Shown one piece after another: positions 1 through 64,000 of a stretch of DNA of 64,000 nucleotides. Under the pieces are notes generated by a model. That model searched no databases, was not told the origin of the DNA, and was given only the letters and a program-made list of their open reading frames with translations. A program made the translations under genes and the position numbers. Origin of the DNA: Verrucomicrobiia bacterium (GTDB lineage: Bacteria > Verrucomicrobiota > Verrucomicrobiia > Verrucomicrobiales > Akkermansiaceae); contig JAUIGV010000003.1 in the NCBI GenBank assembly GCA_030432565.1, positions 124,001 through 188,000 of the forward strand, read 5' to 3'. The number at the start of each line of letters is the position of its first letter. Position 1 is the first letter of the stretch.

Positions 1-894
1 AGCATGACCAGCGTGGGCGGCGAGCTTCAGGCGAAGAAAGGCTACTCCGGTTCCTTCTTTTCCGGAGCACTGACAACTCTCGTGGCGACCCCTTGTTCGG
101 GGCCATTCCTCGGAGCGGTGATGGCCTTTGCGCTTTCTCAGGATGACAAGGCGATTCAGTTCTCGGTCTTCACCGTCTTTGGGTTGGGAATTGCCTCACC
201 CTATATCCTGTTGTCCTTCTTCCCTGCCCTCATCAAGAAGTTGCCACGTCCGGGAGCGTGGATGGAAACCTTCAAGCAGGTCATGGCCTTCTTTGTTTTT
301 GCGACCGCGGTCTTCTTTATGAAAGGCTACCTCAAGTTGGTGGGCGACGATCACTTCAACGTCTTCCTCTTTGCCCTGTGTTTGATTGGTCTCGGAGTTT
401 ATATCTACGGTCGCTATGGCAACCAGGCTGTCGAAAAGACCAAGCGCTTTGTGACGGGTTTCGGGCTTGCCGGCGTGATGACGGTGGGTGGGATCGCTTG
501 GGCTTACTCGACGGCGAAGCCGCCCGAGCCGGGGTTGGCCTGGAACGAGTGGTATCCCGGAATTGTGGAACAATCGCGATCCAAGAAACGAATAATATGG
601 GTCGATTACACCGCCGATTGGTGAGCGACTTGCAAAGTGAACGAGAGCCGTGTGTTCTCGAATCAGAAAGTTCTCGATCGGTTGGAAGAGCTGGATGTGC
701 TCCTTATTAAGGCGGACAACACCGACAAGCTACAGTCCATCAATGATGATCTTAAGCGCTATGGTCGTGCCAATCTGCCCGTAAATCTGGTGGTGCCGGC
801 CGATCCCGATGCTCCAATCATTGTCATGCCGGAAGTCTTCGGGCCGGACGATGCCCTGCAAGCCCTTAAGGAAGCGGAAGCCCTCGGCAAATAA
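1..894 (+). CDS. dsbD: DsbD-like thiol:disulfide interchange protein with predicted selenocysteine (5' end outside window)
   Basis: DsbD moves reducing power across the inner membrane to periplasmic thioredoxin-like proteins. Numbering from the ATG at base 4, which is probably internal, membrane segments lie at about 18-45, 52-75, 93-108, 120-137 and 150-167. The first holds ATPCSGPFLG, the conserved Cys-Pro loop of the DsbD/CcdA membrane domain, so the gene begins upstream of the window. A C-terminal thioredoxin domain follows from about residue 180. Its active-site motif reads TADW-TGA-ATCKVNE, with the TGA at 622-624 standing exactly where the first Cys of CxxC belongs. The frame then stays open for 89 codons to TAA at 892-894, with conserved thioredoxin features such as the cis-Pro segment NLPVNLV. 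I infer that TGA is read as selenocysteine, giving UxxC. A nonsense mutation is the alternative, but a stop falling on this one codon with an intact remainder makes that unlikely. No sel genes lie in the window. Confidence 0.8.
625..671 (+). promoter_or_regulatory. Candidate bacterial SECIS hairpin after the in-frame TGA
   Basis: Directly 3' of the TGA at 622-624 the mRNA can fold. CGAGA at 642-646 pairs with TCTCG at 656-660, closing a nine-base loop that begins with G (647-655). A lower helix of TGA (638-640) with TCA (663-665), and ACTT (628-631) with AAGT (668-671), extends the stem. The apical loop starts 22 bases after the TGA. A short stem, a G in the first loop positions and this spacing match the general description of bacterial SECIS elements that recruit SelB. 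The fold was worked out by hand and no energy was computed. Confidence 0.6.
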
Positions 895-913
895 ACTCAC
901 GGAGAACCGAACC

Positions 914-1393
914 ATGAATTTTTTCCCAATCATGGTTGCGGGTCTGTTGGCTGTGGTCGCTGCGATGTGGGCAAACCTCGATTTTCTAAACGAAAAACTG
1001 CTTCGTGCAAAACCACCGCTTTGCGCCCCTCCCTACGAGGTGGCATGGCTTCCCTGGAAACCGGGGTTGGTGGAGTTTACCAGGGATGGAGAGAGAATAG
1101 TATGGCTGCAATTCGCTTCCGACTGGGATATGACGGGTCACGTTAATGAAAAGAGAGTTTTCTCTGATGACGATCTCCTCCAGACCTTGGCGAAGCACCG
1201 GGTCTCCTTAATCAAGGCAGACCATACGAATCTCGACGAAGAGATCACAAAGGAACTTAAAAAATATGGGAGGTTTTCGATTCCAACGAACCTCATCTTT
1301 CCGGCAGATCTGGACAAGGAAATGATCATCCTTCCCGAATTGCTTGCGCCGGAGCTTGTCATTGAGGCCTTAGATAAAGCCGCCGGGAGGTAG
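914..1393 (+). CDS. Membrane-anchored thioredoxin-fold protein lacking the CxxC cysteines
   Basis: This 159-residue protein has an N-terminal hydrophobic anchor (about residues 4-20) and a thioredoxin-like domain. It aligns throughout with the linker and C-terminal domain of the DsbD-like protein just upstream: both have a W-x-W/E-x-x-PG-(L/I)VE segment, LIKAD, YGR and P-(V/T)-NL. The redox motif is lost. Where the neighbour has DW-U-A-T-C-K-VNE, this protein has DW-D-M-T-G-H-VNE, so Asp replaces the first redox residue and Gly the second. It can hardly do thiol-disulfide exchange by itself; a binding, chaperone or regulatory role towards the DsbD partner is inference. The start at 914 is chosen because GGAGAA lies about eight bases upstream and the anchor begins there; the frame is open further 5' inside the dsbD gene. 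The 19-base gap suggests co-transcription. Confidence 0.75.
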   Translation: MNFFPIMVAGLLAVVAAMWANLDFLNEKLLRAKPPLCAPPYEVAWLPWKPGLVEFTRDGERIVWLQFASDWDMTGHVNEKRVFSDDDLLQTLAKHRVSLIKADHTNLDEEITKELKKYGRFSIPTNLIFPADLDKEMIILPELLAPELVIEALDKAAGR

Positions 1394-1452
1394 CGAAAAG
1401 CTCCAGCTTTTTGAGGTTGCGGGGAAATTCCGAAAGCTGGAGCTTTCGGCTA
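1391..1452. repeat. Long imperfect inverted repeat (REP-like or terminator hairpin)
   Basis: Bases 1391-1410 and 1433-1452 are inverted copies matching at 18 of 20 positions, separated by 22 bases. Each arm contains the smaller palindromic core AAAGCTCCAGCTTT or AAAGCTGGAGCTTT, so each arm can also fold on itself. The element starts within the stop codon of the preceding gene. A degraded version of the same sequence lies at 36726-36793, again directly after a stop codon. A dispersed REP-type extragenic palindrome that also serves as a terminator fits both sites, but this is inferred from two copies only. Confidence 0.55.
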
Positions 1453-1493
1453 CCTTGTCAGAGGCGGGATAAGTCCTATACTCCAAACATCGC

Positions 1494-4400
1494 ATGAAGA
1501 GCACGGGATTTATTTGGAAGGGGATTCGCCACTACCGGTCGGCCTATTGGGGGGTGCTTGCAGGGGCTGCAGTAGGGGCCATGGTGCTCCTGGGGGCGCT
1601 CATGGCGGGGGATTCCGTGCAAGAAAGTCTGACCCGGTCGGCTGCGTTGCGGACTGGCAAGGTGGCGAAGATTTTCTCAGGCGGAGAGCGATTTTTCCGG
1701 GCTGATCTGGCCGAGCGCAATGGTGGCTCGGCCATGATCTACCTGAAAGGGCAGGTGAATGTGGAGGAACGAGCCGAAGGGCAGGTTCAGGTGATGGGCG
1801 TTTCGGAGGACTTTTGGGACTTTGCTCCGCAGGAGGCTCCAGTCGATTTGTCGAATTTTGACGCTGCCATCAGCGGGCCCCTGGCGCGGGCCCTCGATCT
1901 CAAGGAAGGTGATTCGGCGGTGGTGCGCTTGCAAAAGCCGGGTCTCCTCTCGCGGGATGCCCCACTCTCGGGTGAGAGCGAGTCGGTATCCTCAATGCGA
2001 ATTACGGTGGCTAAGGTTTTGTCCGACGATGAGTTTGGGAGATTCAGTCTAGAGCAAACCCAGGTTCCTCCATCTTCGGTTTTTGTGCCGCTGAAGCGCC
2101 TTCAAAAGGTCCTTGATCTCAAGGGTAAGGCCAATGCTCTTTTGTTGGATGAGGACCAGTCCTTTGATCCGGGTAAGCTGGAATTGGCGGATTACGGGAT
2201 CTCGGTGGTCGAGGTGCCGGGTGGCGTGGAGCTGCGTTCCGAGCGTATTTTCATCGAGCCCAGGATCGCTGAAAGGATCGAGGGCGAACCGGTACTTACT
2301 TATTTGATCAATACGCTGGCAACCGAGGTCGGAGAAACACCGTACTCCATGGTGACAGCGGTGAGCGGGAAGTCGGCGATGTTTCTCCCCACCCAGCCCG
2401 GAGAAGGGGAGGTTGTCATCAATGACTGGCTGGCAGAAGATTTACGGGCCCAAATCGGCGACGAGTTGACGATGGACTATTTCGTCGTGGAATCCGGCAG
2501 CAAGCTGGTTGAAAAGCGTGGGGTTTTCACGGTCAAGGCGATCGTGAAAATGGAGGGCCCGGCGGCGGATCAGCGCTGGATGCCTGACTTTCCGGGAGTG
2601 GCCGATGTTGAGAGCGCCCGTGATTGGGAGCCGGGATTGCCTCTGGATTTGACCCGGATCCGTGACAAAGACGATGAATATTGGGAGAACTTCAAGGGGA
2701 CTCCAAAGGCCTTTGTTTCGTATGAGGCCGGGGAGAAGCTCTGGGGCAACCGCTGGGGGAAGGTAAGCGGAATGCGGATTCCGGGCGGGAAGGTGGATGA
2801 TGTTTCAAGGTCTGCTCGAGGGGTGTTGGATCCTTCTTTGGCCGGGATGCAGGTCATGGATTTTGCCGGGCAAGCCAGGGAGGCTGCGAAGTCGCCGGTA
2901 GACTTCGCCGGTCTTTTTCTGGCGATGAGTTTTTTCCTGATTATTGCCGCGATTGCTTTGGTGGCGATGTTGTTTCGCTTTAACGTGGAACAGCGGGCGG
3001 AGGAAGGCGCTCTTCTTTCGGCGGTTGGAATCCGGGCAGGAAAGATCACCAATTGGCGGATCGGTGAAGCTTTCTTTGTGGTGCTCGCGGGGGCGCTTGC
3101 CGGAACCCTTCTGGCAACGGTGTTCTGCACGATGGTGCTCAAGGTGATCAGTTCGATTTGGGGTGAAGGAACAGCTTTTGAACTTCACCTGAGCGGAGGA
3201 ACAATTGTGACGGGCATCGTGGTGATCGTGGAGCTTTCCCTCCTGGCGGTCTGGCTGACGACCCGCAAGCAGGCGAAGCAGAGCGCCAGCATGCGGCTCA
3301 ACTCGGGAGCCGAGGAGGAAGTGGGCAAGCCCAGCAGGTGGGCGACCGGTTTTCTGGTTTTTGGACTTCTTCTGGTGGCGGGAGGAATTGCAATGAGCTT
3401 CAGCGCAGCGGCACAGGGTGCCTTCTTCCTGGTGGGCTTCGGGGTGTTGGTGACCGGATTGGCCGCCTTCCGGAAGCGATTGGCAAGGATTGGCTCGTTG
3501 GGAGAACTTTCACCGGATGGTATGGCCAAGGTGAACCTTTCTCGTCGGGCTTCGCGAAGTTTGACGGTCGTCGGCGTGCTGGCTGCCGGAGTTTTTCTGG
3601 TCCTCTCGGTGGCCTCGTTCCGAAAAAACGGAGGAGAAAACTGGCAGGACAAAAGGAGCGGAGCCGGTGGATTTGCGTGGTGGGTCGAGACCACTTCCCC
3701 GGTGAACCGGCCGGCGGATGCCAAGGGCGAGGTTGATTGGTTTGGGCTGGAAACCCTGGTTCCGTTCCGGATTGGTGCGGGCGACGATGTGGATTGTTTC
3801 AACCTGACCGCCTCCACCCAACCCCGCCTGCTCGGTGTGGATCCTGATCTCCTCGAAGGTCGCTTTCGCACAAGCGATGATTGGTCTTTTTTGAAAGGCG
3901 ACGGGGTGCCGGCCTTTGTCGATGAAACGACAATGATGTGGGTTTTGAAAAAGAAGGTGGGTGATGAGTTGGTCTATCAGGACGAATGGGGGAATGATTT
4001 CCCGATTACGATTGCGGGTGTGGTCAAGGACTCGGTTTTTCAGGGCAGTTTGATTTTGGACGAGGCGAAACTTCTGGAGAAATTCCCCTCGCTCGGCGGG
4101 TATCAACTCTTTCTCTCACCCGACGAAAAGGCGCGTGAAACTTTGCAGGAGGAGACCGCGGATCTTGGCGGCAAGGTGACCGCGACGAAAGATCGACTCG
4201 CTGCCTTCCATGAGGTTGAGAATACCTACATCGCGATCTTCAATGTTCTCGGTGGATTGGGAATCATCCTCGGAAGCTTCGGAGTGGGAATCGTGACTGC
4301 TCGCAATCTGGTGGAACGGAAAGCGGAATTCGAAACGCTCCGGGTGCTTGGGATTTCGAAACTGCGACGATCAAGGATTGTGAAAAGGGAGGTGCGCTCA

Positions 4401-4568
4401 ATGGTTGCGTGGGGCCTTGGCCTTGGTTTGATGTCTGCCTTGATTGCCGTGATTCCAGTTTTGGGAGGAACGGTTGGTGTGATGGACATGCTTTGGATGG
4501 GAGGCTTGGTTTTGGCAATGGCAGTCATTGCCAATTTTGTGGGAACCCGGGCTCTTCGTAGTCTTTAA
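1494..4568 (+). CDS. FtsX/MacB-type ABC transporter permease, duplicated form
   Basis: This is a 1024-residue inner-membrane protein. A single membrane segment at about 20-37 is followed by a large extracytoplasmic region (about 40-465). A first FtsX-type domain with segments near 469-490, 525-555 and 568-590 comes next, then segments near 615-660 and 689-710, a second extracytoplasmic region, and a terminal FtsX domain (about 911-1024). The motif ERKAEFETLRVLGIS after the last soluble region is the typical cytoplasmic loop of FtsX-family permeases. The layout matches the large duplicated permeases (FtsX domain twice) that export lipoproteins, lipids or peptides with a separate ATPase. No ATP-binding subunit lies within the window next to it. 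The substrate cannot be told. The start codon has no clear Shine-Dalgarno sequence. Confidence 0.75.
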   Translation: MKSTGFIWKGIRHYRSAYWGVLAGAAVGAMVLLGALMAGDSVQESLTRSAALRTGKVAKIFSGGERFFRADLAERNGGSAMIYLKGQVNVEERAEGQVQVMGVSEDFWDFAPQEAPVDLSNFDAAISGPLARALDLKEGDSAVVRLQKPGLLSRDAPLSGESESVSSMRITVAKVLSDDEFGRFSLEQTQVPPSSVFVPLKRLQKVLDLKGKANALLLDEDQSFDPGKLELADYGISVVEVPGGVELRSERIFIEPRIAERIEGEPVLTYLINTLATEVGETPYSMVTAVSGKSAMFLPTQPGEGEVVINDWLAEDLRAQIGDELTMDYFVVESGSKLVEKRGVFTVKAIVKMEGPAADQRWMPDFPGVADVESARDWEPGLPLDLTRIRDKDDEYWENFKGTPKAFVSYEAGEKLWGNRWGKVSGMRIPGGKVDDVSRSARGVLDPSLAGMQVMDFAGQAREAAKSPVDFAGLFLAMSFFLIIAAIALVAMLFRFNVEQRAEEGALLSAVGIRAGKITNWRIGEAFFVVLAGALAGTLLATVFCTMVLKVISSIWGEGTAFELHLSGGTIVTGIVVIVELSLLAVWLTTRKQAKQSASMRLNSGAEEEVGKPSRWATGFLVFGLLLVAGGIAMSFSAAAQGAFFLVGFGVLVTGLAAFRKRLARIGSLGELSPDGMAKVNLSRRASRSLTVVGVLAAGVFLVLSVASFRKNGGENWQDKRSGAGGFAWWVETTSPVNRPADAKGEVDWFGLETLVPFRIGAGDDVDCFNLTASTQPRLLGVDPDLLEGRFRTSDDWSFLKGDGVPAFVDETTMMWVLKKKVGDELVYQDEWGNDFPITIAGVVKDSVFQGSLILDEAKLLEKFPSLGGYQLFLSPDEKARETLQEETADLGGKVTATKDRLAAFHEVENTYIAIFNVLGGLGIILGSFGVGIVTARNLVERKAEFETLRVLGISKLRRSRIVKREVRSMVAWGLGLGLMSALIAVIPVLGGTVGVMDMLWMGGLVLAMAVIANFVGTRALRSL

Positions 4569-4572
4569 GACG

Positions 4573-5091
4573 ATGGTTTTTGCAGGAATCAACCAAAGTC
4601 CGCTGGCCATCTTTTTGTTGGTTTCGGTAGGTCTTCTCGTGGCGATACTACTCGCGATTCCAACGACTGGCTGGGTGAGCCAGAAGATGGCAAATGTCCT
4701 CTCCTTTTTCTCACTGGAGAAGTTTCGCAAGCCCCCGCCTCTTTTGAGCAAAGGCGATGCCCTTGCGATGCAGGGGAGAGTCGGCGATGCCTTCCACATC
4801 TTCCGGCAGTTTCTAAAAGACCATCCCCGCGATCTTGAAATTTACAGCCGTCTGATCGATCTGGCCTTTGGCCCGATGCAGGATGCGGAGCTTGGTGATG
4901 CCATTATCGCGTTTGGCGTGAAGCGACTCGATCGCCGTGGTCGACGGGTGATCAAGCGCCGACGGAACGCCATTGTTCTCGGGGAGCTCTACCCTTTGAA
5001 GCACCTGGGATGGCGGCAGGAAACGGAATACGTTCACCCGAAGGTTGAAATCCCGGAGGAGCTGAAAGGGCAGTTTGCGCCGAAACCCTAA
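4573..5091 (+). CDS. Small membrane-anchored hypothetical protein
   Basis: The 172-residue product begins four bases after the permease stop codon, with ATG at 4573. The frame is open upstream inside the permease, but this start puts the membrane segment near the N-terminus. One strong hydrophobic segment lies at about 9-30, followed by a basic stretch. A helical region (about 55-100) contains GDALAMQGRVGDAFHIFRQFLKDHP, which resembles a single tetratricopeptide-like repeat pair. A basic segment with RRGRRVIKRRR follows and the C-terminus is short and acidic. I do not recognise the family. Position and spacing suggest it is co-transcribed with the permease and might be an accessory or scaffold protein, but nothing in its sequence shows this. 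Confidence 0.6.
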   Translation: MVFAGINQSPLAIFLLVSVGLLVAILLAIPTTGWVSQKMANVLSFFSLEKFRKPPPLLSKGDALAMQGRVGDAFHIFRQFLKDHPRDLEIYSRLIDLAFGPMQDAELGDAIIAFGVKRLDRRGRRVIKRRRNAIVLGELYPLKHLGWRQETEYVHPKVEIPEELKGQFAPKP

Positions 5092-5117
5092 ACCATTTCA
5101 GCAATCGATTCTGAAAA

Positions 5118-6206
5118 TCATTTCTTCACGGCCTGGCGGCTCGCGAGACTTTCGGAGGTGAAGCGGCGGGGGTCACGACAGTTCTGGACGGCGTCTTGCT
5201 GGGTGATGTAGCTGTGGGCGACGAGTGTCTCAAGGCAGTCATCGATGGTGTGGCATCCTTCCTGACGGGCGATCTCCATGAGGCCGACCACTTGTTCGAT
5301 CTTGCGTTTACGAAGACAGGATTGAATCCCTGAGTTGACGCGGAGAGCTTCGGTGGCAAGGACGCGGCCATCGGTATCTGCTCTTGGGAGAAGTCTCTGG
5401 CAGATGATGGCTTCGAGAACATTTGAGAGCTGGGAGGCGATCTGAACTTGTTGATCGGAAGGGAAAAGATCCATGACGCGCTCCACTGACTTGGGGGCGT
5501 CGATGGTGTGAAGGGTGCTGATGACAAGGTGTCCCGTTTCGGCGGCGGTCATCGCGATCTGCATCGATTCGCGGTCGCGGAGTTCGCCGACGATGATGAC
5601 ATCCGGGTCCTGGCGCATGCACTGGCGGAGCCCGAGTGAGAAGGACTTGGTATCCCGTCCAATCTCCCGCTGTTTGATGAGCGAGGAATTGTGTTTGAAA
5701 GAATATTCAATCGGATCTTCGAGGGTGATGATGGTTCCGGAGCGAATCTCGGAAATTCTTCGTACGATCGAAGCGAGAGTTGTTGTCTTGCCGGATCCGG
5801 TGACTCCGGTGATGAGGACGAGTCCGCGTTGGAGGTGACAGATTTCTTCGAGGACGGGGTAGTGGCCCAAGGTCGAGAGATCGGGTATTTCGGCTGGAAT
5901 GTAGCGGTAGACGGCTTCGATGTTTTGCCGGCAAAAGTGGACGTTCCCGCGAAAGCGGCCGACTCCGCTCACCTCGATGGCGTAGTCGAGCTCCCAATCG
6001 TCCTCCAGTTTTGAGCGCTGGGTTTCATTCATGGTGCCGAGGATTAACTCGCGAACCTGGTCGGCGTCGAAAGCACTCTCTTCAAGAGCCTGCAGACTTC
6101 CGTGGACTCTTGCAGCCGGCGGAGCTCCGACGGTGAGATGAAGGTCGGAGCCGCCTCTGGTGACGGTCTGGGCAAGGTATTCCCGGATTCCTTGTGGTGT
6201 GGTCAT
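5118..6206 (-). CDS. pilT: PilT-type twitching motility ATPase
   Basis: PilT-family ATPases are hexameric cytoplasmic motors that drive retraction of type IV pili. The 362-residue length is that of the family. The N-terminal PAS-like domain contains GGSDLHLTVGAPP. The ATPase core has Walker A GVTGSGKTTT, the Asp box LEDPIEY, Walker B VGELRD and the His box GHLVISTLHT, all intact. The gene follows a related ATPase by 15 bases on the same strand, so both are probably translated from one mRNA. No pilin, PilB, PilC or secretin gene is in the window. PilT proper and PilU cannot be separated with certainty by eye; this copy keeps all motifs and is the more PilT-like of the two. Confidence 0.88.
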   Translation of the reverse strand: MTTPQGIREYLAQTVTRGGSDLHLTVGAPPAARVHGSLQALEESAFDADQVRELILGTMNETQRSKLEDDWELDYAIEVSGVGRFRGNVHFCRQNIEAVYRYIPAEIPDLSTLGHYPVLEEICHLQRGLVLITGVTGSGKTTTLASIVRRISEIRSGTIITLEDPIEYSFKHNSSLIKQREIGRDTKSFSLGLRQCMRQDPDVIIVGELRDRESMQIAMTAAETGHLVISTLHTIDAPKSVERVMDLFPSDQQVQIASQLSNVLEAIICQRLLPRADTDGRVLATEALRVNSGIQSCLRKRKIEQVVGLMEIARQEGCHTIDDCLETLVAHSYITQQDAVQNCRDPRRFTSESLASRQAVKK

Positions 6207-6221
6207 GGTGTAAAAAATAGT

Positions 6222-7277
6222 TTACGAAATACCGCGGATCTGGCGGTCAAAGTCACCCGGGTTTGGCGCGGCATCCCGGGCGACTTCCTCTGTGATCAGG
6301 CCCTGATGATAGCTTTCCACGATGCTGGTGAGCATGTTTCTGGTTTGAGCATCCTGCGGGCGTTGCAGGTGGTCAATGATATCGCGATAGCGCCCGTCGC
6401 GGATCCATCCGCGCACCGCTCCCTCGTTTTGGAGATATTCTGAAACAAGCTTGAGCGATCCGTCCGTGCCAGGCAGGAGGTTTTGATTGATTACTCCGAC
6501 GAGTTGTCGGGACAGGAGCATTCGCGAGGTTGCGCCGTGGTTTTCGGGGAACAAGTTTCCCAGTCTCTCGATCGACTCGACCACTCCCGAGCTGTGTAGG
6601 GTGCTGAGGACGAGGTGACCGGTCTCGGAGGCACGAAGGGCAAGTTGAGCGGTTTCCTCGTCACGAATTTCGCCGATCATAATGACGTCGGGGTTTTGAC
6701 GCAGAGATGCCCGGAGAGCGGTTGAAAATTTATGGGTATCCGAATTCAGCTCGCGTTGGGAAAAGAACGAATTTTTGTTTTGGAAAAGATACTCGATGGG
6801 GTCTTCGAGAGTGACAATGTGGCTTTGACGGATTTCATTGAGTTCTTCGAGAGCTGAAGCCAAGGTGGTGGACTTGCCCGACCCGGTGGTTCCGGTGACA
6901 AGGATGAGTCCGGAGCGGCGGTGAATCCAGTGGCGGATGAGGTCGGTGGGGAGGCCGAGTGAATCGAGCGGCGGGATGATCGCCTTGATGGGGCGGATGG
7001 CGGCGGAGAGGTTTCCCATGGCGCGATAAAGATTTGCCCTGAGGTAGCCGCCGTCTCTCATCTGGTAACGCGAATCGATCTCATTGGCAGAAGCCGGGTC
7101 GACGCCACAGGCGAGCCAAAGATTGGACATTTCCTGGTGCGACATGGTCGAGTCGGGGACAGGCACGACCTCCCCGTTGATGCGAACACGGCTCCGTTGA
7201 CCTTCACTCAGAAAGATGTCGGTTGCCCCCTGGGTGAGCCACACATCGATGGCGGATTCGAGTTCGTCGAGAGTCAT
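6222..7277 (-). CDS. pilU: PilT/PilU-family ATPase
   Basis: This second type IV pilus retraction-type ATPase has 351 residues. It shows Walker A GTTGSGKSTT, LEDPIEY, Walker B IGEIRD and the His box GHLVLSTLHS. It differs from its neighbour in the N-terminal domain, which has ATDIFLSEGQRSRVRINGEV in place of the usual SDLHL motif, as is common in PilU-like accessory motors. The start at 7277 is preferred over the open frame to 7319 because AGGTGA lies about twelve bases upstream and the product then begins like its relatives. PilU proteins usually work together with PilT and the adjacent pair fits that. The symbol is tentative. Confidence 0.78.
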   Translation of the reverse strand: MTLDELESAIDVWLTQGATDIFLSEGQRSRVRINGEVVPVPDSTMSHQEMSNLWLACGVDPASANEIDSRYQMRDGGYLRANLYRAMGNLSAAIRPIKAIIPPLDSLGLPTDLIRHWIHRRSGLILVTGTTGSGKSTTLASALEELNEIRQSHIVTLEDPIEYLFQNKNSFFSQRELNSDTHKFSTALRASLRQNPDVIMIGEIRDEETAQLALRASETGHLVLSTLHSSGVVESIERLGNLFPENHGATSRMLLSRQLVGVINQNLLPGTDGSLKLVSEYLQNEGAVRGWIRDGRYRDIIDHLQRPQDAQTRNMLTSIVESYHQGLITEEVARDAAPNPGDFDRQIRGIS

Positions 7278-7339
7278 TGAGGGAACATTCACCTGTCTGC
7301 ATGAATGGGCAATGAACAAAGGCAGAATTTGTTGGAGAT

Positions 7340-8344
7340 CTACTCGGCAAAAATTCCGGTGGTGACCGGAGGGGTTTCGTGATCTTCGTAAATGATGCGG
7401 ATGGAGGCTTCCGGGAATTTTTTGAAGAGTGCTTTGGGATCGTCCGAAAGGCAGGCGGCGGTTGCCAGGGGATCGGTCATTTTGGCTTCCGGCATAATGA
7501 CGGAGGCGGCGCGGCGGGTGGTGAGTCCGAGTCCGGTGCGGAGATCGATGAGGTGGGAATAGGTTTTGCCTCCGGTGGTGACGCGCTGGAAAAGATCACC
7601 GGAGGTTGAGACGGCGCAGTTTTTGAGCGGCACGCTTTCGGTGGGAGTGAGGCGGAAGGTGCGAAGGCCGATATTCCACCCTTCTTTTCCAGGTGGCGGG
7701 TCACCCATGCGCAAGTCTCCGGCGGCGGCGACGAGGGTTTGGGTGAAGCCCATTTTGACAAGGTGTTCGAAGATGAGATCGGCTGCAAAGCCTTTGGCAA
7801 TGCCTCCAAGGTCGAGTTGCAAGTCCTTGCGCTTCACGGCGATGGTTCGTCTTTCTTCATCGAAGATCAGGAATTCGATCCCGCAGCGGCTGCGGGCGGC
7901 TGAGATTTCCTCCTCGGACGGGACCTTCCTGGTTCTGCGGGTTTCACGCCAGAGGTGGGTGAGCGGGCCGAAGGTGGGGTCGAAGATTCCCCCGGTTTCT
8001 TTGGCCAGTTTCTTACCGAGGAGGAGGACGTCGAAGAGTTCCTTGCTGACGGGAACGGGCACGCCGGGTTCAGATTTGGTGAGGCGGTTGAGTTCGGAGT
8101 TTGGGTCGTAGTCGGTGGCGCGATGTCCGAAGTCTTCGGCAAGATCCAGCGCCTCTTGCATGGCAAGATAGCCTTCCCCGGGGTCTTTGCCATGGGTGAT
8201 GATTTTGAAGAGGGTGCCCATGAGCGGGCGCTCGCTTTCGACGCGCACGATGGCGGGTGGTTCATGCGATTTTTCCTCTTCAGCAGGGCGCTTGTCCTGA
8301 CCGCAGGCCGAAAGGAGGAGGAGGGGGAGCAGAAGGTAGCGCAT
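7340..8344 (-). CDS. apbE: ApbE-family FAD:protein FMN transferase, lipoprotein
   Basis: ApbE attaches FMN covalently to Thr/Ser residues of periplasmic flavoproteins such as NqrB, NqrC or RnfG, using FAD as donor. The product has a lipoprotein signal with lipobox LLSAC near residue 14, so it is anchored outside the inner membrane. Family motifs are clear: PLMGTLFKI near the start, DLGGIAKGFAADLI in the FAD-binding part, and the C-terminal SGD...YSHLIDLRTG, the metal and flavin site. The length of 334 residues is normal. Its ATG at 8344-8342 shares one base with the stop codon of the upstream HAD gene, so translation is probably coupled; a GTG one codon earlier is an alternative start. The flavoprotein substrate is not encoded nearby. 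Confidence 0.88.
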   Translation of the reverse strand: MRYLLLPLLLLSACGQDKRPAEEEKSHEPPAIVRVESERPLMGTLFKIITHGKDPGEGYLAMQEALDLAEDFGHRATDYDPNSELNRLTKSEPGVPVPVSKELFDVLLLGKKLAKETGGIFDPTFGPLTHLWRETRRTRKVPSEEEISAARSRCGIEFLIFDEERRTIAVKRKDLQLDLGGIAKGFAADLIFEHLVKMGFTQTLVAAAGDLRMGDPPPGKEGWNIGLRTFRLTPTESVPLKNCAVSTSGDLFQRVTTGGKTYSHLIDLRTGLGLTTRRAASVIMPEAKMTDPLATAACLSDDPKALFKKFPEASIRIIYEDHETPPVTTGIFAE

Positions 8345-8985
8345 CACAGGTCTTCAAGAAATTCGACGAGGGAGGGATATTGGTATTCCGCTGCCGAAAA
8401 ATCAATGCATTGCGTGATCCGGTTTGGGATGGCTGCGACGGGACAGCCAACTTCGTGGGCGGACTTCATTCCGTTGAGAGAGTCCTCGATGACGAGGCAT
8501 TTTGGAGCGGGCAGTCCGATGCGCCTGACTGCTTCGGCGTAAAGGTCGGGTGCAGGCTTGATGCGAGGGGCGTCTTCGCGCGCGATGATGTGATCGAATG
8601 ATTCGAGAAGATCCAACTTCTCGAGCCAGCCATCGACCCACTTGTGGTTGGAGCTGGAGACAATGGCGGTCGGTATTTCCCTTTCCTGGCAAAAGTCAAC
8701 GGCATCGCGAACGCCCGGCATGGCGTCCAGTTTGGCAATCTCCTCCCGGATCCACTTGTTGCGGGCGATTCCGATGGTTTGCCAGTCGAAGGTCTTACCG
8801 GTGAGGTCTTCGAGCATGGTCTCGGGTGACCAGGTGTTGAAGTCCGAGCCGATGCATTTCACGTATTCCTCGAGGGGCAGGTCATGGCCGTTCTCGACGA
8901 AGACCCCGCGCATCGATTCATAAATCGACCATTCGGTGTCGAGGATGACTCCATCGAAGTCAAAGAGGATGGCATCAGCTTCCAT
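8344..8985 (-). CDS. HAD-superfamily phosphatase/phosphomutase-like hydrolase
   Basis: This 213-residue cytoplasmic protein has the HAD motifs in order: motif I LFDFDGVILDTEW near the N-terminus with the nucleophilic Asp, motif II IVSSSN, a Lys in KPAPDLY, and motif IV VIEDSLNGMKSA. The four-helix cap between motifs I and II and the GVILDTE sequence place it with the beta-phosphoglucomutase and phosphoglycolate-phosphatase-like branch. The exact sugar phosphate substrate cannot be told. The start at 8985 puts motif I at residues 5-10, as is normal; the frame is open to 9174, but that would add a non-conserved extension. It is the first gene of a minus-strand run with apbE. Confidence 0.83.
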   Translation of the reverse strand: MEADAILFDFDGVILDTEWSIYESMRGVFVENGHDLPLEEYVKCIGSDFNTWSPETMLEDLTGKTFDWQTIGIARNKWIREEIAKLDAMPGVRDAVDFCQEREIPTAIVSSSNHKWVDGWLEKLDLLESFDHIIAREDAPRIKPAPDLYAEAVRRIGLPAPKCLVIEDSLNGMKSAHEVGCPVAAIPNRITQCIDFSAAEYQYPSLVEFLEDL

Positions 8986-9118
8986 GCGTGAGAGGTAGCT
9001 TGGATTGGCGAGGTGGCAATGAGGAATGACTGTTTCCTTCAACCCAAAGCGAAGATTTCGATTAGGTTCGGTGAAGAATGAGGGATTGAAATTCCACCAA
9101 AAATTGAAAGGGTCGGTG

Positions 9119-9478
9119 ATGAATTTTTCGGTCGATGACGCGCGGATCCACATGGTGGCCAAGTCCGGAGTCACCGAAGAGACCCCATTTGGGCCGGAGG
9201 TTCTGGTCTACAAGGTGCTGGGAAAAATGTTCGCGACCCTGGGGTTCGAGAACGAAGTCGGGCGTATGAATTTGAAGTGTGATCCGGATCGTGCGCTGGA
9301 GTTGCGTGACGAGCATGAGGCGGTCCTGCCGGGTTACCACATGAACAAGAAGCATTGGAATACCCTGGTTCTGGATGGCTCTTTATCGGGTGATTTGGTG
9401 AGTGAACTGATCGATCACTCCTATGATTTGGTGGTAGAGGGAATGTCGAAAAAATTGAGAGAGAGTCTGGAGAAATGA
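9119..9478 (+). CDS. MmcQ/YjbR-family (DUF419) protein
   Basis: The product has 119 residues, the usual size of this small DNA-binding-like fold (CyaY-like). Recognisable family signatures are TPFGPEVLVYKVLGKMF, NLKCDPDRALELR and PGYHMNKKHWNT. The biochemical role of the family is unknown. The ATG at 9119 has GAAAGGG a few bases upstream and gives the standard N-terminus, so it is preferred over the open frame beginning at 9026. The stop overlaps the start of the next gene as ATGA at 9475-9478, so the two are translationally coupled. Confidence 0.85.
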   Translation: MNFSVDDARIHMVAKSGVTEETPFGPEVLVYKVLGKMFATLGFENEVGRMNLKCDPDRALELRDEHEAVLPGYHMNKKHWNTLVLDGSLSGDLVSELIDHSYDLVVEGMSKKLRESLEK

Positions 9479-10143
9479 AATTGGTTATCGGCGATATTCA
9501 TGGCTGCCGGACGGCGCTGGAGACGATGTTCGAGGTGGTTGTGCCCTCAAATGAGGATTTGATTGTGACCTTGGGAGATTATGTGGACCGGGGGCCCGAT
9601 TCAAAAGGAGTGATCGATTATTTGCTTGAGAAAAAGAGAACCCACAAACTGGTTCATCTGATGGGGAATCATGAAATCCAGATGATTAGGGCTCTGGAAA
9701 GCAAGCAGGACTGCGAGCGGTTTTTGAGTGGCATGTGCGGAGGGCGGGACACGCTCGAGTCTTATGGCGGAGGTTTTGAAGACGTTCCGGAAGAGCATTG
9801 GGAGTTCATCAAGAAGGCAGAGCTCTATCACGAGCTGGACGCTTTTATTTTGGTCCACGCCGGAGTGGAGGCTGGTCTGCCGGTTGATGAGCAGGACCGG
9901 GAGACTTATTACTATCAAAGGTTTTACAGTCAGCAGCCACATCGGTCTGGAAAGACGGTGGTGTGCGGCCATACCATCCAGGGTGACCTGCCAACAAATT
10001 TGGGCTACGCGATTTGTCTCGATACCTGTGCTTATGGTGGAGGGTGGCTGAGTGCGCTGGATTTGGATTCCGGGAGGATTTGGCAGACCAACGAAAAGGG
10101 CGGATCCCGCGAGATGATGCTGGGAGACCTGCCGGTGGGTTAA
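9475..10143 (+). CDS. Calcineurin-like ser/thr protein phosphatase family enzyme
   Basis: This 222-residue metallophosphoesterase has the dinuclear metal motifs of the PPP phosphatase/ApaH branch: GDIHG at residues 6-10, GDYVDRGPDS near 36-45, and GNHE near 65. Later metal ligands are in ILVHAGVEAG and CGHTIQG. It could dephosphorylate proteins, as in bacterial PrpA/PrpB, or dinucleoside polyphosphates. Sequence alone cannot decide. There is no signal peptide, so it acts in the cytoplasm. The start overlaps the MmcQ-like gene by four bases, and the TAA stop overlaps the stop of the convergent gene. Confidence 0.84.
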   Translation: MKLVIGDIHGCRTALETMFEVVVPSNEDLIVTLGDYVDRGPDSKGVIDYLLEKKRTHKLVHLMGNHEIQMIRALESKQDCERFLSGMCGGRDTLESYGGGFEDVPEEHWEFIKKAELYHELDAFILVHAGVEAGLPVDEQDRETYYYQRFYSQQPHRSGKTVVCGHTIQGDLPTNLGYAICLDTCAYGGGWLSALDLDSGRIWQTNEKGGSREMMLGDLPVG

Positions 10144-10823
10144 TCGACCTCGAAGGTGATGGGATTGAATCCCATGCCACGAATGCCCGAGCCGGTGTTG
10201 AAGTAGGTCACTCCGTCGTGGAGGTGGCTTGAAAACGGCATGTGGGAATGACCGAAGTAGCATTTCGAAACATTCTCAAGCTCATCGTTGAGGAAGCCCG
10301 CCACTCTTGCAACGGTGGCGGCTTCGCGAAAGTAGAGTTGGTGAAACAGGCGGCTGAGACCGCAGGCATCAACGAGTCGGTAGAGCTTCCTGGACAACGT
10401 CCCCTTCGGAGAATCCTGACTCCAGGCCTGACGATATTGCCTGAGTTTCTCCGGGGTCATCCCCCAGTTGCTGCAATCGCCGTGGAGGAAGAGGTGGGAG
10501 CCCAGACGAAGGTGATCCTCGTGAAGGTGGAATTTGGGATGTGAGGGAATTCGTTCGCGAAAGCGGGTGAGGCAATCGTGGTTTCCCAACACGTAGTGGA
10601 TTTCCAGCGTTGGAAAGCGGTTCCTGAGTTTTTTCAGCCAGCATAAGGCCGCCTCAATACTCTCTTCTTCGCTGCTGAAATGGCTCCAGCGAAAGTCGAA
10701 GGTGTCGCCGTTGAGGACGAGGATTTTAACGGTCCCGAGTCGGGGAAGGATTCCGTCAAAAAGAGTTTCGCCATCGGAGCGACCAGCAAAGAGGTGGAGG
10801 TCGGAGACGACGAGGCCGGTCAT
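10140..10823 (-). CDS. LpxH-like metallophosphoesterase
   Basis: This 227-residue calcineurin-like phosphoesterase has DLHLFAGRSDGE, LNGDTFDFRW, VLGNHD, LHGDCSNWG and GHSHMPF as metal-binding motifs. The short form with DLHL, GDTFDF and the late HGD and GHSH motifs resembles UDP-2,3-diacylglucosamine diphosphatase (LpxH/LpxI functional class) of lipid A synthesis, and also other small phosphoesterases. Lipid A synthesis would fit a Gram-negative envelope but is not shown. The gene starts three bases after the gatB stop on the same strand, so the two probably share an mRNA. It converges on the phosphatase gene, and both use the palindrome TTAA at 10140-10143 as stop codon. Confidence 0.75.
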   Translation of the reverse strand: MTGLVVSDLHLFAGRSDGETLFDGILPRLGTVKILVLNGDTFDFRWSHFSSEEESIEAALCWLKKLRNRFPTLEIHYVLGNHDCLTRFRERIPSHPKFHLHEDHLRLGSHLFLHGDCSNWGMTPEKLRQYRQAWSQDSPKGTLSRKLYRLVDACGLSRLFHQLYFREAATVARVAGFLNDELENVSKCYFGHSHMPFSSHLHDGVTYFNTGSGIRGMGFNPITFEVD

Positions 10824-10826
10824 TCT

Positions 10827-12290
10827 TTAGAGAAGCTTCGACCTTAAACCTTCGGTGACAATCCTCGGGTTGGCTTTCCCCTTTGAGGCTTTCATGACCT
10901 GGCCGGTGAGGAAGTTGAGGAGCTTTTCGTTGCCGCCCTGGATCTCGGCCACCTTATCGGGGTTGGCGGCGATCACTTCGTCGATGAGGGAGTCGATGGC
11001 TCCGGTGTCAGCGGGTTCGAAGCCCATTTCCTTGGCGAGAGCGGCGGGGTCTTTTTCCGGGGCGTCCCAAAGGGCGGTGAATAGTTCCTTGGCCTGGCTG
11101 TTGGAAACAGTGCCGGCTTCAATGAGATTGAGAACGTCGGAGAGCTTTGCCGGGGTGACGGGGGAGTCCTGGATCTCGACGGACTTTTCGTTGAGGAGTC
11201 CGAGGAGGTTGTTGATGATCCAGTTGGCGACCTTCTTGCCGGGAGCCTTGGCCGAGGCAACGGTGGCTTCAAAGTACGAGACAAGCTGGACATCAGAGGT
11301 GATGACCGAGGCATCGTAATTGGTTAGTCCAAGCTCTTTCTGGAAACGGGCCGATTTTTCGTGCGGGAGTTCGGGGACGAGAGGGCGGACTTTCTCGATG
11401 TAGGCTGCGGTTTTTACCGGGAGGAGATCGGGATCAGGGAAGTAGCGGTAGTCGTGGGCGTCTTCCTTGGTGCGCATTTCCTGGGTTTCGCCGAGATCCT
11501 CGTCCCAACGCCAGGTGGCCTGAACGAGGGTTTCGCCATTGTCGAGCGCTTCGCATTGGCGGGCGACTTCGTAGTGAATGGCGCGCCGCACGGCCGAGGT
11601 GGAGTTCATGTTTTTGAGCTCGATTTTGGTGCCGAGGGGATCGCTTTCGTTTTTGCGCACCGAGATGTTCACGTCGCAGCGCATCTGGCCCTTGTCCATG
11701 TCGGCATCCGAGATGCCTCCGGCGATGAGGATTTGCTGAAGAGACTTCAGGTAGGCGAATGTTTCTTCGGCGGACTCAATGTCGGGCTCGGTGACGATTT
11801 CCATGAGCGGGGTGCCGGCCCGGTTGAAATCGATGAGGGTGGTTTTGGCGAGGTGAGTGGACTTGGCGACATCTTCCTCGAGGTGAATGCGATTGAGCTC
11901 CACGACCTTGCCGGGGTTCTTGATCTTTTTCTGGGCGTCTTTGGGATAGTTGTGATCGTAAAGAGGGACTCCGCCGCCGAGGCAGAGGGGAAGGTCCATC
12001 TGGGTGATCTGGTAGTCCTTCGGCATGTCCGGGTAGAAGTAGTTCTTGCGATCCCAAACCACGGTGGGCGGGGTGGAGCAGCCGAGAAGCATGCCTGACA
12101 GGATGGTGCGCTCGATGGCAAACTCATTGAGCACCGGCAGGGCACCCGGGAGTCCCAGGCAGGTTGGGCAGGTGTGGGTATTCGGTTCGTCCGCAAAGGA
12201 GGTTTCACATCCGCAGAACATCTTGGTGTTCGTTTTGATCTGGCAATGGACCTCGAGTCCGATGGTGACGATGTAGTCTGAAACTGGCAC
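10827..12290 (-). CDS. gatB: Aspartyl/glutamyl-tRNA(Asn/Gln) amidotransferase subunit B
   Basis: GatB is the tRNA-binding and kinase subunit of GatCAB, which converts misacylated Glu-tRNA(Gln) or Asp-tRNA(Asn) to the correct amide. The 487-residue product begins with IGLEVHCQIKTNTKMFCGC and contains CPTCLGLPGALPVLN, KNYFYPDMPKDYQITQ, and the C-terminal YqeY/GatB helical domain ending in NPRIVTEGLRSKL. The Cys residues of the zinc site (CGC and CPTC) are present. Its length is typical and nothing is missing. gatA and gatC are not in the window, so they must be elsewhere. It is transcribed away from the CotH-type gene. Confidence 0.96.
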   Translation of the reverse strand: MPVSDYIVTIGLEVHCQIKTNTKMFCGCETSFADEPNTHTCPTCLGLPGALPVLNEFAIERTILSGMLLGCSTPPTVVWDRKNYFYPDMPKDYQITQMDLPLCLGGGVPLYDHNYPKDAQKKIKNPGKVVELNRIHLEEDVAKSTHLAKTTLIDFNRAGTPLMEIVTEPDIESAEETFAYLKSLQQILIAGGISDADMDKGQMRCDVNISVRKNESDPLGTKIELKNMNSTSAVRRAIHYEVARQCEALDNGETLVQATWRWDEDLGETQEMRTKEDAHDYRYFPDPDLLPVKTAAYIEKVRPLVPELPHEKSARFQKELGLTNYDASVITSDVQLVSYFEATVASAKAPGKKVANWIINNLLGLLNEKSVEIQDSPVTPAKLSDVLNLIEAGTVSNSQAKELFTALWDAPEKDPAALAKEMGFEPADTGAIDSLIDEVIAANPDKVAEIQGGNEKLLNFLTGQVMKASKGKANPRIVTEGLRSKLL

Positions 12291-12389
12291 GGGCTTTGTT
12301 TAAACGGGAAATCGGTGAATCTAAAACCCTAAACCTGCCGAGGTTCGATTTTGGTGGGAAAAATCCAACATGCGGCGCGGTTTCGGTCC

Positions 12390-12419
12390 TTGTCACGGTT
12401 GTTTGTGAATTCGTATGCT
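12390..12419 (+). promoter_or_regulatory. Candidate sigma-70-like promoter close to the start codon
   Basis: TTGTCA at 12390-12395 and TATGCT at 12414-12419 are separated by 18 bases, close to the sigma-70 consensus. Transcription would begin near 12426, which is the A of the start codon of the CotH-type gene, so the mRNA could be leaderless. No Shine-Dalgarno sequence precedes that ATG, which agrees. Read by eye only. Confidence 0.4.
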
Positions 12420-12425
12420 TAAAAA

Positions 12426-15400
12426 ATGCTCCGCCACCTCCTTATGGTTTCTCTGTTTTTTGTAACCCGCATGGCTTCTGCCCAGGTTCCGGTAATCGAG
12501 AGTTTTTCCGTTGATTCGCCGGTAATCAATGTGGGGGGCTCTGCCACTCTGAGCTGGGAGGTGTCCAATTTCGATTCTCTCACGATCAATGGAGCTGCCG
12601 TTGAGAATGGCGCGGTTGAGGTTCCGGTTTCGCCCCTTGTTACGACTTTATACACACTCAGTGCAACGAATGCGTTGGGTTCCAGCAGTGCCCAGGTCAC
12701 CGTGGCGGTGCAGGATGCCCCGGGACTGATTCCGGCAACAGGTCGCTTTATTGAGTTGGTGAAAAATACACCTTCAAATACACGGCTTCACATTTCGGAA
12801 ATCGAAGCCTTTGCACCAGGGGAGACTCCCGACGAGGTCGATGCTGATGGCACCAGCCAGAACGATCTCGTCCAGGCCGGTGCTCCGTCAACGGAGTATC
12901 CGCCGACCACGACCTCAATCCAGCACGGTCAGGCCAATTCGGTTTATGATGGTGATTTGGAGGCTGGTGCGGCGGTTTGGTCGACCAATCCGGGATTACC
13001 CGAGGTTCCCCGATATATGCTCGATCTTGGGAGAACGGAGGAAATTGACAAGGTGAGGATTTTTGGTCGGGCCGACACGTGCTGCACGGATCGACTCGAG
13101 AATTTTGTCGTGAACATATACGAGGACAATGGATCGGGGCTTCCGGGAGAACTTGTCAGTTCGGCGGCATTCCCCGGGACCGCGCCCTTTGGAAACAGCG
13201 GCTTCGTGGAGTTGGAGCTCGCCACGCCGGATCCGGGAATCACCCGTTTTGTAGCCGATCAAACGCTCCTTCCCGAAGGGGGGGCTTTGACCCTCTCGTG
13301 GACTGTGAATACCAATACGACTTCGGTGGTAATCGACCAAGGGGTGGGTGATGTCACCAGCCTGACTGATGCCTCGGGTGAGGGAAGTATCACTCTGAAT
13401 CCCGGGCCAACCGCGAGCCTGACTTACTTGCTGACCACAACCCGTCCCGCGGGCACCAGTGCAGCTGCGGTCGCGGTGGAGGTGACCGATCAACCGGTTA
13501 TTTTTTCGTTTGGCGCGGGGGAATCGCTCGTCGCACCCGGGACTTCGGTGACCTTGAACTGGGATGTCGCCAACACCACCGCACTGGATCTCAATGGCAC
13601 GGATGTCACCGGGCAATCGAGCCTTGTGGTCACGCCCTCGACCACCACGGATTACACCCTGACCGCGAGCAATGTAAACGGAACGATTTCGAAAGAGTTG
13701 CGGGTCAGGGTTGTTTTGCCCGGCGAGCCCATCATTTCGGAATTCCTCACGCAGAACGACAGTGGTTTGCTCGATGAAGATGGCGGCGCTTCCGACTGGA
13801 TCGAAATCCACAATCCGGGCAACGATCCGGTTCTGTTGGGAGGGTATTATTTGACGGATAATAGCGCCAATCCCACGAGGTGGACTTTTCCCAATACGAC
13901 CCTGGAACCGGGCGGGTATTTGGTCGTGTTTGCCAGCGGCAAGGATCGGGCGGTGGCGGGTTCCGAGTTGCATACGAATTTCAGCCTTTCTTCGAATGGT
14001 GAATATCTCGCTCTGGTGAAGCCGGATGGTTTTACCCGGGTCTCCGAATTTACCCCGACCTATCCCGAGCAACGCGTCGATGTTTCTTATGGTTTCGATT
14101 TTGAGGCCGCGGAAGACGGGTTCTTCACGACTCCTACTCCGGGGGCGGCCAATGCGGCGGGTTTTTCGGACTTCGTTTCAGATACGTCTTTTTCAGTGGA
14201 CCGCGGGATTTATGACAACCCGGTTTCGGTTGTAATTTCCACCGCGACACCAGGGGCGGAGATCCGTTATACTCTGGACAACTCAAAACCAACTGCCAAC
14301 ACCGGCATGGTCTACAGTTCACCGGTCGTTATTTCCGGGACCACGGTCTTGCGTGCCGCTGCGTTTAAGGAGGGATGCGTGCCGACAAATGTCGACACTC
14401 ACACCTACATTTTCACGTCTGATGTAATCGCCCATCCCAATATGGATACCGGGGTGACCCAGGACCCGGTGTATGGCCCGCAGATGGATGAATCGCTCAA
14501 GTCAATCCCAACCTTGTCGCTTACCTTTCAGGGAGATGTCAATCGAACCGAACGCGAGGTGTCGTTTGAGATGATCAATTTCGAAGACGGTCATGCGCAG
14601 GTGGATGCGGGAATGGAGCGCTTTGGAGGATACGTCACCAACTTCGCCAAGGTCAGCATGCGGGTGATTTTCAGAAAGCAATACGGGCCCGGCAAGCTGG
14701 AGTTTCCGCTCTTTGAAGATCAGGACTATGACATCCCGCCCGCGGAGCAATTCGATGGTCTCGACATCCGTGCAGGAAACCATGACATGTCTGCGCGGGG
14801 TGCCTACATGTCCGGCCGCTTTGTCGATGACTCCATGATTGAGATGGGCCAGATCGCCTCGCACGGACGGTTCGTGCATCTCTATCTCAACGGAATCTAC
14901 TGGGGCCAGTATCATCTGCGCGAGCGATGGAATGCCTCCATGCTTTCCGAGTATTTTGGAGGGGTAAAAGAAGACTACGAAGCGATCAACGCGAACAACG
15001 CCGGCGACCAGTTTTTGACCGGGGTTCCCTATGATGGCGATGGCACCTATTGGAATGAAACGCAGGCTCTTTTGAATGGGGCCACGCCATTTGCGTCGGC
15101 GCAGTCCCACCTCGATATGGCAAACATGATCGACTTCACCTTGCTCTGGGTCAGCGGCAATTCCGAGAGCGAGTTTCGCAGTGCCGGCTCGGTTCCTCTG
15201 GGAGTTCCGTTCAAGTTTTTCATGAAGGATCCAGACGGCTTTCTGAGGCCTCCGGGCCATCCTGCCGATCACAATGGACCACTCAATGCGATGGCCAAAC
15301 TCAGGGCTGAAGGGGACCCCGAATATCAGGTCCTTGTTGCTGATCGGATTCACAAGCACTTCTTCAATGACGGAGCCTTAAGCCCGGCAAAGGCGGTCTC

Positions 15401-17318
15401 TCGTCTGCAGCGACGGGTGGATCAGGTTGAGCAGAGTTTTCTCTCGGAATCAGCAAGATGGGGATACCGTTCTCCGCAATCGTGGCGGTCCTACCAGGAC
15501 AACCTGCTCAACAACCAACTTCCAAATCTCGCCCCGACCATGATCAACCGTTTCCGGAGTGCCGGGATGTACCCCGGGCTTGATGCTCCTGTTTTCAATC
15601 AGCATGGCGGTCCGGTTACCGATGGCTTCCAGTTGGCGATGGCAGGAGCGGGGGGCACGATTTATTACACAACGGATGGGAGCGATCCCCGCACTCCGGC
15701 GGACCCGGTCGTGGTCGATCCTCCGGTCACTTTGTTATCGGGAAATGCCTCCAAAACGGTTCATGTTCCGGTGAATGCCACCGATCAATTCACCGATGGA
15801 AATGGCACGGCGTGGAATCTTGCCGGCTTCGATGACTCGTCGTGGATCTCGTCCTTTGGGGGAGTGGGATATGAGGCAGGAAGCGGATATCAAAGCTACA
15901 TCAGCATCGATGTGCTCTCACAAATGAGGAATCAGGAAACCTCCTGTCTGATTCGAATTCCGTTCACGCCGGCGGTCGGAGTATTGGACGATAAAACTTC
16001 GGCGACCTTACGGATGCAATACGACGATGGTTATGTCGCTTATTTGAACGGAACAGAGATTGATCGCCAAAATTTTCAGGGCACTCCGAACGGGGATTCC
16101 TCCGCAGATTCGCAACACAGCGACGGGCAGGCCGTGGTTTTTCAATCGGTGAATATTTCTGATCACCTCGGGCTAATTCAAGAAGGGCAGGAAAACATTC
16201 TCGCGATTCACGGGTTGAATGTCAGCACGAGTTCCTCGGACTTCCTCATCAATGCCGAACTCGAGGTTGGCAATGCTCCGGTTGGTGGTGGAAACGGCGG
16301 TGGGATTTCGGACAGTGCGATTGAATACAGCTCGGCCCTCCCGATCAATTCAAACACGACCGTTAGAGCCCGGGTCCGCGATGGGGCGGGCACCTGGTCT
16401 GCGCTCACTGAGGCGGATTTTTTCCCGACAACCGAGGCGCTCGTAATTTCCGAAATCATGTATCAGCCGGGTCCCGTGACGCCTGCCGAACTGGAGGCCG
16501 GTTTCAACGATCCCTCCGACTTCGAATTCCTTGAGATTTTCAACTCGGGAAGCTCAACGATTGATCTCAACGGGGTCTCATTCTCGGAAGGGATCACCTT
16601 TGACTACTCAGGGTCGAACATCACGAGTCTTCTTCCCGGAGAGCGGGCCTTGATTGTGGAGAATCAGGCCGCATTCGAATTCCGCTATGGAGCGGGCCAT
16701 CCTATTGCCGGTCAGTTTGGCGGGAAACTCCGGAATGAGGGAGAGCAACTGTCTCTGCTCAATTCGGTGGGTGATCCGCTTCGCCGCTTCGTCTATGGCA
16801 CGACTTCGCCCTGGCCGGCAGAGCCCGCCGGAAATGGTCCTTCGTTGGTCCTGGCCTCGCCGTTTTCTTCACCTGATCACTCTCTTCCATCCAGTTGGGC
16901 GGCAAGTGAATTGATCGGCGGAACGCCGGGAGGAGACAACCAGTCGTTACTTACTTTTGCTGATTGGGCGGAAGTCAATGGAGTGACCGACCCCAACGCG
17001 GATGATGATGGCGACAGTCTGACGAACCTTCAGGAGTTTGTGCTTCTCTCTTCTCCTCTGGCTTCCAATCCCTCGCCGCTAGATCCGGCAAAGGTGGTGA
17101 ATAATCGCCTCGTTCAAGAGATCACCTACAATCTGAAGGCGGGCGAGGTTCTGCTTTCGGCATGGACCTCAAGTGATCTCGCGATTTGGTTGCCGGCGGA
17201 GATCGGACACACCATCTATCATGGAGACGGAACCGCGACCACGACCTTCCGCAGTGCCTCGTCCTTCATTGACACCCCCCTGGAGTTTATTCGTCTGCAG
17301 TTTTCGACGACGCCTTAA
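12426..17318 (+). CDS. Giant secreted CotH/lamin-tail-domain protein with Ig-like and galactose-binding modules (first of three)
   Basis: The 1630-residue product has a signal peptide (about 1-19). In order it shows an Ig-like module (about 22-95), a discoidin-like galactose-binding module (100-265), two more Ig-like modules (268-437), a lamin tail domain (438-580) and a chitobiase-type beta module with IRYTLDNSKPT (582-665). A CotH-like domain spans about 690-1060. A second chitobiase-type module is split by an inserted galactose-binding module (about 1080-1290). A second lamin tail domain (about 1335-1500) and a DDDGDSLTNLQEF calcium-binding-like stretch near the end follow. Such proteins are typical of Verrucomicrobiota and Planctomycetota and are presumably secreted or surface-bound. 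CotH in Bacillus is a protein kinase; whether this divergent domain is active is unknown. The start is near a promoter-like sequence and has no leader. Confidence 0.8.
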   Translation: MLRHLLMVSLFFVTRMASAQVPVIESFSVDSPVINVGGSATLSWEVSNFDSLTINGAAVENGAVEVPVSPLVTTLYTLSATNALGSSSAQVTVAVQDAPGLIPATGRFIELVKNTPSNTRLHISEIEAFAPGETPDEVDADGTSQNDLVQAGAPSTEYPPTTTSIQHGQANSVYDGDLEAGAAVWSTNPGLPEVPRYMLDLGRTEEIDKVRIFGRADTCCTDRLENFVVNIYEDNGSGLPGELVSSAAFPGTAPFGNSGFVELELATPDPGITRFVADQTLLPEGGALTLSWTVNTNTTSVVIDQGVGDVTSLTDASGEGSITLNPGPTASLTYLLTTTRPAGTSAAAVAVEVTDQPVIFSFGAGESLVAPGTSVTLNWDVANTTALDLNGTDVTGQSSLVVTPSTTTDYTLTASNVNGTISKELRVRVVLPGEPIISEFLTQNDSGLLDEDGGASDWIEIHNPGNDPVLLGGYYLTDNSANPTRWTFPNTTLEPGGYLVVFASGKDRAVAGSELHTNFSLSSNGEYLALVKPDGFTRVSEFTPTYPEQRVDVSYGFDFEAAEDGFFTTPTPGAANAAGFSDFVSDTSFSVDRGIYDNPVSVVISTATPGAEIRYTLDNSKPTANTGMVYSSPVVISGTTVLRAAAFKEGCVPTNVDTHTYIFTSDVIAHPNMDTGVTQDPVYGPQMDESLKSIPTLSLTFQGDVNRTEREVSFEMINFEDGHAQVDAGMERFGGYVTNFAKVSMRVIFRKQYGPGKLEFPLFEDQDYDIPPAEQFDGLDIRAGNHDMSARGAYMSGRFVDDSMIEMGQIASHGRFVHLYLNGIYWGQYHLRERWNASMLSEYFGGVKEDYEAINANNAGDQFLTGVPYDGDGTYWNETQALLNGATPFASAQSHLDMANMIDFTLLWVSGNSESEFRSAGSVPLGVPFKFFMKDPDGFLRPPGHPADHNGPLNAMAKLRAEGDPEYQVLVADRIHKHFFNDGALSPAKAVSRLQRRVDQVEQSFLSESARWGYRSPQSWRSYQDNLLNNQLPNLAPTMINRFRSAGMYPGLDAPVFNQHGGPVTDGFQLAMAGAGGTIYYTTDGSDPRTPADPVVVDPPVTLLSGNASKTVHVPVNATDQFTDGNGTAWNLAGFDDSSWISSFGGVGYEAGSGYQSYISIDVLSQMRNQETSCLIRIPFTPAVGVLDDKTSATLRMQYDDGYVAYLNGTEIDRQNFQGTPNGDSSADSQHSDGQAVVFQSVNISDHLGLIQEGQENILAIHGLNVSTSSSDFLINAELEVGNAPVGGGNGGGISDSAIEYSSALPINSNTTVRARVRDGAGTWSALTEADFFPTTEALVISEIMYQPGPVTPAELEAGFNDPSDFEFLEIFNSGSSTIDLNGVSFSEGITFDYSGSNITSLLPGERALIVENQAAFEFRYGAGHPIAGQFGGKLRNEGEQLSLLNSVGDPLRRFVYGTTSPWPAEPAGNGPSLVLASPFSSPDHSLPSSWAASELIGGTPGGDNQSLLTFADWAEVNGVTDPNADDDGDSLTNLQEFVLLSSPLASNPSPLDPAKVVNNRLVQEITYNLKAGEVLLSAWTSSDLAIWLPAEIGHTIYHGDGTATTTFRSASSFIDTPLEFIRLQFSTTP

Positions 17319-17328
17319 CAGTGTTTTG

Positions 17329-17838
17329 CTAACGGAGTCGGATCGTGTCCTGCCAGTTGGCAATGCCTTTGGAATTGATGTTGATGTTGAAGCTGGGATT
17401 AAACTGCGAAAGCAGGACCGTGCCCGTTGTGGAGTAGCGGTAGCCGTTGCTTCCGGTAAACGAGCGATTGACATACTGACTGGAATTTTGGTTGCCGCTC
17501 ACGCTGTAAGAAAGCTGATGCTGTTCTCCATTCTCAAGAGTGACTGTGACCAAGAAATCCATCTCAACTATTACGGCTTCTTTCTCCCGGATGACGATTT
17601 GTCCCTGGTTGTTTGTGGACTTGTTTTCGACTACGTTTACCCGCTCTCTCACAAAAGGGTTGCCGTCGAGCTGCACGCTTGTCACCCGAAGAGGAGCCGC
17701 GCCCCGGTAAGTTGAACCATCAGATTTTGACCAGATGCCGTTACCTTGGTAGGTGTCCCCCGGTCCACAGTTATTCAACAAAAGGATGGGAATACCGAGG
17801 GCAAGGGTTTTGGCGGATTTCAGGATTAGGTTTTTCAT
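17329..17838 (-). CDS. Predicted lipoprotein of unknown function
   Basis: The 169-residue product has a signal peptide ending in a lipobox, LLNNC near residue 24, so it is probably anchored to a membrane outside the cytoplasm. The mature part is rich in Asn, Ser and Gly, with beta-strand-like alternation such as VTVTLENGEQHQLSYSVSG. No catalytic motif is visible and I do not recognise the family. It converges on the CotH-type gene with only ten bases between the stop codons, and no terminator is seen between them. Confidence 0.65.
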   Translation of the reverse strand: MKNLILKSAKTLALGIPILLLNNCGPGDTYQGNGIWSKSDGSTYRGAAPLRVTSVQLDGNPFVRERVNVVENKSTNNQGQIVIREKEAVIVEMDFLVTVTLENGEQHQLSYSVSGNQNSSQYVNRSFTGSNGYRYSTTGTVLLSQFNPSFNININSKGIANWQDTIRLR

Positions 17839-17981
17839 AATGGTTCAATAGGCTCGGAATTATCCCAATTTCAGTCAAGATGATCCCCTTCCCGGTCTCC
17901 GGGGAAGATATTTGGATTTCTTCTGGAGTTGCGGTTCTCCCGAAATAGGTGAGGATCAGTCATGCTCTGACTCCTTTGTAA

Positions 17982-18452
17982 AGCAGCCGAGAAAAAATCC
18001 GGTCGGATTTTTCTTGGGGTCGTCGCTCTGGTTGTTCTGGCGCTGGTGATCTATTCCAAGAGGAATGGATAAATGGCGGTGGAATAGAAGGATTGGGAAC
18101 TGGTTTGGGAGTGGAAGATGACAATGACTTTGCGAACCGAGTGATTTTTGACAACGTCACGATTGAAGGTTTGTCGGGACCACCGGCGGATGGCGAGCTT
18201 GCATTGTCGATCTCGCCAATGTCCGCTGATCCGGATCTCTTTGATTTCGCCTGGAATAGCAAAACTGGTTTTGTTTATGACCTGGTAAGCAGTGATGACC
18301 TTACCGAACCCATTGAAAACTGGACGGTCTGGGAAGGACAAAGTGACATTCCCGGGACTGGTTCTGAAATCACGATCTCCGAAGTGTTCAGTGGTGACTC
18401 GAAACGATTTTTTGCAATCGTTGAAAAAGTCTCTGCTGACGCAGGAGGCTAG
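17982..18452 (+). pseudogene. 3' remnant of a secreted-protein gene
   Basis: An open frame without a convincing start (only a TTG at 18093) runs from 17982 to the TAG at 18450-18452. From about 18060 it encodes a tail typical of verrucomicrobial exoproteins: VIFDNVTIEG, a linker, then the module FDFAWNSKTGFVYDLVSSDDL and a final FFAIVEKV. Similar tails end the secreted proteins elsewhere in this window. Upstream of 18060 the same frame gives an Arg/Ser/Cys-rich sequence that does not look coding. The simplest reading is the decayed C-terminus of a lost gene. The rest of the interval 17839-18511 shows no other gene. Confidence 0.5.
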
Positions 18453-18511
18453 ATCCATGCGGCGGGGGGCGCTGCGAAAGAAAGTGGCGGGCGGGAAGGT
18501 AATCTCTAGGT

Positions 18512-19378
18512 ATGAAGAGATCCCTTTTTCTTGCCCTTCTTCCGATCATTGGACTCGGCCTTTATGCGGCCAAGGTGAAGTCCATGTCCGAGGCCGATCT
18601 GGTGCAGGCCAACCTGCCCAAGATCGAAAAGCCGAAGAAGAAGCACCAGATTCTCTGTTTTTCGAAGCCTTATGGTTTTCGCCACAACTCCATCGAAATC
18701 GGAGAAACGATGCTTCGGGTGATGGGGGAGGAGACGGGACTTTTCGAGGTGACCTTTTCCAACGATCTGGTGCACTTCGAACCGGAGAATATCACGAAAT
18801 TTGACGCCATTTGCTTCAACAACAATACCCACATTCAAAAGGGAATGAAGGATGAGGCGCTTCGCGAATCGTTGATTAGTTACGTGAAAAAGGGGGGAGG
18901 GATCTTTGCGATTCACTCGGCGACAGATGGAGGTTGGCCGGAGTATGTCGATATGATTGGCGGGAACTTTCAGAGCCATCCCTGGGGGGCGGGCGGAACC
19001 TGGGACATTGCCAACGAGGATTCGAAACACCCTATCGTGAAAGATGTTCACGGTGGCAAAGGATTTCAGCTGAAGGACGAGCTATACGTTTACAAAGACT
19101 TCGACCGGGCCGATCAGCGGGTGTTGATGGCGCTGGATATGAACAGCGAGGTCAATGGCAAGAGAAAGGGGCCCCGTGACGACAAAGATTACGCCCTCGC
19201 ATGGGTGAAAAAGTACGGGAAAGGGCGCGTTTTCGTGAGCGCCTTCGGCCACAACAAGGAAGTCTTCTACAATCCCGAAATTCTTAAGATGTGGGTGGAG
19301 GGATTCCGTTACGTGCTGGGCGAAATCGACGTGGAGACCAACTCAATTCCCAAGCCGGCCTTCAATTTGCCAAAGTAG
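18512..19378 (+). CDS. Secreted ThuA-domain protein
   Basis: The 288-residue product has an N-terminal signal peptide (about 1-17) and one ThuA domain (about 42-280), a class I glutamine amidotransferase-like fold. Seen are ILCFSKPYGFRHNSIEIG at the start, a central KKGGGIFAIHSATDGG corresponding to the nucleophile-elbow region, and GRVFVSAFGHNKEVF near the end. ThuA proteins are linked to trehalose and sucrose use; a related Rhizobium locus is involved in disaccharide oxidation. Most PVC copies are uncharacterised. AAGGT upstream supports the ATG at 18512. The gene converges on the PQQ-propeller gene with three bases between the stop codons. Confidence 0.85.
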   Translation: MKRSLFLALLPIIGLGLYAAKVKSMSEADLVQANLPKIEKPKKKHQILCFSKPYGFRHNSIEIGETMLRVMGEETGLFEVTFSNDLVHFEPENITKFDAICFNNNTHIQKGMKDEALRESLISYVKKGGGIFAIHSATDGGWPEYVDMIGGNFQSHPWGAGGTWDIANEDSKHPIVKDVHGGKGFQLKDELYVYKDFDRADQRVLMALDMNSEVNGKRKGPRDDKDYALAWVKKYGKGRVFVSAFGHNKEVFYNPEILKMWVEGFRYVLGEIDVETNSIPKPAFNLPK

Positions 19379-19381
19379 GTT

Positions 19382-20614
19382 TTACTTCCAGCGGTAAACG
19401 TTGAGGCCTTTGAGGTGGCGGATGTAGAGTTCGTCACCACAAACAGCGAGGTGGGCCCAAGTGTCCGGAGTCTCAAGCTTGACCTCGGAGAGAAGTTTAA
19501 AGCTCTTGGGGTTGGCCTCGATGTGGAGAAGGGTTCCGCGTTGGTCCAGAGCGAGGATTCGATTCCCTTGCGTGACCATGGACCAGTATTCGCCGAACTT
19601 TTCGTCCGAGCTCCAAAGGGTTTTTCCGCTTTCGGGATCGAGGCAATGAAAGCTTTTGTCGCGACCGTGCAGGTAGATTTTCCCGTCGATGACAACAGGT
19701 GAGGACATGTAGCCTTCACGTTTTGAATCGTTCCAAAGTTGGGTTGCGGCGAGGAATTTGTCTTTCTTGGCGATGTCGTAAAGGAAGGAGCCTCCGCCAT
19801 AAGTGGCGGTGAAGATTTTATCACCGACAGGAGTCGGGGGGAGGATGTTCATACCGCGGAAGGCTTTGACCGGAGTGGTCCAGACCGCTTTACCATTCGA
19901 GGGGAGAATTCCACCAAGGGTGCTGCGGGTCTGCACGAGAATTTGGTCCACTCCCTGAATGGTGGCGCGGAAGGGTGAGGAGAAGGCACTGCCGAACATG
20001 GCACGCTCGTCGGCCATGGCCTGCCAGACCGTCTTGCCATCGCTCTTTTTGATTTTACGCAGAGCGGTGCCGACTTGCACGTAGATGTGGTCGTCATCGA
20101 GAAGGGGAGAGGAGACAAATCCAAAGGAGGGAAGGGGTGTCTTTTCCTCGGAGGGGTAGTCACGGCGCCATTTTTCTTTTCCGGTCTCGACGTCAATCGC
20201 AACAAGGACATCGCGCATTCCGCCGACAAAGAGGGTCTTGCCATCGGTGGCGGGAGTGCAGCGGACCCAAGAGCCGTTTTTGGCGGCGTAGAAGGGAACC
20301 CTCATCGAGCCGGCCCAGTCATTGTCCCAGACCTGCTTGCCGGTTTTTCGATCAAAAGCGCGGACAATTTCGGTTTTCTTTTCCTTGGTTTCGACGGTGA
20401 AAACCTTTGATCCGGCAATGATGGGACTGGAATATCCCTCGGCAAGATCGACGGACCATAGGAGTTTCAGATTCTCTTTGGAGAGAGATTTGGGCCACTG
20501 GGCGGCCTCCTTGTGGATTTTGCCATCGCGGGTGGGGCCGCGCCACTGGACCCAATCTGCGGCGGAGAGGAAGGTCGTGCCAAGGGTGAGGGAGGTGATG
20601 ACGCTCTTGATCAT
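19382..20614 (-). CDS. Secreted PQQ-binding-like beta-propeller protein
   Basis: This 410-residue protein has a signal peptide (about 1-18) and starts its mature part with WVQWRGPTRDG, the usual entry of planctomycete/verrucomicrobial outer-membrane-assembly-like propellers. Repeated blades carry the tryptophan motif: GKQVWDNDW, GKEKWRRDY, GKTVWQAM, GKAVWTTP and GKTLWSSD. These are PQQ-enzyme-like repeats. Catalytic residues of true quinoprotein dehydrogenases are not evident, so a scaffold or sugar-binding role is as likely as catalysis. Nearby ThuA and DUF1080 genes suggest shared work in carbohydrate breakdown. Confidence 0.82.
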   Translation of the reverse strand: MIKSVITSLTLGTTFLSAADWVQWRGPTRDGKIHKEAAQWPKSLSKENLKLLWSVDLAEGYSSPIIAGSKVFTVETKEKKTEIVRAFDRKTGKQVWDNDWAGSMRVPFYAAKNGSWVRCTPATDGKTLFVGGMRDVLVAIDVETGKEKWRRDYPSEEKTPLPSFGFVSSPLLDDDHIYVQVGTALRKIKKSDGKTVWQAMADERAMFGSAFSSPFRATIQGVDQILVQTRSTLGGILPSNGKAVWTTPVKAFRGMNILPPTPVGDKIFTATYGGGSFLYDIAKKDKFLAATQLWNDSKREGYMSSPVVIDGKIYLHGRDKSFHCLDPESGKTLWSSDEKFGEYWSMVTQGNRILALDQRGTLLHIEANPKSFKLLSEVKLETPDTWAHLAVCGDELYIRHLKGLNVYRWK

Positions 20615-20670
20615 TTCTAACAGATCATCCCGTTTTTTGGATGTGCAAGTGCGGGGATGAATGAAATTTC

Positions 20671-20688
20671 ACGGCCTTTTGGGCCGTT
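20671..20688. other. GC-rich hairpin in the divergent intergenic region
   Basis: ACGGCC and GGCCGT flank a short TTTTG loop and are followed on the plus strand by TTT. It looks like a small factor-independent terminator, but lies between two divergently transcribed genes, just 5' of the DUF1080 start. It may therefore act in the leader of one of them, or be an operator. Function not shown. Confidence 0.3.
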
Positions 20689-20700
20689 TTGACTGCTACG

Positions 20701-21357
20701 ATGATTAAAATAGCATGCACACTGGCCCTTGCGGCCTCGGTTGCCGCTTCACGGGCGGACGACGGATGGGTCTCGATTTTTGATGGGGAGACGCTCAAGG
20801 GATGGACGAATTCCAAAGGTGGAGAGGTTCAGGAGGGGGCCTGGGTGGCGGAGGACGGGGTGTTACACCGGAAGGCGAAGGGCGGGGACCTTTACTCGGC
20901 CAGAGAATACGCTGACTTTGAGTTTCGTTGGGAGTGGAAGATTTCGCCCAAAGGAAACAGCGGGGTGAAGTATCGGGTGACGCAGTATGGGAATCAGTTG
21001 CTGGGGCCGGAGTATCAGGTGCTGGATGACGCGCATCCGGATGGCGCAAAGAGCGTGAAGCGGCAGGCTGGGTCGCTCTATGATTTGCTGGCTGCAAATG
21101 ACAAAAAGAAGCTAAATCCGGTGGGCGAATGGAATTCCTCACGCGTGGTTGTGAAGGGAAAACATCTCCAGCACTATTTGAATGGAGAGCTTGTGGTGGA
21201 TGTCGTGGTGGGCAGTGACCGTTGGAAAGAGGCTCACAAGAAATCCAAGTTCAAGGGGAAAGAGGACTTTGCGCACAATGCCAGCGGCCGGATCTATCTG
21301 CAGGATCACGGAGATGAGGTTTGGTATCGCAAGCTCGAGATCAAGGAGTTGAAATAG
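20701..21357 (+). CDS. DUF1080 (3-keto-disaccharide hydrolase-like) secreted protein
   Basis: The 218-residue product has a signal peptide (about 1-19) followed by a single DUF1080 domain, a concanavalin-like beta sandwich. Family signatures are FDGETLKGW, FRWEWKISPKGNSGVKYRV, GPEYQVLDD, AGSLYDL and NGELVVD. Several DUF1080 members have been assigned 3-keto-glycoside hydrolase activity; substrate assignment here is inference. The ATG at 20701 is chosen because it begins the signal peptide; a TTG four codons earlier is also in frame. A strong bidirectional terminator follows the stop. Confidence 0.85.
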   Translation: MIKIACTLALAASVAASRADDGWVSIFDGETLKGWTNSKGGEVQEGAWVAEDGVLHRKAKGGDLYSAREYADFEFRWEWKISPKGNSGVKYRVTQYGNQLLGPEYQVLDDAHPDGAKSVKRQAGSLYDLLAANDKKKLNPVGEWNSSRVVVKGKHLQHYLNGELVVDVVVGSDRWKEAHKKSKFKGKEDFAHNASGRIYLQDHGDEVWYRKLEIKELK

Positions 21358-21381
21358 GCTCCACTTCAGCTCAAAAAAAAG

Positions 21382-21413
21382 CGGCGTCTCCCGATTTCGG
21401 GGACGCCGTTTTT
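21382..21413. terminator. Bidirectional factor-independent terminator
   Basis: CGGCGTCTCCC and GGGGACGCCG form a GC-rich stem around GATTTC, with a run of A before it and TTTTT after it. It sits between the convergent DUF1080 gene and the 1056-residue protein gene and can serve both. Confidence 0.85.
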
Positions 21414-21431
21414 GCCAAAGGAAGGTGAGGG

Positions 21432-24400
21432 TTACTCTGCAACGACGATGCGGAAGTAAGATTCCGCGGGAGCGCCGATTCCGGTTAGGTCAAAGTCTCC
21501 GGAGCCGGTTTCGGTCAGGGGGGCATTGGCTGCCGGGAAGTTGAAGCCGAGGTCGGTCCAAGTGACAAGGTCGGTGCTGAATTCGATCCGGTAGGTCTTG
21601 CCGGGAACGCTGGTCCAAAAGGTGCTCACAATGTTTTCATCAATGGTGTAGCTGGTAATCCTGAGATTTGAACTTGCATCGTTGGCCGCGGTGCCGGCGA
21701 GGAATTCGGCGTAGTTGGATTGGCCGTCCTTATCGAGATCCGTGTTGCGATCCGTTGGGTCGTTGGGGTTCAGGCCGTTTGCAATCTCATAGTCGGTTGG
21801 AATGCCATCGGCATCGCCGTCTTGTGAGAAGGGCTCGGTCGAGAAGAGAAGGTTGCTGACCACGAAGTTTTCGTTGCCACCAACCCCTTGCCCGCTGATG
21901 ACGACGAACGCCTCCTGGGCTGCTGCCGGGATTTCAGCGGTCAGCGGGAAGGTTGTGGTTAAGATCGCTGACGCGGTGGTTCCGTTGCGGTTGAATTCAT
22001 CGCGGGTTCGGTTGGCGTTGTAGTTCTCCGCATTGGTGGTGTATGCGACATCGGTTTGGAGGTCTGTGCCCGGAGTCCCGCTGTAACCGTTGATGAATCC
22101 GTTGGCGGGGCCATTTGCTCCTGCGGTCGTGCCGGTTGTCGCGGGGCTTCCGTCTCCGGTATCGTATGGCGCGACCAGATTGACGATGAAAACGGTGTCA
22201 TCGACGCGGTAGTACAGTTCGGCGCGGAAGCGATCTCCGGTCTCGAAGTTTGAGGTGGTGCTGGTCTCCGAGGCGCGCATGACAGCCGAAAAATAAACGG
22301 TGTCCCGGGTGCTGAGATCGATCGTTTCCGAAACAACATCCTGAACCGTGGTAGGGTTGCCCGTCAGGGTCAGGGTGCGGGTTGTGACATCGTTGACCCA
22401 ATTTGCCGAGGGGGCAATTACCGGGCTGCTCTTCACATCCGCAAGGTTTCCGGAGAGGTCGCTTTGTCCGATGAGGTAGCGACCGGGGACGTTGACTGTC
22501 ACGTTTTGGGAAACGTTGCGGTAGCTGCGGTCCACGATTTCGAAGGTGAATGCTCCCTGCACGAGGGGGGCCGGAAGGGTGAAGGTGACGATTCCAAAAT
22601 CTCCGGCATTCGGAGAGATGGCGTTGGAATTGATTTTCCAGCCCGGCCCTCCGAAAGCTCCGAGAATCTCGAGGTCGAAAGTAAGAGTGTCATCATCAAA
22701 GCCGGGCCCGTTTTCTACGCGGGTGACGTTACCCGGAGCGGAGACGGTGAGATCGGGGTTTTCCAGAGCCAGTGGCAGGCTCACGGTCTTGGTCGGGTCG
22801 AGATCATCAGTCAAGGTGACCGTGACGGGAGTCCGGAACGGGCGGAATGGACCGAAGGTTACGGGATTGGCATCGGCATAGAGTCCGGAGACCGGGCTCT
22901 CATTGCTGGTCCAGCCGGTGCTGGCACCGAGGTTGGCGGCGGAGATGACCAGATCGGAGGTGAAGACATCATCACCGGGATCGTCCGTGCCTTTGTTGTC
23001 ATAAACCGGTGGCAACGCGTAGGCTTCGAGCGCGGGATCGGCGACTTCAAATCCAAGGTTGCTGATGGTGAAGGTCTCGTTGTTTGAATCATTGATCGCC
23101 TCGATCACGAAACGGGCTGAATTGACGGAAGCCGGAATGATGGTATCCAGCGTGAGAACAAAGCTTCCCTCTCCCGGAGCGAGTTCCAAGTCGGTCAGCA
23201 GGCCGTCGCGGGTGATGACATCGTGGCGATCGATCAAGGTGACCGGGTTATCAGTGTCACCATCGATGATGAGAAAGGCGTTGAAGATGTCTTCCACTTC
23301 GTTGCCGGAGGAGCTGTCGATCACGGAGAGAGTGCCGGTGAAGCGGACATCAGGTTGGCCGGTGAGATCAACTTCAGAAGAGGTGATGTTGTAAAGTGGA
23401 GCGGTTCCTCCGGGATTGTTGAGGGTGAGAGTTTGCATCACCTCGTCGAAGAGCCAGCCTGTGGTGTCAAGGTCACCTGTCGTGACGATGGGAGAGTTGC
23501 TGACCCGATCGAGACCGATGATGCGCTGGGGTAGAATTTCCACACTTGTGGTGCAGCTGGCATTGGTGGAGTCGGCAATTTCGACCACCAGGCTCCCCGA
23601 GGAAAACTCGGAGACCGGAATGTTTTGAAGGGTAACCGCGGTATTGTAGGCACCGGTGGTTCCGATGAGGGAGCTTCCGGCCGGACCGATGATTTGCCAG
23701 GTCGCAGCGGTGGTGCCTTCGGGGACGATGGTGAGATCCGTCGTAATGGTGTCGTCGGCGGGATCTGCCGGAGTGCCACCAAGGTCACGGGTTGAAGTTG
23801 CGGCAGATCCCGTGATCAGGCAGTCGGTGACTTGGGCTGCGAATTGAACGGCCATCGCGAGGTCGGAGCTGGTTGAGGAGCTGTTGTGAACGGAGACCGC
23901 GAGAGTGTGTTCTCCGGGGGCGAGGCGGCTGAGGCTGCCAATCAAAGTGGCATTGGCGCCCACGGCTGGATCCGCCTCGTTGCTGCCACCGGTGCGGGTT
24001 CCCACGGGGAGTGAGAGTTCGGCGGTGCGAATGACCGACTCGGTGTTGGCGGTTCCGGCGGCTCGTGCTGTAAAATCGTCGAGAGCATCCTGGGGCATGT
24101 TGATTTCCAGGATCAATTCTCCATCGAGGTAGATGAAGCCGCCGTCATCAAGTAGGTAACGAATGGTTGGGTTGACGTAAAAATTGCCATCGTCCGGCAC
24201 GGTGAAAGTCGTGCGGAAATAGGCTGTGAAACGGTCTCCGCTGGTTGGAGTCGAGAGGCTGGTCCCCAAGGATTGAAACTCTGGATTGGCGGTGTCTGCG
24301 GTGTAGCTGAGGGCGCCGTATCCGAGGGGCCCCTGACCGCTGCCGGATTCAAAGCCGAGGCCACTTGTTGTGAAGGAAGGACCGGCATAGGTCGAATCAA

Positions 24401-24602
24401 AGCCTGCTTCGGAGGCGAACCAAGGAGTGGATCCCTCGGGATGAGGGGTTGTTGGCCCCGAACCGGCCGGGAGGGCTCCGGCAGTCGGGTGGAAGTAGTT
24501 CCACGTCTGGTTCCAGTCGGTGAGAGTGGTCTGGCCGTTCAGGAATCCGGGAAGCGAGGCCAGAAAGAACGCTGCTGGAATTTGATAGGAGGGGTGTTTC
24601 AT
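21432..24602 (-). CDS. Repeat-rich secreted protein (1056 residues) with galactose-binding-like N-terminal module
   Basis: A signal peptide (about 1-23) is followed by a module with the strand pattern RYLLDDGGFIYLDGELI (about 25-260), also seen in the CotH-type proteins of this window. The middle has at least three copies of a roughly 90-residue beta module with the signatures DDTITTDLTI, DDVFTSDLVI and DDTLTFDLEI. Interleaved are two copies of a longer module beginning RIIGLDRVSNSPI and YLIGQSDLSGN, whose later part has ETIDLSTRD or SEVDLTGQP. Near the C-terminus DADGIPTDYEIANGLNPNDP is a thrombospondin type-3-like calcium motif, and the end has the common YRIEFSTDLVTWTDL tail module. No catalytic motif is visible, so it is probably structural or adhesive and secreted. 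Confidence 0.75.
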   Translation of the reverse strand: MKHPSYQIPAAFFLASLPGFLNGQTTLTDWNQTWNYFHPTAGALPAGSGPTTPHPEGSTPWFASEAGFDSTYAGPSFTTSGLGFESGSGQGPLGYGALSYTADTANPEFQSLGTSLSTPTSGDRFTAYFRTTFTVPDDGNFYVNPTIRYLLDDGGFIYLDGELILEINMPQDALDDFTARAAGTANTESVIRTAELSLPVGTRTGGSNEADPAVGANATLIGSLSRLAPGEHTLAVSVHNSSSTSSDLAMAVQFAAQVTDCLITGSAATSTRDLGGTPADPADDTITTDLTIVPEGTTAATWQIIGPAGSSLIGTTGAYNTAVTLQNIPVSEFSSGSLVVEIADSTNASCTTSVEILPQRIIGLDRVSNSPIVTTGDLDTTGWLFDEVMQTLTLNNPGGTAPLYNITSSEVDLTGQPDVRFTGTLSVIDSSSGNEVEDIFNAFLIIDGDTDNPVTLIDRHDVITRDGLLTDLELAPGEGSFVLTLDTIIPASVNSARFVIEAINDSNNETFTISNLGFEVADPALEAYALPPVYDNKGTDDPGDDVFTSDLVISAANLGASTGWTSNESPVSGLYADANPVTFGPFRPFRTPVTVTLTDDLDPTKTVSLPLALENPDLTVSAPGNVTRVENGPGFDDDTLTFDLEILGAFGGPGWKINSNAISPNAGDFGIVTFTLPAPLVQGAFTFEIVDRSYRNVSQNVTVNVPGRYLIGQSDLSGNLADVKSSPVIAPSANWVNDVTTRTLTLTGNPTTVQDVVSETIDLSTRDTVYFSAVMRASETSTTSNFETGDRFRAELYYRVDDTVFIVNLVAPYDTGDGSPATTGTTAGANGPANGFINGYSGTPGTDLQTDVAYTTNAENYNANRTRDEFNRNGTTASAILTTTFPLTAEIPAAAQEAFVVISGQGVGGNENFVVSNLLFSTEPFSQDGDADGIPTDYEIANGLNPNDPTDRNTDLDKDGQSNYAEFLAGTAANDASSNLRITSYTIDENIVSTFWTSVPGKTYRIEFSTDLVTWTDLGFNFPAANAPLTETGSGDFDLTGIGAPAESYFRIVVAE

Positions 24603-24702
24603 TGATCTAATTGTTCGAATGATTCGTAGGTAAATCCGTGAGGATCGCTCGGAAAGCTGGGCGGTTCACCTATCGAAAGCGACCGTCTTTTTCTTAGAAC
24701 GC

Positions 24703-24722
24703 GATTTTTTTTAGAAAAAATC
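24703..24722. other. Perfect AT-rich palindrome in a divergent promoter region
   Basis: GATTTTTT and AAAAAATC form an eight-base perfect inverted repeat around TTAG, in the 195-base region between the divergent genes that start at 24602 and 24798. With the surrounding T and A runs it may be an upstream element, a bend or an operator. Nothing else is recognised in this gap. Confidence 0.3.
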
Positions 24723-24797
24723 AGCCGATTTCCGGTTGATATTGCGAGATGTTAAATCTTTCAGCTTGGTGTGGTTGATCGAAATTGATAGAGATTC

Positions 24798-26834
24798 ATG
24801 CTGATGATGAATCGTTTCTTATTTTTTTTACCTGTCTCAATATTCACTTCCCATGGGGATACCGTCGGACTTTGGCGATTTGAGGAGGAGGGTGCGGCCG
24901 AAGGCCAATCTGTGGTCCTTGCCGTGAATGAAGCTAATCCGGGATCTCTGGATGCGACAAACTCATCCGGAAGCCCGGTTTACTCGGCCGATGTTCCTTT
25001 TGAGGAGATTTTCGATCCTGTCGCCAATTCGACTTATCCCAATGGTCTCTCGCTCGATGTATCGGCGGCCAATTCCCAGCTTCAAATTCTGAACTCAGCT
25101 GATTTCGACACTTCGTTCACGATTGAGTTTTTCGTCAAATATGTCGGCGAACCCGGCAGTTACGAAAACATCGTTCGACGTCAGGAATTCAGCGATTTGG
25201 CCTGGAAGATCGACTTTGACCACGGTCCCAATCTGGAATTCGGAAAGCCCAGATCCCGCTGGGATACTCCTGCGGGGGCACCTGATGACCTTGCGGAAGC
25301 CGGGGTCGATGAAAATGTGAACTTTGTCTTGAAGCCGCAAGGCACCAGTGACGGCACCAAGGTTTATATCGATACCGGAGCCAAGGACATCAATGGTGTC
25401 GACGTTGGAGACCAAAACACCGGAAAGGGAAGTGACTACGTCTATGATGTGAACAGCGGAAATCCCAACGATGCCGATATTGCGCTTCAGGGCGATGGGA
25501 TCAACGATCTTGCCGAATGGCATCACATTGCTCTGTCCTTTGACCAAGAAACCCAGGAGATCAAATTCTACCTGAATTATCGTCTGGGTCAGACGCGCAC
25601 TCTCAGTGATTCGCAAGGCGATGGATACACCCATCCGGCTGCGGATCTCCTTTTCGGAAAGCTCTCGGGTAACGAAGGCGGCCTCTTTATGGACGAACTT
25701 CGTTTTTCAAATTCGATCCTGACACCGGGAGACTTTCTCCGCGAGGCGGGAGCCAGCCGGACCGAGGTCGTGGGTCACTGGAGATTGGAAGAAGAGGGTG
25801 CCGTCGAGGGTGGGGACATTTTCCTCGCCGAGAATTCGGCAAGTGATCTCAACGATGCCAGTGCCAGTGGCGGAACGCCGGTTTACTCGACCGATGTCCC
25901 GGCTCCTGTCATCTATGACCCTCTGACTGATACCAGCTTTGCCAATGGATTCTCACTTGATGTGACCGCGGCAGGTTCCCGGCTTCGTGTTGAAAACGAC
26001 GCTTCGTTGAATACTTCCTACACCCTTGAGTTCTTTATGAAGATGATCGGTGAGCCTGGCGGTTACCATGCCTTCTTGCGTCGTTCGCAGGCCGGAGATC
26101 TCCGCTGGCAGGTTGATTTTGATCACGCTGCTACCGGAGCATTTGGCCGGATTCGGGCGCGCTTTGACACACCTGCGGGTGATTCCGATGGCGTTGCCGA
26201 GCCCGGGATTGATGAGAACGTGAACTTCGTGGTTGGCCCCACCGGTGGGGGCAGTATTCCTGCCGAAAGGCGCATCTGGATTGATACTCCGACAGGTGAC
26301 GGAGACCCGGGAAGCTATGTCAGTGCAGACTGGTCGACGGATGGTGATGGTATTAATGATGACCAGTCCTGGCATCACGTCGCACTGACTTTGAATGAGG
26401 AGACGGGCGAAGTGAGCTTCTATTACGACTACGAACTGATGCAGACCCGGACGCTTTCCGACAGCGAAATGAACGGCTACATCCACCCGGAAGCCGCCTT
26501 TGACTTCGGTAAATTGAACAATGCCGACTATGGTTTGTTGCTCGACGAAATTCGCTACACGGGTGAACTCATCCTTCCATTCCAGTTCCTGCAAACGGTG
26601 GTTCCGGTTTCTAATGACCTCGCTATTACCTCGATTTCATTCGATACCCAGAACGGTGCGAATATCACCTGGGCATCCACTGCCGGGGAAGCGTATACCG
26701 TTGAGCGCTCCATTGATCTCATCACCTGGGAGGGTCTTGATACCAGAACGGCCGATGGTCCGTCCACGAGCTTCACGGATATTGACCCGCCTGCCGGTAG
26801 CTCGCAGGTTTTCTACCGCGTGATCCAGGACTAG
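24798..26834 (+). CDS. Secreted protein with two tandem LamG-like modules
   Basis: The 678-residue product has a signal peptide (about 1-20) and two homologous concanavalin/LamG-like modules at about 22-320 and 325-610. Each starts with VG(L/H)WR(F/L)EEEGA and contains NG(L/F)SLDV, a Y/F-T-(I/L)-EFF core, W(K/Q)(I/V)DFDH and (L/M)QTRTLSDS. Such modules usually bind carbohydrate or protein. A C-terminal strand module (about 612-678) contains WASTAGEAYTVERSIDLITW, the tail found in many verrucomicrobial exoproteins. The same LamG module occurs once inside the next gene. The start at 24798 has a second ATG two codons later as an alternative. A strong terminator follows. Confidence 0.78.
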   Translation: MLMMNRFLFFLPVSIFTSHGDTVGLWRFEEEGAAEGQSVVLAVNEANPGSLDATNSSGSPVYSADVPFEEIFDPVANSTYPNGLSLDVSAANSQLQILNSADFDTSFTIEFFVKYVGEPGSYENIVRRQEFSDLAWKIDFDHGPNLEFGKPRSRWDTPAGAPDDLAEAGVDENVNFVLKPQGTSDGTKVYIDTGAKDINGVDVGDQNTGKGSDYVYDVNSGNPNDADIALQGDGINDLAEWHHIALSFDQETQEIKFYLNYRLGQTRTLSDSQGDGYTHPAADLLFGKLSGNEGGLFMDELRFSNSILTPGDFLREAGASRTEVVGHWRLEEEGAVEGGDIFLAENSASDLNDASASGGTPVYSTDVPAPVIYDPLTDTSFANGFSLDVTAAGSRLRVENDASLNTSYTLEFFMKMIGEPGGYHAFLRRSQAGDLRWQVDFDHAATGAFGRIRARFDTPAGDSDGVAEPGIDENVNFVVGPTGGGSIPAERRIWIDTPTGDGDPGSYVSADWSTDGDGINDDQSWHHVALTLNEETGEVSFYYDYELMQTRTLSDSEMNGYIHPEAAFDFGKLNNADYGLLLDEIRYTGELILPFQFLQTVVPVSNDLAITSISFDTQNGANITWASTAGEAYTVERSIDLITWEGLDTRTADGPSTSFTDIDPPAGSSQVFYRVIQD

Positions 26835-26857
26835 TTCTTAATCTGCCAAACACTTTC

Positions 26858-26894
26858 AGCCTCCGGAAACGATTTGCTTTCCGGAGGCTTTTTT
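26858..26894 (+). terminator. Factor-independent terminator
   Basis: AGCCTCCGGAAA at 26858-26869 pairs perfectly with TTTCCGGAGGCT at 26878-26889 around an eight-base loop and is followed by a T run to 26894. Only eleven bases separate the T run from the start codon of the next gene. Confidence 0.9.
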
Positions 26895-26905
26895 ACCCCT
26901 TTTTC

Positions 26906-29900
26906 ATGAAAAGCCTTCCTCTCTTTCTCCTCTTTCCCTCTGTCATTTGCGGCGATGTCGTCATCAGCGAAATCAGTGGCGCTTCTGTAGACCGGCTCCT
27001 TAAGTATTCCGATTCCGGGCAACCCAGTCTCGGCGCGGGAGTCCCTTGGTTTTCGCCTTCCTTTAACGACACAGGCTGGCTCTCCGGGCCTGCCCCCTTT
27101 GGCTTTGGATATGGCCGCGTTTCCACCGATCTCGGCTCTGCTCTTCAGGGGAAGACTCCATCGCTCTACCTGCGGAAGACGTTCACGGCATCTGCCTCTC
27201 AGGCAGCTTCCCTGGCCGATCTCATTTTTACGACAGAGTTTGATGACGGGGTGATTGTTCTGATTAATGGCAGGGAGGCAGCCCGGTGTAATCTCGGTGC
27301 TCCGGGAATGTTCATTTACTCGGACCAGGTCGCCTTCAATGAAGATTCCACCGAAGGAAATCCCGTCGAATTGAATCTCGGGCGGGCCTCGGATCTGCTT
27401 GTAGAAGGCGTGAATACAATCGCGGTGCAGGTGGTGAACCAAAATCCCGCCTCTTCCTTGTTCTTCGGTGGCTCGCTCCGGATAGATGCCGGGATCACTC
27501 TCCTCAATGTCGTCACCGAGGATTTCTCAAATGCCAACGGGGCATACATCACCCATCAAAATACCGGGGGTTCAATTGCGAATGTCACAACCGGGACACT
27601 CGTTTCGGAAGGTTGGCTCGATCAATCGCCTTTTGTTCGCAGTGGAGGAAGTTGGACTGATTTTGAAGTACGAAGTCTCTCCGATCCCGGAGCAGGTCAG
27701 GAAGGTGATGGGGCGATTTCATACACCCTGACCGGCCGGGGTGCCGAAGATGAGGCGGCTTTGCTCTTTCCGTCCGTTGATATGTCGGCCCACTGGACTC
27801 CCGGATCGGTCACCGCCGCGAATTTAAGCGAGACGCAAATCTCGTTTTTGTACCAGGGCGATCCGGGGGTGGCTTTTGATTTTATTGCGGAATCCCCCGA
27901 TGGAGCGATTACTGCGTCCGGATTCCCGGTGGTTGCTGCGTCCAGTGACGAAACTCTGGGCTACTGGCGGTTTGATGACGGAGGGGCCAGCAACGGGGCG
28001 ATCATCTCGGTCGCCAATGATTCCTCCGGCAATGGATTTAACGCCACGGCAAGCGGTAGTGGCGGCGGCACCTACTCGGATGATATTCCCGGAGCGATCA
28101 TTTTCGATCCGCTCGCGAATGCGGTAAGAAGCAACCGGTTCTCGATGGACGTGTCGGCCTCGAATCGTCGGGTTTCCGTGCCAAACAATGTCGCCTTCAA
28201 TACCTCCTTTACGATTGAGATGTTCATCAAAATTGATGGAGAGCCGTCCGGCTACAATGCCTTCCTTCGCCGAACTGCTGCCAGCAACTCGCGATGGCAA
28301 ATCGATTTTGATCATGCCGCCACTGGAGCTTTTGGACGAATTCGTTCCCGCCTGGACACGCCGGATGGTGACAACACGAATTTCGTTCTCGGGCCCACCG
28401 GTGGGGGCTCGATTCCCTCTGAACAAAGAATCTGGGTCGATACTGATTCGGGAAATGGTCTGGTTTCCGGCTATAACGATCCATCCGATTGGTCGCGCGA
28501 CGGCAATGGAGTCAACGATCGTCCCGGTTGGCGTCATGTCGCTTTGTCACTTGATGAAGAAACCGGGATCGCAAAGTTTTATTTTGACTACGAGCTCATG
28601 CAAACCCGCACCCTCGTCGACACTGATAACAGCGGATATGTCCATCCTTCTTCGGTCATTGAGTTCGGGAAATTTGGGGGAAGCTACGGTGTTCTGATTG
28701 ACGAAGTCCGGTACACCGGCCGCACACTGGAGGAGGGGGAGTTCCTTCAAGTCGTCGATGACGATCCGGGTGTCTGGGCAACTTACGTGGTCGACCTGGC
28801 TCAAGGTGACATTGCTGAGCGCACCGCTCTTCTCAATTATTTGAATGCCAACAATCTGACCACCTTCACGCCGGGGTTACAGGTTCGTGAAGAGAGTTAC
28901 TCCGCGACGGGCAAGACTGTCTCGCTGGATTCCTTTCAGGTTGATTACGCCCGGGGAGGGGCCAGGGCGAGTCTTGTCGAAAGTGCCTCGGATTGGCTTT
29001 ATCGGCCCGGGCTTGGCGAGCCCTCCGGCGGGGTCTTTGAGCCAGCGGCCCCAATTGAAGATATGCGCGCTGAGTTTGTCGATTGGATCGAGCTTTCGAA
29101 TAGCGGGGCCTCAACGGTTGATCTGACGGGTTGGTCGCTCACCGACGATCAGGGGGATCTCCGGAAGTGGACCTTTCCCTCGGGCACGACCATTCCGGCG
29201 GGAGGTCACCTTCTCGTGTTGGCTGACGATCTCGACACCACCGGATTTACTCCGGTCTATTTGCATGCGAATTTCAAACTAAATGCCAAAGGGGAGTATC
29301 TCGCCTTGGTTGATGATGCCGGAGTGCTGCGAACCGAGTTTGCCGGAGGGTTCCCGCGTCAGCTCGATTTCTATTCTCTTGGTCTGCCTTCCGGCGGGGG
29401 CGAATACGCCTATCTCTCAGAGCCCACTCCGGGTAGGGCAAATGGAGGCCCTGCTTTTTCGGGCGTTGTCGAGAAACCGGACTTTGACATGCCGGCCGGT
29501 TTCCATGCCGGATCCGTGACTTTGGGAATCACCACGGAGACTCCCGGCGCTACCATTCGCTACACCACGGATGGAACCGAGCCTACGCTTGAGAATGGAA
29601 CCGATTACGTGGCGCCCTTGCTACTTTCGCAGATCAACTCACGAACCGTACACAGTATCCGTGCCCGCGCCTTTTTGGAGGGAACGATTTCCTCCAAAAC
29701 GAAGTCCGGAAGCTTTCTCATCGGGCAGAGTTCCAATATCACCTCGGCACCCGCCTTGCTGTTTACCGCTGACACCGAGCGCTCTTTCACCAAGCCTTAC
29801 GGGGTTCTTTCGATTGAAGGTGGTCGCTACGTCGATTCTTTTTGGGAGGCTGCTGACAAAGGCGATTACAACATGGCCCGCGAGCGAGGCCGCGCTTTCG

Positions 29901-32230
29901 AGCGTCCTGCCTTTGTGGAATTCTATGCCGCGAACTCGACTCTCGGTTTTCGGGAAGATGCAGGACTTCGGCTGGCGGCCAGTAATTTTTCGCGGCCTCG
30001 GATGACTTTCAATGGAATCGAAAATTCGCCGTGGGCCACCAACTCGCGTGACAAGCCGTCGTTCAATTTATACTTCCGCGACGAGTATGAGGACTCCTCG
30101 GTGACCTTTCCGATTTTCGGGGAGGACTATCCCGTTGATACCTTCGAGCAACTTCGCCCGCGGGCCGGTAAAAACGACATCAACAATCCTCACATCAAAG
30201 ATGAGGTGATGCGTCGTCTCTTTATCGACATGGGGAATGTCGGGTCGCGTGGGATTTTCAACAGCCTCTATTTGAATGGCGAATGGAAAGGGTTTTACAA
30301 TACCTGCGAGCGACTACGGGAGCCGTTTTTTCAGGCCCACTACCCGGGGTCGGGGCAGTGGGATATTCGACAGGCCGGAAACGCAAATGGTGGACTTGCC
30401 GAGGGTGATAATGATGCCTGGGATGAGCTCAACATCAGGCTGCAGGCTTCCAATGTGAACAGTCGGAGCAACTGGGAGAGCGCGCTCGAGCTCGTTGATC
30501 CCGTTGCAATGGCAGATTACTTTCTCCTCAACATTTATGGGGCAACCTGGGACTGGCCGAACAACAACTGGGTTTCGGCACGCGAGCGATCTGCAGACGG
30601 GCGTTATCGATTCTACGTTTGGGATGCCGAGGGAGCCTTTGGTCATCCACGCCGAACCGGCAATAGCAACAGCACCAAGCCGGTAAACTACAATACCATT
30701 ACACAGGATCTTCTTGCCCGGACCGACTCAACCTCCCGGATGTTCCAGCGCCTTCAACGTTGGCCGGAGTTTCGTCTGATCATGGCCGATCGGATTCACA
30801 AACACTTCTTCAATGGCGGGACACTTGACGATTCCTCGCCGAATGATTCGAAGATCAAAGAGGTGATCGATACCGCCATTTCTGAGTTTTCACCGCTACT
30901 TGACGAACGTTCTAGCGAGTCGGTCGATACCGAGTTTTGGCGCTATTGGACGGCTTCCGGTTCTTCCCGCCGGAGTTATCTTTTGGGGCCAAACGATGAG
31001 CATTTTCGGGATGCCGGGTATTGGCCGAATACCGGGCCCCCCGCCTACAATCAGAATGGCGGAGAGGTTTCCATCGGGTTCAGGGTGACGATGTCCGGTG
31101 GTTCCGGTACCATCTACTACACCCTGGATGGCTCGGATCCTCGTGATTTTGGCAATGCGGTAGCCGCACCCGCCCTCGCATATTCTGCGCCCGTTTCCTT
31201 ACCGCAATCTGTCGTGACGGTGAAGTCCCGGCTCCGTAGTCCGGGAGGGGAATGGAGTGCGCTCACTGAAGCGGAGTTCAAAGTGGGGCTCATCCAACCT
31301 GATTCCTCAAATCTCGTTGTTTCTGAAATCCACTATCATCCGGCTTCTCCCAATGCTGCCGAAATTGCGGCAGGGTTTTCCGATCCCGATGAATTTGAAT
31401 TCATCGAGCTGCGAAATATCGGAAACCAGACGCTTGATCTCACCGATCTCTCTTTCGCCGACGGGATCAGCTTCAATTTTTCCGATGGCCTGGTCACCTC
31501 GCTTCCGCCGGGTGCCCCGGTCATTTTGGTGCGAAGCCTCGACGCCTTCAGGCAGCGTTATGGAAGTGGTTTTGATGCCTTGCTCGCGGGGCAGTTTGGT
31601 GGCGCGCTTTCAAATGGCGGGGAGCAAATTGTAGTTGAGACTTCGGCGGGGATTGTGCGGGATTTCAGCTATGGCGATTCCGAGCCGTGGCCGGCTTGTG
31701 CCGATGGTGACGGGATCTCGTTGGTTCTCCTCGATCCATCTTCGAACCCCGATCATTCTCTTGCTGCAAGCTGGACTGGTTCGGCGCAAGTGGGCGGCCT
31801 TCCCGGAGGTCAGCCCCGACCTTTCACCTACGCCGAGTGGCAAAGCTACCTCTTCGGCCCCGGGCAAGCTTCCGGCCCGTCGGACGATCCCGATGGCGAT
31901 GGTCTTTCCAATTTCATCGAATTCTTTCTGGGTTCGCTTCCCGGTAAGAACGACGCCGCCAGCCACGGTCCTCGTGCATTCGTGACCGAGGTGAATGGTG
32001 AAGACCACCTCACCTTCAGCTTTTCCCAGGTCACCGGTCAGAGTTCAGCGACGGGCTTGGTCGAGGTTTCCCCGAGTCTGGCCGGGTGGTCTTCCGATTC
32101 TGCTGACATTGAGGAAATTCTGCCTTCAGTCTCAAATGGAAATGGTAGCGTGACGCGTACTTTCAGGGTTCCCACACCGATTTCGGAAAACGTGAGGCAT
32201 TTCCTCCGCCTCCGGGTGCTTGAGAATTGA
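26906..32230 (+). CDS. Giant secreted CotH/lamin-tail-domain protein with LamG module (second of three)
   Basis: This 1774-residue protein starts with a signal peptide (about 1-16). In order it shows a galactose-binding-like module with TTEFDDGVIVLINGREA (about 28-190), a region of beta modules, a LamG-like module (about 347-610) close in sequence to those of the preceding gene, and a lamin tail domain with DWIELSNSGASTVDLTGWSL (about 715-850). A chitobiase-type module with ETPGATIRYTTDGTEPT, a CotH-like domain (about 950-1340, including RFYVWDAEGAFG), an uninterrupted second chitobiase-type module, a second lamin tail domain (about 1470-1620), and a DPDGDGLSNFIEFFLG calcium-binding-like stretch follow. 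It is probably exported and surface-associated. The gene begins right after a terminator and has no evident Shine-Dalgarno sequence. Confidence 0.8.
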   Translation: MKSLPLFLLFPSVICGDVVISEISGASVDRLLKYSDSGQPSLGAGVPWFSPSFNDTGWLSGPAPFGFGYGRVSTDLGSALQGKTPSLYLRKTFTASASQAASLADLIFTTEFDDGVIVLINGREAARCNLGAPGMFIYSDQVAFNEDSTEGNPVELNLGRASDLLVEGVNTIAVQVVNQNPASSLFFGGSLRIDAGITLLNVVTEDFSNANGAYITHQNTGGSIANVTTGTLVSEGWLDQSPFVRSGGSWTDFEVRSLSDPGAGQEGDGAISYTLTGRGAEDEAALLFPSVDMSAHWTPGSVTAANLSETQISFLYQGDPGVAFDFIAESPDGAITASGFPVVAASSDETLGYWRFDDGGASNGAIISVANDSSGNGFNATASGSGGGTYSDDIPGAIIFDPLANAVRSNRFSMDVSASNRRVSVPNNVAFNTSFTIEMFIKIDGEPSGYNAFLRRTAASNSRWQIDFDHAATGAFGRIRSRLDTPDGDNTNFVLGPTGGGSIPSEQRIWVDTDSGNGLVSGYNDPSDWSRDGNGVNDRPGWRHVALSLDEETGIAKFYFDYELMQTRTLVDTDNSGYVHPSSVIEFGKFGGSYGVLIDEVRYTGRTLEEGEFLQVVDDDPGVWATYVVDLAQGDIAERTALLNYLNANNLTTFTPGLQVREESYSATGKTVSLDSFQVDYARGGARASLVESASDWLYRPGLGEPSGGVFEPAAPIEDMRAEFVDWIELSNSGASTVDLTGWSLTDDQGDLRKWTFPSGTTIPAGGHLLVLADDLDTTGFTPVYLHANFKLNAKGEYLALVDDAGVLRTEFAGGFPRQLDFYSLGLPSGGGEYAYLSEPTPGRANGGPAFSGVVEKPDFDMPAGFHAGSVTLGITTETPGATIRYTTDGTEPTLENGTDYVAPLLLSQINSRTVHSIRARAFLEGTISSKTKSGSFLIGQSSNITSAPALLFTADTERSFTKPYGVLSIEGGRYVDSFWEAADKGDYNMARERGRAFERPAFVEFYAANSTLGFREDAGLRLAASNFSRPRMTFNGIENSPWATNSRDKPSFNLYFRDEYEDSSVTFPIFGEDYPVDTFEQLRPRAGKNDINNPHIKDEVMRRLFIDMGNVGSRGIFNSLYLNGEWKGFYNTCERLREPFFQAHYPGSGQWDIRQAGNANGGLAEGDNDAWDELNIRLQASNVNSRSNWESALELVDPVAMADYFLLNIYGATWDWPNNNWVSARERSADGRYRFYVWDAEGAFGHPRRTGNSNSTKPVNYNTITQDLLARTDSTSRMFQRLQRWPEFRLIMADRIHKHFFNGGTLDDSSPNDSKIKEVIDTAISEFSPLLDERSSESVDTEFWRYWTASGSSRRSYLLGPNDEHFRDAGYWPNTGPPAYNQNGGEVSIGFRVTMSGGSGTIYYTLDGSDPRDFGNAVAAPALAYSAPVSLPQSVVTVKSRLRSPGGEWSALTEAEFKVGLIQPDSSNLVVSEIHYHPASPNAAEIAAGFSDPDEFEFIELRNIGNQTLDLTDLSFADGISFNFSDGLVTSLPPGAPVILVRSLDAFRQRYGSGFDALLAGQFGGALSNGGEQIVVETSAGIVRDFSYGDSEPWPACADGDGISLVLLDPSSNPDHSLAASWTGSAQVGGLPGGQPRPFTYAEWQSYLFGPGQASGPSDDPDGDGLSNFIEFFLGSLPGKNDAASHGPRAFVTEVNGEDHLTFSFSQVTGQSSATGLVEVSPSLAGWSSDSADIEEILPSVSNGNGSVTRTFRVPTPISENVRHFLRLRVLEN

Positions 32231-32289
32231 TCCCGGCCGGGGTGGTAGACTGAAAGAATGGGTTGATTCGGCACGAATTAAGCCAACTC

Positions 32290-35200
32290 ATGAAGCGTCT
32301 TCTGCCACTCCTTCTCGCCGTCGCGGCCTTGGGCTCTCTTTTCCTTGCCAATGGACAGGAAAAAGAATCCTCCAAGCCGGAACCGTCACGCCCGCTCAAG
32401 GCTCTCCTGATTGCCGGTGGTTGCTGTCACGATTATGAGAAGCAGCACGAGGTTCTTTACAAAGGAATCCAGGAGCGGGCGAACGTTCGCGTTGATGTCA
32501 TGTGGACACGCGACAAGTCCACCAATCCGCCTCTGCCACTTTATGACGACCCGGATTGGGCGAAGGGCTACGACATTATCATTCACGATGAGTGCGCTGC
32601 CAATAACAAGGACCTCAAGGTGATGGAGAACATCCTCGAGGTTCACAAAACCATCCCTGCGGTGCATCTCCACTGCGCGATGCATTCCTTCCGCAATGGC
32701 ACCGACAAGTGGCCCAAGCACCTCGGTCTCCATTCCACCGGCCATGGCCCGCAGAAACCTCTCGAAATCACCTACACCAATCCCGATCATCCCATCACCA
32801 GGACGCTCGAAAATTGGGTCACCAAAAACGAAGAGCTCTATAACAATCGTGAGATCTTCGACGCCGAACCGCTGGCTCTCGCAACCCAGAAAGTGGGCGA
32901 ACGGGAGAACTCCGCTGTCGTTGCCTGGATCAACACCAAGCAAGGTGCTCCAACGTTCTCCACCACCATTGGTCATAATACCTATACAGTCGAAGATCCG
33001 CGTTACCTTGATCTGGTGACTCGTGGCTTGCTGTGGGCCACAGGCAAGTTGAACGACGACTACCTCAAGCCCTATACCGGATCCAACGTCATCACCGAAA
33101 TGGGAGCGAAGGAAGAAAAAGTTGAATCGCTCTTTGGGAAGCCTTCCAGGGATTCCGTTAAGGTGAAGCTTTCCGCTTCCTCGACCCAGGTCAGTGATCA
33201 GCATTATCCGTGGAAGGCGATCGATGGTGATGTGGGAACCCGATGGACTGCCAATGGGCCGGGCCAACCGGCTTGGTTGCAGCTTGAGTTCGAAAAGCCC
33301 GCCACCGTGACTTCGGTTGAAATCCTCTGGGAGCAGCGCAACGAATGGTATCACTACAAGATCGAGACTTCGCTCGATGGCAAGGCGTGGAAGATGGCTT
33401 ATGATGGTTCGAAGAACGAACGAAAGTCCGACACCAGGGATCACTTCAAGGCGGAGAACACTAAGTTCCTCCGCGTCACCACTCTGGGCCAGCAAACCGG
33501 CAAATGGCCGGCGCTTTGGGAGATCCGCCTCACCGGGCCGAAGGGAAAACTGAAACTCTTCCCCATCCTTGATAAAAAGGAGATCAGCCAAACCAAAGGT
33601 GCGTCCGGCAAAGGCTTCGAAAAGTCCGGCAACATCAAGCCGCAAATCGCCAAGCTGTCTCCCGAGGAGGAAGCGGCCATCCTCAAGGATTGCGAGGTTC
33701 CCGAAGGATTCGAAAAAACTCTTTTCGCGACGTGGCACTCGGCCAACTACCCGGTCTACGTCGCGGCTTCACCGGGCGGGGATCTTTACGTTTCGTCCGA
33801 TGGCAATGGCTCGCTGGGTCGTCAGCCGAATCGTGGCCGCGTGATGCGACTGCGTGACACCGACAAAGACGGCCGTGCGGATGAAGTCACCGAATTCATC
33901 CGCGATATCGATTCGCCACGCGGATTGATTTGGGATCATGATCGCCTTTATCTCCTGCATCCGCCGCATATCTCGGTCTTCTTTGATCGTGATGGTGATG
34001 GCGTGGCCGAGGAATCGAAACGGCTCATTTCCGACATCGCTTTTGGCTTTGAGGACCGACCCGCCGACCACACCACGAATGGTTTGGAAATGGGCATCGA
34101 TGGTTGGATCTACATCGCGGGCGGCGATTTCGGTTTCATGAAAGCAACCGGCACCGACGGCCGTACTTTGCAGCATCGAGGCGGTGGCGTCATTCGTTTC
34201 CGACCCGATGGCTCCGGGCTTGAGTTGTTCTCGACGGGAACGCGCAACATTCTCGCGACTCCGATGTCGCCCACGCTCGACATGTTCGCGCGTGACAACA
34301 CCAATGACGGCGGCGGCTGGGATGTCCGCTTTCATCACTTTACCCCACTTTCCGATCACGGTTACCCGCGCCTTTATAAGAATTTTGAGAAGGAGCATAT
34401 CCACCCCCTTGCCGACTACGGTGGTGGCTCCGGTTGCGGTGGTGTCTACATTCACGAACCGGGTTTCCCGGATGAGTGGAACAAGGCTCCTTTTACCTGC
34501 GATTGGGGTCGTGCGGGTCTTTTCCGCCACACCGTCGAACCCGAGGGTGCGACCTTTAAAGAGACCGCCGAGCCACAACGCTTCATCAAGGTAAGCCGGC
34601 CCACCGATGCCGATGTCGATGGCATGTCCGCAGTTTACCAAGCCGCCTGGAAAGGTCCCGCGACCTTCAATTGGGCGGGCCCGGATCAAGGCTACATTGT
34701 GCGCGTGACCCCGAAGGATTACACCCCGGAGCCGCTTCCGGATTTTGAAAAAATGAGTGATGAAGAGTTGGTGAAAGCGCTCGATTCTCCGTCGCACATT
34801 CGCACACTGGCGGCTCAACGAGCTTTGATGAGAAGAGGGGAGGATCAAGCTTGCGCCAATTTGTTGGTTGAAAAATTTGTGAGAGATTCAATTGGGCGGA
34901 AACAAGACGCGCCGACTCCAACAGGTGGTGCAATTGCTGCGCTTTTCGCATTGGGCGAAGTCGCACCGAATTCCTTCCAGGGTGTCGATGGTTTGATCGT
35001 TTTTGAGTCAGCAGGGGCGCATTTCGCTCGATTCATTGGTGATTTTCCAAATAAAAAAACTACTGGTTTTACGAAGGCTTTGAAGTCGGGGCTGAAGAGT
35101 TCCAACCCGAGATTTAAGCTCGAGTCGATTGCTGCAATTGCTCGTGCTGGCTTGAATGAACTGGCCGGGGAAGTTTCAGAGACTCTTTCGGATCCTGATC

Positions 35201-36723
35201 CCGTTATCCGTCACACCGCTTACCGGGCTTTGGCAAAAATGTCGGCTCACGAAGCGGCCTTTTCCAAGGTCGATTCCGATGACACCGAAACCCGCAAGGC
35301 TGCCGCTTGGGCGCTCATGCGGATGCATAAGAAGGAGGTCGTGGATGGCTTGTTGGCTCGATTGAAGTCCGGGGATACTCCGGAAAAACGCCGTCCTCTT
35401 CTGTCGACTCTCGCTCGTCTTTATCACAAGGAAGCCGAGTGGAAGGGCGATTCCTGGGGGACTCGTCCGGACACGCGCGGGCCATACTATCAGCTTGCGA
35501 CCTGGGAGGAGTCCGACCGGATTTTGAAGAACCTTAAAGCCATTTTGAAAGATGCTTCCGCCGAGGAAGCCGCTTTCATTATCACCAAGCTGAACAAGAA
35601 TCGCATCCCGGCGAATGATGCTTTGGAGCGCATCATTGATCTCGCTCTCAAAGACGACAAGTTGATTCCGGTTGCGATCAAGCAGATCGCTTCCGGCGGA
35701 TCCGTTCCGGCCAAAGCCATTCTTCTCGTGGTGAAAGGTGCGAGCGATCCTGAAACTCCTGCCGATTCTCTTGCTGACGCCGTTAAGATCCTCGTGAATT
35801 CCGATGACAAATCATCTCTCCCTGCGGTTCTCAAAGCGCTGGTGCAACTCGACAAGACCAAGGGAGCAGGTAAGCAACAAGCGGCAGCGAAAGATCACTT
35901 TTTCAAGGCCGCCAAGCTTGAGAATCATCACCTTATGCTCGAGAAAATGGCAGCAGAGAAGCCGGACACTCCGGAAGGGAAGTATGCCGCGATGGCGGTG
36001 GTGACCCTGGCTTCTCGCAAAGGTGGATCGCCCGAGTCACGGGAGATGTCCCTCAAGGCAATCTCCAAAGGATGGTCTGATTCGAAGCAGAAGATCGCCT
36101 TCATCAATGCCGCCCGCGATTTGCGAAATCCGGTCATTAACGACCAGATCCGCATCGCTCTCAGCGACCCTGACGAAGCGGTGGCGAAGGCCGCCAAGGA
36201 TGCAGCCGGACGACTTAAGATCCAGGCTCCCGGCGCAGACAAGACTCCCAAAATTGCCACTTTGAAACCTGCGGAGGCTTTGAAGCAAATTACCGCTCAC
36301 AAAGGTGACGTTGCACTGGGGCAGGCTATCTTCGCGCGTGCGACCTGCAATGCCTGTCACACCGTGTCTCAGAACGAAAAACAGAAGGGCCCGTACCTTG
36401 GCAACATCGCCGAGACCTATCGTCGTAATGAACTCGTCGAAGCGATTCTCGATCCGAACAAAACGATTGCGCAGGGTTTTGCGACGAATGTCTTCAGTCT
36501 CAATGACGGAAAATCTTTCGTGGGATTTGTGACTGATGAAGCAGGTGAGAGCGTGAGTATTCGTGACATCAGTAGTGCCGAACATACCTTCAAGAAAAGC
36601 GAGATTAAGGATCGTTCCACCCTGCCGACTTCATTGATGCCTCCGGGTCTGCTTTCCGGGTTCACGGTGCACGAAGCAGCCAGCTTGTTGGACTACCTTG
36701 AGTCGCTGGTGAAGAAAAAATGA
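32290..36723 (+). CDS. Secreted fusion: ThuA, discoidin, PVC dehydrogenase propeller, HEAT repeats and cytochrome c
   Basis: The 1477-residue product has a signal peptide (about 1-22). A ThuA domain covers about 36-255 (KALLIAGGCCHDYEKQ at its start). An F5/8 type C module covers about 295-418 (HYPWKAIDGDVGTRWTANG). A PVC-type glucose/sorbosone dehydrogenase-like propeller covers about 470-803 (PEGFEKTLFATWHSANYPV, DTDKDGRADEV). Helical HEAT-like repeats follow at about 820-1316. The last domain is a cytochrome c with one heme motif, CNACH at 1353-1357, and a distal Met probably in LPTSLMPPGLL. Such proteins are thought to oxidise sugars outside the cytoplasm and pass electrons to the heme; the substrate is unknown. 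The ATG at 32290 is chosen because it begins the signal peptide. A degraded palindromic repeat follows the stop. Confidence 0.85.
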   Translation: MKRLLPLLLAVAALGSLFLANGQEKESSKPEPSRPLKALLIAGGCCHDYEKQHEVLYKGIQERANVRVDVMWTRDKSTNPPLPLYDDPDWAKGYDIIIHDECAANNKDLKVMENILEVHKTIPAVHLHCAMHSFRNGTDKWPKHLGLHSTGHGPQKPLEITYTNPDHPITRTLENWVTKNEELYNNREIFDAEPLALATQKVGERENSAVVAWINTKQGAPTFSTTIGHNTYTVEDPRYLDLVTRGLLWATGKLNDDYLKPYTGSNVITEMGAKEEKVESLFGKPSRDSVKVKLSASSTQVSDQHYPWKAIDGDVGTRWTANGPGQPAWLQLEFEKPATVTSVEILWEQRNEWYHYKIETSLDGKAWKMAYDGSKNERKSDTRDHFKAENTKFLRVTTLGQQTGKWPALWEIRLTGPKGKLKLFPILDKKEISQTKGASGKGFEKSGNIKPQIAKLSPEEEAAILKDCEVPEGFEKTLFATWHSANYPVYVAASPGGDLYVSSDGNGSLGRQPNRGRVMRLRDTDKDGRADEVTEFIRDIDSPRGLIWDHDRLYLLHPPHISVFFDRDGDGVAEESKRLISDIAFGFEDRPADHTTNGLEMGIDGWIYIAGGDFGFMKATGTDGRTLQHRGGGVIRFRPDGSGLELFSTGTRNILATPMSPTLDMFARDNTNDGGGWDVRFHHFTPLSDHGYPRLYKNFEKEHIHPLADYGGGSGCGGVYIHEPGFPDEWNKAPFTCDWGRAGLFRHTVEPEGATFKETAEPQRFIKVSRPTDADVDGMSAVYQAAWKGPATFNWAGPDQGYIVRVTPKDYTPEPLPDFEKMSDEELVKALDSPSHIRTLAAQRALMRRGEDQACANLLVEKFVRDSIGRKQDAPTPTGGAIAALFALGEVAPNSFQGVDGLIVFESAGAHFARFIGDFPNKKTTGFTKALKSGLKSSNPRFKLESIAAIARAGLNELAGEVSETLSDPDPVIRHTAYRALAKMSAHEAAFSKVDSDDTETRKAAAWALMRMHKKEVVDGLLARLKSGDTPEKRRPLLSTLARLYHKEAEWKGDSWGTRPDTRGPYYQLATWEESDRILKNLKAILKDASAEEAAFIITKLNKNRIPANDALERIIDLALKDDKLIPVAIKQIASGGSVPAKAILLVVKGASDPETPADSLADAVKILVNSDDKSSLPAVLKALVQLDKTKGAGKQQAAAKDHFFKAAKLENHHLMLEKMAAEKPDTPEGKYAAMAVVTLASRKGGSPESREMSLKAISKGWSDSKQKIAFINAARDLRNPVINDQIRIALSDPDEAVAKAAKDAAGRLKIQAPGADKTPKIATLKPAEALKQITAHKGDVALGQAIFARATCNACHTVSQNEKQKGPYLGNIAETYRRNELVEAILDPNKTIAQGFATNVFSLNDGKSFVGFVTDEAGESVSIRDISSAEHTFKKSEIKDRSTLPTSLMPPGLLSGFTVHEAASLLDYLESLVKKK

Positions 36724-36725
36724 GC

Positions 36726-36793
36726 CAGCCGAAAGCTCTTGTGGCTTTCGCTTGTGTCTGATGGGGTGGCCAGAAGCTGGAGCCTTTGGCAAC
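36726..36793. repeat. Degraded copy of the palindromic repeat at 1391-1452
   Basis: AGCCGAAAGCTC at 36726-36737 and CAGAAGCTGGAGCCTTTGGCAAC at 36771-36793 resemble the arms of the repeat at 1391-1452, with several mismatches. The left part folds locally with GGCTTTCGCT at 36743-36752. It lies between a plus-strand stop and a convergent minus-strand stop, the same kind of position as the better copy. Confidence 0.4.
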
Positions 36794-36799
36794 GCCCTA

Positions 36800-37765
36800 T
36801 CAGGAAACCGGCTCGGCGGAGTATTCTTTGTCGTGGTCGTAGGCCTTCGAACCATCAATGACGATCTTGGGATCTGGCTCGCAGGCCATTTTGGGATCCT
36901 TGTTCGGGTAATCAAGGACTGACAAGAAATGGCGGAGGCAATTGATACGCGCTCTTTTTTTGTCGTCCGATTTGATGACAGTCCATGGTGAGTCGGCGGT
37001 ATGGGTGTGGAAAAACATCGCTTCCTTGGCCTTGGTGTAATCATCCCATTTGTCGAGGGACTGGAGATCAATGGGGCTGAGTTTCCATTGCTTGAGGGGA
37101 TCGGTTTTTCTCCCGTGAAAGCGGCGGAGTTGCTCAAGTCGACTCACCGAGAACCAGTACTTCACCAACTTGATTCCACTGTTGGTAATCATTCTTTCGA
37201 GCGAGGGGCACTGGCGGAGGAACTCAAGGTAGTCCGAGGGGGTGCAAAATTCCATGACCCGCTCGACGCCGGTTCGGTTGTACCAGGAGCGGTCAAAGAA
37301 GACCATTTCTCCCTTGGTCGGCAGGTGTTTGATATAGCGCTGAAAATACCACTGGCCCATCTCGCGTTCGGTTGGTTTTTCGAGCGCGATAATGTGGGCG
37401 GCGCGTGGGTTTAGGTGTTCCATGAAGCGTTTGATGGTCCCTCCCTTGCCGGCGGCATCGCGTCCTTCGAAAAGAATAAGGATCCGCTGTCCGGTCGATT
37501 TGACCCACTGTTGGACTTTAAGAAGTTCGGCCTGGAGCTTGAGCTTTTCCTGCTCGTATTCAACTGTCGCCATTTTCTCGCGGTAGGGATAGACCCCTTT
37601 CCGGTGGGCGACTTCGAGCGAGACCTGATTGCTGAGACCTTTTGGATGTCCGTTGCTGGCTTCGAGTAATTCTCCCAGATTAGCGAATTCAGGAGCCAGT
37701 TCGACCTTCTTCGGAGCCGTCTTCTTTTTGGTGCGGCTCTTCTTTTGCGCTCTCGATTTTGACAT
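36800..37765 (-). CDS. ppk2: Polyphosphate kinase 2 family protein
   Basis: PPK2 enzymes transfer phosphate between polyphosphate and nucleotides, usually making GTP/ATP or phosphorylating NMPs/NDPs. The 321-residue product has a basic, Lys-rich N-terminus (about 1-30) and then the PPK2 core. It has Walker A FEGRDAAGKGGTIKRF, the lid-region sequence YFQRYIKHLP, Walker B VFFDRSWYNRTGVERVMEFC and the conserved KYWFSVSRLEQLRRF. All motifs are intact. Length and motifs fit the class I single-domain type. The enzyme is cytoplasmic. The highly basic tail is longer than in many relatives. The gene is monocistronic and converges on the large fusion gene. Confidence 0.93.
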   Translation of the reverse strand: MSKSRAQKKSRTKKKTAPKKVELAPEFANLGELLEASNGHPKGLSNQVSLEVAHRKGVYPYREKMATVEYEQEKLKLQAELLKVQQWVKSTGQRILILFEGRDAAGKGGTIKRFMEHLNPRAAHIIALEKPTEREMGQWYFQRYIKHLPTKGEMVFFDRSWYNRTGVERVMEFCTPSDYLEFLRQCPSLERMITNSGIKLVKYWFSVSRLEQLRRFHGRKTDPLKQWKLSPIDLQSLDKWDDYTKAKEAMFFHTHTADSPWTVIKSDDKKRARINCLRHFLSVLDYPNKDPKMACEPDPKIVIDGSKAYDHDKEYSAEPVS

Positions 37766-37925
37766 GTCGGAACCCTAACAGAGCGAGGGGCAGGGGCTAA
37801 GCGGATGCAAACTGATGCGGACAGAATCAAACCCCATGCGCAACGAGCGGCATTTTGTGTTTCATTGTAGCCAGAGATCTTTCTGTTTCCTTTTGTCACC
37901 GCGCTGCTATGACGTGGTGATTCCC

Positions 37926-39218
37926 ATGCGAATTATTTTACTATTTCTCTGCTCTCTTTCCTTGGCCGCGTTGGGTGACACCTCGGTGTTGTCAGGCTAC
38001 GGTGAGCTCCGGCATCTTGCCGGCACGGGGAATGCCAAGGATGCAAACTTTTGGGATCCAACATTTGAAGGGGCCCATCCCTTGGCGGTTGAACTATCCA
38101 ACCCCCACGATTGCGGAAGCGATGCCTTTGGCCGCGTTTACATCGTCGACAAGGAATCGCACAGCGTGCTTCGGATCTCTGCCAACGGGGCCGTGCTCAC
38201 CACGGTCGCAGGCACCCACATTGCGGGGGACGGCCCGGATTCAGGAACTCCCGCCACATCAGTGGCCCTCGCCAACCCGAATGGCCTGCACGTTCTGATT
38301 AATGGAACTTTCTACATTCTGGATACTGATAATGCCAAGATTCGTCGCGTTACTCCTGATGGGAATTGTTCGACCGTGGTGCATCATCCCGCCGGATTTG
38401 GAGCAGGACGGGGACTCTGGGTTTCTCCGGATGAGCAAACGATCTACTTTAACGGAGCCAATGTTGGTGGAGGCCTTCAGGCTGTCATGAAGTGGACCCC
38501 GGCGACCGGTGCGACAGAGCTGACAAGACTTCCTCATGGAAGCGGGAGTGACGGTTTCGGTCTCGGCAACCTGGACGTGGCACCTGACGGTTCTGTCGGC
38601 ATTACCAGTTTGGGGAATCAATTGGTTTATCGATTTGATGGGGAGACCAGCTCCGTGATTGCGGGAACCGGATCAACTTCCGGAACCAATGGTTCCGGAT
38701 CGGTGGCCACGGAGGTGGCTTTGAATCGTCCCCGTGGCATTGCTTTCCTTCCCGATGGATCTTATTTCATCGCGACCCAGAAGGGGGGCGATGTCTGGTG
38801 GGTTGATACGAGCGGCATCATCCACCTTTTTGTTCAGGGGGCGGGTAGCGGGAACGTTAATGCGGGAAACGGTCAGCCTTGGACAGTCGCCGGAGATAAG
38901 ATCGCAGAGCCCCGGGCCGTCCATCTTGCCACCAATGGAGATCTCCTGATCACCACCAACGACAGGGGGTTTATCCGCGCCGTCGATAATGTTTGTCTCC
39001 CCATCGTGCCTACGCCAACACTCCGATCGCTCGATGGTGAATTGGCGTTCGACTGGCAGCCTGCCTACAAGTCCGGTTTGCTACTTGAGTCCTCCGAATC
39101 TCCTGCCGGCCCATGGAGTATTGAGACCGCGCCCAATGACTCCGCCGCAATTCTCCCGCTTGATGGGCCCTCGCGCTTCTACCGTCTTCGCGCTACGGTT
39201 CTGTCCGGTGGACGGTAG
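37926..39218 (+). CDS. Secreted NHL-repeat beta-propeller protein
   Basis: This 430-residue protein has a signal peptide (about 1-18) and a propeller of NHL-type blades. Seen are DAFGRVYIVDKESHSVLRIS, GTFYILDTDNAKIRRVTPDG, RPRGIAFLPDGSYFIATQ and EPRAVHLATNGDLLITTND. VAGT and IAGTGS turns between blades are typical. The C-terminus (about 355-425) is the beta module with FDWQPAYKSGLLLESSESPAGPW seen at the end of several exoproteins here. The protein probably binds a ligand or partner outside the cytoplasm and shows no catalytic motif. The ATG at 37926 begins the signal peptide; the open frame to 37815 has no such feature. Confidence 0.75.
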   Translation: MRIILLFLCSLSLAALGDTSVLSGYGELRHLAGTGNAKDANFWDPTFEGAHPLAVELSNPHDCGSDAFGRVYIVDKESHSVLRISANGAVLTTVAGTHIAGDGPDSGTPATSVALANPNGLHVLINGTFYILDTDNAKIRRVTPDGNCSTVVHHPAGFGAGRGLWVSPDEQTIYFNGANVGGGLQAVMKWTPATGATELTRLPHGSGSDGFGLGNLDVAPDGSVGITSLGNQLVYRFDGETSSVIAGTGSTSGTNGSGSVATEVALNRPRGIAFLPDGSYFIATQKGGDVWWVDTSGIIHLFVQGAGSGNVNAGNGQPWTVAGDKIAEPRAVHLATNGDLLITTNDRGFIRAVDNVCLPIVPTPTLRSLDGELAFDWQPAYKSGLLLESSESPAGPWSIETAPNDSAAILPLDGPSRFYRLRATVLSGGR

Positions 39219-39252
39219 GAATTCGGAGTGCGGGCCATTGCTTCCCCCCTTC

Positions 39253-40224
39253 TTAGGATTGATGGGTCACGAGTGAGGCGAGAGGCAGTATGCCGTCGTG
39301 CGGCCAGAGAGCGGGTGGGTTCTGGGCTTCGCCGAGTGGGAAGATCCTGGGTGACGGGAGGTCGGTGCGCTTTTCGAAAGGATGAAGGGCGATGCCGGAG
39401 AGATGGCTAAAGTTTGAAAAGTCATCCGGCATGGGGCGAAGAATGACAGTACGGTTTCCGGGGGAAAGAGTGAGTTGGGGTTTGTCGTTGTAGATGATGG
39501 TCCAAGCGGTGGAGCTTTCGCTATGCCAGAGGGCGTGGGATTTGGGATCTTGTGCGATGAGGTAGCGGGTTTCTTCGCGGAGGTTGGTGATGGCACCTGC
39601 TTCTGAAAGCGACAGGGGGCCGCGGGGATTTTCTTTCTCAAAATCAGCCATGGCTTCCGCCAGGACCGGGCCGAAGGAGCGGGGGTCTTTTAAGAAAATA
39701 GTCTGGAGAGAGAGACAGCCGGCTTGGTTGAAAAGGCCGATGTCGCGCGCCGCGAGGCGGGCTGCTTCCGGGGTGGGGTCGTCGATGAGGGCGATTCCGA
39801 GCCGGTTTCCGTGGCCCACGAAGGGAATCTCGAGCGGGCAGAGTTGCTGAAAGTGGCGGATTGTTTCATCGGAGCCGAAGACGACGAGGGCATCGGCGGT
39901 CTCAATCCAGTGGTCGGGGAGGTCGCGGGAGACTTCGACGAAGGGCCGAAGTGGCGCCGGGATTTCGAAATCAAGGAGGGCCCGGGAGGGGAGCTTTAGC
40001 CGGTTGTGAGCGCCAAGAAGGATGCCGTTGAGAAGAGTTTGGAAGGCAGCGTGCGGAGTGTTGCCGCTGACGATGTGGACGATCGCTTTTGGGAGTCGAA
40101 CGGTTGGGCCGCCGACTTCGCGCTGGAAAATCTCCACCAACGATGCGCGGGTGAGTTTGCCGGTGAAGGGCTCGAGTTGTCCGGCGGAAGCGAGGATGAG
40201 GTTGAGGCGATCGGCGAGGGTCAT
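39253..40224 (-). CDS. LuxC-like acyl-CoA/acyl-protein reductase
   Basis: LuxC-family enzymes reduce an activated fatty acyl group to aldehyde with NADPH through a Cys thioester. The 323-residue product contains VHIVSGNTPHAAFQTLLNGI, ALVVFGSDET and DIGLFNQAGCLSLQTIFL, the last with the catalytic Cys in the usual place. It is shorter than Vibrio LuxC (about 480), mainly at the N-terminus. Its ATG overlaps the stop of the LuxE-like gene as ATGA at 40221-40224, so the two are coupled and probably form one complex. No luciferase (luxAB) or transferase (luxD) is nearby, so aldehyde or alcohol production for lipids or another product is more likely than light. The start at 40224 is preferred over 40257 for this overlap. 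Confidence 0.78.
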   Translation of the reverse strand: MTLADRLNLILASAGQLEPFTGKLTRASLVEIFQREVGGPTVRLPKAIVHIVSGNTPHAAFQTLLNGILLGAHNRLKLPSRALLDFEIPAPLRPFVEVSRDLPDHWIETADALVVFGSDETIRHFQQLCPLEIPFVGHGNRLGIALIDDPTPEAARLAARDIGLFNQAGCLSLQTIFLKDPRSFGPVLAEAMADFEKENPRGPLSLSEAGAITNLREETRYLIAQDPKSHALWHSESSTAWTIIYNDKPQLTLSPGNRTVILRPMPDDFSNFSHLSGIALHPFEKRTDLPSPRIFPLGEAQNPPALWPHDGILPLASLVTHQS

Positions 40225-41258
40225 GACGAGAGAGCGTGGTCGACGGTTCGCGAGCATCCACGAGGGAGGGCTCCGGGGTCGCGGCCGATAAGGGTGAAGG
40301 AACCATCATCGTGACGCGTGGCAAAATCCTGGGTCCGAATTCCGCAGACGCTTAGGAGGTTGGCGAGGTCATGGATGACGAGGTATCCGGTTTCGCCGGG
40401 GGCGACTTCGCGTTCGGTTTCCGGATCGAGGATGAGATGACGGCACCAGTGGGGGAACCGGTGGGTGCCATCCGGACCCGTGGCGTAGGCCTGGCTGGAG
40501 AGTTCGGTCATGCCGTATTCGTTGTGAATGTGATCAGGCGGGAGACTAAAAAATCCGGAGAGATCGTGGTAAAAATCGGATTTGGAAAGCGAGTGGGCAG
40601 TTCCTTTGTAACCACCGGTTTCGAGGAGGTGGGAGCCTGACGGAAGGGGGATCGGGCCGAGAAATGCCATCAGGTGAAGAAAGGCGAGGGCGGTTCCCAT
40701 GAGGAAGAGGGGTTCGCCGGTTTGGAGGTGATCAAAGAGCGGGGCGAGGTGAAATTTGGAATGACGGAGGAGGAAGCGGGATTCCTGGCCATCATTGAGG
40801 TGGTCGAACATGTGACTGAGCGAGGATTGGGGGGCTTCGGGCTTTGAGGGAGCGAGGAAAAAGGGGGGGAGCTTGGGGAGGGGCCAGCCTTGGGAAATAG
40901 CTTTCTCGTAGAGTTGGGTGGAGGAAAAGTGATGGGAGCCCCTTGTCTCGGTGGTGGTGCCGGAAGTGAGGAAGGTGGTGCGGATTTCGCCACCGCAGGT
41001 GAGCGGGAAGTCGGGGAGTTTGAAGGCGGAGGTGGGAACGGCGGGGATTTCCTGCCAACGTGAGATGGTGTCGGGAGTTTTTCCCAGCGAACGTGCGAAG
41101 GCCGCGAAGGGCCGGTTGCGGGCGAATTGGTAGGCGAAAATATCGAGAGCGAGAGCGGAGAAGTCTTGCGGATTGGGGCTGGATAGAAAGTGGTTGAGAC
41201 GGCGAACCAAGTCGGGATCGTCCCATTTTTGCGTTGTAGGATCTTCGATTTCAGACAT
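40221..41258 (-). CDS. LuxE-like acyl-protein synthetase
   Basis: LuxE activates a fatty acid with ATP and binds it on a Cys near its C-terminus, then passes it to LuxC. The 345-residue product has the AMP-binding fold of the family, with the phosphate-binding TTFLTSGTTTETRGSH, a Glu-Tyr-Gly motif HNEYGMTELSSQAY, ETGYLVIHDLAN, and the C-terminal GRDPGALPRGCSRTVDH. The Cys of RGCS, at about residue 335, matches the acyl-carrying Cys of LuxE. The length is close to that of the family. It is first in a two-gene operon with the LuxC-like reductase. No pathway partner beyond luxC is visible. Confidence 0.8.
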   Translation of the reverse strand: MSEIEDPTTQKWDDPDLVRRLNHFLSSPNPQDFSALALDIFAYQFARNRPFAAFARSLGKTPDTISRWQEIPAVPTSAFKLPDFPLTCGGEIRTTFLTSGTTTETRGSHHFSSTQLYEKAISQGWPLPKLPPFFLAPSKPEAPQSSLSHMFDHLNDGQESRFLLRHSKFHLAPLFDHLQTGEPLFLMGTALAFLHLMAFLGPIPLPSGSHLLETGGYKGTAHSLSKSDFYHDLSGFFSLPPDHIHNEYGMTELSSQAYATGPDGTHRFPHWCRHLILDPETEREVAPGETGYLVIHDLANLLSVCGIRTQDFATRHDDGSFTLIGRDPGALPRGCSRTVDHALSS

Positions 41259-41361
41259 TTCGCTTCGGGTGGTGACTTGACAAGTTGGTCAAAGATCGCG
41301 ATGAGTTTCTCTGTCGCCATTCGACAACGCACTATCCCCAACCCCTATAATTTTAAAAGCC

Positions 41362-41835
41362 ATGTTTTCTCTGAAACACAACCTCATGCTTCTCTTTGGC
41401 AGCCTGCTTGGTGTCAGCTGCACGCTTCCCGAGCCCTATCAGGCGTCCAATCCGCAGCAAAATCCGCCGGTTGCCGGAGTGGTGAATCCTTCTCTTCCGA
41501 AGACTCCCGAGCAGATCGAGAAGGAGGCCGAACTAAAGAAAGCCCGCGACAAGGCCAATGCCGAAGCCAAAGCCCGCCGCGAGAGGCTGAAGAAAGAGCA
41601 GGAAGCCAATGGCGGTGGATCGTCTTCGGATACGACCGACGTTATTTCGCCGATCAAGCGTGAGCCGGTGAAACGGACCAGCAAGTATCGCACGGCAAGA
41701 GCGATCGTGACCAAGCCCGGTTATGTTTTCAATCCATGGACCAACAAGGCGGTTGATGTTCGAGGAATTCCAAGTGGCACGCTCATTCGTGACCCGAACG
41801 ATGGAAATCCCGACCACAAGTTCCGCGTCCCTTAG
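41362..41835 (+). CDS. Predicted lipoprotein with Lys/Glu/Ala-rich helix
   Basis: The 157-residue product has a signal peptide with lipobox LGVSC near residue 20. A low-complexity, probably coiled-coil helix (about 50-80, rich in Lys, Glu, Ala and Arg) is followed by a Gly/Ser linker. The C-terminal stretch (about 105-157) contains GYVFNPWTNKAVDVRGIPSGTL. This last segment looks conserved, and short lipoproteins with a PWTNK..DV-like ending seem to be common in Verrucomicrobia, but I cannot name a family. It probably sits at the outer or inner membrane. A strong terminator follows immediately. Confidence 0.7.
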   Translation: MFSLKHNLMLLFGSLLGVSCTLPEPYQASNPQQNPPVAGVVNPSLPKTPEQIEKEAELKKARDKANAEAKARRERLKKEQEANGGGSSSDTTDVISPIKREPVKRTSKYRTARAIVTKPGYVFNPWTNKAVDVRGIPSGTLIRDPNDGNPDHKFRVP

Positions 41836-41858
41836 AGTGGATAACTGAGTTTCCCGAC

Positions 41859-41893
41859 GCCGGATTTCCGAAAGGGAATCCGGCTCTTTTTTT
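41859..41893 (+). terminator. Factor-independent terminator
   Basis: GCCGGATTTCC at 41859-41869 pairs with GGGAATCCGGC at 41874-41884 around GAAA, followed by a T run at 41887-41893. The start codon of tyrA lies only eight bases after the T run. Confidence 0.9.
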
Positions 41894-41901
41894 CCGATTT
41901 C

Positions 41902-42735
41902 ATGTCATTTTCTCGAATCGCCATTCTCGGTCCCGGCCTTCTCGGAGGCTCGGTGGGGCTGGCTGCGCAGGTCGCGGGTCACGAGGTGATACTATGGGGG
42001 AGGAATCCCGAGCGGGTTGAGGCGGCGCGGAAGATTGGCTTGGAGGCGATCTGTGATTTACGAAGGGCGGTGGCAAACGCTGATCTCGTAATTCTGGCGG
42101 TTCCGGTTGGGGTGATGGGGCGGCTGTTTGAGTCGCTGAACGGGAATCTGAAACCCGGGACGCTCGTGACCGATGTGGGGAGTGTGAAAGTGCTTCCCCA
42201 CGAGGTTGCAGGTCGGCACGGGGTCCCTTTTATCGGCAGTCATCCCATGGCCGGTTCAGAGCAGACGGGAATTGAGGCGGCGCGTGCTGATCTTTTCGAA
42301 GGAGCTGCTTGTGCTTTGACCAACGACCAGGAAAGGCCGGACAGTGAGTTGCAGGCGCTGGCTGCGTTTTGGCAAAATTTGGGATGCAGCACTTCAGAGA
42401 TGAATTCGGAGGATCACGACCGGGCGGTGGCGCGAATCAGTCATCTTCCCCATGCGATGGCGGTGGCCACGGCGGGGGCGGCCTTGCGCTTTCCCGGGGA
42501 TGAATCTTTGGCCGCAGGAGGGTTTCGAGACACCACAAGGGTGGCATCGGGCGACCCCGCGATGTGGGCGGAAATTTTGGTGGAGAATCGGGTCGCGGTC
42601 ACGGCTGCGCTGGAGGATGCCCAAGAGGAGATTCGAGAGATGCTTGATCACCTTGCCAAACCGGACAAGAAAGGGTTGCAGAATTATCTCTCGGAGGTCA
42701 AAGCCCGCAAAGAGAATCCATCCGACAATTTATGA
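41902..42735 (+). CDS. tyrA: Prephenate (or arogenate) dehydrogenase
   Basis: TyrA oxidatively decarboxylates prephenate to 4-hydroxyphenylpyruvate for tyrosine synthesis. The 277-residue product has the NAD(P) Rossmann motif GPGLLGGSVGLA near the N-terminus, VTDVGSVK, FIGSHPMAGSEQTGIEAA and HDRAVARISHLPHAMA, all conserved in the family. The protein is the simple form without chorismate mutase or ACT domains. The choice between prephenate and arogenate cannot be made. It is the first gene of a compact run with aroA, cmk and plsC, overlapping aroA by ATGA. The start codon lies right after the terminator of the preceding lipoprotein gene, and no Shine-Dalgarno sequence is seen. Confidence 0.92.
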   Translation: MSFSRIAILGPGLLGGSVGLAAQVAGHEVILWGRNPERVEAARKIGLEAICDLRRAVANADLVILAVPVGVMGRLFESLNGNLKPGTLVTDVGSVKVLPHEVAGRHGVPFIGSHPMAGSEQTGIEAARADLFEGAACALTNDQERPDSELQALAAFWQNLGCSTSEMNSEDHDRAVARISHLPHAMAVATAGAALRFPGDESLAAGGFRDTTRVASGDPAMWAEILVENRVAVTAALEDAQEEIREMLDHLAKPDKKGLQNYLSEVKARKENPSDNL

Positions 42736-44045
42736 GTGAGACCATCCAAGTCAGTCCGCTAACAACGATCACCGGTGAGCTCGCGGTTCCCGGTGACAAG
42801 AGCATTTCGCACCGCGCTGCCATTCTCGCCGGTCTTTCCAACGGATCCTGTTTTGTGGAAAATTTTCTCTCCAGCGAGGATTGCGTGAATACGCTCCGGG
42901 CGATGGCCCAGCTTGGGGTTCGCTATGAGGTAAGGAAGGGGAGTGACGATTTGCCCGTTGATCTTCTCATCCACGGTTGCGGAGGCGAACTGCAGGCTCC
43001 CGGGCGGGAGCTTGATTGTGGAAATTCCGGAACCGGAATGCGCCTCTTGGCGGGGGTTTTGGCTGCGCAGAACTTTGATAGTACTTTGATTGGTGATGAA
43101 TCGCTTTCAGGTCGCCCGATGGGGCGCATCATCACGCCGCTTGCCCAAATGGGTGCACGGTTTGAAACCAAGGGAGCGAAGCCCGGATGTGCCCCGCTTC
43201 AGATTACCGGAGGTGAATTGAAGCCGATTACTTATGAGATGCCGATGGCGAGCGCCCAAGTGAAGAGCGCGATTTTGTTGGCTGGGTTGTTTGCGCCCGG
43301 AACTACCACTGTGATTCAACCGGCGACGAACCGGGATCACACCGAGCGGCTTTTGAATTCCTTCGGGGTGAAGGTGAAGACCGAAGGCAACACCATTTCC
43401 ATTGACGGAGGTCAAGTGGTGGAAGCCCGTGACCTGGTGGTGCCCGGTGATATATCGAGCGCGGCATTCTGGATCGTGGCTGCTGCTTCTGCTCCTGGAT
43501 CCAGGTTGACGATTACCAATGTGGGACTCAATCCAACCCGGACGGCCTTACTGGATGTTTTGATCCGCATGGGCGCGCAAATCGAGGTTCACCTTGAGCA
43601 TGAAGACGGAGGCGAACCACGGGGGAGAATTGAGATTACCGGAGGCAGGCTTCAAGGCACGGAGATCTTGAAGGAAGAAGTGCCCAACCTCATTGACGAG
43701 GTGCCCATCCTGGCGGTGGCCGGTGCTTTGGCGGACGGAAAGATGACGATTCGCAATGCCGCCGAGCTTCGGGTCAAGGAGACAGATCGGATTGAAACCA
43801 CTACGAAAAATCTTCGCTTGATGGGTGGTGAGGTCGAGGAATTTGAAGACGGAATGATCATCACCGGGGGTCGGACTCTCAAGGGAGCCGGACTCGATAG
43901 CTATGGGGACCATCGTATTGCCATGGCCTTTGCGATCGCGGGACTTTTGGCCGGAGAAGGTCAAACGACCATCGCCAATACGGCTTGCGTTGCCACTTCG
44001 TATCCGACCTTCGCCGAGCACCTCGAAACTTTCTGCCAATCATGA
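42732..44045 (+). CDS. aroA: 3-phosphoshikimate 1-carboxyvinyltransferase (EPSP synthase)
   Basis: AroA joins shikimate-3-phosphate and phosphoenolpyruvate in the shikimate pathway. The 437-residue product shows PGDKSISHRAAILAGL near the start, the signature LDCGNSGTGMRLLAG, SGRPMGRI, the middle DGGQVV...VPGDISSAAFW, and RVKETDRI plus DSYGDHRIAMAFAIAG near the end. Length and motifs are normal. The GNSGTGMR variant, with Gly rather than Ala after GNSG-T, is of the kind found in class II-like enzymes, though I did not test this. Both ends overlap neighbours by ATGA, so translation through tyrA-aroA-cmk is coupled. Confidence 0.95.
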   Translation: MSETIQVSPLTTITGELAVPGDKSISHRAAILAGLSNGSCFVENFLSSEDCVNTLRAMAQLGVRYEVRKGSDDLPVDLLIHGCGGELQAPGRELDCGNSGTGMRLLAGVLAAQNFDSTLIGDESLSGRPMGRIITPLAQMGARFETKGAKPGCAPLQITGGELKPITYEMPMASAQVKSAILLAGLFAPGTTTVIQPATNRDHTERLLNSFGVKVKTEGNTISIDGGQVVEARDLVVPGDISSAAFWIVAAASAPGSRLTITNVGLNPTRTALLDVLIRMGAQIEVHLEHEDGGEPRGRIEITGGRLQGTEILKEEVPNLIDEVPILAVAGALADGKMTIRNAAELRVKETDRIETTTKNLRLMGGEVEEFEDGMIITGGRTLKGAGLDSYGDHRIAMAFAIAGLLAGEGQTTIANTACVATSYPTFAEHLETFCQS

Positions 44046-44692
44046 GTCAAACACACCGCGCTGTCGCGATTGATGGTCCCGCTGCTTCGGGAAAGAGTAC
44101 GGTTGCCAGACGGCTCGCCGAGTCACTGGGGCTGGTGATGGTGAATTCCGGCGCGATGTATCGGGCGGTCACCTGGCAGATTTTGGAGGAGGGGATTGAT
44201 CCGACTGATTCCGCTGCCGTGCTCGAGGCGATGTCCCGGATGAAGATCGACTGTGGCGTTGAGGACGGCCTCTCGACCATCTCCATCAACGGCCGGCTTT
44301 TGACGACAGAGATTCGTTGTGCCGAAGTGAACGATCATGTTTCCAAGGTGGCCTCGATCCCCGAGGTGCGTGAGCGTCTGGTGGCAATGCAGCGCAATTA
44401 CCTCGAGGAGAATGATGTGGTGATGGAGGGGCGCGATATTGGCTCGGTGGTTTTCCCGGACACTCCGTTCAAGCTCTATATCAGTGCGTCGGAAGCAGTC
44501 AGGGCGGCCCGGCGGGCGAGGGATGGCGAGGCGGATGCGGTGGCGAAGCGGGATGCGGAAGACAGCCAGCGCAAGGCTTCACCACTGAAAATCTCGGACG
44601 GTTCCATTGTGATCGATTCCTCGGATCTTACCATTGAGGGCACGGTAAATGCTGCCCGTGAAGCACTGATGAAACTTGGCTGGAAAGACTAA
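44042..44692 (+). CDS. cmk: Cytidylate kinase
   Basis: Cmk phosphorylates CMP and dCMP with ATP. The 216-residue product has the P-loop IDGPAASGKSTVARRLA, VNSGAMYRAVTW, MEGRDIGSVVFPD and the Arg-rich lid RAARRARDGE. The size is standard. The start overlaps the aroA stop as ATGA. The order aroA-cmk-plsC is seen in many bacteria, where these genes are followed by rpsA; here a PlsC-type gene follows three bases later but no rpsA is in the window. Confidence 0.94.
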   Translation: MSQTHRAVAIDGPAASGKSTVARRLAESLGLVMVNSGAMYRAVTWQILEEGIDPTDSAAVLEAMSRMKIDCGVEDGLSTISINGRLLTTEIRCAEVNDHVSKVASIPEVRERLVAMQRNYLEENDVVMEGRDIGSVVFPDTPFKLYISASEAVRAARRARDGEADAVAKRDAEDSQRKASPLKISDGSIVIDSSDLTIEGTVNAAREALMKLGWKD

Positions 44693-44695
44693 CAA

Positions 44696-45316
44696 ATGAA
44701 GACGACTTATTGGGTTGGACATACTATTTTCCGCGCAGCGGCGAAGGCATTTTTTCGATATCAAGTCGTGGGACGCGACAAGCTGGTGACGGACGGACCT
44801 GTTTTGATCGCGTCGAACCACGAGAGCTTCCTGGATCCGCCGTTGGTCGGGATTGCCTATGATGATTCGGTTTACTATCTGGCCCGTAAGACTCTTTTCA
44901 AGGGGCCGACCAAGTGGCTGTATCCAAGATGGAATGCCATTCCGGTGGATCAGGAGGCTCCGGATATGAGCAGTCTGAAAAAGATCATCAAGATTCTCAA
45001 AGACGGAGAACAGGTGGTGGTGTTTCCGGAAGGAGCGCGGACCTTGACCGGCAAGCTTCAGCCGGGAGAGGCTGGCGTGGGATTGATTGCAGCCAAAAGT
45101 CGGGCGGTGATCCAGCCGGTGCGGATCTTTGGGGCATACGAGGCCTTGCCCCGGGGAAGCGGGCGCTTGCGATTTCACCCTGTGACCATCGTGGTGGGCG
45201 ATCCCATGACCCTGACCCCGGAGGAGATGAAAGCCAAGGGGCGTGAGGCCTACCAGGCGATCTCGGATCGGATCATGGCAGAGATTGCCAAGATCAAGCA
45301 TCCGTCCGAAGATTGA
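44696..45316 (+). CDS. plsC: 1-acyl-sn-glycerol-3-phosphate acyltransferase
   Basis: PlsC adds the second acyl chain to lysophosphatidic acid at the inner membrane. The 206-residue product has the catalytic motif NHESFLD (HX4D), an ARKTLFKGP second block, VFPEGARTLTGKLQPG with the glycerophosphate-binding Glu-Gly, and VIQPVRIFGAYEAL. All four acyltransferase blocks are therefore present. It follows cmk by three bases and is probably the last gene of the operon or co-transcribed with the zinc-ribbon gene further on. Confidence 0.92.
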   Translation: MKTTYWVGHTIFRAAAKAFFRYQVVGRDKLVTDGPVLIASNHESFLDPPLVGIAYDDSVYYLARKTLFKGPTKWLYPRWNAIPVDQEAPDMSSLKKIIKILKDGEQVVVFPEGARTLTGKLQPGEAGVGLIAAKSRAVIQPVRIFGAYEALPRGSGRLRFHPVTIVVGDPMTLTPEEMKAKGREAYQAISDRIMAEIAKIKHPSED

Positions 45317-45401
45317 TTTCGTTGAATTTTGAACGGAATGATTGTCAGCATGGACTAATATGCGGATAGTCTTTTCAAGTGGCTTCCAATCACCCCGTTT
45401 C

Positions 45402-47021
45402 ATGAATCTGAAAATCCAATGTCCCAAATGCTCCAAGAAATTTACGGTGCACGAGGATCTCACCGGCAAGACGGTTGAGTGCGGTGCCTGTGATCACCGT
45501 TTCCCGGTGAAGGAGGACACACTCATCGTCGAGCACCCCAAGGTCTATCCCGGAGAGCACAACAAGAGGGACGATGAATTTTTGAGTCGGCTTGGCCGTG
45601 ATCCTTTGGCTTCGCCAGAGGCCAGCCCGGCGGGTCCTCCGGCAGGAGCACCCACTCCCAAGGTGGATGCGATCATGCCGGCTTCGGCAGGACAGAACAT
45701 TGCGGTGGGAGCTGGTGTGAGCTTTATCCTCCTCTACGCCTTGATTTTTTTCCTGGGCAGTTCCGAAGGAGGGACGTTTCAGGATGTGGACAGGATCCAG
45801 CGGTACGTCCTGGGTGCCTTTGTGGTCCTTATTGCAGGCGGTCTGATCTTGTTTGGTGCCAAGAATTGGCGGGGCCGGGCATTTTTACTCGCCCTGTTGC
45901 TTGGAGGTGCGCTTTTTGCTCTGATTCTTGTTCGCCCAATCCATTTGACGCCTGAAGCTTCGTTGGTTTCCGATTCCGGATCGGGCTTGAATCAGCCTGT
46001 CGTCCCGGCGCCAACCGATGGAGCTCGTGATCGTCGCGAATTGAAAACGCGGGTTGGCTATCAGGCGATCGAGCGCAAGTTGCGTGGACTTGAGGACAAG
46101 TTTGGTGATGCGGCCCCCCAACACCTGGTTGGAATCTTTATTGAAGATCTCGCAAGCAGCCAGTTCCACAATCTCGAGAAGTATTTTCAGATCGAACTGA
46201 AGATTCCACCGACCGAGGCAATCAGCCGCTATCCGCGCAATGGAGAAAGAGACAGCCTGATTGTGATCTCAGGATTCAAGCTCGATCTTGATGCCGTGGT
46301 CCGGGTTTGTGATCCGAGGTTGGGCCGTGCAACGACTTATCCTGAGTTGCGACTTATTGATCTGAAGCTCTCCGCTCTTCACGAATCAAAGCTAACGGAC
46401 GATCTCCGGAACAAGCTCTCCAACCCCGCGCACCCCTCATTCTTTAAGGAGAATCTTAATGAGCTCAGGGCGCTGGATCCGTTGAGGAGAAGGGATGCGG
46501 TGAGAGAACTTTCCGAAATTCCAGCAAGCGTGGAGCTTCGTTATGGCGAAGAGATTGTCACGGAGTTGATCCGCCTGACCCGGAATGAGACGGATCCCCA
46601 GTTGCTGTCGGATATGGGGCGGGCGCTCTTAATCTGGGCCAAGGACAGCCCGGTTGCGGTAGATGTTGTGACCGAGAAAGTCGAGAAATGGCTGGAATCG
46701 AAATCCAACGTTCCGGCGTCCTTCATCGACTTTTTAGTGGAAGCCAATGGTGAAAAGGCACCGCTTCTGCTCGATATGCTCTGGAGCGAGGATCCGGAAG
46801 TCTGGTCAGGCCAATATATTGCTCTTGGGGTCGCGGCTGAAAAAAGAATGATCTTCCATCTGGATGGGCCCTCGATTCGGCTCAAAAAGGCGGCGGCCTT
46901 TGTTCTGGCAAGTATCGGCACCGAGAGGGCGCTCCCATCGCTCTCCAAATACCAAGAGGTGTCCGACAATGAGCTCAAAGTTCTGGTCGAACGAGCCATT
47001 GCTGCGATCAAAGCGCGCTAG
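45402..47021 (+). CDS. Zinc-ribbon membrane protein with HEAT-like C-terminal region
   Basis: The 539-residue product starts with a zinc ribbon, CPKCSKKFTV...CGACDHRFPV, with four Cys near residues 6-33. Three membrane segments lie at about 105-127, 135-156 and 162-180. The C-terminal part (about 200-539) is soluble and alpha-helical, with HEAT-like repeats near the end (TERALPSLSKYQEVSDNELK). N-terminal zinc ribbons of this type (zinc-ribbon_5/MJ0042-like) are common in planctomycete and verrucomicrobial membrane proteins of unknown function. The ATG at 45402 is chosen because it places the ribbon at the N-terminus; the frame is open to 45342. A perfect terminator follows the stop. Confidence 0.65.
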   Translation: MNLKIQCPKCSKKFTVHEDLTGKTVECGACDHRFPVKEDTLIVEHPKVYPGEHNKRDDEFLSRLGRDPLASPEASPAGPPAGAPTPKVDAIMPASAGQNIAVGAGVSFILLYALIFFLGSSEGGTFQDVDRIQRYVLGAFVVLIAGGLILFGAKNWRGRAFLLALLLGGALFALILVRPIHLTPEASLVSDSGSGLNQPVVPAPTDGARDRRELKTRVGYQAIERKLRGLEDKFGDAAPQHLVGIFIEDLASSQFHNLEKYFQIELKIPPTEAISRYPRNGERDSLIVISGFKLDLDAVVRVCDPRLGRATTYPELRLIDLKLSALHESKLTDDLRNKLSNPAHPSFFKENLNELRALDPLRRRDAVRELSEIPASVELRYGEEIVTELIRLTRNETDPQLLSDMGRALLIWAKDSPVAVDVVTEKVEKWLESKSNVPASFIDFLVEANGEKAPLLLDMLWSEDPEVWSGQYIALGVAAEKRMIFHLDGPSIRLKKAAAFVLASIGTERALPSLSKYQEVSDNELKVLVERAIAAIKAR

Positions 47022-47050
47022 AAAAATCTACCGGGAATCTCTTTCATGAA

Positions 47051-47080
47051 AAAACCCGCTCCTGGCAAGGAGCGGGTTTT
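47051..47080. terminator. Factor-independent terminator, perfect stem
   Basis: AAAACCCGCTCC at 47051-47062 pairs perfectly with GGAGCGGGTTTT at 47069-47080 around TGGCAA. The A and T flanks let it work in both directions. It closes the operon that ends with the zinc-ribbon gene. Confidence 0.92.
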
Positions 47081-47146
47081 ATGTATGGATTGCGTTTGTG
47101 TGTGCGAAAAGGAATCCTCCCTTTCGTGAATTTCATTCAAACAACT

Positions 47147-47163
47147 TTGTCACAATTCGACAA
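47147..47163. promoter_or_regulatory. Small inverted repeat, possible operator
   Basis: TTGTC at 47147-47151 and GACAA at 47159-47163 are inverted around ACAATTC in the AT-rich region 47081-47259 before the lipase-like gene. Apart from the terminator this region holds no gene; a TATTAT at 47228-47233 could be a -10 box but has no good -35 partner. Confidence 0.25.
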
Positions 47164-47259
47164 GAAGAAGGTGAAATAAAGCTCAATTTGTTGGAAATTC
47201 ATCGACTCAATCAATTTTCAAACTAAATATTATCGATTTTCAATGGTGATCAATCTGTG

Positions 47260-47952
47260 ATGAATTGTGGAGTAATGAATCGATTGAAGATGATGATTCC
47301 GCCACTGCCCTGGCACAGGCCCCGCGTTCGGCCCGGCGATGGCAGTCGGGTGGTCTTGCTTCACGGACTTTGGCGAAGTGTCTGGGCGATGGAGGAGCCA
47401 GCTCGTTTTTTAAATGACCGTGGCTTTGAGACTCTCAATCTTCCTTATCCGTCTTTTCGTCAATCGATGGATGACATTGTTGATCACATTGCCCGGGAGA
47501 TTGGACCGTCCTCGAAGCGGACGCACTTTGTCACTCACTCGATGGGTGGAATTGTCCTGCGTTGCCTGGCGAAGCGGTATCCCGAATTGATCACAGGAAA
47601 GGTGGTCATGCTGGCCCCGCCAAATCAGGGGAGCGAGATCATCGACTGGCTGGAGGACTCTCCACTTGGGCAATTGTCGCTCGGCCCGGGTGGGATGAGT
47701 TTATCGACGAGCCGTGTGCCGAGGGAGGTGCCGCCGTTTGACCGGGAACACGACGTTTCCGTAATTATGGGGAGCAAAAACATAGTGCCGGTTTTCGACT
47801 GTCTCCTCGAAGGGGAGAACGATGGCGTGGTTACGGTCGAGGGAGGTCGGGTCGGGGGAGTGAAACGTCTTGAGGTTGTGGATGCCGATCACACTTTCAT
47901 CATGGGGGAGGAAGTGGTTCTGAAGCGGATTGCCGAATTGCTGGAGGACTGA
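47260..47952 (+). CDS. Alpha/beta-hydrolase, lipase-like
   Basis: The product (about 230 residues) has the alpha/beta-hydrolase layout: an oxyanion segment VVLLHGLWRS near residue 35, the nucleophile elbow THSMGGIVLR with Ser in SMG, VVMLAPPNQGSE after it, a late acidic segment DGVVTVEGG, and HTFIMG with a probable catalytic His. The RxxGxDxxP-like pieces and the APPNQGSE motif match PGAP1-like or triacylglycerol lipase families. No signal peptide is seen. The start is uncertain: GTG 47257 and ATG 47260, 47275 and 47290 are all in frame and none has a well-spaced Shine-Dalgarno sequence. Confidence 0.78.
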   Translation: MNCGVMNRLKMMIPPLPWHRPRVRPGDGSRVVLLHGLWRSVWAMEEPARFLNDRGFETLNLPYPSFRQSMDDIVDHIAREIGPSSKRTHFVTHSMGGIVLRCLAKRYPELITGKVVMLAPPNQGSEIIDWLEDSPLGQLSLGPGGMSLSTSRVPREVPPFDREHDVSVIMGSKNIVPVFDCLLEGENDGVVTVEGGRVGGVKRLEVVDADHTFIMGEEVVLKRIAELLED

Positions 47953-47959
47953 ACCCGGA

Positions 47960-49636
47960 TTAGAGCTTCGGCTTCGGGACCTTTGGGGGAGCCTGCCAGG
48001 CGGGCGCGCCGGTGAGCTTGATTCTGCGTTTGTAGACACGGTGGCGGGTGGCGATGTAAAGGGTGTTTTCGTGGAGGTAACAGTAGTTGATGCGACCGTC
48101 CTCGAAGCGGGGTTTGGGAAGGATGAGTTGGACGCGACCCGCTTGATCGAAGATTTGGAGTCCGGCTTCGGTGCCCACGAGGAGGTGTCCCGAGGCGGCG
48201 GAAAATTGACCATCGAGGGCGAAGCGTTCGCCGTTAGTGGGGCCTTGCGCGTAGAAGAAGGGCTGCTTGTCGACGGGCTCGGCTCCTTGAAGTCTGAAGG
48301 AGTGAATGAATGGGCCATTGAAGTTGCAGACGTAGAGTTGGGATTGATCGGCGCTGAGGCCGATGCCGTTGCAACCTTTGAAGCGGATTTTCTTAAAAAT
48401 AGGACCAGTGACATCCGCTATCGTGACCTGCTCGTTTTTGGGACTCGTGTAGTAAATGGGTCCTTTGTTAGGGACGACGATATCGTTGGCCGCGGCATTT
48501 TCGACGATAGTTTTGAATTCACCAGTTTCGAGATTGTAGGAACGGACTTCACTTCCCGCAGTGTAGAGGGTTTTTCCATCGGGTCCGAGGGCGATGCCGT
48601 TGGCGCGGGCGGTGTCTTTGGCGAAGAGGGATTCGGTGCCATCCGGGGTGACTTTGTAGAGTTCGCTATCGGGGACATCGGTAAAGTAAAGGGTGCCATC
48701 GGCGGTGACGGCGAGGCCTTCGGCCCAGTTGTGGCCGAGGGAAACGATTTGCCAGTCTTCTCCGGGGATGAGCCATTCGGCGGCGCGGGATTTGCATTTT
48801 TCGGGGTGAACCGAAACCGGCTTTTTGCCGTGGTCTTTCCAGAGCCAGGCGAGGGCTTGTTCCATGATTTTGTTGCCTTCCTTGCGGCTGTGACCTCCGT
48901 CATCCCATCGGTGGGTGTGCTCGTATCCGGCGAATTCGAGGGCGCGCTGCATGGTCTGGTTAGCCATCCACCAATCACCACCGTAAATGTTGAGATCGTT
49001 CTTCCCGTCCTGCAGGAAAATGCGGAGGGGCTTGGGTTCGGTTTTGCGGATGAGCGTCGGGTAGTCGTTTCCGCCACGAAGACCGACGTAGGTGCCGATC
49101 ATGGAATAGACGCGGCGGAAGTGATCGGGCCGCTCCCACGCGGCCGTGAATGAGGCGATCGCTCCGGAAGATCCCCCGCAAAGCCCTCGGTCGTCGGGGT
49201 TGCTGGAGATCTTGTATTTTTCGCCCACGATCGGGATCATTTCCGTGATGAGGAAGTTGGCGTAGTTCGGCCCCATGCCATCGTACTCGAAAGATCGGTT
49301 GAAGCGGGGTTGGGCATGCTCATTATTGCTGAGAGGTGCGGCGACGCCGGGGTCGACAAACAGACCGATGGTGACGGGCATGTCTCCCGAGGCGATGAGT
49401 TTGTCGAAGACGTCGGGAACGTATCCGGGTTTACCGGGATTACGGACGAACCCGGCCCCATCTTGAAAGATCATCAGGCACGCCGGTTCGGATCCGTCAT
49501 ATTCCTTGGGAACATAGATCCAGTAGTCGCGGTAGGTGCCGGGGAAGATCCTGGATCTGGCGAAGGAGCCCTTGGTGAGCGTGCCATTGGCGGCGAAAGC
49601 TTGAGCGACGAGTGCAAGAAAGATAAATAAACGCAT
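47960..49636 (-). CDS. Secreted esterase fused to SMP-30/gluconolactonase-like propeller
   Basis: The 558-residue product has a signal peptide (about 1-16). The first half (about 20-275) is an esterase of the alpha/beta-hydrolase fold, like IroE/feruloyl or enterochelin-esterase types. It has FPGTYRDYWIYVPKEYDG, LMIFQDGAGF, the nucleophile elbow CGGSSGAIASF, and WDDGGHSRKEG with the probable His. The second half (about 305-550) is an SMP-30-like calcium-dependent propeller with EGLAVTADGTLYFTDVPDSELYKV and NGIALGPDGKTLYTAG. Such fusions are found in planctomycetes and verrucomicrobia and may release and then hydrolyse ester- or lactone-linked sugars outside the cell; this is inference. The ATG at 49636 begins the signal peptide. 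Confidence 0.8.
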   Translation of the reverse strand: MRLFIFLALVAQAFAANGTLTKGSFARSRIFPGTYRDYWIYVPKEYDGSEPACLMIFQDGAGFVRNPGKPGYVPDVFDKLIASGDMPVTIGLFVDPGVAAPLSNNEHAQPRFNRSFEYDGMGPNYANFLITEMIPIVGEKYKISSNPDDRGLCGGSSGAIASFTAAWERPDHFRRVYSMIGTYVGLRGGNDYPTLIRKTEPKPLRIFLQDGKNDLNIYGGDWWMANQTMQRALEFAGYEHTHRWDDGGHSRKEGNKIMEQALAWLWKDHGKKPVSVHPEKCKSRAAEWLIPGEDWQIVSLGHNWAEGLAVTADGTLYFTDVPDSELYKVTPDGTESLFAKDTARANGIALGPDGKTLYTAGSEVRSYNLETGEFKTIVENAAANDIVVPNKGPIYYTSPKNEQVTIADVTGPIFKKIRFKGCNGIGLSADQSQLYVCNFNGPFIHSFRLQGAEPVDKQPFFYAQGPTNGERFALDGQFSAASGHLLVGTEAGLQIFDQAGRVQLILPKPRFEDGRINYCYLHENTLYIATRHRVYKRRIKLTGAPAWQAPPKVPKPKL

Positions 49637-49756
49637 GAGATTAAAACGGGGGGGGAGTGGAGGCACTTTGTCGTAAAATGACCAAATCGTAAATGTTAGA
49701 TCCGCCTTCGGTGGTGTGGGCTTGCTTTGGGGGAAAGAGCGGGGCAACTTGCTTTT

Positions 49757-52700
49757 ATGAGCACGATGGGAAATGTCATTGCAGGAGTTGCCGTTATCGG
49801 GGCGGCCCACGCGGAGATCGTGATTAACGAGATTCACTACAATAGCCGGCCCAACGAAGCGCGGGATGAATTTGTGGAGCTTCTCAACACGGGGGACGCG
49901 GCCGTGGATTTGGGTGGATGGTTCTTTAACGATGGTTTTGATTACACCTTCCCGCCGGGGACGAGTATTGGAGCGGGGGGATACGTGGTGGTGGCGAAGA
50001 ATCCGGACGCCTTGTTTGATCGCTATGGGGTGGCCGCGCTTGGGCCATTCGACGGCGGGTTGTCGGGCAACGGGGAGCGGATTGAGTTACGAAGGGCGGA
50101 TGGCTCGGTGGCCGATGAGGTCGATTATCAGAATCATTTTCCCTGGCCGACCGCAGCGGGCGGTGCGGGAGCCTCGATGGAATTGATACATCCAAGTCTG
50201 GATAATGACCTTGGCGGCTCGTGGCGGAGTTCGCAGGTTGTAGTGCTGCCGGAGCTAACCTACCTTCCCGAGGACGGCCCGGGTTGGCGTTGGCGGCCGG
50301 GGATGACTGAAGCTTCTTCGCCCATTAATGCGTGGACGGAGGCTGACTTTGTGGAAGACGGAACATGGACCACGCAAGCGATGCCGATTGGCTTTGGAAT
50401 TGTGGGGACGCAGAATTTCAATCCACCGATCAGCGGGATGGTTGGAAATTATACAAGCTGTTTTTTCCGGAATGAATTTGAAATCGCGGAGGGTGAAATT
50501 CCACAAGAGATTCTTTTTCGCTATCTTCTCGATGCCGGAGCGGTCGTCTACATCAATGGTCTGGAAGTTTTTCGAACGGACAACCTTGGTGATGGTCAAT
50601 TGACCATTGCGGATTCGGCCAATAACGATGGCGATGAAGATGAATGGTATGAGGTGAGCATCAGTGGTGGGGCTGCCGGCTTGCGGGAAGGGCCCAATGT
50701 CATTGCGATCCACGCCTTCAACCGGTCGGCGGGAAGCAGTGACTTTGGCGTAAACGTCGAGCTTCTCCGTCCTGCTCCGGCGGTCGAAGCGGAGCCGGAG
50801 CCGTCACCCGGTTTGGTAAATACGGTCTTTTCGGAGACGGTGCCACCGGCTATCCGTCAGGTCGATCATTCGCCCAAGCAACCGGTGGTGGGCGAGTCGA
50901 CGGTGATCACCGCGAAGGTGACCGATCCCGATGGTGTGGCTGCGGTGACCTTGGAAGTTCAGGATGTTGCGCCGGGCGCATACGTTCCGGCATTTTTAGC
51001 AAAATCAACACCCGCTCTTCTGGCAAACCCGACAGCTCCCCGGACGCCCAATCCCGCTTACGAACAGAACTGGGTTTCGCAAGTCATGACCGACGATGGG
51101 CTTGGAGCGGATGAAGTGGCGGGCGATGGGATCTACTCGGCAAGTTTGGCATCGCGACCCAACCGGACGCTGGTGCGCTATCGCATCACGGTGGAAGACA
51201 CGGGCGGGGAATCGGTGAGAGTTCCTTATGCTGACGACGAGCGTCTCAACTTTGCCTATTTCCAATATGATGGTGTCCCTGATTATGAGACGACGAGCGG
51301 GACCTTTTCGGCGGAGACCATTGAGGAAATACCGGTCTATCATGTCCTGACAACATCGGCTGATTTCAATCAGGCTGTGGCTTACAATGGCGGAGATCGA
51401 ATCCCCTCAAATAACTTCGATGCGAGGAGCGAATACAACTGGGACTGCGCCTTTGTTTACGAGGGAGTGGTTTATGACAACGCCCGCTACCGACTCCGTC
51501 AGCGGAATGCACGCTATTCAGGGTCACAAAAACGGAGTTTGAAGTTCCGCTTTAACAGGGGGAACTACCCGACTTTCAGGGATAGTGATGGCGAAAAATA
51601 CCCCGAGCCGTGGAAGTTTCTCGCGACCCATAAGATGGTGGGATCTCGCGGAAATCTCACCTGGGGAATGGATCAGGCCACCAACCATCTAATGTGGAAT
51701 CTGACCGGGACTCCGGCTCCTTTCACTCACTGGGGGCACTTCCGGGTCATTCAATTTGCTGACGAGGCGGCCACGCAGACCCAGGGTGATTATTATGGAA
51801 TGCTGCTGGCTTTGGAGGAATACGATTCGCGCTTTCTGGATTCCCATAATCTCGAAAAAGGAAATCTGTACAAGTTGATTAGTTACCGGACAAACGGGAA
51901 GGATGTGCAGCGATATCAAGCTCCCGATGCAGTGACCGATGCCTCGGATTTCTCAAACACCATCTTCCAGTTGCGTCCCCAGCGCGACGACAACTGGCTC
52001 AGTGAGCACGTCAATTGGGATAGCTGGAATCGCTATCATGCCGTGGTCGATATGATTCGTCACTACGATGTCCAGACCAATACCGGTGAACATTTGAAGA
52101 ATCGTGCTTATTACTTTGAGCCGTCAGCCACGAATCCATTGGGTCGGCTCAATGTGCTTCCGTGGGACTCTGATACGAGTTGGGGGCCGAACTGGAATGC
52201 GGGGGTTGATTTTCCCAAGGAGGCCATTTTTGGAACGAGCGGAGTGGGAGTGCGGGCGCCCTTCACGATTGACTATTTGAATACGGTCAGGGAGATGCGG
52301 GATTTGATTTGGACCCCGGAGCAGATCGATTTGATGATCGAACCGCTGGCTGCCAAAATTGAAGACGTGACCGAGGCTGATCGGGTCCGTTGGTCGGGCA
52401 GTCTGCCACTTGAACGGGTGGTGGCAGATATGAAAAAGTTTGCCTTCGACGGTGGACGCTGGGTCGGAGGTGACAATGGTGGTATGCCTCTGATTTCGCG
52501 GGATAGCGGAATCTCCGGACTGGAAGGACGGGATGCCTATCTCGATGCGTTGACCACTGATCCGTCGCTGCCGGCCAAGCCTACGATCACCTATTCGGGT
52601 GACGCCGGATTCCCCCAGGATGGCCTCGCTTTCACGAGTACTGCCTTTTCAGACCCACAGGGGGCCAACACCTTTCAAGCGATGGAATGGCGTCTCGCCG

Positions 52701-54244
52701 AAGTGACCAGCCTCGGTGGAGGAGTCCGTGAAATCATGGCTCCGGGGCGCATCTGGAGTTACCAGGATGACAATATTGATGAGGGCACGGCGTGGCGCGA
52801 GGTTGGTTTTGATGACAGCGCCTGGAAGACCGGGGCAGCGCCGCTGGGCTTCGGCGGCGTCAACGGGATCAACATTGCAACCACCACCAATTCAGGAATT
52901 CCAACCGCTTATTTCCGGACTACGATCAATGTGACGGATCTCAATTTGATCGACAGCTTCACCTTCAAGTTGCTTCTCGATGACGGGGCGGTTGTTTACG
53001 TGAATGGCCAGGAGGCCTTCCGCGATGGTTTTTATCCGGAAACGGTGGTGGGGCACGATGTGCTCGCGGATGAGCCAGGTAATGAAGGTGTTTTCGATGA
53101 GTTCGAGGTCAGCGCCAACCTGTTTGTGGAAGGGGCGAATGTGATCGCGATCGAAGTTCACAACAGGAGCCTTGGAAGTAGTGACCTGGGATTTGAAATG
53201 ACGCTCGATGCCCGGGAGGTTCTTCTTCCTCCGGGCGAAAACCCCTCATTCGAATGGACGGCAGTCTGGGAATCCGGCGAGCTCCCGACGTTCAATCCCA
53301 CCATTGAGATGCCATCGGTCGCGCGAGTCGGGGAAACCTATCGGGCCCGGGTCCGGCATCAGGATGCCACCGGGCGGTGGAGCAATTGGTCCGACCCTGT
53401 GGAATTTGTAGCGGGTGCTCCCTCCATCCAGCCGTTCTTGGACGGGATTGTTATCAGTAAGATCATGTATCATCCGCTTCCTCCGTCTGCTGAGGAATTG
53501 GCCGCGATTCCTTCGCTCGATGAAGGTGACTTTGAATGGATCGAAATTATGAACATCGGTTCCGGAGAACTCGACCTCACCAACCTGCGCTTCACCAAGG
53601 GGATTGAATTCGACTTTGTGAATGGAAGCAGATTGACCATTGCCGCAGGTGAGCGCCTGCTGGTTGTTTCGAATGTGGAGGCCTTTAATCTACGCCACGG
53701 ATTTGCGGAGACGCCTGATTTTGTCTTGGGCGAGTTCTCCAAGAGTCTTTCAAACGGAGGGGAGCGGGTGAAATTGTCCTTTGGTGCCGGAACGCTCGTG
53801 CGTGAAGTTGAATATGGAGATGAATTCCCGTGGCCCGAGGTCGCGGACGGAAGTGGGGCGAGCTTGGTCTGGGTAGATGGATTCGGCGAGACGGCCGACG
53901 ACTGGCGTCCGAGCGTGGGCGCCAACGGAGCACCTGCCGTGGATGACGGGCTTCCATATACCGGTGATTTGAACAGCTATGTCTTGCGCGGTACTCCTGA
54001 AGTTGCCGTGGTCGAAATCGGCGGTGAACTTTATGCAGACATTTCCTTCGACCGCCAATTCAATGCCGACCAAGCTCGCATCCTGGTGCAAGGCTCGGAT
54101 GATGTCGAATCATGGGTCGATTCACCGGTGACGAGGGTTTCGGAAGTTTTTGGCCCGGCGGAGTCCAGCCGGGTGACCTTCCGGACGAACGATCCCGTAA
54201 CGAACGAGCGCGGCTTCTACCGGCTTAGGCTGCTCTTGAAATAG
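49757..54244 (+). CDS. Giant secreted CotH/lamin-tail-domain protein (third of three)
   Basis: The 1495-residue protein has a signal peptide (about 1-19). A lamin tail domain begins at once (about 20-150, DEFVELLNTGDAAVDLGGWFF). A galactose-binding-like module (about 165-345, RYLLDAGAVVYINGLEVF), an Ig-like region (about 370-500) and a CotH-like domain (about 525-900) follow. The CotH part has ARYRLRQRNARYSGSQKRS and LNVLPWDSDTSWG, where acidic residues may bind metal. A second galactose-binding-like module (about 985-1150, FKLLLDDGAVVYVNGQEAF), an fn3/chitobiase-type part and a second lamin tail domain (about 1225-1375) complete it. The CotH domain keeps more of the Bacillus-type motifs than the other two copies, so kinase-like activity is most plausible here. 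The start at 49757 is chosen for the signal peptide. Confidence 0.8.
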   Translation: MSTMGNVIAGVAVIGAAHAEIVINEIHYNSRPNEARDEFVELLNTGDAAVDLGGWFFNDGFDYTFPPGTSIGAGGYVVVAKNPDALFDRYGVAALGPFDGGLSGNGERIELRRADGSVADEVDYQNHFPWPTAAGGAGASMELIHPSLDNDLGGSWRSSQVVVLPELTYLPEDGPGWRWRPGMTEASSPINAWTEADFVEDGTWTTQAMPIGFGIVGTQNFNPPISGMVGNYTSCFFRNEFEIAEGEIPQEILFRYLLDAGAVVYINGLEVFRTDNLGDGQLTIADSANNDGDEDEWYEVSISGGAAGLREGPNVIAIHAFNRSAGSSDFGVNVELLRPAPAVEAEPEPSPGLVNTVFSETVPPAIRQVDHSPKQPVVGESTVITAKVTDPDGVAAVTLEVQDVAPGAYVPAFLAKSTPALLANPTAPRTPNPAYEQNWVSQVMTDDGLGADEVAGDGIYSASLASRPNRTLVRYRITVEDTGGESVRVPYADDERLNFAYFQYDGVPDYETTSGTFSAETIEEIPVYHVLTTSADFNQAVAYNGGDRIPSNNFDARSEYNWDCAFVYEGVVYDNARYRLRQRNARYSGSQKRSLKFRFNRGNYPTFRDSDGEKYPEPWKFLATHKMVGSRGNLTWGMDQATNHLMWNLTGTPAPFTHWGHFRVIQFADEAATQTQGDYYGMLLALEEYDSRFLDSHNLEKGNLYKLISYRTNGKDVQRYQAPDAVTDASDFSNTIFQLRPQRDDNWLSEHVNWDSWNRYHAVVDMIRHYDVQTNTGEHLKNRAYYFEPSATNPLGRLNVLPWDSDTSWGPNWNAGVDFPKEAIFGTSGVGVRAPFTIDYLNTVREMRDLIWTPEQIDLMIEPLAAKIEDVTEADRVRWSGSLPLERVVADMKKFAFDGGRWVGGDNGGMPLISRDSGISGLEGRDAYLDALTTDPSLPAKPTITYSGDAGFPQDGLAFTSTAFSDPQGANTFQAMEWRLAEVTSLGGGVREIMAPGRIWSYQDDNIDEGTAWREVGFDDSAWKTGAAPLGFGGVNGINIATTTNSGIPTAYFRTTINVTDLNLIDSFTFKLLLDDGAVVYVNGQEAFRDGFYPETVVGHDVLADEPGNEGVFDEFEVSANLFVEGANVIAIEVHNRSLGSSDLGFEMTLDAREVLLPPGENPSFEWTAVWESGELPTFNPTIEMPSVARVGETYRARVRHQDATGRWSNWSDPVEFVAGAPSIQPFLDGIVISKIMYHPLPPSAEELAAIPSLDEGDFEWIEIMNIGSGELDLTNLRFTKGIEFDFVNGSRLTIAAGERLLVVSNVEAFNLRHGFAETPDFVLGEFSKSLSNGGERVKLSFGAGTLVREVEYGDEFPWPEVADGSGASLVWVDGFGETADDWRPSVGANGAPAVDDGLPYTGDLNSYVLRGTPEVAVVEIGGELYADISFDRQFNADQARILVQGSDDVESWVDSPVTRVSEVFGPAESSRVTFRTNDPVTNERGFYRLRLLLK

Positions 54245-54303
54245 GGTTCGCTCTTTTGATATCCGGGCTTTTTTTCGAAGAGGTCTTGCGCCACCTTCCC
54301 CGC

Positions 54304-55587
54304 ATGAACGAGACACTTTCCCAGAAGCTTTTCGCCAAGGCCAAGACGGTAATCCCCGGCGGGGTGAATTCGCCGGTGAGAGCCTTTCGGAATGTGGATG
54401 GTGATCCCTTCTTCGTCCGCCGCGCCAAGGGAGCTCGTATCGAGGATATCGACGGGAATTCTTTGATCGATTATATCGGGTCATGGGGGCCGAATATTCT
54501 CGGTCACGCTCCGACCTCCATCATCGCAGCAATTCACCAGGCGGCCAAAGACGGGATCTCTTACGGAATTCCAAACCCCAAGGAAGTCGAGATGGCCCGG
54601 CTCATCACTGAGTGGGTTCCCTCGGTTGAGAAGGTCCGCATGGTGAACTCTGGAACGGAAGCCACGATGTCGGCAATCCGTTTGGCGCGGGGATTCACCG
54701 GGCGGGATAAAATCGTCAAATTTGAAGGTTGCTACCATGGTCACGTCGATTCGCTTTTGGTCGCGGCGGGGTCGGGTGCGCTGACTTTTGGGGAGCCTGA
54801 TTCAGCCGGGGTGCCACAGTCTTTCGCGAATGAAACCATCACTTTGCCCTACAACGATGTGGAGCGTCTCGAGGAGGTCTTTGCAGAATTTGGTGAGCAA
54901 ATCGCGGCGGTCATTGTCGAATCCTATCCCGCCAATGCGGGTCTTGTTTTTCCGCGTGAAGGATATCTCGCCAAGCTTCGTGAAATTACCAGAGCCAATG
55001 GTGCGCTCGTCATCTTCGACGAGGTCATGACAGGTTTCCGCCTGGCCAAAGGCGGGGTGCAGGAAATTGAAAACTTCGACCCCGATCTCACGGCCATGGG
55101 CAAAGTGATCGGAGGAGGCCTGCCTGTCGGAGCCTTCGGCGGTCGTGCTGATATCATGGATATGCTGGCACCTGATGGCCCGGTTTATCAGGCTGGAACT
55201 CTGAGTGGAAACCCGCTTGCGATGGCTGCCGGGCTCACCCAGTTGCGCGAATTGGAAAAGAAGGGAGCTTACAATTACCTCGAGGAAATCGGTGCGCAAA
55301 TGGCGGAAGGGCTGCGCAAAATTTTCACCGAAAAAGGGATGCCCCACCGGGTCAATCAGGTGGGCTCGATGTTCTGTCTCTACTTTGTCGATGAGGAGAT
55401 TGTGAATGTCGAAACCGTGCAGAAGCAGGACTTCGGAATCTTCAAGAAGCTTTTCTGGGGATGTCTTGAGGCCGGGGTTTATCTGGCCCCAAGCCCCTAC
55501 GAAACAGGCTTTATTTCAGCGGCTCACACCAAAGGGGACATTGGAGACACCCTCGATGTAATCCAGGATGTCGTGGCGAAGTGGTGA
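54304..55587 (+). CDS. hemL: Glutamate-1-semialdehyde 2,1-aminomutase
   Basis: HemL converts glutamate-1-semialdehyde to 5-aminolevulinate in the C5 route to heme, using PLP. The 427-residue product has PGGVNSPVRAFR, NSGTEATMSAIRLARGFTGRDKIVKFEGCYHG, VIFDEVMTGFRLA and the PLP-binding Lys in MGKVIGGGLPVGAFGG, then YQAGTLSGNPLAMAAGL. All are diagnostic and intact. The ATG at 54304 gives the standard N-terminus. The frame is open further upstream to 54256, close to the stop of the CotH-type gene. The heme made here would be needed for the cytochrome-containing proteins in the window. Confidence 0.96.
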   Translation: MNETLSQKLFAKAKTVIPGGVNSPVRAFRNVDGDPFFVRRAKGARIEDIDGNSLIDYIGSWGPNILGHAPTSIIAAIHQAAKDGISYGIPNPKEVEMARLITEWVPSVEKVRMVNSGTEATMSAIRLARGFTGRDKIVKFEGCYHGHVDSLLVAAGSGALTFGEPDSAGVPQSFANETITLPYNDVERLEEVFAEFGEQIAAVIVESYPANAGLVFPREGYLAKLREITRANGALVIFDEVMTGFRLAKGGVQEIENFDPDLTAMGKVIGGGLPVGAFGGRADIMDMLAPDGPVYQAGTLSGNPLAMAAGLTQLRELEKKGAYNYLEEIGAQMAEGLRKIFTEKGMPHRVNQVGSMFCLYFVDEEIVNVETVQKQDFGIFKKLFWGCLEAGVYLAPSPYETGFISAAHTKGDIGDTLDVIQDVVAKW

Positions 55588-55739
55588 GTTTTATTTTGAT
55601 TTGCCGACCCTGGGGCGAATGTATCGCTTCTGAATTCCCCTGATTTGAAGAACGGTGGCGGGGACCAGTTCCGCCTCCTTCGCCTTTGAAGGTAGTCCCG
55701 TGACCAACGCTGTCGAAGATTCCCGGAGAAGCTTTTAAA

Positions 55740-57887
55740 TCACTTCCGTGTTACCCGGCCGGAGGTGGGAGTCAGGGTGAAGTCCTTAATGCTCACCCCC
55801 TTGACATTGCCTTCACGTGAGAAGGTGAGGATGTTTTTGCCTTTTTTAAGTTCGATGACCACGGACTCGGACTTATCCCAAAGCCCGACGGTATGGGGGA
55901 GGTGGAGTTCGACCTTCTCCTTCGCTCCATTTACGGAGACGAGAAGATATTGACGCCAGCTTGGAGTGACCACGCGGGCGGTGAGCTGATACTTGCCGGC
56001 AGCGGGTGCTTCGATGGTGTATTCGAAGGTTTGATGTCCTCCACTGGTCCGGCTGTAGTGGAGCTGCTTGCCGCCAAGGACGCTGTCCATGAAGATGATC
56101 TTGCCTCCGCTCTTGGTGGGCTTGGTGGTGGCGGCAGCGGGAATGGTAATGACGCCCTTCGAATCGACCGAAACGTTCCGGTCCTTTTCGGTGATCGTGA
56201 CCTTGGTGATCTCCACTTTCTCCTTGGTTTCGGTGGCTTCGGCAATGTCCTGGCCGACGGCGTCAAGAGTTTTGGACCTGGCATTCTCAATGACACCTTT
56301 CTGAAGGTAGAGGGAGGCTCCATACCAGAACTCCGGTTTGGTGCGCGATTGCAGTCCATAAACGCGGGGCTCTCCGGCGACATCGCCGATCCACTGCGCG
56401 CGCTTGACCATCATGAAAGGCTCGCCGGCAGCGCGGGCCTGGGTGGTGGCGAGAAAATCGAGATCTTTATCGTATCGACCCTTGGTCCAGCCGCTTCCCC
56501 ATCCTGCGCCAAGGCAGGGGACCCAACCGTCCGGAGTCCAGTGGACAAGGGCGGCGTGACCGCGTTGCGGGCGGGCGGTGGTGGGGATTCCGAAGGCGCG
56601 GAGAGTGAAACGGCCGATAAAGGCGCGTCGCCCGCAGATGCCGCCATTCATGAGAATATTTTGAAAAAACTGAAGCTCGGGTTTGTCATACTTATTGTCT
56701 TGTGATCCATAGGGGATGTCGCTGCGAACCAGTGCGACGTAGCGCCAGCGGTAATCTCCGGTGGTGACGTGGTCCGGCCGGTAGTTGCGGAGCATTTCGC
56801 GACCCCAGGTCAGGATCTCATTGGGCTCCTCACCATCGACGACCATGCGGTAGTCCCAGACCGTGAGATTTTTGAAGGCAGGATCGAGTTCACCGTTCAG
56901 GAGAGCCTTTTCGTAGTTGAGGTATCGTTCGACCGGGTCGACGAACTCGGGCGCGTCCTTCTTCGATTCGGCGTTCCGTTGTTTGATTGGGGTGGCGTGT
57001 TCCAGGCTGATGGCCAGCGCAAGGCGGCGCAGCGGACCCTCGGCGACCTTGTCGCTGGCCTGCCAGATCTTGCTATAAATTTCCATGGCCGGTCCGTAGT
57101 TGCCGTCTTTGGCCCCGTCGGCGACGGCCATCTGGACGAGAAGTTCATCGGCGCCGAGCATTTTGTCGATGAGCTCCTCCCGCTCCTTGCTCTGTTGGGC
57201 GAAGGCCGCGAGTTTCGCCGGGGTGGCTTCGGCGAGGATGGAATATCGAGCCAGTTTGGCGTCGAGTTTGTTACTTGAGAGTTGTCCGGTGAGCCCAAGG
57301 TCTTTTACGGCGGCGATGGTCGCAGCTTTTGCCTCAGCCAGCGTCTTTTCGGCATCCCTGAGAGTCTTCTCATACTGATCCTTGTTTTTGAGCGCGGCGT
57401 CGAGTTTCGCCTGACGTTCTTCGAGGGCGGCTTCGCCGTCTTTTTTGTTTTGCTGCCAATGGGCGAGGTCTTTTTTGGCCTCCTCACGTTCAGCGGCAGT
57501 CTTGGCCTTTTTGAGTTTGGCTTCAGCGGCAGCAATACCCTTGTTTGCGCCGCCAATCCATTTGCCCTTGGCGTGGCCCACGAGGCCCTTGGCCGAGGCG
57601 ATTTCGCCCATCTTCTTGCGAGCTTCCTCAATCTGCTTGGTCGCGGTAATTTCGGCTTCGCGGGCCTCGATAAAGGCGCTTTTTTTCTCTGAGCTTACCG
57701 AAGGAAGGGTTTGGGTCAGCTCTGTTTTTAGCGCCTCGAGTTGCCTGACATAATTCGCTTCAAGCTTCTTTCCTGTCGCCGTGAGGATGATTTGTTCCTT
57801 TTGCTTTTTGGCTGCCAGGAGATCTGGGGTTCCGACCACGGTTGCGGCCAGAATGCTTGTGCAGGTGATCAATGTTGTGATTTTCAT
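55740..57887 (-). CDS. Secreted protein with coiled coil, transglutaminase-like and carbohydrate-binding-like domains
   Basis: The 715-residue product has a signal peptide (about 1-26). A long Lys/Glu/Ala-rich helical region (about 30-230) looks like coiled coil. A middle region (about 235-560) contains GGICGRRAFIGRFTLRAFGI, with a Cys followed by RPQRGHAALVHWTPDGW, i.e. a Cys and a His-Ala-Ala pair in transglutaminase-like order. The C-terminus (about 590-710) is a beta module with TYTIEAPAAGKYQLTARV-type sequence (HQTFEYTIEAPAAGKY is seen) and resembles CBM35-like carbohydrate-binding modules. The catalytic assignment rests on the Cys/His motif only. It is probably exported. The region between hemL and this gene (55588-55739) shows nothing recognisable. 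Confidence 0.6.
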   Translation of the reverse strand: MKITTLITCTSILAATVVGTPDLLAAKKQKEQIILTATGKKLEANYVRQLEALKTELTQTLPSVSSEKKSAFIEAREAEITATKQIEEARKKMGEIASAKGLVGHAKGKWIGGANKGIAAAEAKLKKAKTAAEREEAKKDLAHWQQNKKDGEAALEERQAKLDAALKNKDQYEKTLRDAEKTLAEAKAATIAAVKDLGLTGQLSSNKLDAKLARYSILAEATPAKLAAFAQQSKEREELIDKMLGADELLVQMAVADGAKDGNYGPAMEIYSKIWQASDKVAEGPLRRLALAISLEHATPIKQRNAESKKDAPEFVDPVERYLNYEKALLNGELDPAFKNLTVWDYRMVVDGEEPNEILTWGREMLRNYRPDHVTTGDYRWRYVALVRSDIPYGSQDNKYDKPELQFFQNILMNGGICGRRAFIGRFTLRAFGIPTTARPQRGHAALVHWTPDGWVPCLGAGWGSGWTKGRYDKDLDFLATTQARAAGEPFMMVKRAQWIGDVAGEPRVYGLQSRTKPEFWYGASLYLQKGVIENARSKTLDAVGQDIAEATETKEKVEITKVTITEKDRNVSVDSKGVITIPAAATTKPTKSGGKIIFMDSVLGGKQLHYSRTSGGHQTFEYTIEAPAAGKYQLTARVVTPSWRQYLLVSVNGAKEKVELHLPHTVGLWDKSESVVIELKKGKNILTFSREGNVKGVSIKDFTLTPTSGRVTRK

Positions 57888-58262
57888 GGAAAGAGATGTT
57901 GGTCGGTTGTTGAGATCTTCGTTGCTATCAAAGAAGATGCCGGGAGCCAGATGAAACCGCTCTTGTTGAAATAATGGCCCCGGAGCGGCTTCTTTTCAAA
58001 GGGTTTACTGAAGATTCGAAATCAAGCTGCGAACTTTTGGGTAGCTTGGGCCAAGCGGACCTTCGGATTGGGCCATTAAAGGACTCCGTGGAAAGCCCGG
58101 GCGCGAGACGAGCCCGTAAGTGCCACGAATCTCCACAGAGTGAACACGATTCGCAAGACCGGGGGCAATTCGTTCGTTTAAATAGCTCGAAAGGTCGGTT
58201 TCGTTTTCAGTTGCTTTTGAGGAGTGGTCGGGAACGTTTCCACCATTGAAAATTTGATTTTT
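57888..58262. other. 375-base intergenic region with no recognised gene
   Basis: This gap separates the divergent coiled-coil and DUF1549/DUF1553 genes. It holds GC-rich segments such as CCCGGGCGCGAGACGAGCCCG at 58097-58117 that could fold, a frame of 91 codons (57974-58249) with no family resemblance, and an AT-rich end. It must hold two promoters. I see no known riboswitch or RNA gene. Confidence 0.3.
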
Positions 58263-61200
58263 ATGAAAGGACTTCTCCCCGCGGCATTTCTTGTAGGCTC
58301 GCTGTCAGCAGGAACCATCGATTTCAATCGTGACGTGCGCCCCATTCTCTCGGACACCTGCTTTAAATGTCACGGACCGGGTGAAACGAAGGGCGATCTG
58401 CGCCTCGATGACCGTGAGGATGCGCTGGATGCCGGCGTGCTTTCTCCGGGAGATGTCGCCAGGAGCGAAATCGTGAAGCGCCTCAAGTCGCATGACCCCG
58501 AGGAGTTGATGCCGCCGCCCGAGGCCAACAAGACTCTCACCCCAAAGCAGATTCAAACTCTCGAAACCTGGATCGCAGAGGGTGCGGAATACGACGACCA
58601 TTGGTCGCTGGTGCCCCCCCAAAGGGATGCCGGGGTAAAATCTCTCGACCACTTCATCGACAAGCGGATCAAGGAAGCCGGTCTTGAATCTCAACCGGAA
58701 GCCGACCGCAGGACCCAAATCCGCCGCGTCACTCTTGACCTCACCGGCTTGCCTCCCACCCCGGAGGAAGTGGAGGACTTCATGGCTGATAAGTCGCCGG
58801 ATGCTTACGAAAAATTGGTCGATCGCCTTCTGGCCTCGGACGCTTATGGAGAACGCATGGCGGTCGCCTGGATGGATGCCGCACGATATGGCGACACCAG
58901 TGTGATGCACGCGGACGGGCCTCGCGACATGTGGCCGTGGCGGGACTGGGTGATCAAAGCCTACAACAGCAACATGCCTTTCGATCAGTTTACGGTTGAG
59001 CAGATCGCCGGCGATCTGATTCCGGAGGCAACCGTTTCTCAGAAGGTCGCCTCGGGCTTCAATCGGAACCATGCTACGAGTGACGAGGGCGGGGCGTTTG
59101 CCGAAGAGCTGCGGGTCGAGTATGTTGCTGACCGCGTTCAAACCACCGCGAATGTTTGGATGGGGCTGACCATGGAATGTGCCCAGTGCCACGACCACAA
59201 ATACGATCCGATTTCTCAAAAGGAATACTATCAGTTCTTTGCTTTTTTCAACAACACGACCGATCCCGGCATGCAGACCCGCAACGGGAACCAGGCGCCG
59301 GTTGTGGAGGTTCCCGACGAGGAACGGATGAAGCGCCTTGCCGAGCTACACCAGCAATTGACTGCCTCTGACGAGAAGATCGAAGGTTATCGTAATCTTG
59401 TTGCCAGGAGCCCGGAATTTCAAAAATGGGTCGCCAAAAAATCAGAGGAAGCCCGCAAGGACGGATCCACCAAACAGCCGGACGGCTTGATCCACTGGTT
59501 CCCGATCAATGAAGCTGCGAATGATTTTCGTGATGAAATCACGGGTTCGGCGGCTGTGGCCGAAAAGGGAAAGTTCGAGGTTTCCGACCACGGAAAGTCC
59601 AAGGCTCTCAAGCTGAATGGCCGCACACAGTTCAAGTTCGATACTTCTGTCAACGTGGAGTTTGATCGCCCGTTTAGTATCACCGGCTGGGTCAAGCCGA
59701 ATGGCAATGCCGCTGGTGCCATCCTATCCAAGATGGATGACAAGGCGGGTTTCCGTGGTTTTGATCTTTGGATGGAAGGCGGAAAAATCGGAACCCACAT
59801 CGTCAATACCTGGCAGTCCAACGCGCTTAAGGTGGTCACAAAGGAGATGCTCAAGCCAAATCAATGGCAGCACGTCGTTTTGACTTACGATGGCACTCAC
59901 AAGGCATCCGGGGTGAAGATCTTCATTGATGGCAAACTCGCCACCAACCAAGTGCAGGCTGACACTCTCCGGGCAACCATTAAAACCAGTCAGCCGCTGC
60001 GGATAGGCGGTCGTTCCACCAGTTCGATCTGGAAAGGGGAGGTCGATGATCTTCGTCTCTACGGTCGGGCTTTGAGGCAAGATGAGCTCGCTGCGGCCGG
60101 AGGTGGCGATCCAGTGCAGAACATCCTCGCTACTCCTGCGAAGGATCGAAAACCGGCCGATCAGCAGATCCTTCTCGCCCGCTATCTGGGAAGTCAGGAC
60201 AAAACCTATAAGAATTTGGTTTCTGCAAAGCAGAAGCTTGAGAAACAGCGCGCCGACCTCGATCGCAAGCCGGTCACCTCCATGATCATGCAGGACAATC
60301 CTCCCGATAAAATGCGGAGGACCTACGTGCTTGATCGCGGTGCTTATGATTCACCGAAGAAGGATGAAGTCATCATGCCTGCCGTTCCCAAGGCTCTCCC
60401 CGCGATGCCCGAGGGCGCTCCGGCAAACCGCCTCGGTCTAGCCAAATGGCTCACCCAACCCGCTCACCCGCTCACCGCAAGAGTGGCGGTCAATCGCTAC
60501 TGGATGATGCTCTTCGGAGAAGGCTTGGTGCGATCAGTCGGTGACTTCGGTGCCCAAAGCACGCCGCCAACCCATCCCGAACTACTCGATTGGCTTGCGG
60601 TCGACTTTGTGGAAAGCGGATGGAACGTGAAGCGCATGCTCAAGCAAATCGTGATGTCGAAAACCTACCGGAAAAGTTCGAAGATCGAGTCGATGCATCG
60701 CGAGAAGGATTCTGAAAATGAACTCCTCGCTCGCGCTCCTCGCTTCCGCCTGCAGGGCGAATTCATTCGGGATCATGCTCTTGCCGTGAGCGGTCTTTTG
60801 AATCCGGAGATCGGAGGTCCCGGGGTGAAGCCCTATCAGCCTGCGAATATTTGGAATGAAGTGAGTCTCAACGGTGGTCTGCGTTACCGACAGGACAAGG
60901 GCGATAAGCTCTATCGCCGCTCGATGTATACGTATTGGAAACGCAGTTCACCCATGCCGAACATGTTGATTTTCGACTCCCCGAGTCGTGAAAAATGCGT
61001 CATTCAGCGCCAGCGTACTAACACTCCTCTACAAGCTCTTGTGACGCTCAATGATCCGCAGTTTCTGGAAGCCGCCCGCGCCTTCGCCGAGCGCTTGCTC
61101 AAGTCGGACAAGGGAAGCACCGCGGATCGAATCGATCTCGCCTATCGGTATGCCACAGCCCGGCCTGCAAGCGGTCGCGAGGTTGAGATTCTCACCGCGC

Positions 61201-61370
61201 TTTATCAGAAAAATCTCGAGCGCTTCAAAGCCGCGCCGGAAACCGCCAAGGAGTTTCTAATGGTGGGAGAGTCGCCTCGCGATGACTCCCTGGATGCTCC
61301 CGAGCATGCTGCCTGGATGGTGGTCGCCCAAACCATCATGAACCTCGACGAGTCGCTCACCCGCAACTAA
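58263..61370 (+). CDS. PSC1/DUF1549/LamG/DUF1553 protein with N-terminal heme motif
   Basis: The 1035-residue product has a signal peptide (about 1-17) and a planctomycete cytochrome c-like domain (about 18-95) with the heme motif CFKCH at residues 33-37. A DUF1549 domain (about 120-330, with VTLDLTGLPPTPEEVEDF and MAVAWMDAARYGD) follows. Next come a LamG-type module (about 420-610) and a DUF1553 domain (about 700-1000, with LTARVAVNRYWMMLFGEGLVRSVGDFGAQ and RQRTNTPLQALVTLNDPQF). This layout is common in PVC bacteria, often next to DUF1501 genes and sulfatases, and is linked to breakdown of complex sulfated polysaccharides. The function of the domains is unknown. The ATG at 58263 is chosen to start the signal peptide. 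Confidence 0.9.
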   Translation: MKGLLPAAFLVGSLSAGTIDFNRDVRPILSDTCFKCHGPGETKGDLRLDDREDALDAGVLSPGDVARSEIVKRLKSHDPEELMPPPEANKTLTPKQIQTLETWIAEGAEYDDHWSLVPPQRDAGVKSLDHFIDKRIKEAGLESQPEADRRTQIRRVTLDLTGLPPTPEEVEDFMADKSPDAYEKLVDRLLASDAYGERMAVAWMDAARYGDTSVMHADGPRDMWPWRDWVIKAYNSNMPFDQFTVEQIAGDLIPEATVSQKVASGFNRNHATSDEGGAFAEELRVEYVADRVQTTANVWMGLTMECAQCHDHKYDPISQKEYYQFFAFFNNTTDPGMQTRNGNQAPVVEVPDEERMKRLAELHQQLTASDEKIEGYRNLVARSPEFQKWVAKKSEEARKDGSTKQPDGLIHWFPINEAANDFRDEITGSAAVAEKGKFEVSDHGKSKALKLNGRTQFKFDTSVNVEFDRPFSITGWVKPNGNAAGAILSKMDDKAGFRGFDLWMEGGKIGTHIVNTWQSNALKVVTKEMLKPNQWQHVVLTYDGTHKASGVKIFIDGKLATNQVQADTLRATIKTSQPLRIGGRSTSSIWKGEVDDLRLYGRALRQDELAAAGGGDPVQNILATPAKDRKPADQQILLARYLGSQDKTYKNLVSAKQKLEKQRADLDRKPVTSMIMQDNPPDKMRRTYVLDRGAYDSPKKDEVIMPAVPKALPAMPEGAPANRLGLAKWLTQPAHPLTARVAVNRYWMMLFGEGLVRSVGDFGAQSTPPTHPELLDWLAVDFVESGWNVKRMLKQIVMSKTYRKSSKIESMHREKDSENELLARAPRFRLQGEFIRDHALAVSGLLNPEIGGPGVKPYQPANIWNEVSLNGGLRYRQDKGDKLYRRSMYTYWKRSSPMPNMLIFDSPSREKCVIQRQRTNTPLQALVTLNDPQFLEAARAFAERLLKSDKGSTADRIDLAYRYATARPASGREVEILTALYQKNLERFKAAPETAKEFLMVGESPRDDSLDAPEHAAWMVVAQTIMNLDESLTRN

Positions 61371-61391
61371 TCCTTCAAACGAATCACTGCC

Positions 61392-62852
61392 ATGGAAACC
61401 TTCAATCCTCTCCTTGAAACCCGGCGCCAGTTTCTTCTTCGCACGGGAAATGGCATCGGTGCCGCAGCCTTGAGCACTCTGCTGAACCCCGGTCTCATCG
61501 GATCTGCGATGGGCGAGGGAATGCAGCAATATGGTGGGCTTCCCAGCATTCCGCATTTTCCCGGGAAGGCCAAGCGTGTCATCTACATGTTCATGGCAGG
61601 CGGGCCGAGCCATATCGACCTTTTCGACTACAAACCCATCCAGCGCAAACTGCATGGCACCGAGCTTCCTGATTCGGTGCGCCAGGATCAGCGCCTCACC
61701 GGAATGTCGAGCGGGCAGAAGTCATTTCCTTGTGTGGCTCCCATGTTCGAGTTTGAGAAATACGGGGAACATCAGACATGGGTGAACAAGGATCTCCTGC
61801 CCCACACCGCCGGAATTGTCGACAAGATCACCATCATGAAATCGCTTCACACCGAGGCGGTGAACCACGATCCTGCCATTACTTTCATCAACACCGGAGC
61901 CCAGCAACAGGGGAAGCCCTCGATGGGTGCGTGGTTGAGTTACGGGATGGGTTCGGTGAACGAAAACATGCCTGGTTACGTGGTGATGATTTCGCGCGGG
62001 AGAGGTCAGTTGCAAGCACTCTATGATCGCCTTTGGGGAAGTGGTTTTCTTCCTGCGAAGCACCAGGGGGTGAAACTTCGCAGTGCCGGTGAGCCGGTCT
62101 TGTATCTCAAGAATCCCAAGGGTTTTGATCGTGAGGCCCGGCGCGGCCAGCTCGATAGCCTCAAGGAGCTCAATGAGTTGAATTACGACAAGTTTGCCGA
62201 CCCTGAAATCCAAGCGCGGATTTCGCAATATGAATTGGCCTTCCGCATGCAGTCCGAAGTGCCGGGGCTCATGGATATCGAAGGGGAGCCGGACCACGTG
62301 AAGGAGCTTTATGGTCCTCAGATTGACAAGCCGGGCAGCTTTGCAAGGAACTGTCTGCTGGCACGTCGCATGGCGGAGAAAGGAGTGCGCTACATTCAGC
62401 TGTTCCACCGCGGTTGGGATCAGCACGGCTCCCTGCCATCAAAGATCCGCCAGCAGTGCGAGGACATCGATCAACCGGCTGCCGCTCTGATTAACGATCT
62501 CGATCAGCGGGGGATGCTCGAAGACACCCTGGTTGTTTGGGGCGGAGAATTCGGTCGCACGATCTACTCCCAAGGCAAGCTGACCAAAGACAACCACGGT
62601 CGCGATCACCACGGACGATGCTTCTCAATGTGGATGGCTGGTGCCGGCGTGAAGCGGGGGTTCGAATACGGAAAGACCGATGATCATAGTTACAACATCA
62701 TCGAGAACCCGGTTCATATTCGCGATATGAACGCCACCATCCTCCACCAGCTCGGGATCGATCACAACAAGCTCACTTTCAAATACCAGGGCCTCGACCA
62801 ACGCCTCACCGGCGTGGAAGAAGCGCACGTGGTGAAGGATATCCTGTCGTAG
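61392..62852 (+). CDS. DUF1501 protein with Tat-type signal
   Basis: The 486-residue protein starts with [20 protein letters not shown], a twin-arginine signal, so it is probably exported folded. The DUF1501 domain (about 50-480) belongs to the alkaline phosphatase/sulfatase-like superfamily, with [35 protein letters not shown] and [10 protein letters not shown], the metal-binding Asp/His/Glu region. Catalytic activity of the family is unproven. It is found almost always next to DUF1553 genes, as here, 21 bases downstream, so the two are an operon and probably work as partners. It converges on the DUF1552 gene. Confidence 0.9.
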
Positions 62853-62889
62853 TTCGCGGACGAAGTGGCCATCTGGCGGGCAGGTTTTT

Positions 62890-64000
62890 TTAAGACAGGA
62901 ACTGCTTAATCGGACCTTCCTGATCGACCTTTAGAGACACGTCGAAGTCGCCGTAGTGTTTGATGGGATTGCCGTAGGCATTGAGGATGGTGGTGTACCA
63001 ATTTCCGAGAGTCTTGTGGCCTTCCTCATTGTAATTTGGAAGACGGATGTAGCGGCGGCGGGCCATGTTGAGCTTCACTTTGTCGCCTGCCAAAATGATG
63101 AAAGGGACTTCGGTTCCGTGGCTGTGGTGGGCCTCACCATTTTCGGGGAGGTAGAAGATGACGGTGTTATCGAACATGCTGCCATTTCCTTCCGGGCTCG
63201 CTTTGAGATCCTCAACCAGCTTGTTGACGACCTTCATGTGGTGTGTTCGGAGATGACTGCGAACCTCCAGAGCAGGCATTCCTTTCAGCGCTTTGTTGTG
63301 GCCGATTTCGTGAAGCTCGATGGTATCTTGCAGCACGCCATCGTAGCGGGTGCCGAGGTCATCGAGAGTGAAAGTGGCGACATTGGAGAGCCCGGCACGG
63401 AGTGAGGAGACGAGGATGTCGGCAAAGGCAAATTGTTGTTCAACGACGGTGTATTGGTCGTCGAGAACGGACTTTGAGAGCTTGGGAAGATTGGCGGCAA
63501 TTTGTGGAGCCATGCTTTTGAGTTGGGCATTGCGCTCAATCAAGGCGTCAGCCGAATTGACGTAGTTGCCGATCTTCTGCGACTCGATCCAATCGAGTGT
63601 CTTGCTGTCATGTCTGGCGATATTTTCGTTTAGAAATTCGTAGAGGCTGTCGGCAGCTTTCTGGCTGTTATCCTTTTCGACACCTTCCGCGAAGAGGTTG
63701 CGGTAAGCGGCGCTTGGCGAGGCGAAGGCGTAGTTGGGTTGCTTGGGACCGATCGATGACATGCCGCGGACCACTCCTTTTTCGTTCTTGGCGCAGGTCA
63801 ATTCGATATGCTCAAACGGCGAGCTGAACATGCGGCCCAGTTCCACATCAACCGAGGCCCGGGTGATCGTGGCGACCCGTTCCGCCGAACGAGAAACAGC
63901 AAGAGGGGATTGATAGGTCGAGTGTCCCATGGTGCACATTTTGGCCGAGAGGCCCTGCAGGATGGTCAGATCGTTTTTGTGCGCGCCGAGAGGCTTCATC
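62890..64000 (-). CDS. DUF1552 protein (N-terminus outside window)
   Basis: At least 369 residues are present, ending in GPIKQFLS. Recognisable features are LTILQGLSAKMCTMGHSTYQ at the visible start, ASVDVELGRMF, IELTCAKNEKGVVRGMSSIG, and the C-terminal SMFDNTVIFYLPENGEAHHSHGTEVPFIILAG, typical of DUF1552. Full family members have about 420-470 residues with a Tat-type signal, so the true start lies to the right of the window and the ATG at 63999 is internal. The family resembles DUF1501 in sharing the alkaline-phosphatase-like superfamily fold, which suits its position opposite the DUF1501 gene. Confidence 0.85.
   Translation of the reverse strand, partial: MKPLGAHKNDLTILQGLSAKMCTMGHSTYQSPLAVSRSAERVATITRASVDVELGRMFSSPFEHIELTCAKNEKGVVRGMSSIGPKQPNYAFASPSAAYRNLFAEGVEKDNSQKAADSLYEFLNENIARHDSKTLDWIESQKIGNYVNSADALIERNAQLKSMAPQIAANLPKLSKSVLDDQYTVVEQQFAFADILVSSLRAGLSNVATFTLDDLGTRYDGVLQDTIELHEIGHNKALKGMPALEVRSHLRTHHMKVVNKLVEDLKASPEGNGSMFDNTVIFYLPENGEAHHSHGTEVPFIILAGDKVKLNMARRRYIRLPNYNEEGHKTLGNWYTTILNAYGNPIKHYGDFDVSLKVDQEGPIKQFLS

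Follow-up and report, generated by a model that had tools for sequence, protein, structure and literature searches.

The first 894 nucleotides of the window (the whole stretch of 64,000 nucleotides that was analyzed, from a Verrucomicrobiia bacterium, a marine-type member of the family Akkermansiaceae) contain a dsbD-like reading frame interrupted by an in-frame TGA. The question raised by this locus is whether the TGA ends the gene or is read as selenocysteine (Sec) and, if the latter, what kind of protein is made and what the substitution would mean for its function.

Reading frame and protein family

The frame is open from the first base of the window to the TGA and, when this codon is read through, continues for a further 89 codons to a TAA (Table 1). 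An earlier note on this DNA had described the same frame, and translation confirmed its coordinates. The gene is cut by the window edge and starts approximately 1.6 kb upstream (genome G000, contig C41; about position 3675 of locus L051, MKHRFLIFILTVFLAPLALAQ); its start codon is a choice among closely spaced methionines, and the exact one is presumed. The full open reading frame encodes a product of approximately 739 amino acids, and the TGA falls near residue 650. It also places the first Cys of the membrane domain (MPCVFP) upstream of the window.

We compared the full gene, with the TGA translated as Cys, with the Pfam, NCBIfam, and PDB collections, using queries that omitted the first 10 codons counted from the presumed start. 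Matches to PF11412 (DsbD_N), PF02683 (DsbD_TM), and PF13899 (Thioredoxin_7) were all above the Pfam cut-offs, giving the order nDsbD-like domain, DsbD membrane domain, and thioredoxin domain. All redox pairs of DsbD can be seen: the N-terminal domain has CDETC, the membrane domain MPCVFP and TPCSGP, and the thioredoxin domain U-ATC. The extended active-site residues of DsbD are likewise present. The protein hence shows the features of the DsbD family, namely an N-terminal DsbD domain, a membrane domain with a Cys pair, and a C-terminal thioredoxin domain with a C/UxxC motif.

Searches with a profile of the thioredoxin domain returned cDsbD structures as the top matches (E 3e-11), and in the alignment the TGA falls on the first Cys of ADWCVACK, the E. 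coli motif, in keeping with the place that the earlier note had given it in the thioredoxin motif (TADW-U-ATC). An AlphaFold2 model of this domain (pLDDT 92) was best fitted by the cDsbD structure 2fwf (Z 14.4, rmsd 2.2, 116 residues), a result with which Foldseek agreed. These structural and sequence matches also give the protein the feature of the cd02953-type UxxC selenoproteins, i.e., a DsbD-gamma domain, which we take cd02953 of CDD to be, with the predicted Sec first in its motif. Against NCBIfam models, the full protein scored 111 bits for DsbD (NF001419; curated cut-off 330) and 178.5 bits over residues 325-684 for TsoB (NF045694; curated cut-off 805). Though it falls under the cut-offs of both the NCBI DsbD subfamily and TsoB, the product is a DsbD-family protein; the Pfam domains above cut-off and the model nearest to cDsbD bear out the DsbD-like identity proposed in the earlier note.

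Within the genome (G000), one DsbD_TM protein was found above the cut-off; a second, weak match is a 240-aa frame (26.0 versus 27.1 bits). The Sec-encoding gene is probably the only full-length DsbD of this 97% complete draft genome. A selenoprotein of this kind could still have a different main job, acting as an ScsB-like protein or as a peroxide- or metal-stress reductase instead of exporting electrons to nDsbD-type clients. Selenols react fast with peroxides, and the sole structure found with the full-protein sequence was 6c29, a 'putative metal resistance protein', matched weakly in the N-terminal domain (E 0.0016). However, the protein keeps every DsbD redox pair together with the extended active-site residues, and the genome yielded no second full-length DsbD, both of which argue against such a role; we consider it unlikely.

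Table 1. Features of the predicted selenocysteine-encoding dsbD gene and the adjoining domain copy (window positions).
Feature	Position	Strand	Basis
3' part of the predicted Sec-encoding dsbD: end of membrane domain, C-terminal thioredoxin domain, TAA 892-894	1..894	+	Pfam on full gene, translation, full open reading frame
Codons TPC; Cys32 of P0001, second membrane-domain Cys (TPCSGP)	91..99	+	Near-invariant in alignment A2; full open reading frame
UGA predicted to be read as Sec, at the first Cys of the DsbD-gamma CxxC motif	622..624	+	Codons of homologues; alignment with cDsbD motif
Resolving Cys of the UxxC motif	631..633	+	Invariant in alignments A2 and A4
Predicted SECIS hairpin	642..660	+	Covariation, synonymous-codon conservation, synonymous recoding test, published bSECIS geometry
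Pro260 of P0001, at the cis-Pro place of the thioredoxin fold (NLPVN)	778..780	+	Invariant in alignment A2
Membrane-anchored thioredoxin-domain copy without redox residues (W-D-MTG-H)	914..1393	+	Identity to Sec domain, PF13899 match, occurrence in genus

The TGA codon, its hairpin, and the selenocysteine machinery

Every one of the 27 close homologues inspected has TGA at this place, among them those of all 24 genus members in which this part of the gene is present, and so does one further family member (G427). The 80 named homologous loci have TGA (12), TGC (48), or TGT (20) here and no other codon; the in-frame UGA therefore matches a position at which homologues have a conserved Cys, as required of a selenoprotein gene. 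Codon differences after the TGA lean synonymous, with 28 synonymous versus 8 non-synonymous differences against L004 and 33 versus 14 against L010; some counts for the region before the TGA, from L014 onwards, were spoiled by indels and were left out. The earlier note had suggested that relatives be searched for Cys or TGA at this place, and both the close homologues and the named loci hold one or the other, with a conserved domain beyond.

A hairpin with a 7-bp stem (642-648 paired with 654-660) and an apical loop CGUGU (649-653) lies 18-36 nt after the TGA, where the earlier note had placed a SECIS-like stem-loop, and 24 nt separate the UGA from the loop. The published bSECIS model specifies a stem of 4-16 bp and a loop of 3-9 nt that has a G within its first two positions and lies 16-37 nt from the UGA (PMC13188914), and the hairpin has this geometry. 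Covariation adds to the case: across the 27 distinct homologous sequences compared, the stem is paired in 92.6% of cells, compensatory changes occur in three of the seven pairs (U-A/C-G, G-C/A-U, and C-G/G-C), and changes on both sides of a pair number 16 cells compared with 4.4 in shuffles, while sliding the arms lowers pairing to 28-67%. The U-A/C-G and G-C/A-U pairs arise from paired synonymous changes, i.e., AAC/AAT with TCG/TCA and GAG/GAA with TTC/TTT, respectively.

Conservation at the level of synonymous codons points the same way. Synonymous-codon identity over +4 to +11 reaches 87% within the genus, compared with a mean of 48% (sd 10%), the strongest such conservation inside the coding sequence, with higher values only upstream of the start codon. 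A hairpin of such local stability appeared in 0.04% of synonymous recodings; what is unusual is the local hairpin alone, folding z-scores of the whole stretch being uninformative. Among the homologues, the stems of L018 and L021 carry two mismatches each, the hairpin would need another register in L030, L063, L095, and L112, and no good hairpin was found in the same register in L031.

The complete set of Sec genes to which the earlier note had pointed, i.e., selA, selB, selC (tRNA-Sec), and selD, was found in the genome: selA scored 489 bits, selB 316 bits, selD 387 bits, and a tRNA-Sec with anticodon TCA (UCA) 54.4 bits. An in-frame TGA also occurs in selD, at the usual position (CGG-U-ASK; L048, about 1531-1533, G000:C73), and the Sec machinery therefore needs UGA recoding of its own. 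Across the genomes compared, selA was detected in 26 of 28 with TGA (a total that takes in G056, whose TGA was counted without a check of its position) versus 8 of 26 with Cys (Fisher p 2.5e-6, uncorrected for kinship); the two TGA genomes in which selA went undetected are 86% and 72% complete. In one genome, selB begins approximately 0.3 kb past the end of the Sec-encoding dsbD gene (L014 2386-2953, G013:C88). A single short frame lies between these two genes and reads, by eye, like an IF-1-type protein.

These observations bear on two rival accounts of the locus. One, very improbable, is that translation truly ends at the TGA, or that this codon is a sequencing error, with the frame beyond it a remnant or a separate gene. 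TGA is a stop in translation Table 11 and the listing of open reading frames does give an 85-aa frame from GTG 637, but this GTG lies beyond both the motif region and the resolving Cys, the synonymous bias persists after the TGA, the SECIS pairs covary, and homologues with Cys at this codon have one unbroken frame. The TGA is also identical in 27 assemblies, which excludes the sequencing error that the earlier note had considered. The other account, insertion of an amino acid other than Sec through general reassignment or suppression of UGA, would explain the open frame by readthrough alone and is just as hard to credit, given that the homologous gene in G006 and G011 ends at an ordinary TGA (which rules out general reassignment), that tRNA-Sec (UCA), selA, selB, and selD are present, and that the UGA alternates with Cys codons only, with a conserved hairpin after it.

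We conclude from these sequence comparisons that the gene very likely encodes a DsbD-type transmembrane thiol:disulfide reductase in which Sec, inserted by means of SelB and the hairpin, is the first residue of the UxxC motif in the C-terminal thioredoxin domain. The conserved parts and the full sel set suggest that SelB carrying Sec-tRNA(UCA) would recognize the hairpin, leading to insertion of Sec in place of termination. A scan of the window gave five more TGA codons near Cys, none of which has anything to support it as a Sec site; the longest of these candidates (58307, minus strand) has nothing recognizable past the stop.

Distribution of the predicted Sec form and a downstream domain copy

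When the phylum was sampled evenly, 156 of 388 genomes gave a match and, among the matches listed, two hold TGA; the Sec version is therefore a minority form in the phylum. A quick tree needed five Sec/Cys changes, at least three of which are forced by well supported branches, and the Sec forms split in two: those of Akkermansiaceae together with Planctomycetota metagenome-assembled genomes (MAGs), and those of further Verrucomicrobiota together with a Kiritimatiellia MAG. Possible reasons for this distribution are inter-phylum transfer, MAG binning errors, or repeated exchange of Cys and Sec. The Sec DsbD is carried by L057, L059, and L060 in the Planctomycetota MAGs and by L063 in the Kiritimatiellia MAG. 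The first three, which group with the Akkermansiaceae forms, have the SECIS loop CGUGU in common, possibly through transfer or MAG binning error.

At +7 from the Sec/Cys position (window codon 643-645; homologues L002-L131), 24 of 25 Sec forms and 10 of 70 Cys forms have Glu, and 58 of the 70 Cys forms have Lys. A causal link between Sec and Glu at this place was considered and dropped: the tree holds three independent pairs, and the SECIS stem includes this codon as well.

Immediately downstream, the product of 914-1393 shares 43% identity with the Sec domain and matches PF13899 with 28.2 bits; both of its redox residues are replaced and the cis-Pro position is kept. It is probably a duplicate of the Sec domain. 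The copy is intact in three of 27 genomes of the genus (G000, G003, and G021, the last with W-G-LIS-Q), and a broken remnant is present in G009. Between G000 and G003, 14 synonymous and 16 non-synonymous codon differences were counted in 159 codons, indicating weak constraint. It may be a duplicate that is losing its function or a redox-dead partner.

Electron transfer and relation to known systems

By homology to E. coli DsbD, electrons would pass from cytoplasmic thioredoxin to the Cys pair of the membrane domain, from there to the Sec/Cys pair of the periplasmic thioredoxin domain, and then through the CDETC pair of the N-terminal domain to periplasmic clients. In E. coli, the membrane domain reduces cDsbD, which in turn hands the electrons to nDsbD; its Cys-461 has a pKa of 10.6, due to Asp-455 and Glu-468, and the hold of these two residues on the pKa protects the reduced domain from side reactions (PMC3961690). 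Lys can replace Gln-488 in this protein, the Q488K variant working like the wild type (PMC3961690). The window protein has equivalents of Asp-455 and Glu-468, i.e., Asp at Sec-6 and Glu at Sec+7, and a Lys aligned with the place of Gln-488, so that the thiol-restraining setting would be kept around the selenol. Since the intrinsic pKa of a selenol is approximately 5, one would expect the Sec form to react more readily than the thiol at neutral pH. The redox potential of electron export may differ too, as the earlier note had proposed. We put forward only tentatively, and with some doubt, that Sec bypasses the pKa gate of DsbD-gamma, being reactive at neutral pH and allowing faster or peroxide-reducing electron export, with selenium supply controlling periplasmic reduction in the genus.

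The protein resembles E. coli DsbD (cDsbD structures 2fwf, 1vrs, and 4ip1; PMC3961690) in domain order, redox pairs, and thioredoxin fold; in contrast, it has Sec for Cys-461 and scores below the NF001419 cut-off. TsoB, a rhodanese/DsbD fusion-like selenoprotein, similarly combines DsbD-like membrane and thioredoxin parts, but has a rhodanese part where the window gene has DsbD_N and is listed with two Sec residues (UxxxxU), whereas the window protein has one.

The earlier note had held that Sec in the thioredoxin domain of DsbD is little described. This view did not stand: a 'Thiol:disulfide interchange protein' selenoprotein was catalogued in Syntrophus and Geobacter in 2006 (PMC1794560), 22 sequences of cd02953 with UxxC were reported from the Global Ocean Sampling set (PMC2398784), and a 2026 catalogue again contains 'Thiol:disulfide interchange protein' selenoproteins, as PF13098 (PMC13188914). 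Given these catalogues of 2006-2008 and 2026, we dropped the idea that Sec in such proteins is undescribed. The UxxC members are like the window protein in having Sec first in the motif; compared by description only, they come from Deltaproteobacteria or marine metagenomes, whereas here a complete DsbD gene is fixed in an Akkermansiaceae genus. No paper on a Sec DsbD in Verrucomicrobiota was found in a literature search that reached few subscription journals. New here are a complete and apparently only full-length DsbD with Sec, fixed across one Akkermansiaceae genus, and the predicted occurrence of Sec DsbD in some Planctomycetota and a Kiritimatiellia MAG.

For annotation, the locus is a trap, as gene callers would split what is apparently the only full-length DsbD of the genus and leave a truncated protein without its thioredoxin domain. 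For the family, Sec would take the place of the thioredoxin-domain nucleophile of DsbD, a residue whose mechanism has been well studied and whose unusual pKa has been explained in E. coli. With a natural Sec variant that keeps the same acidic residues nearby, one could ask directly what is gained by Sec in transmembrane electron transfer.
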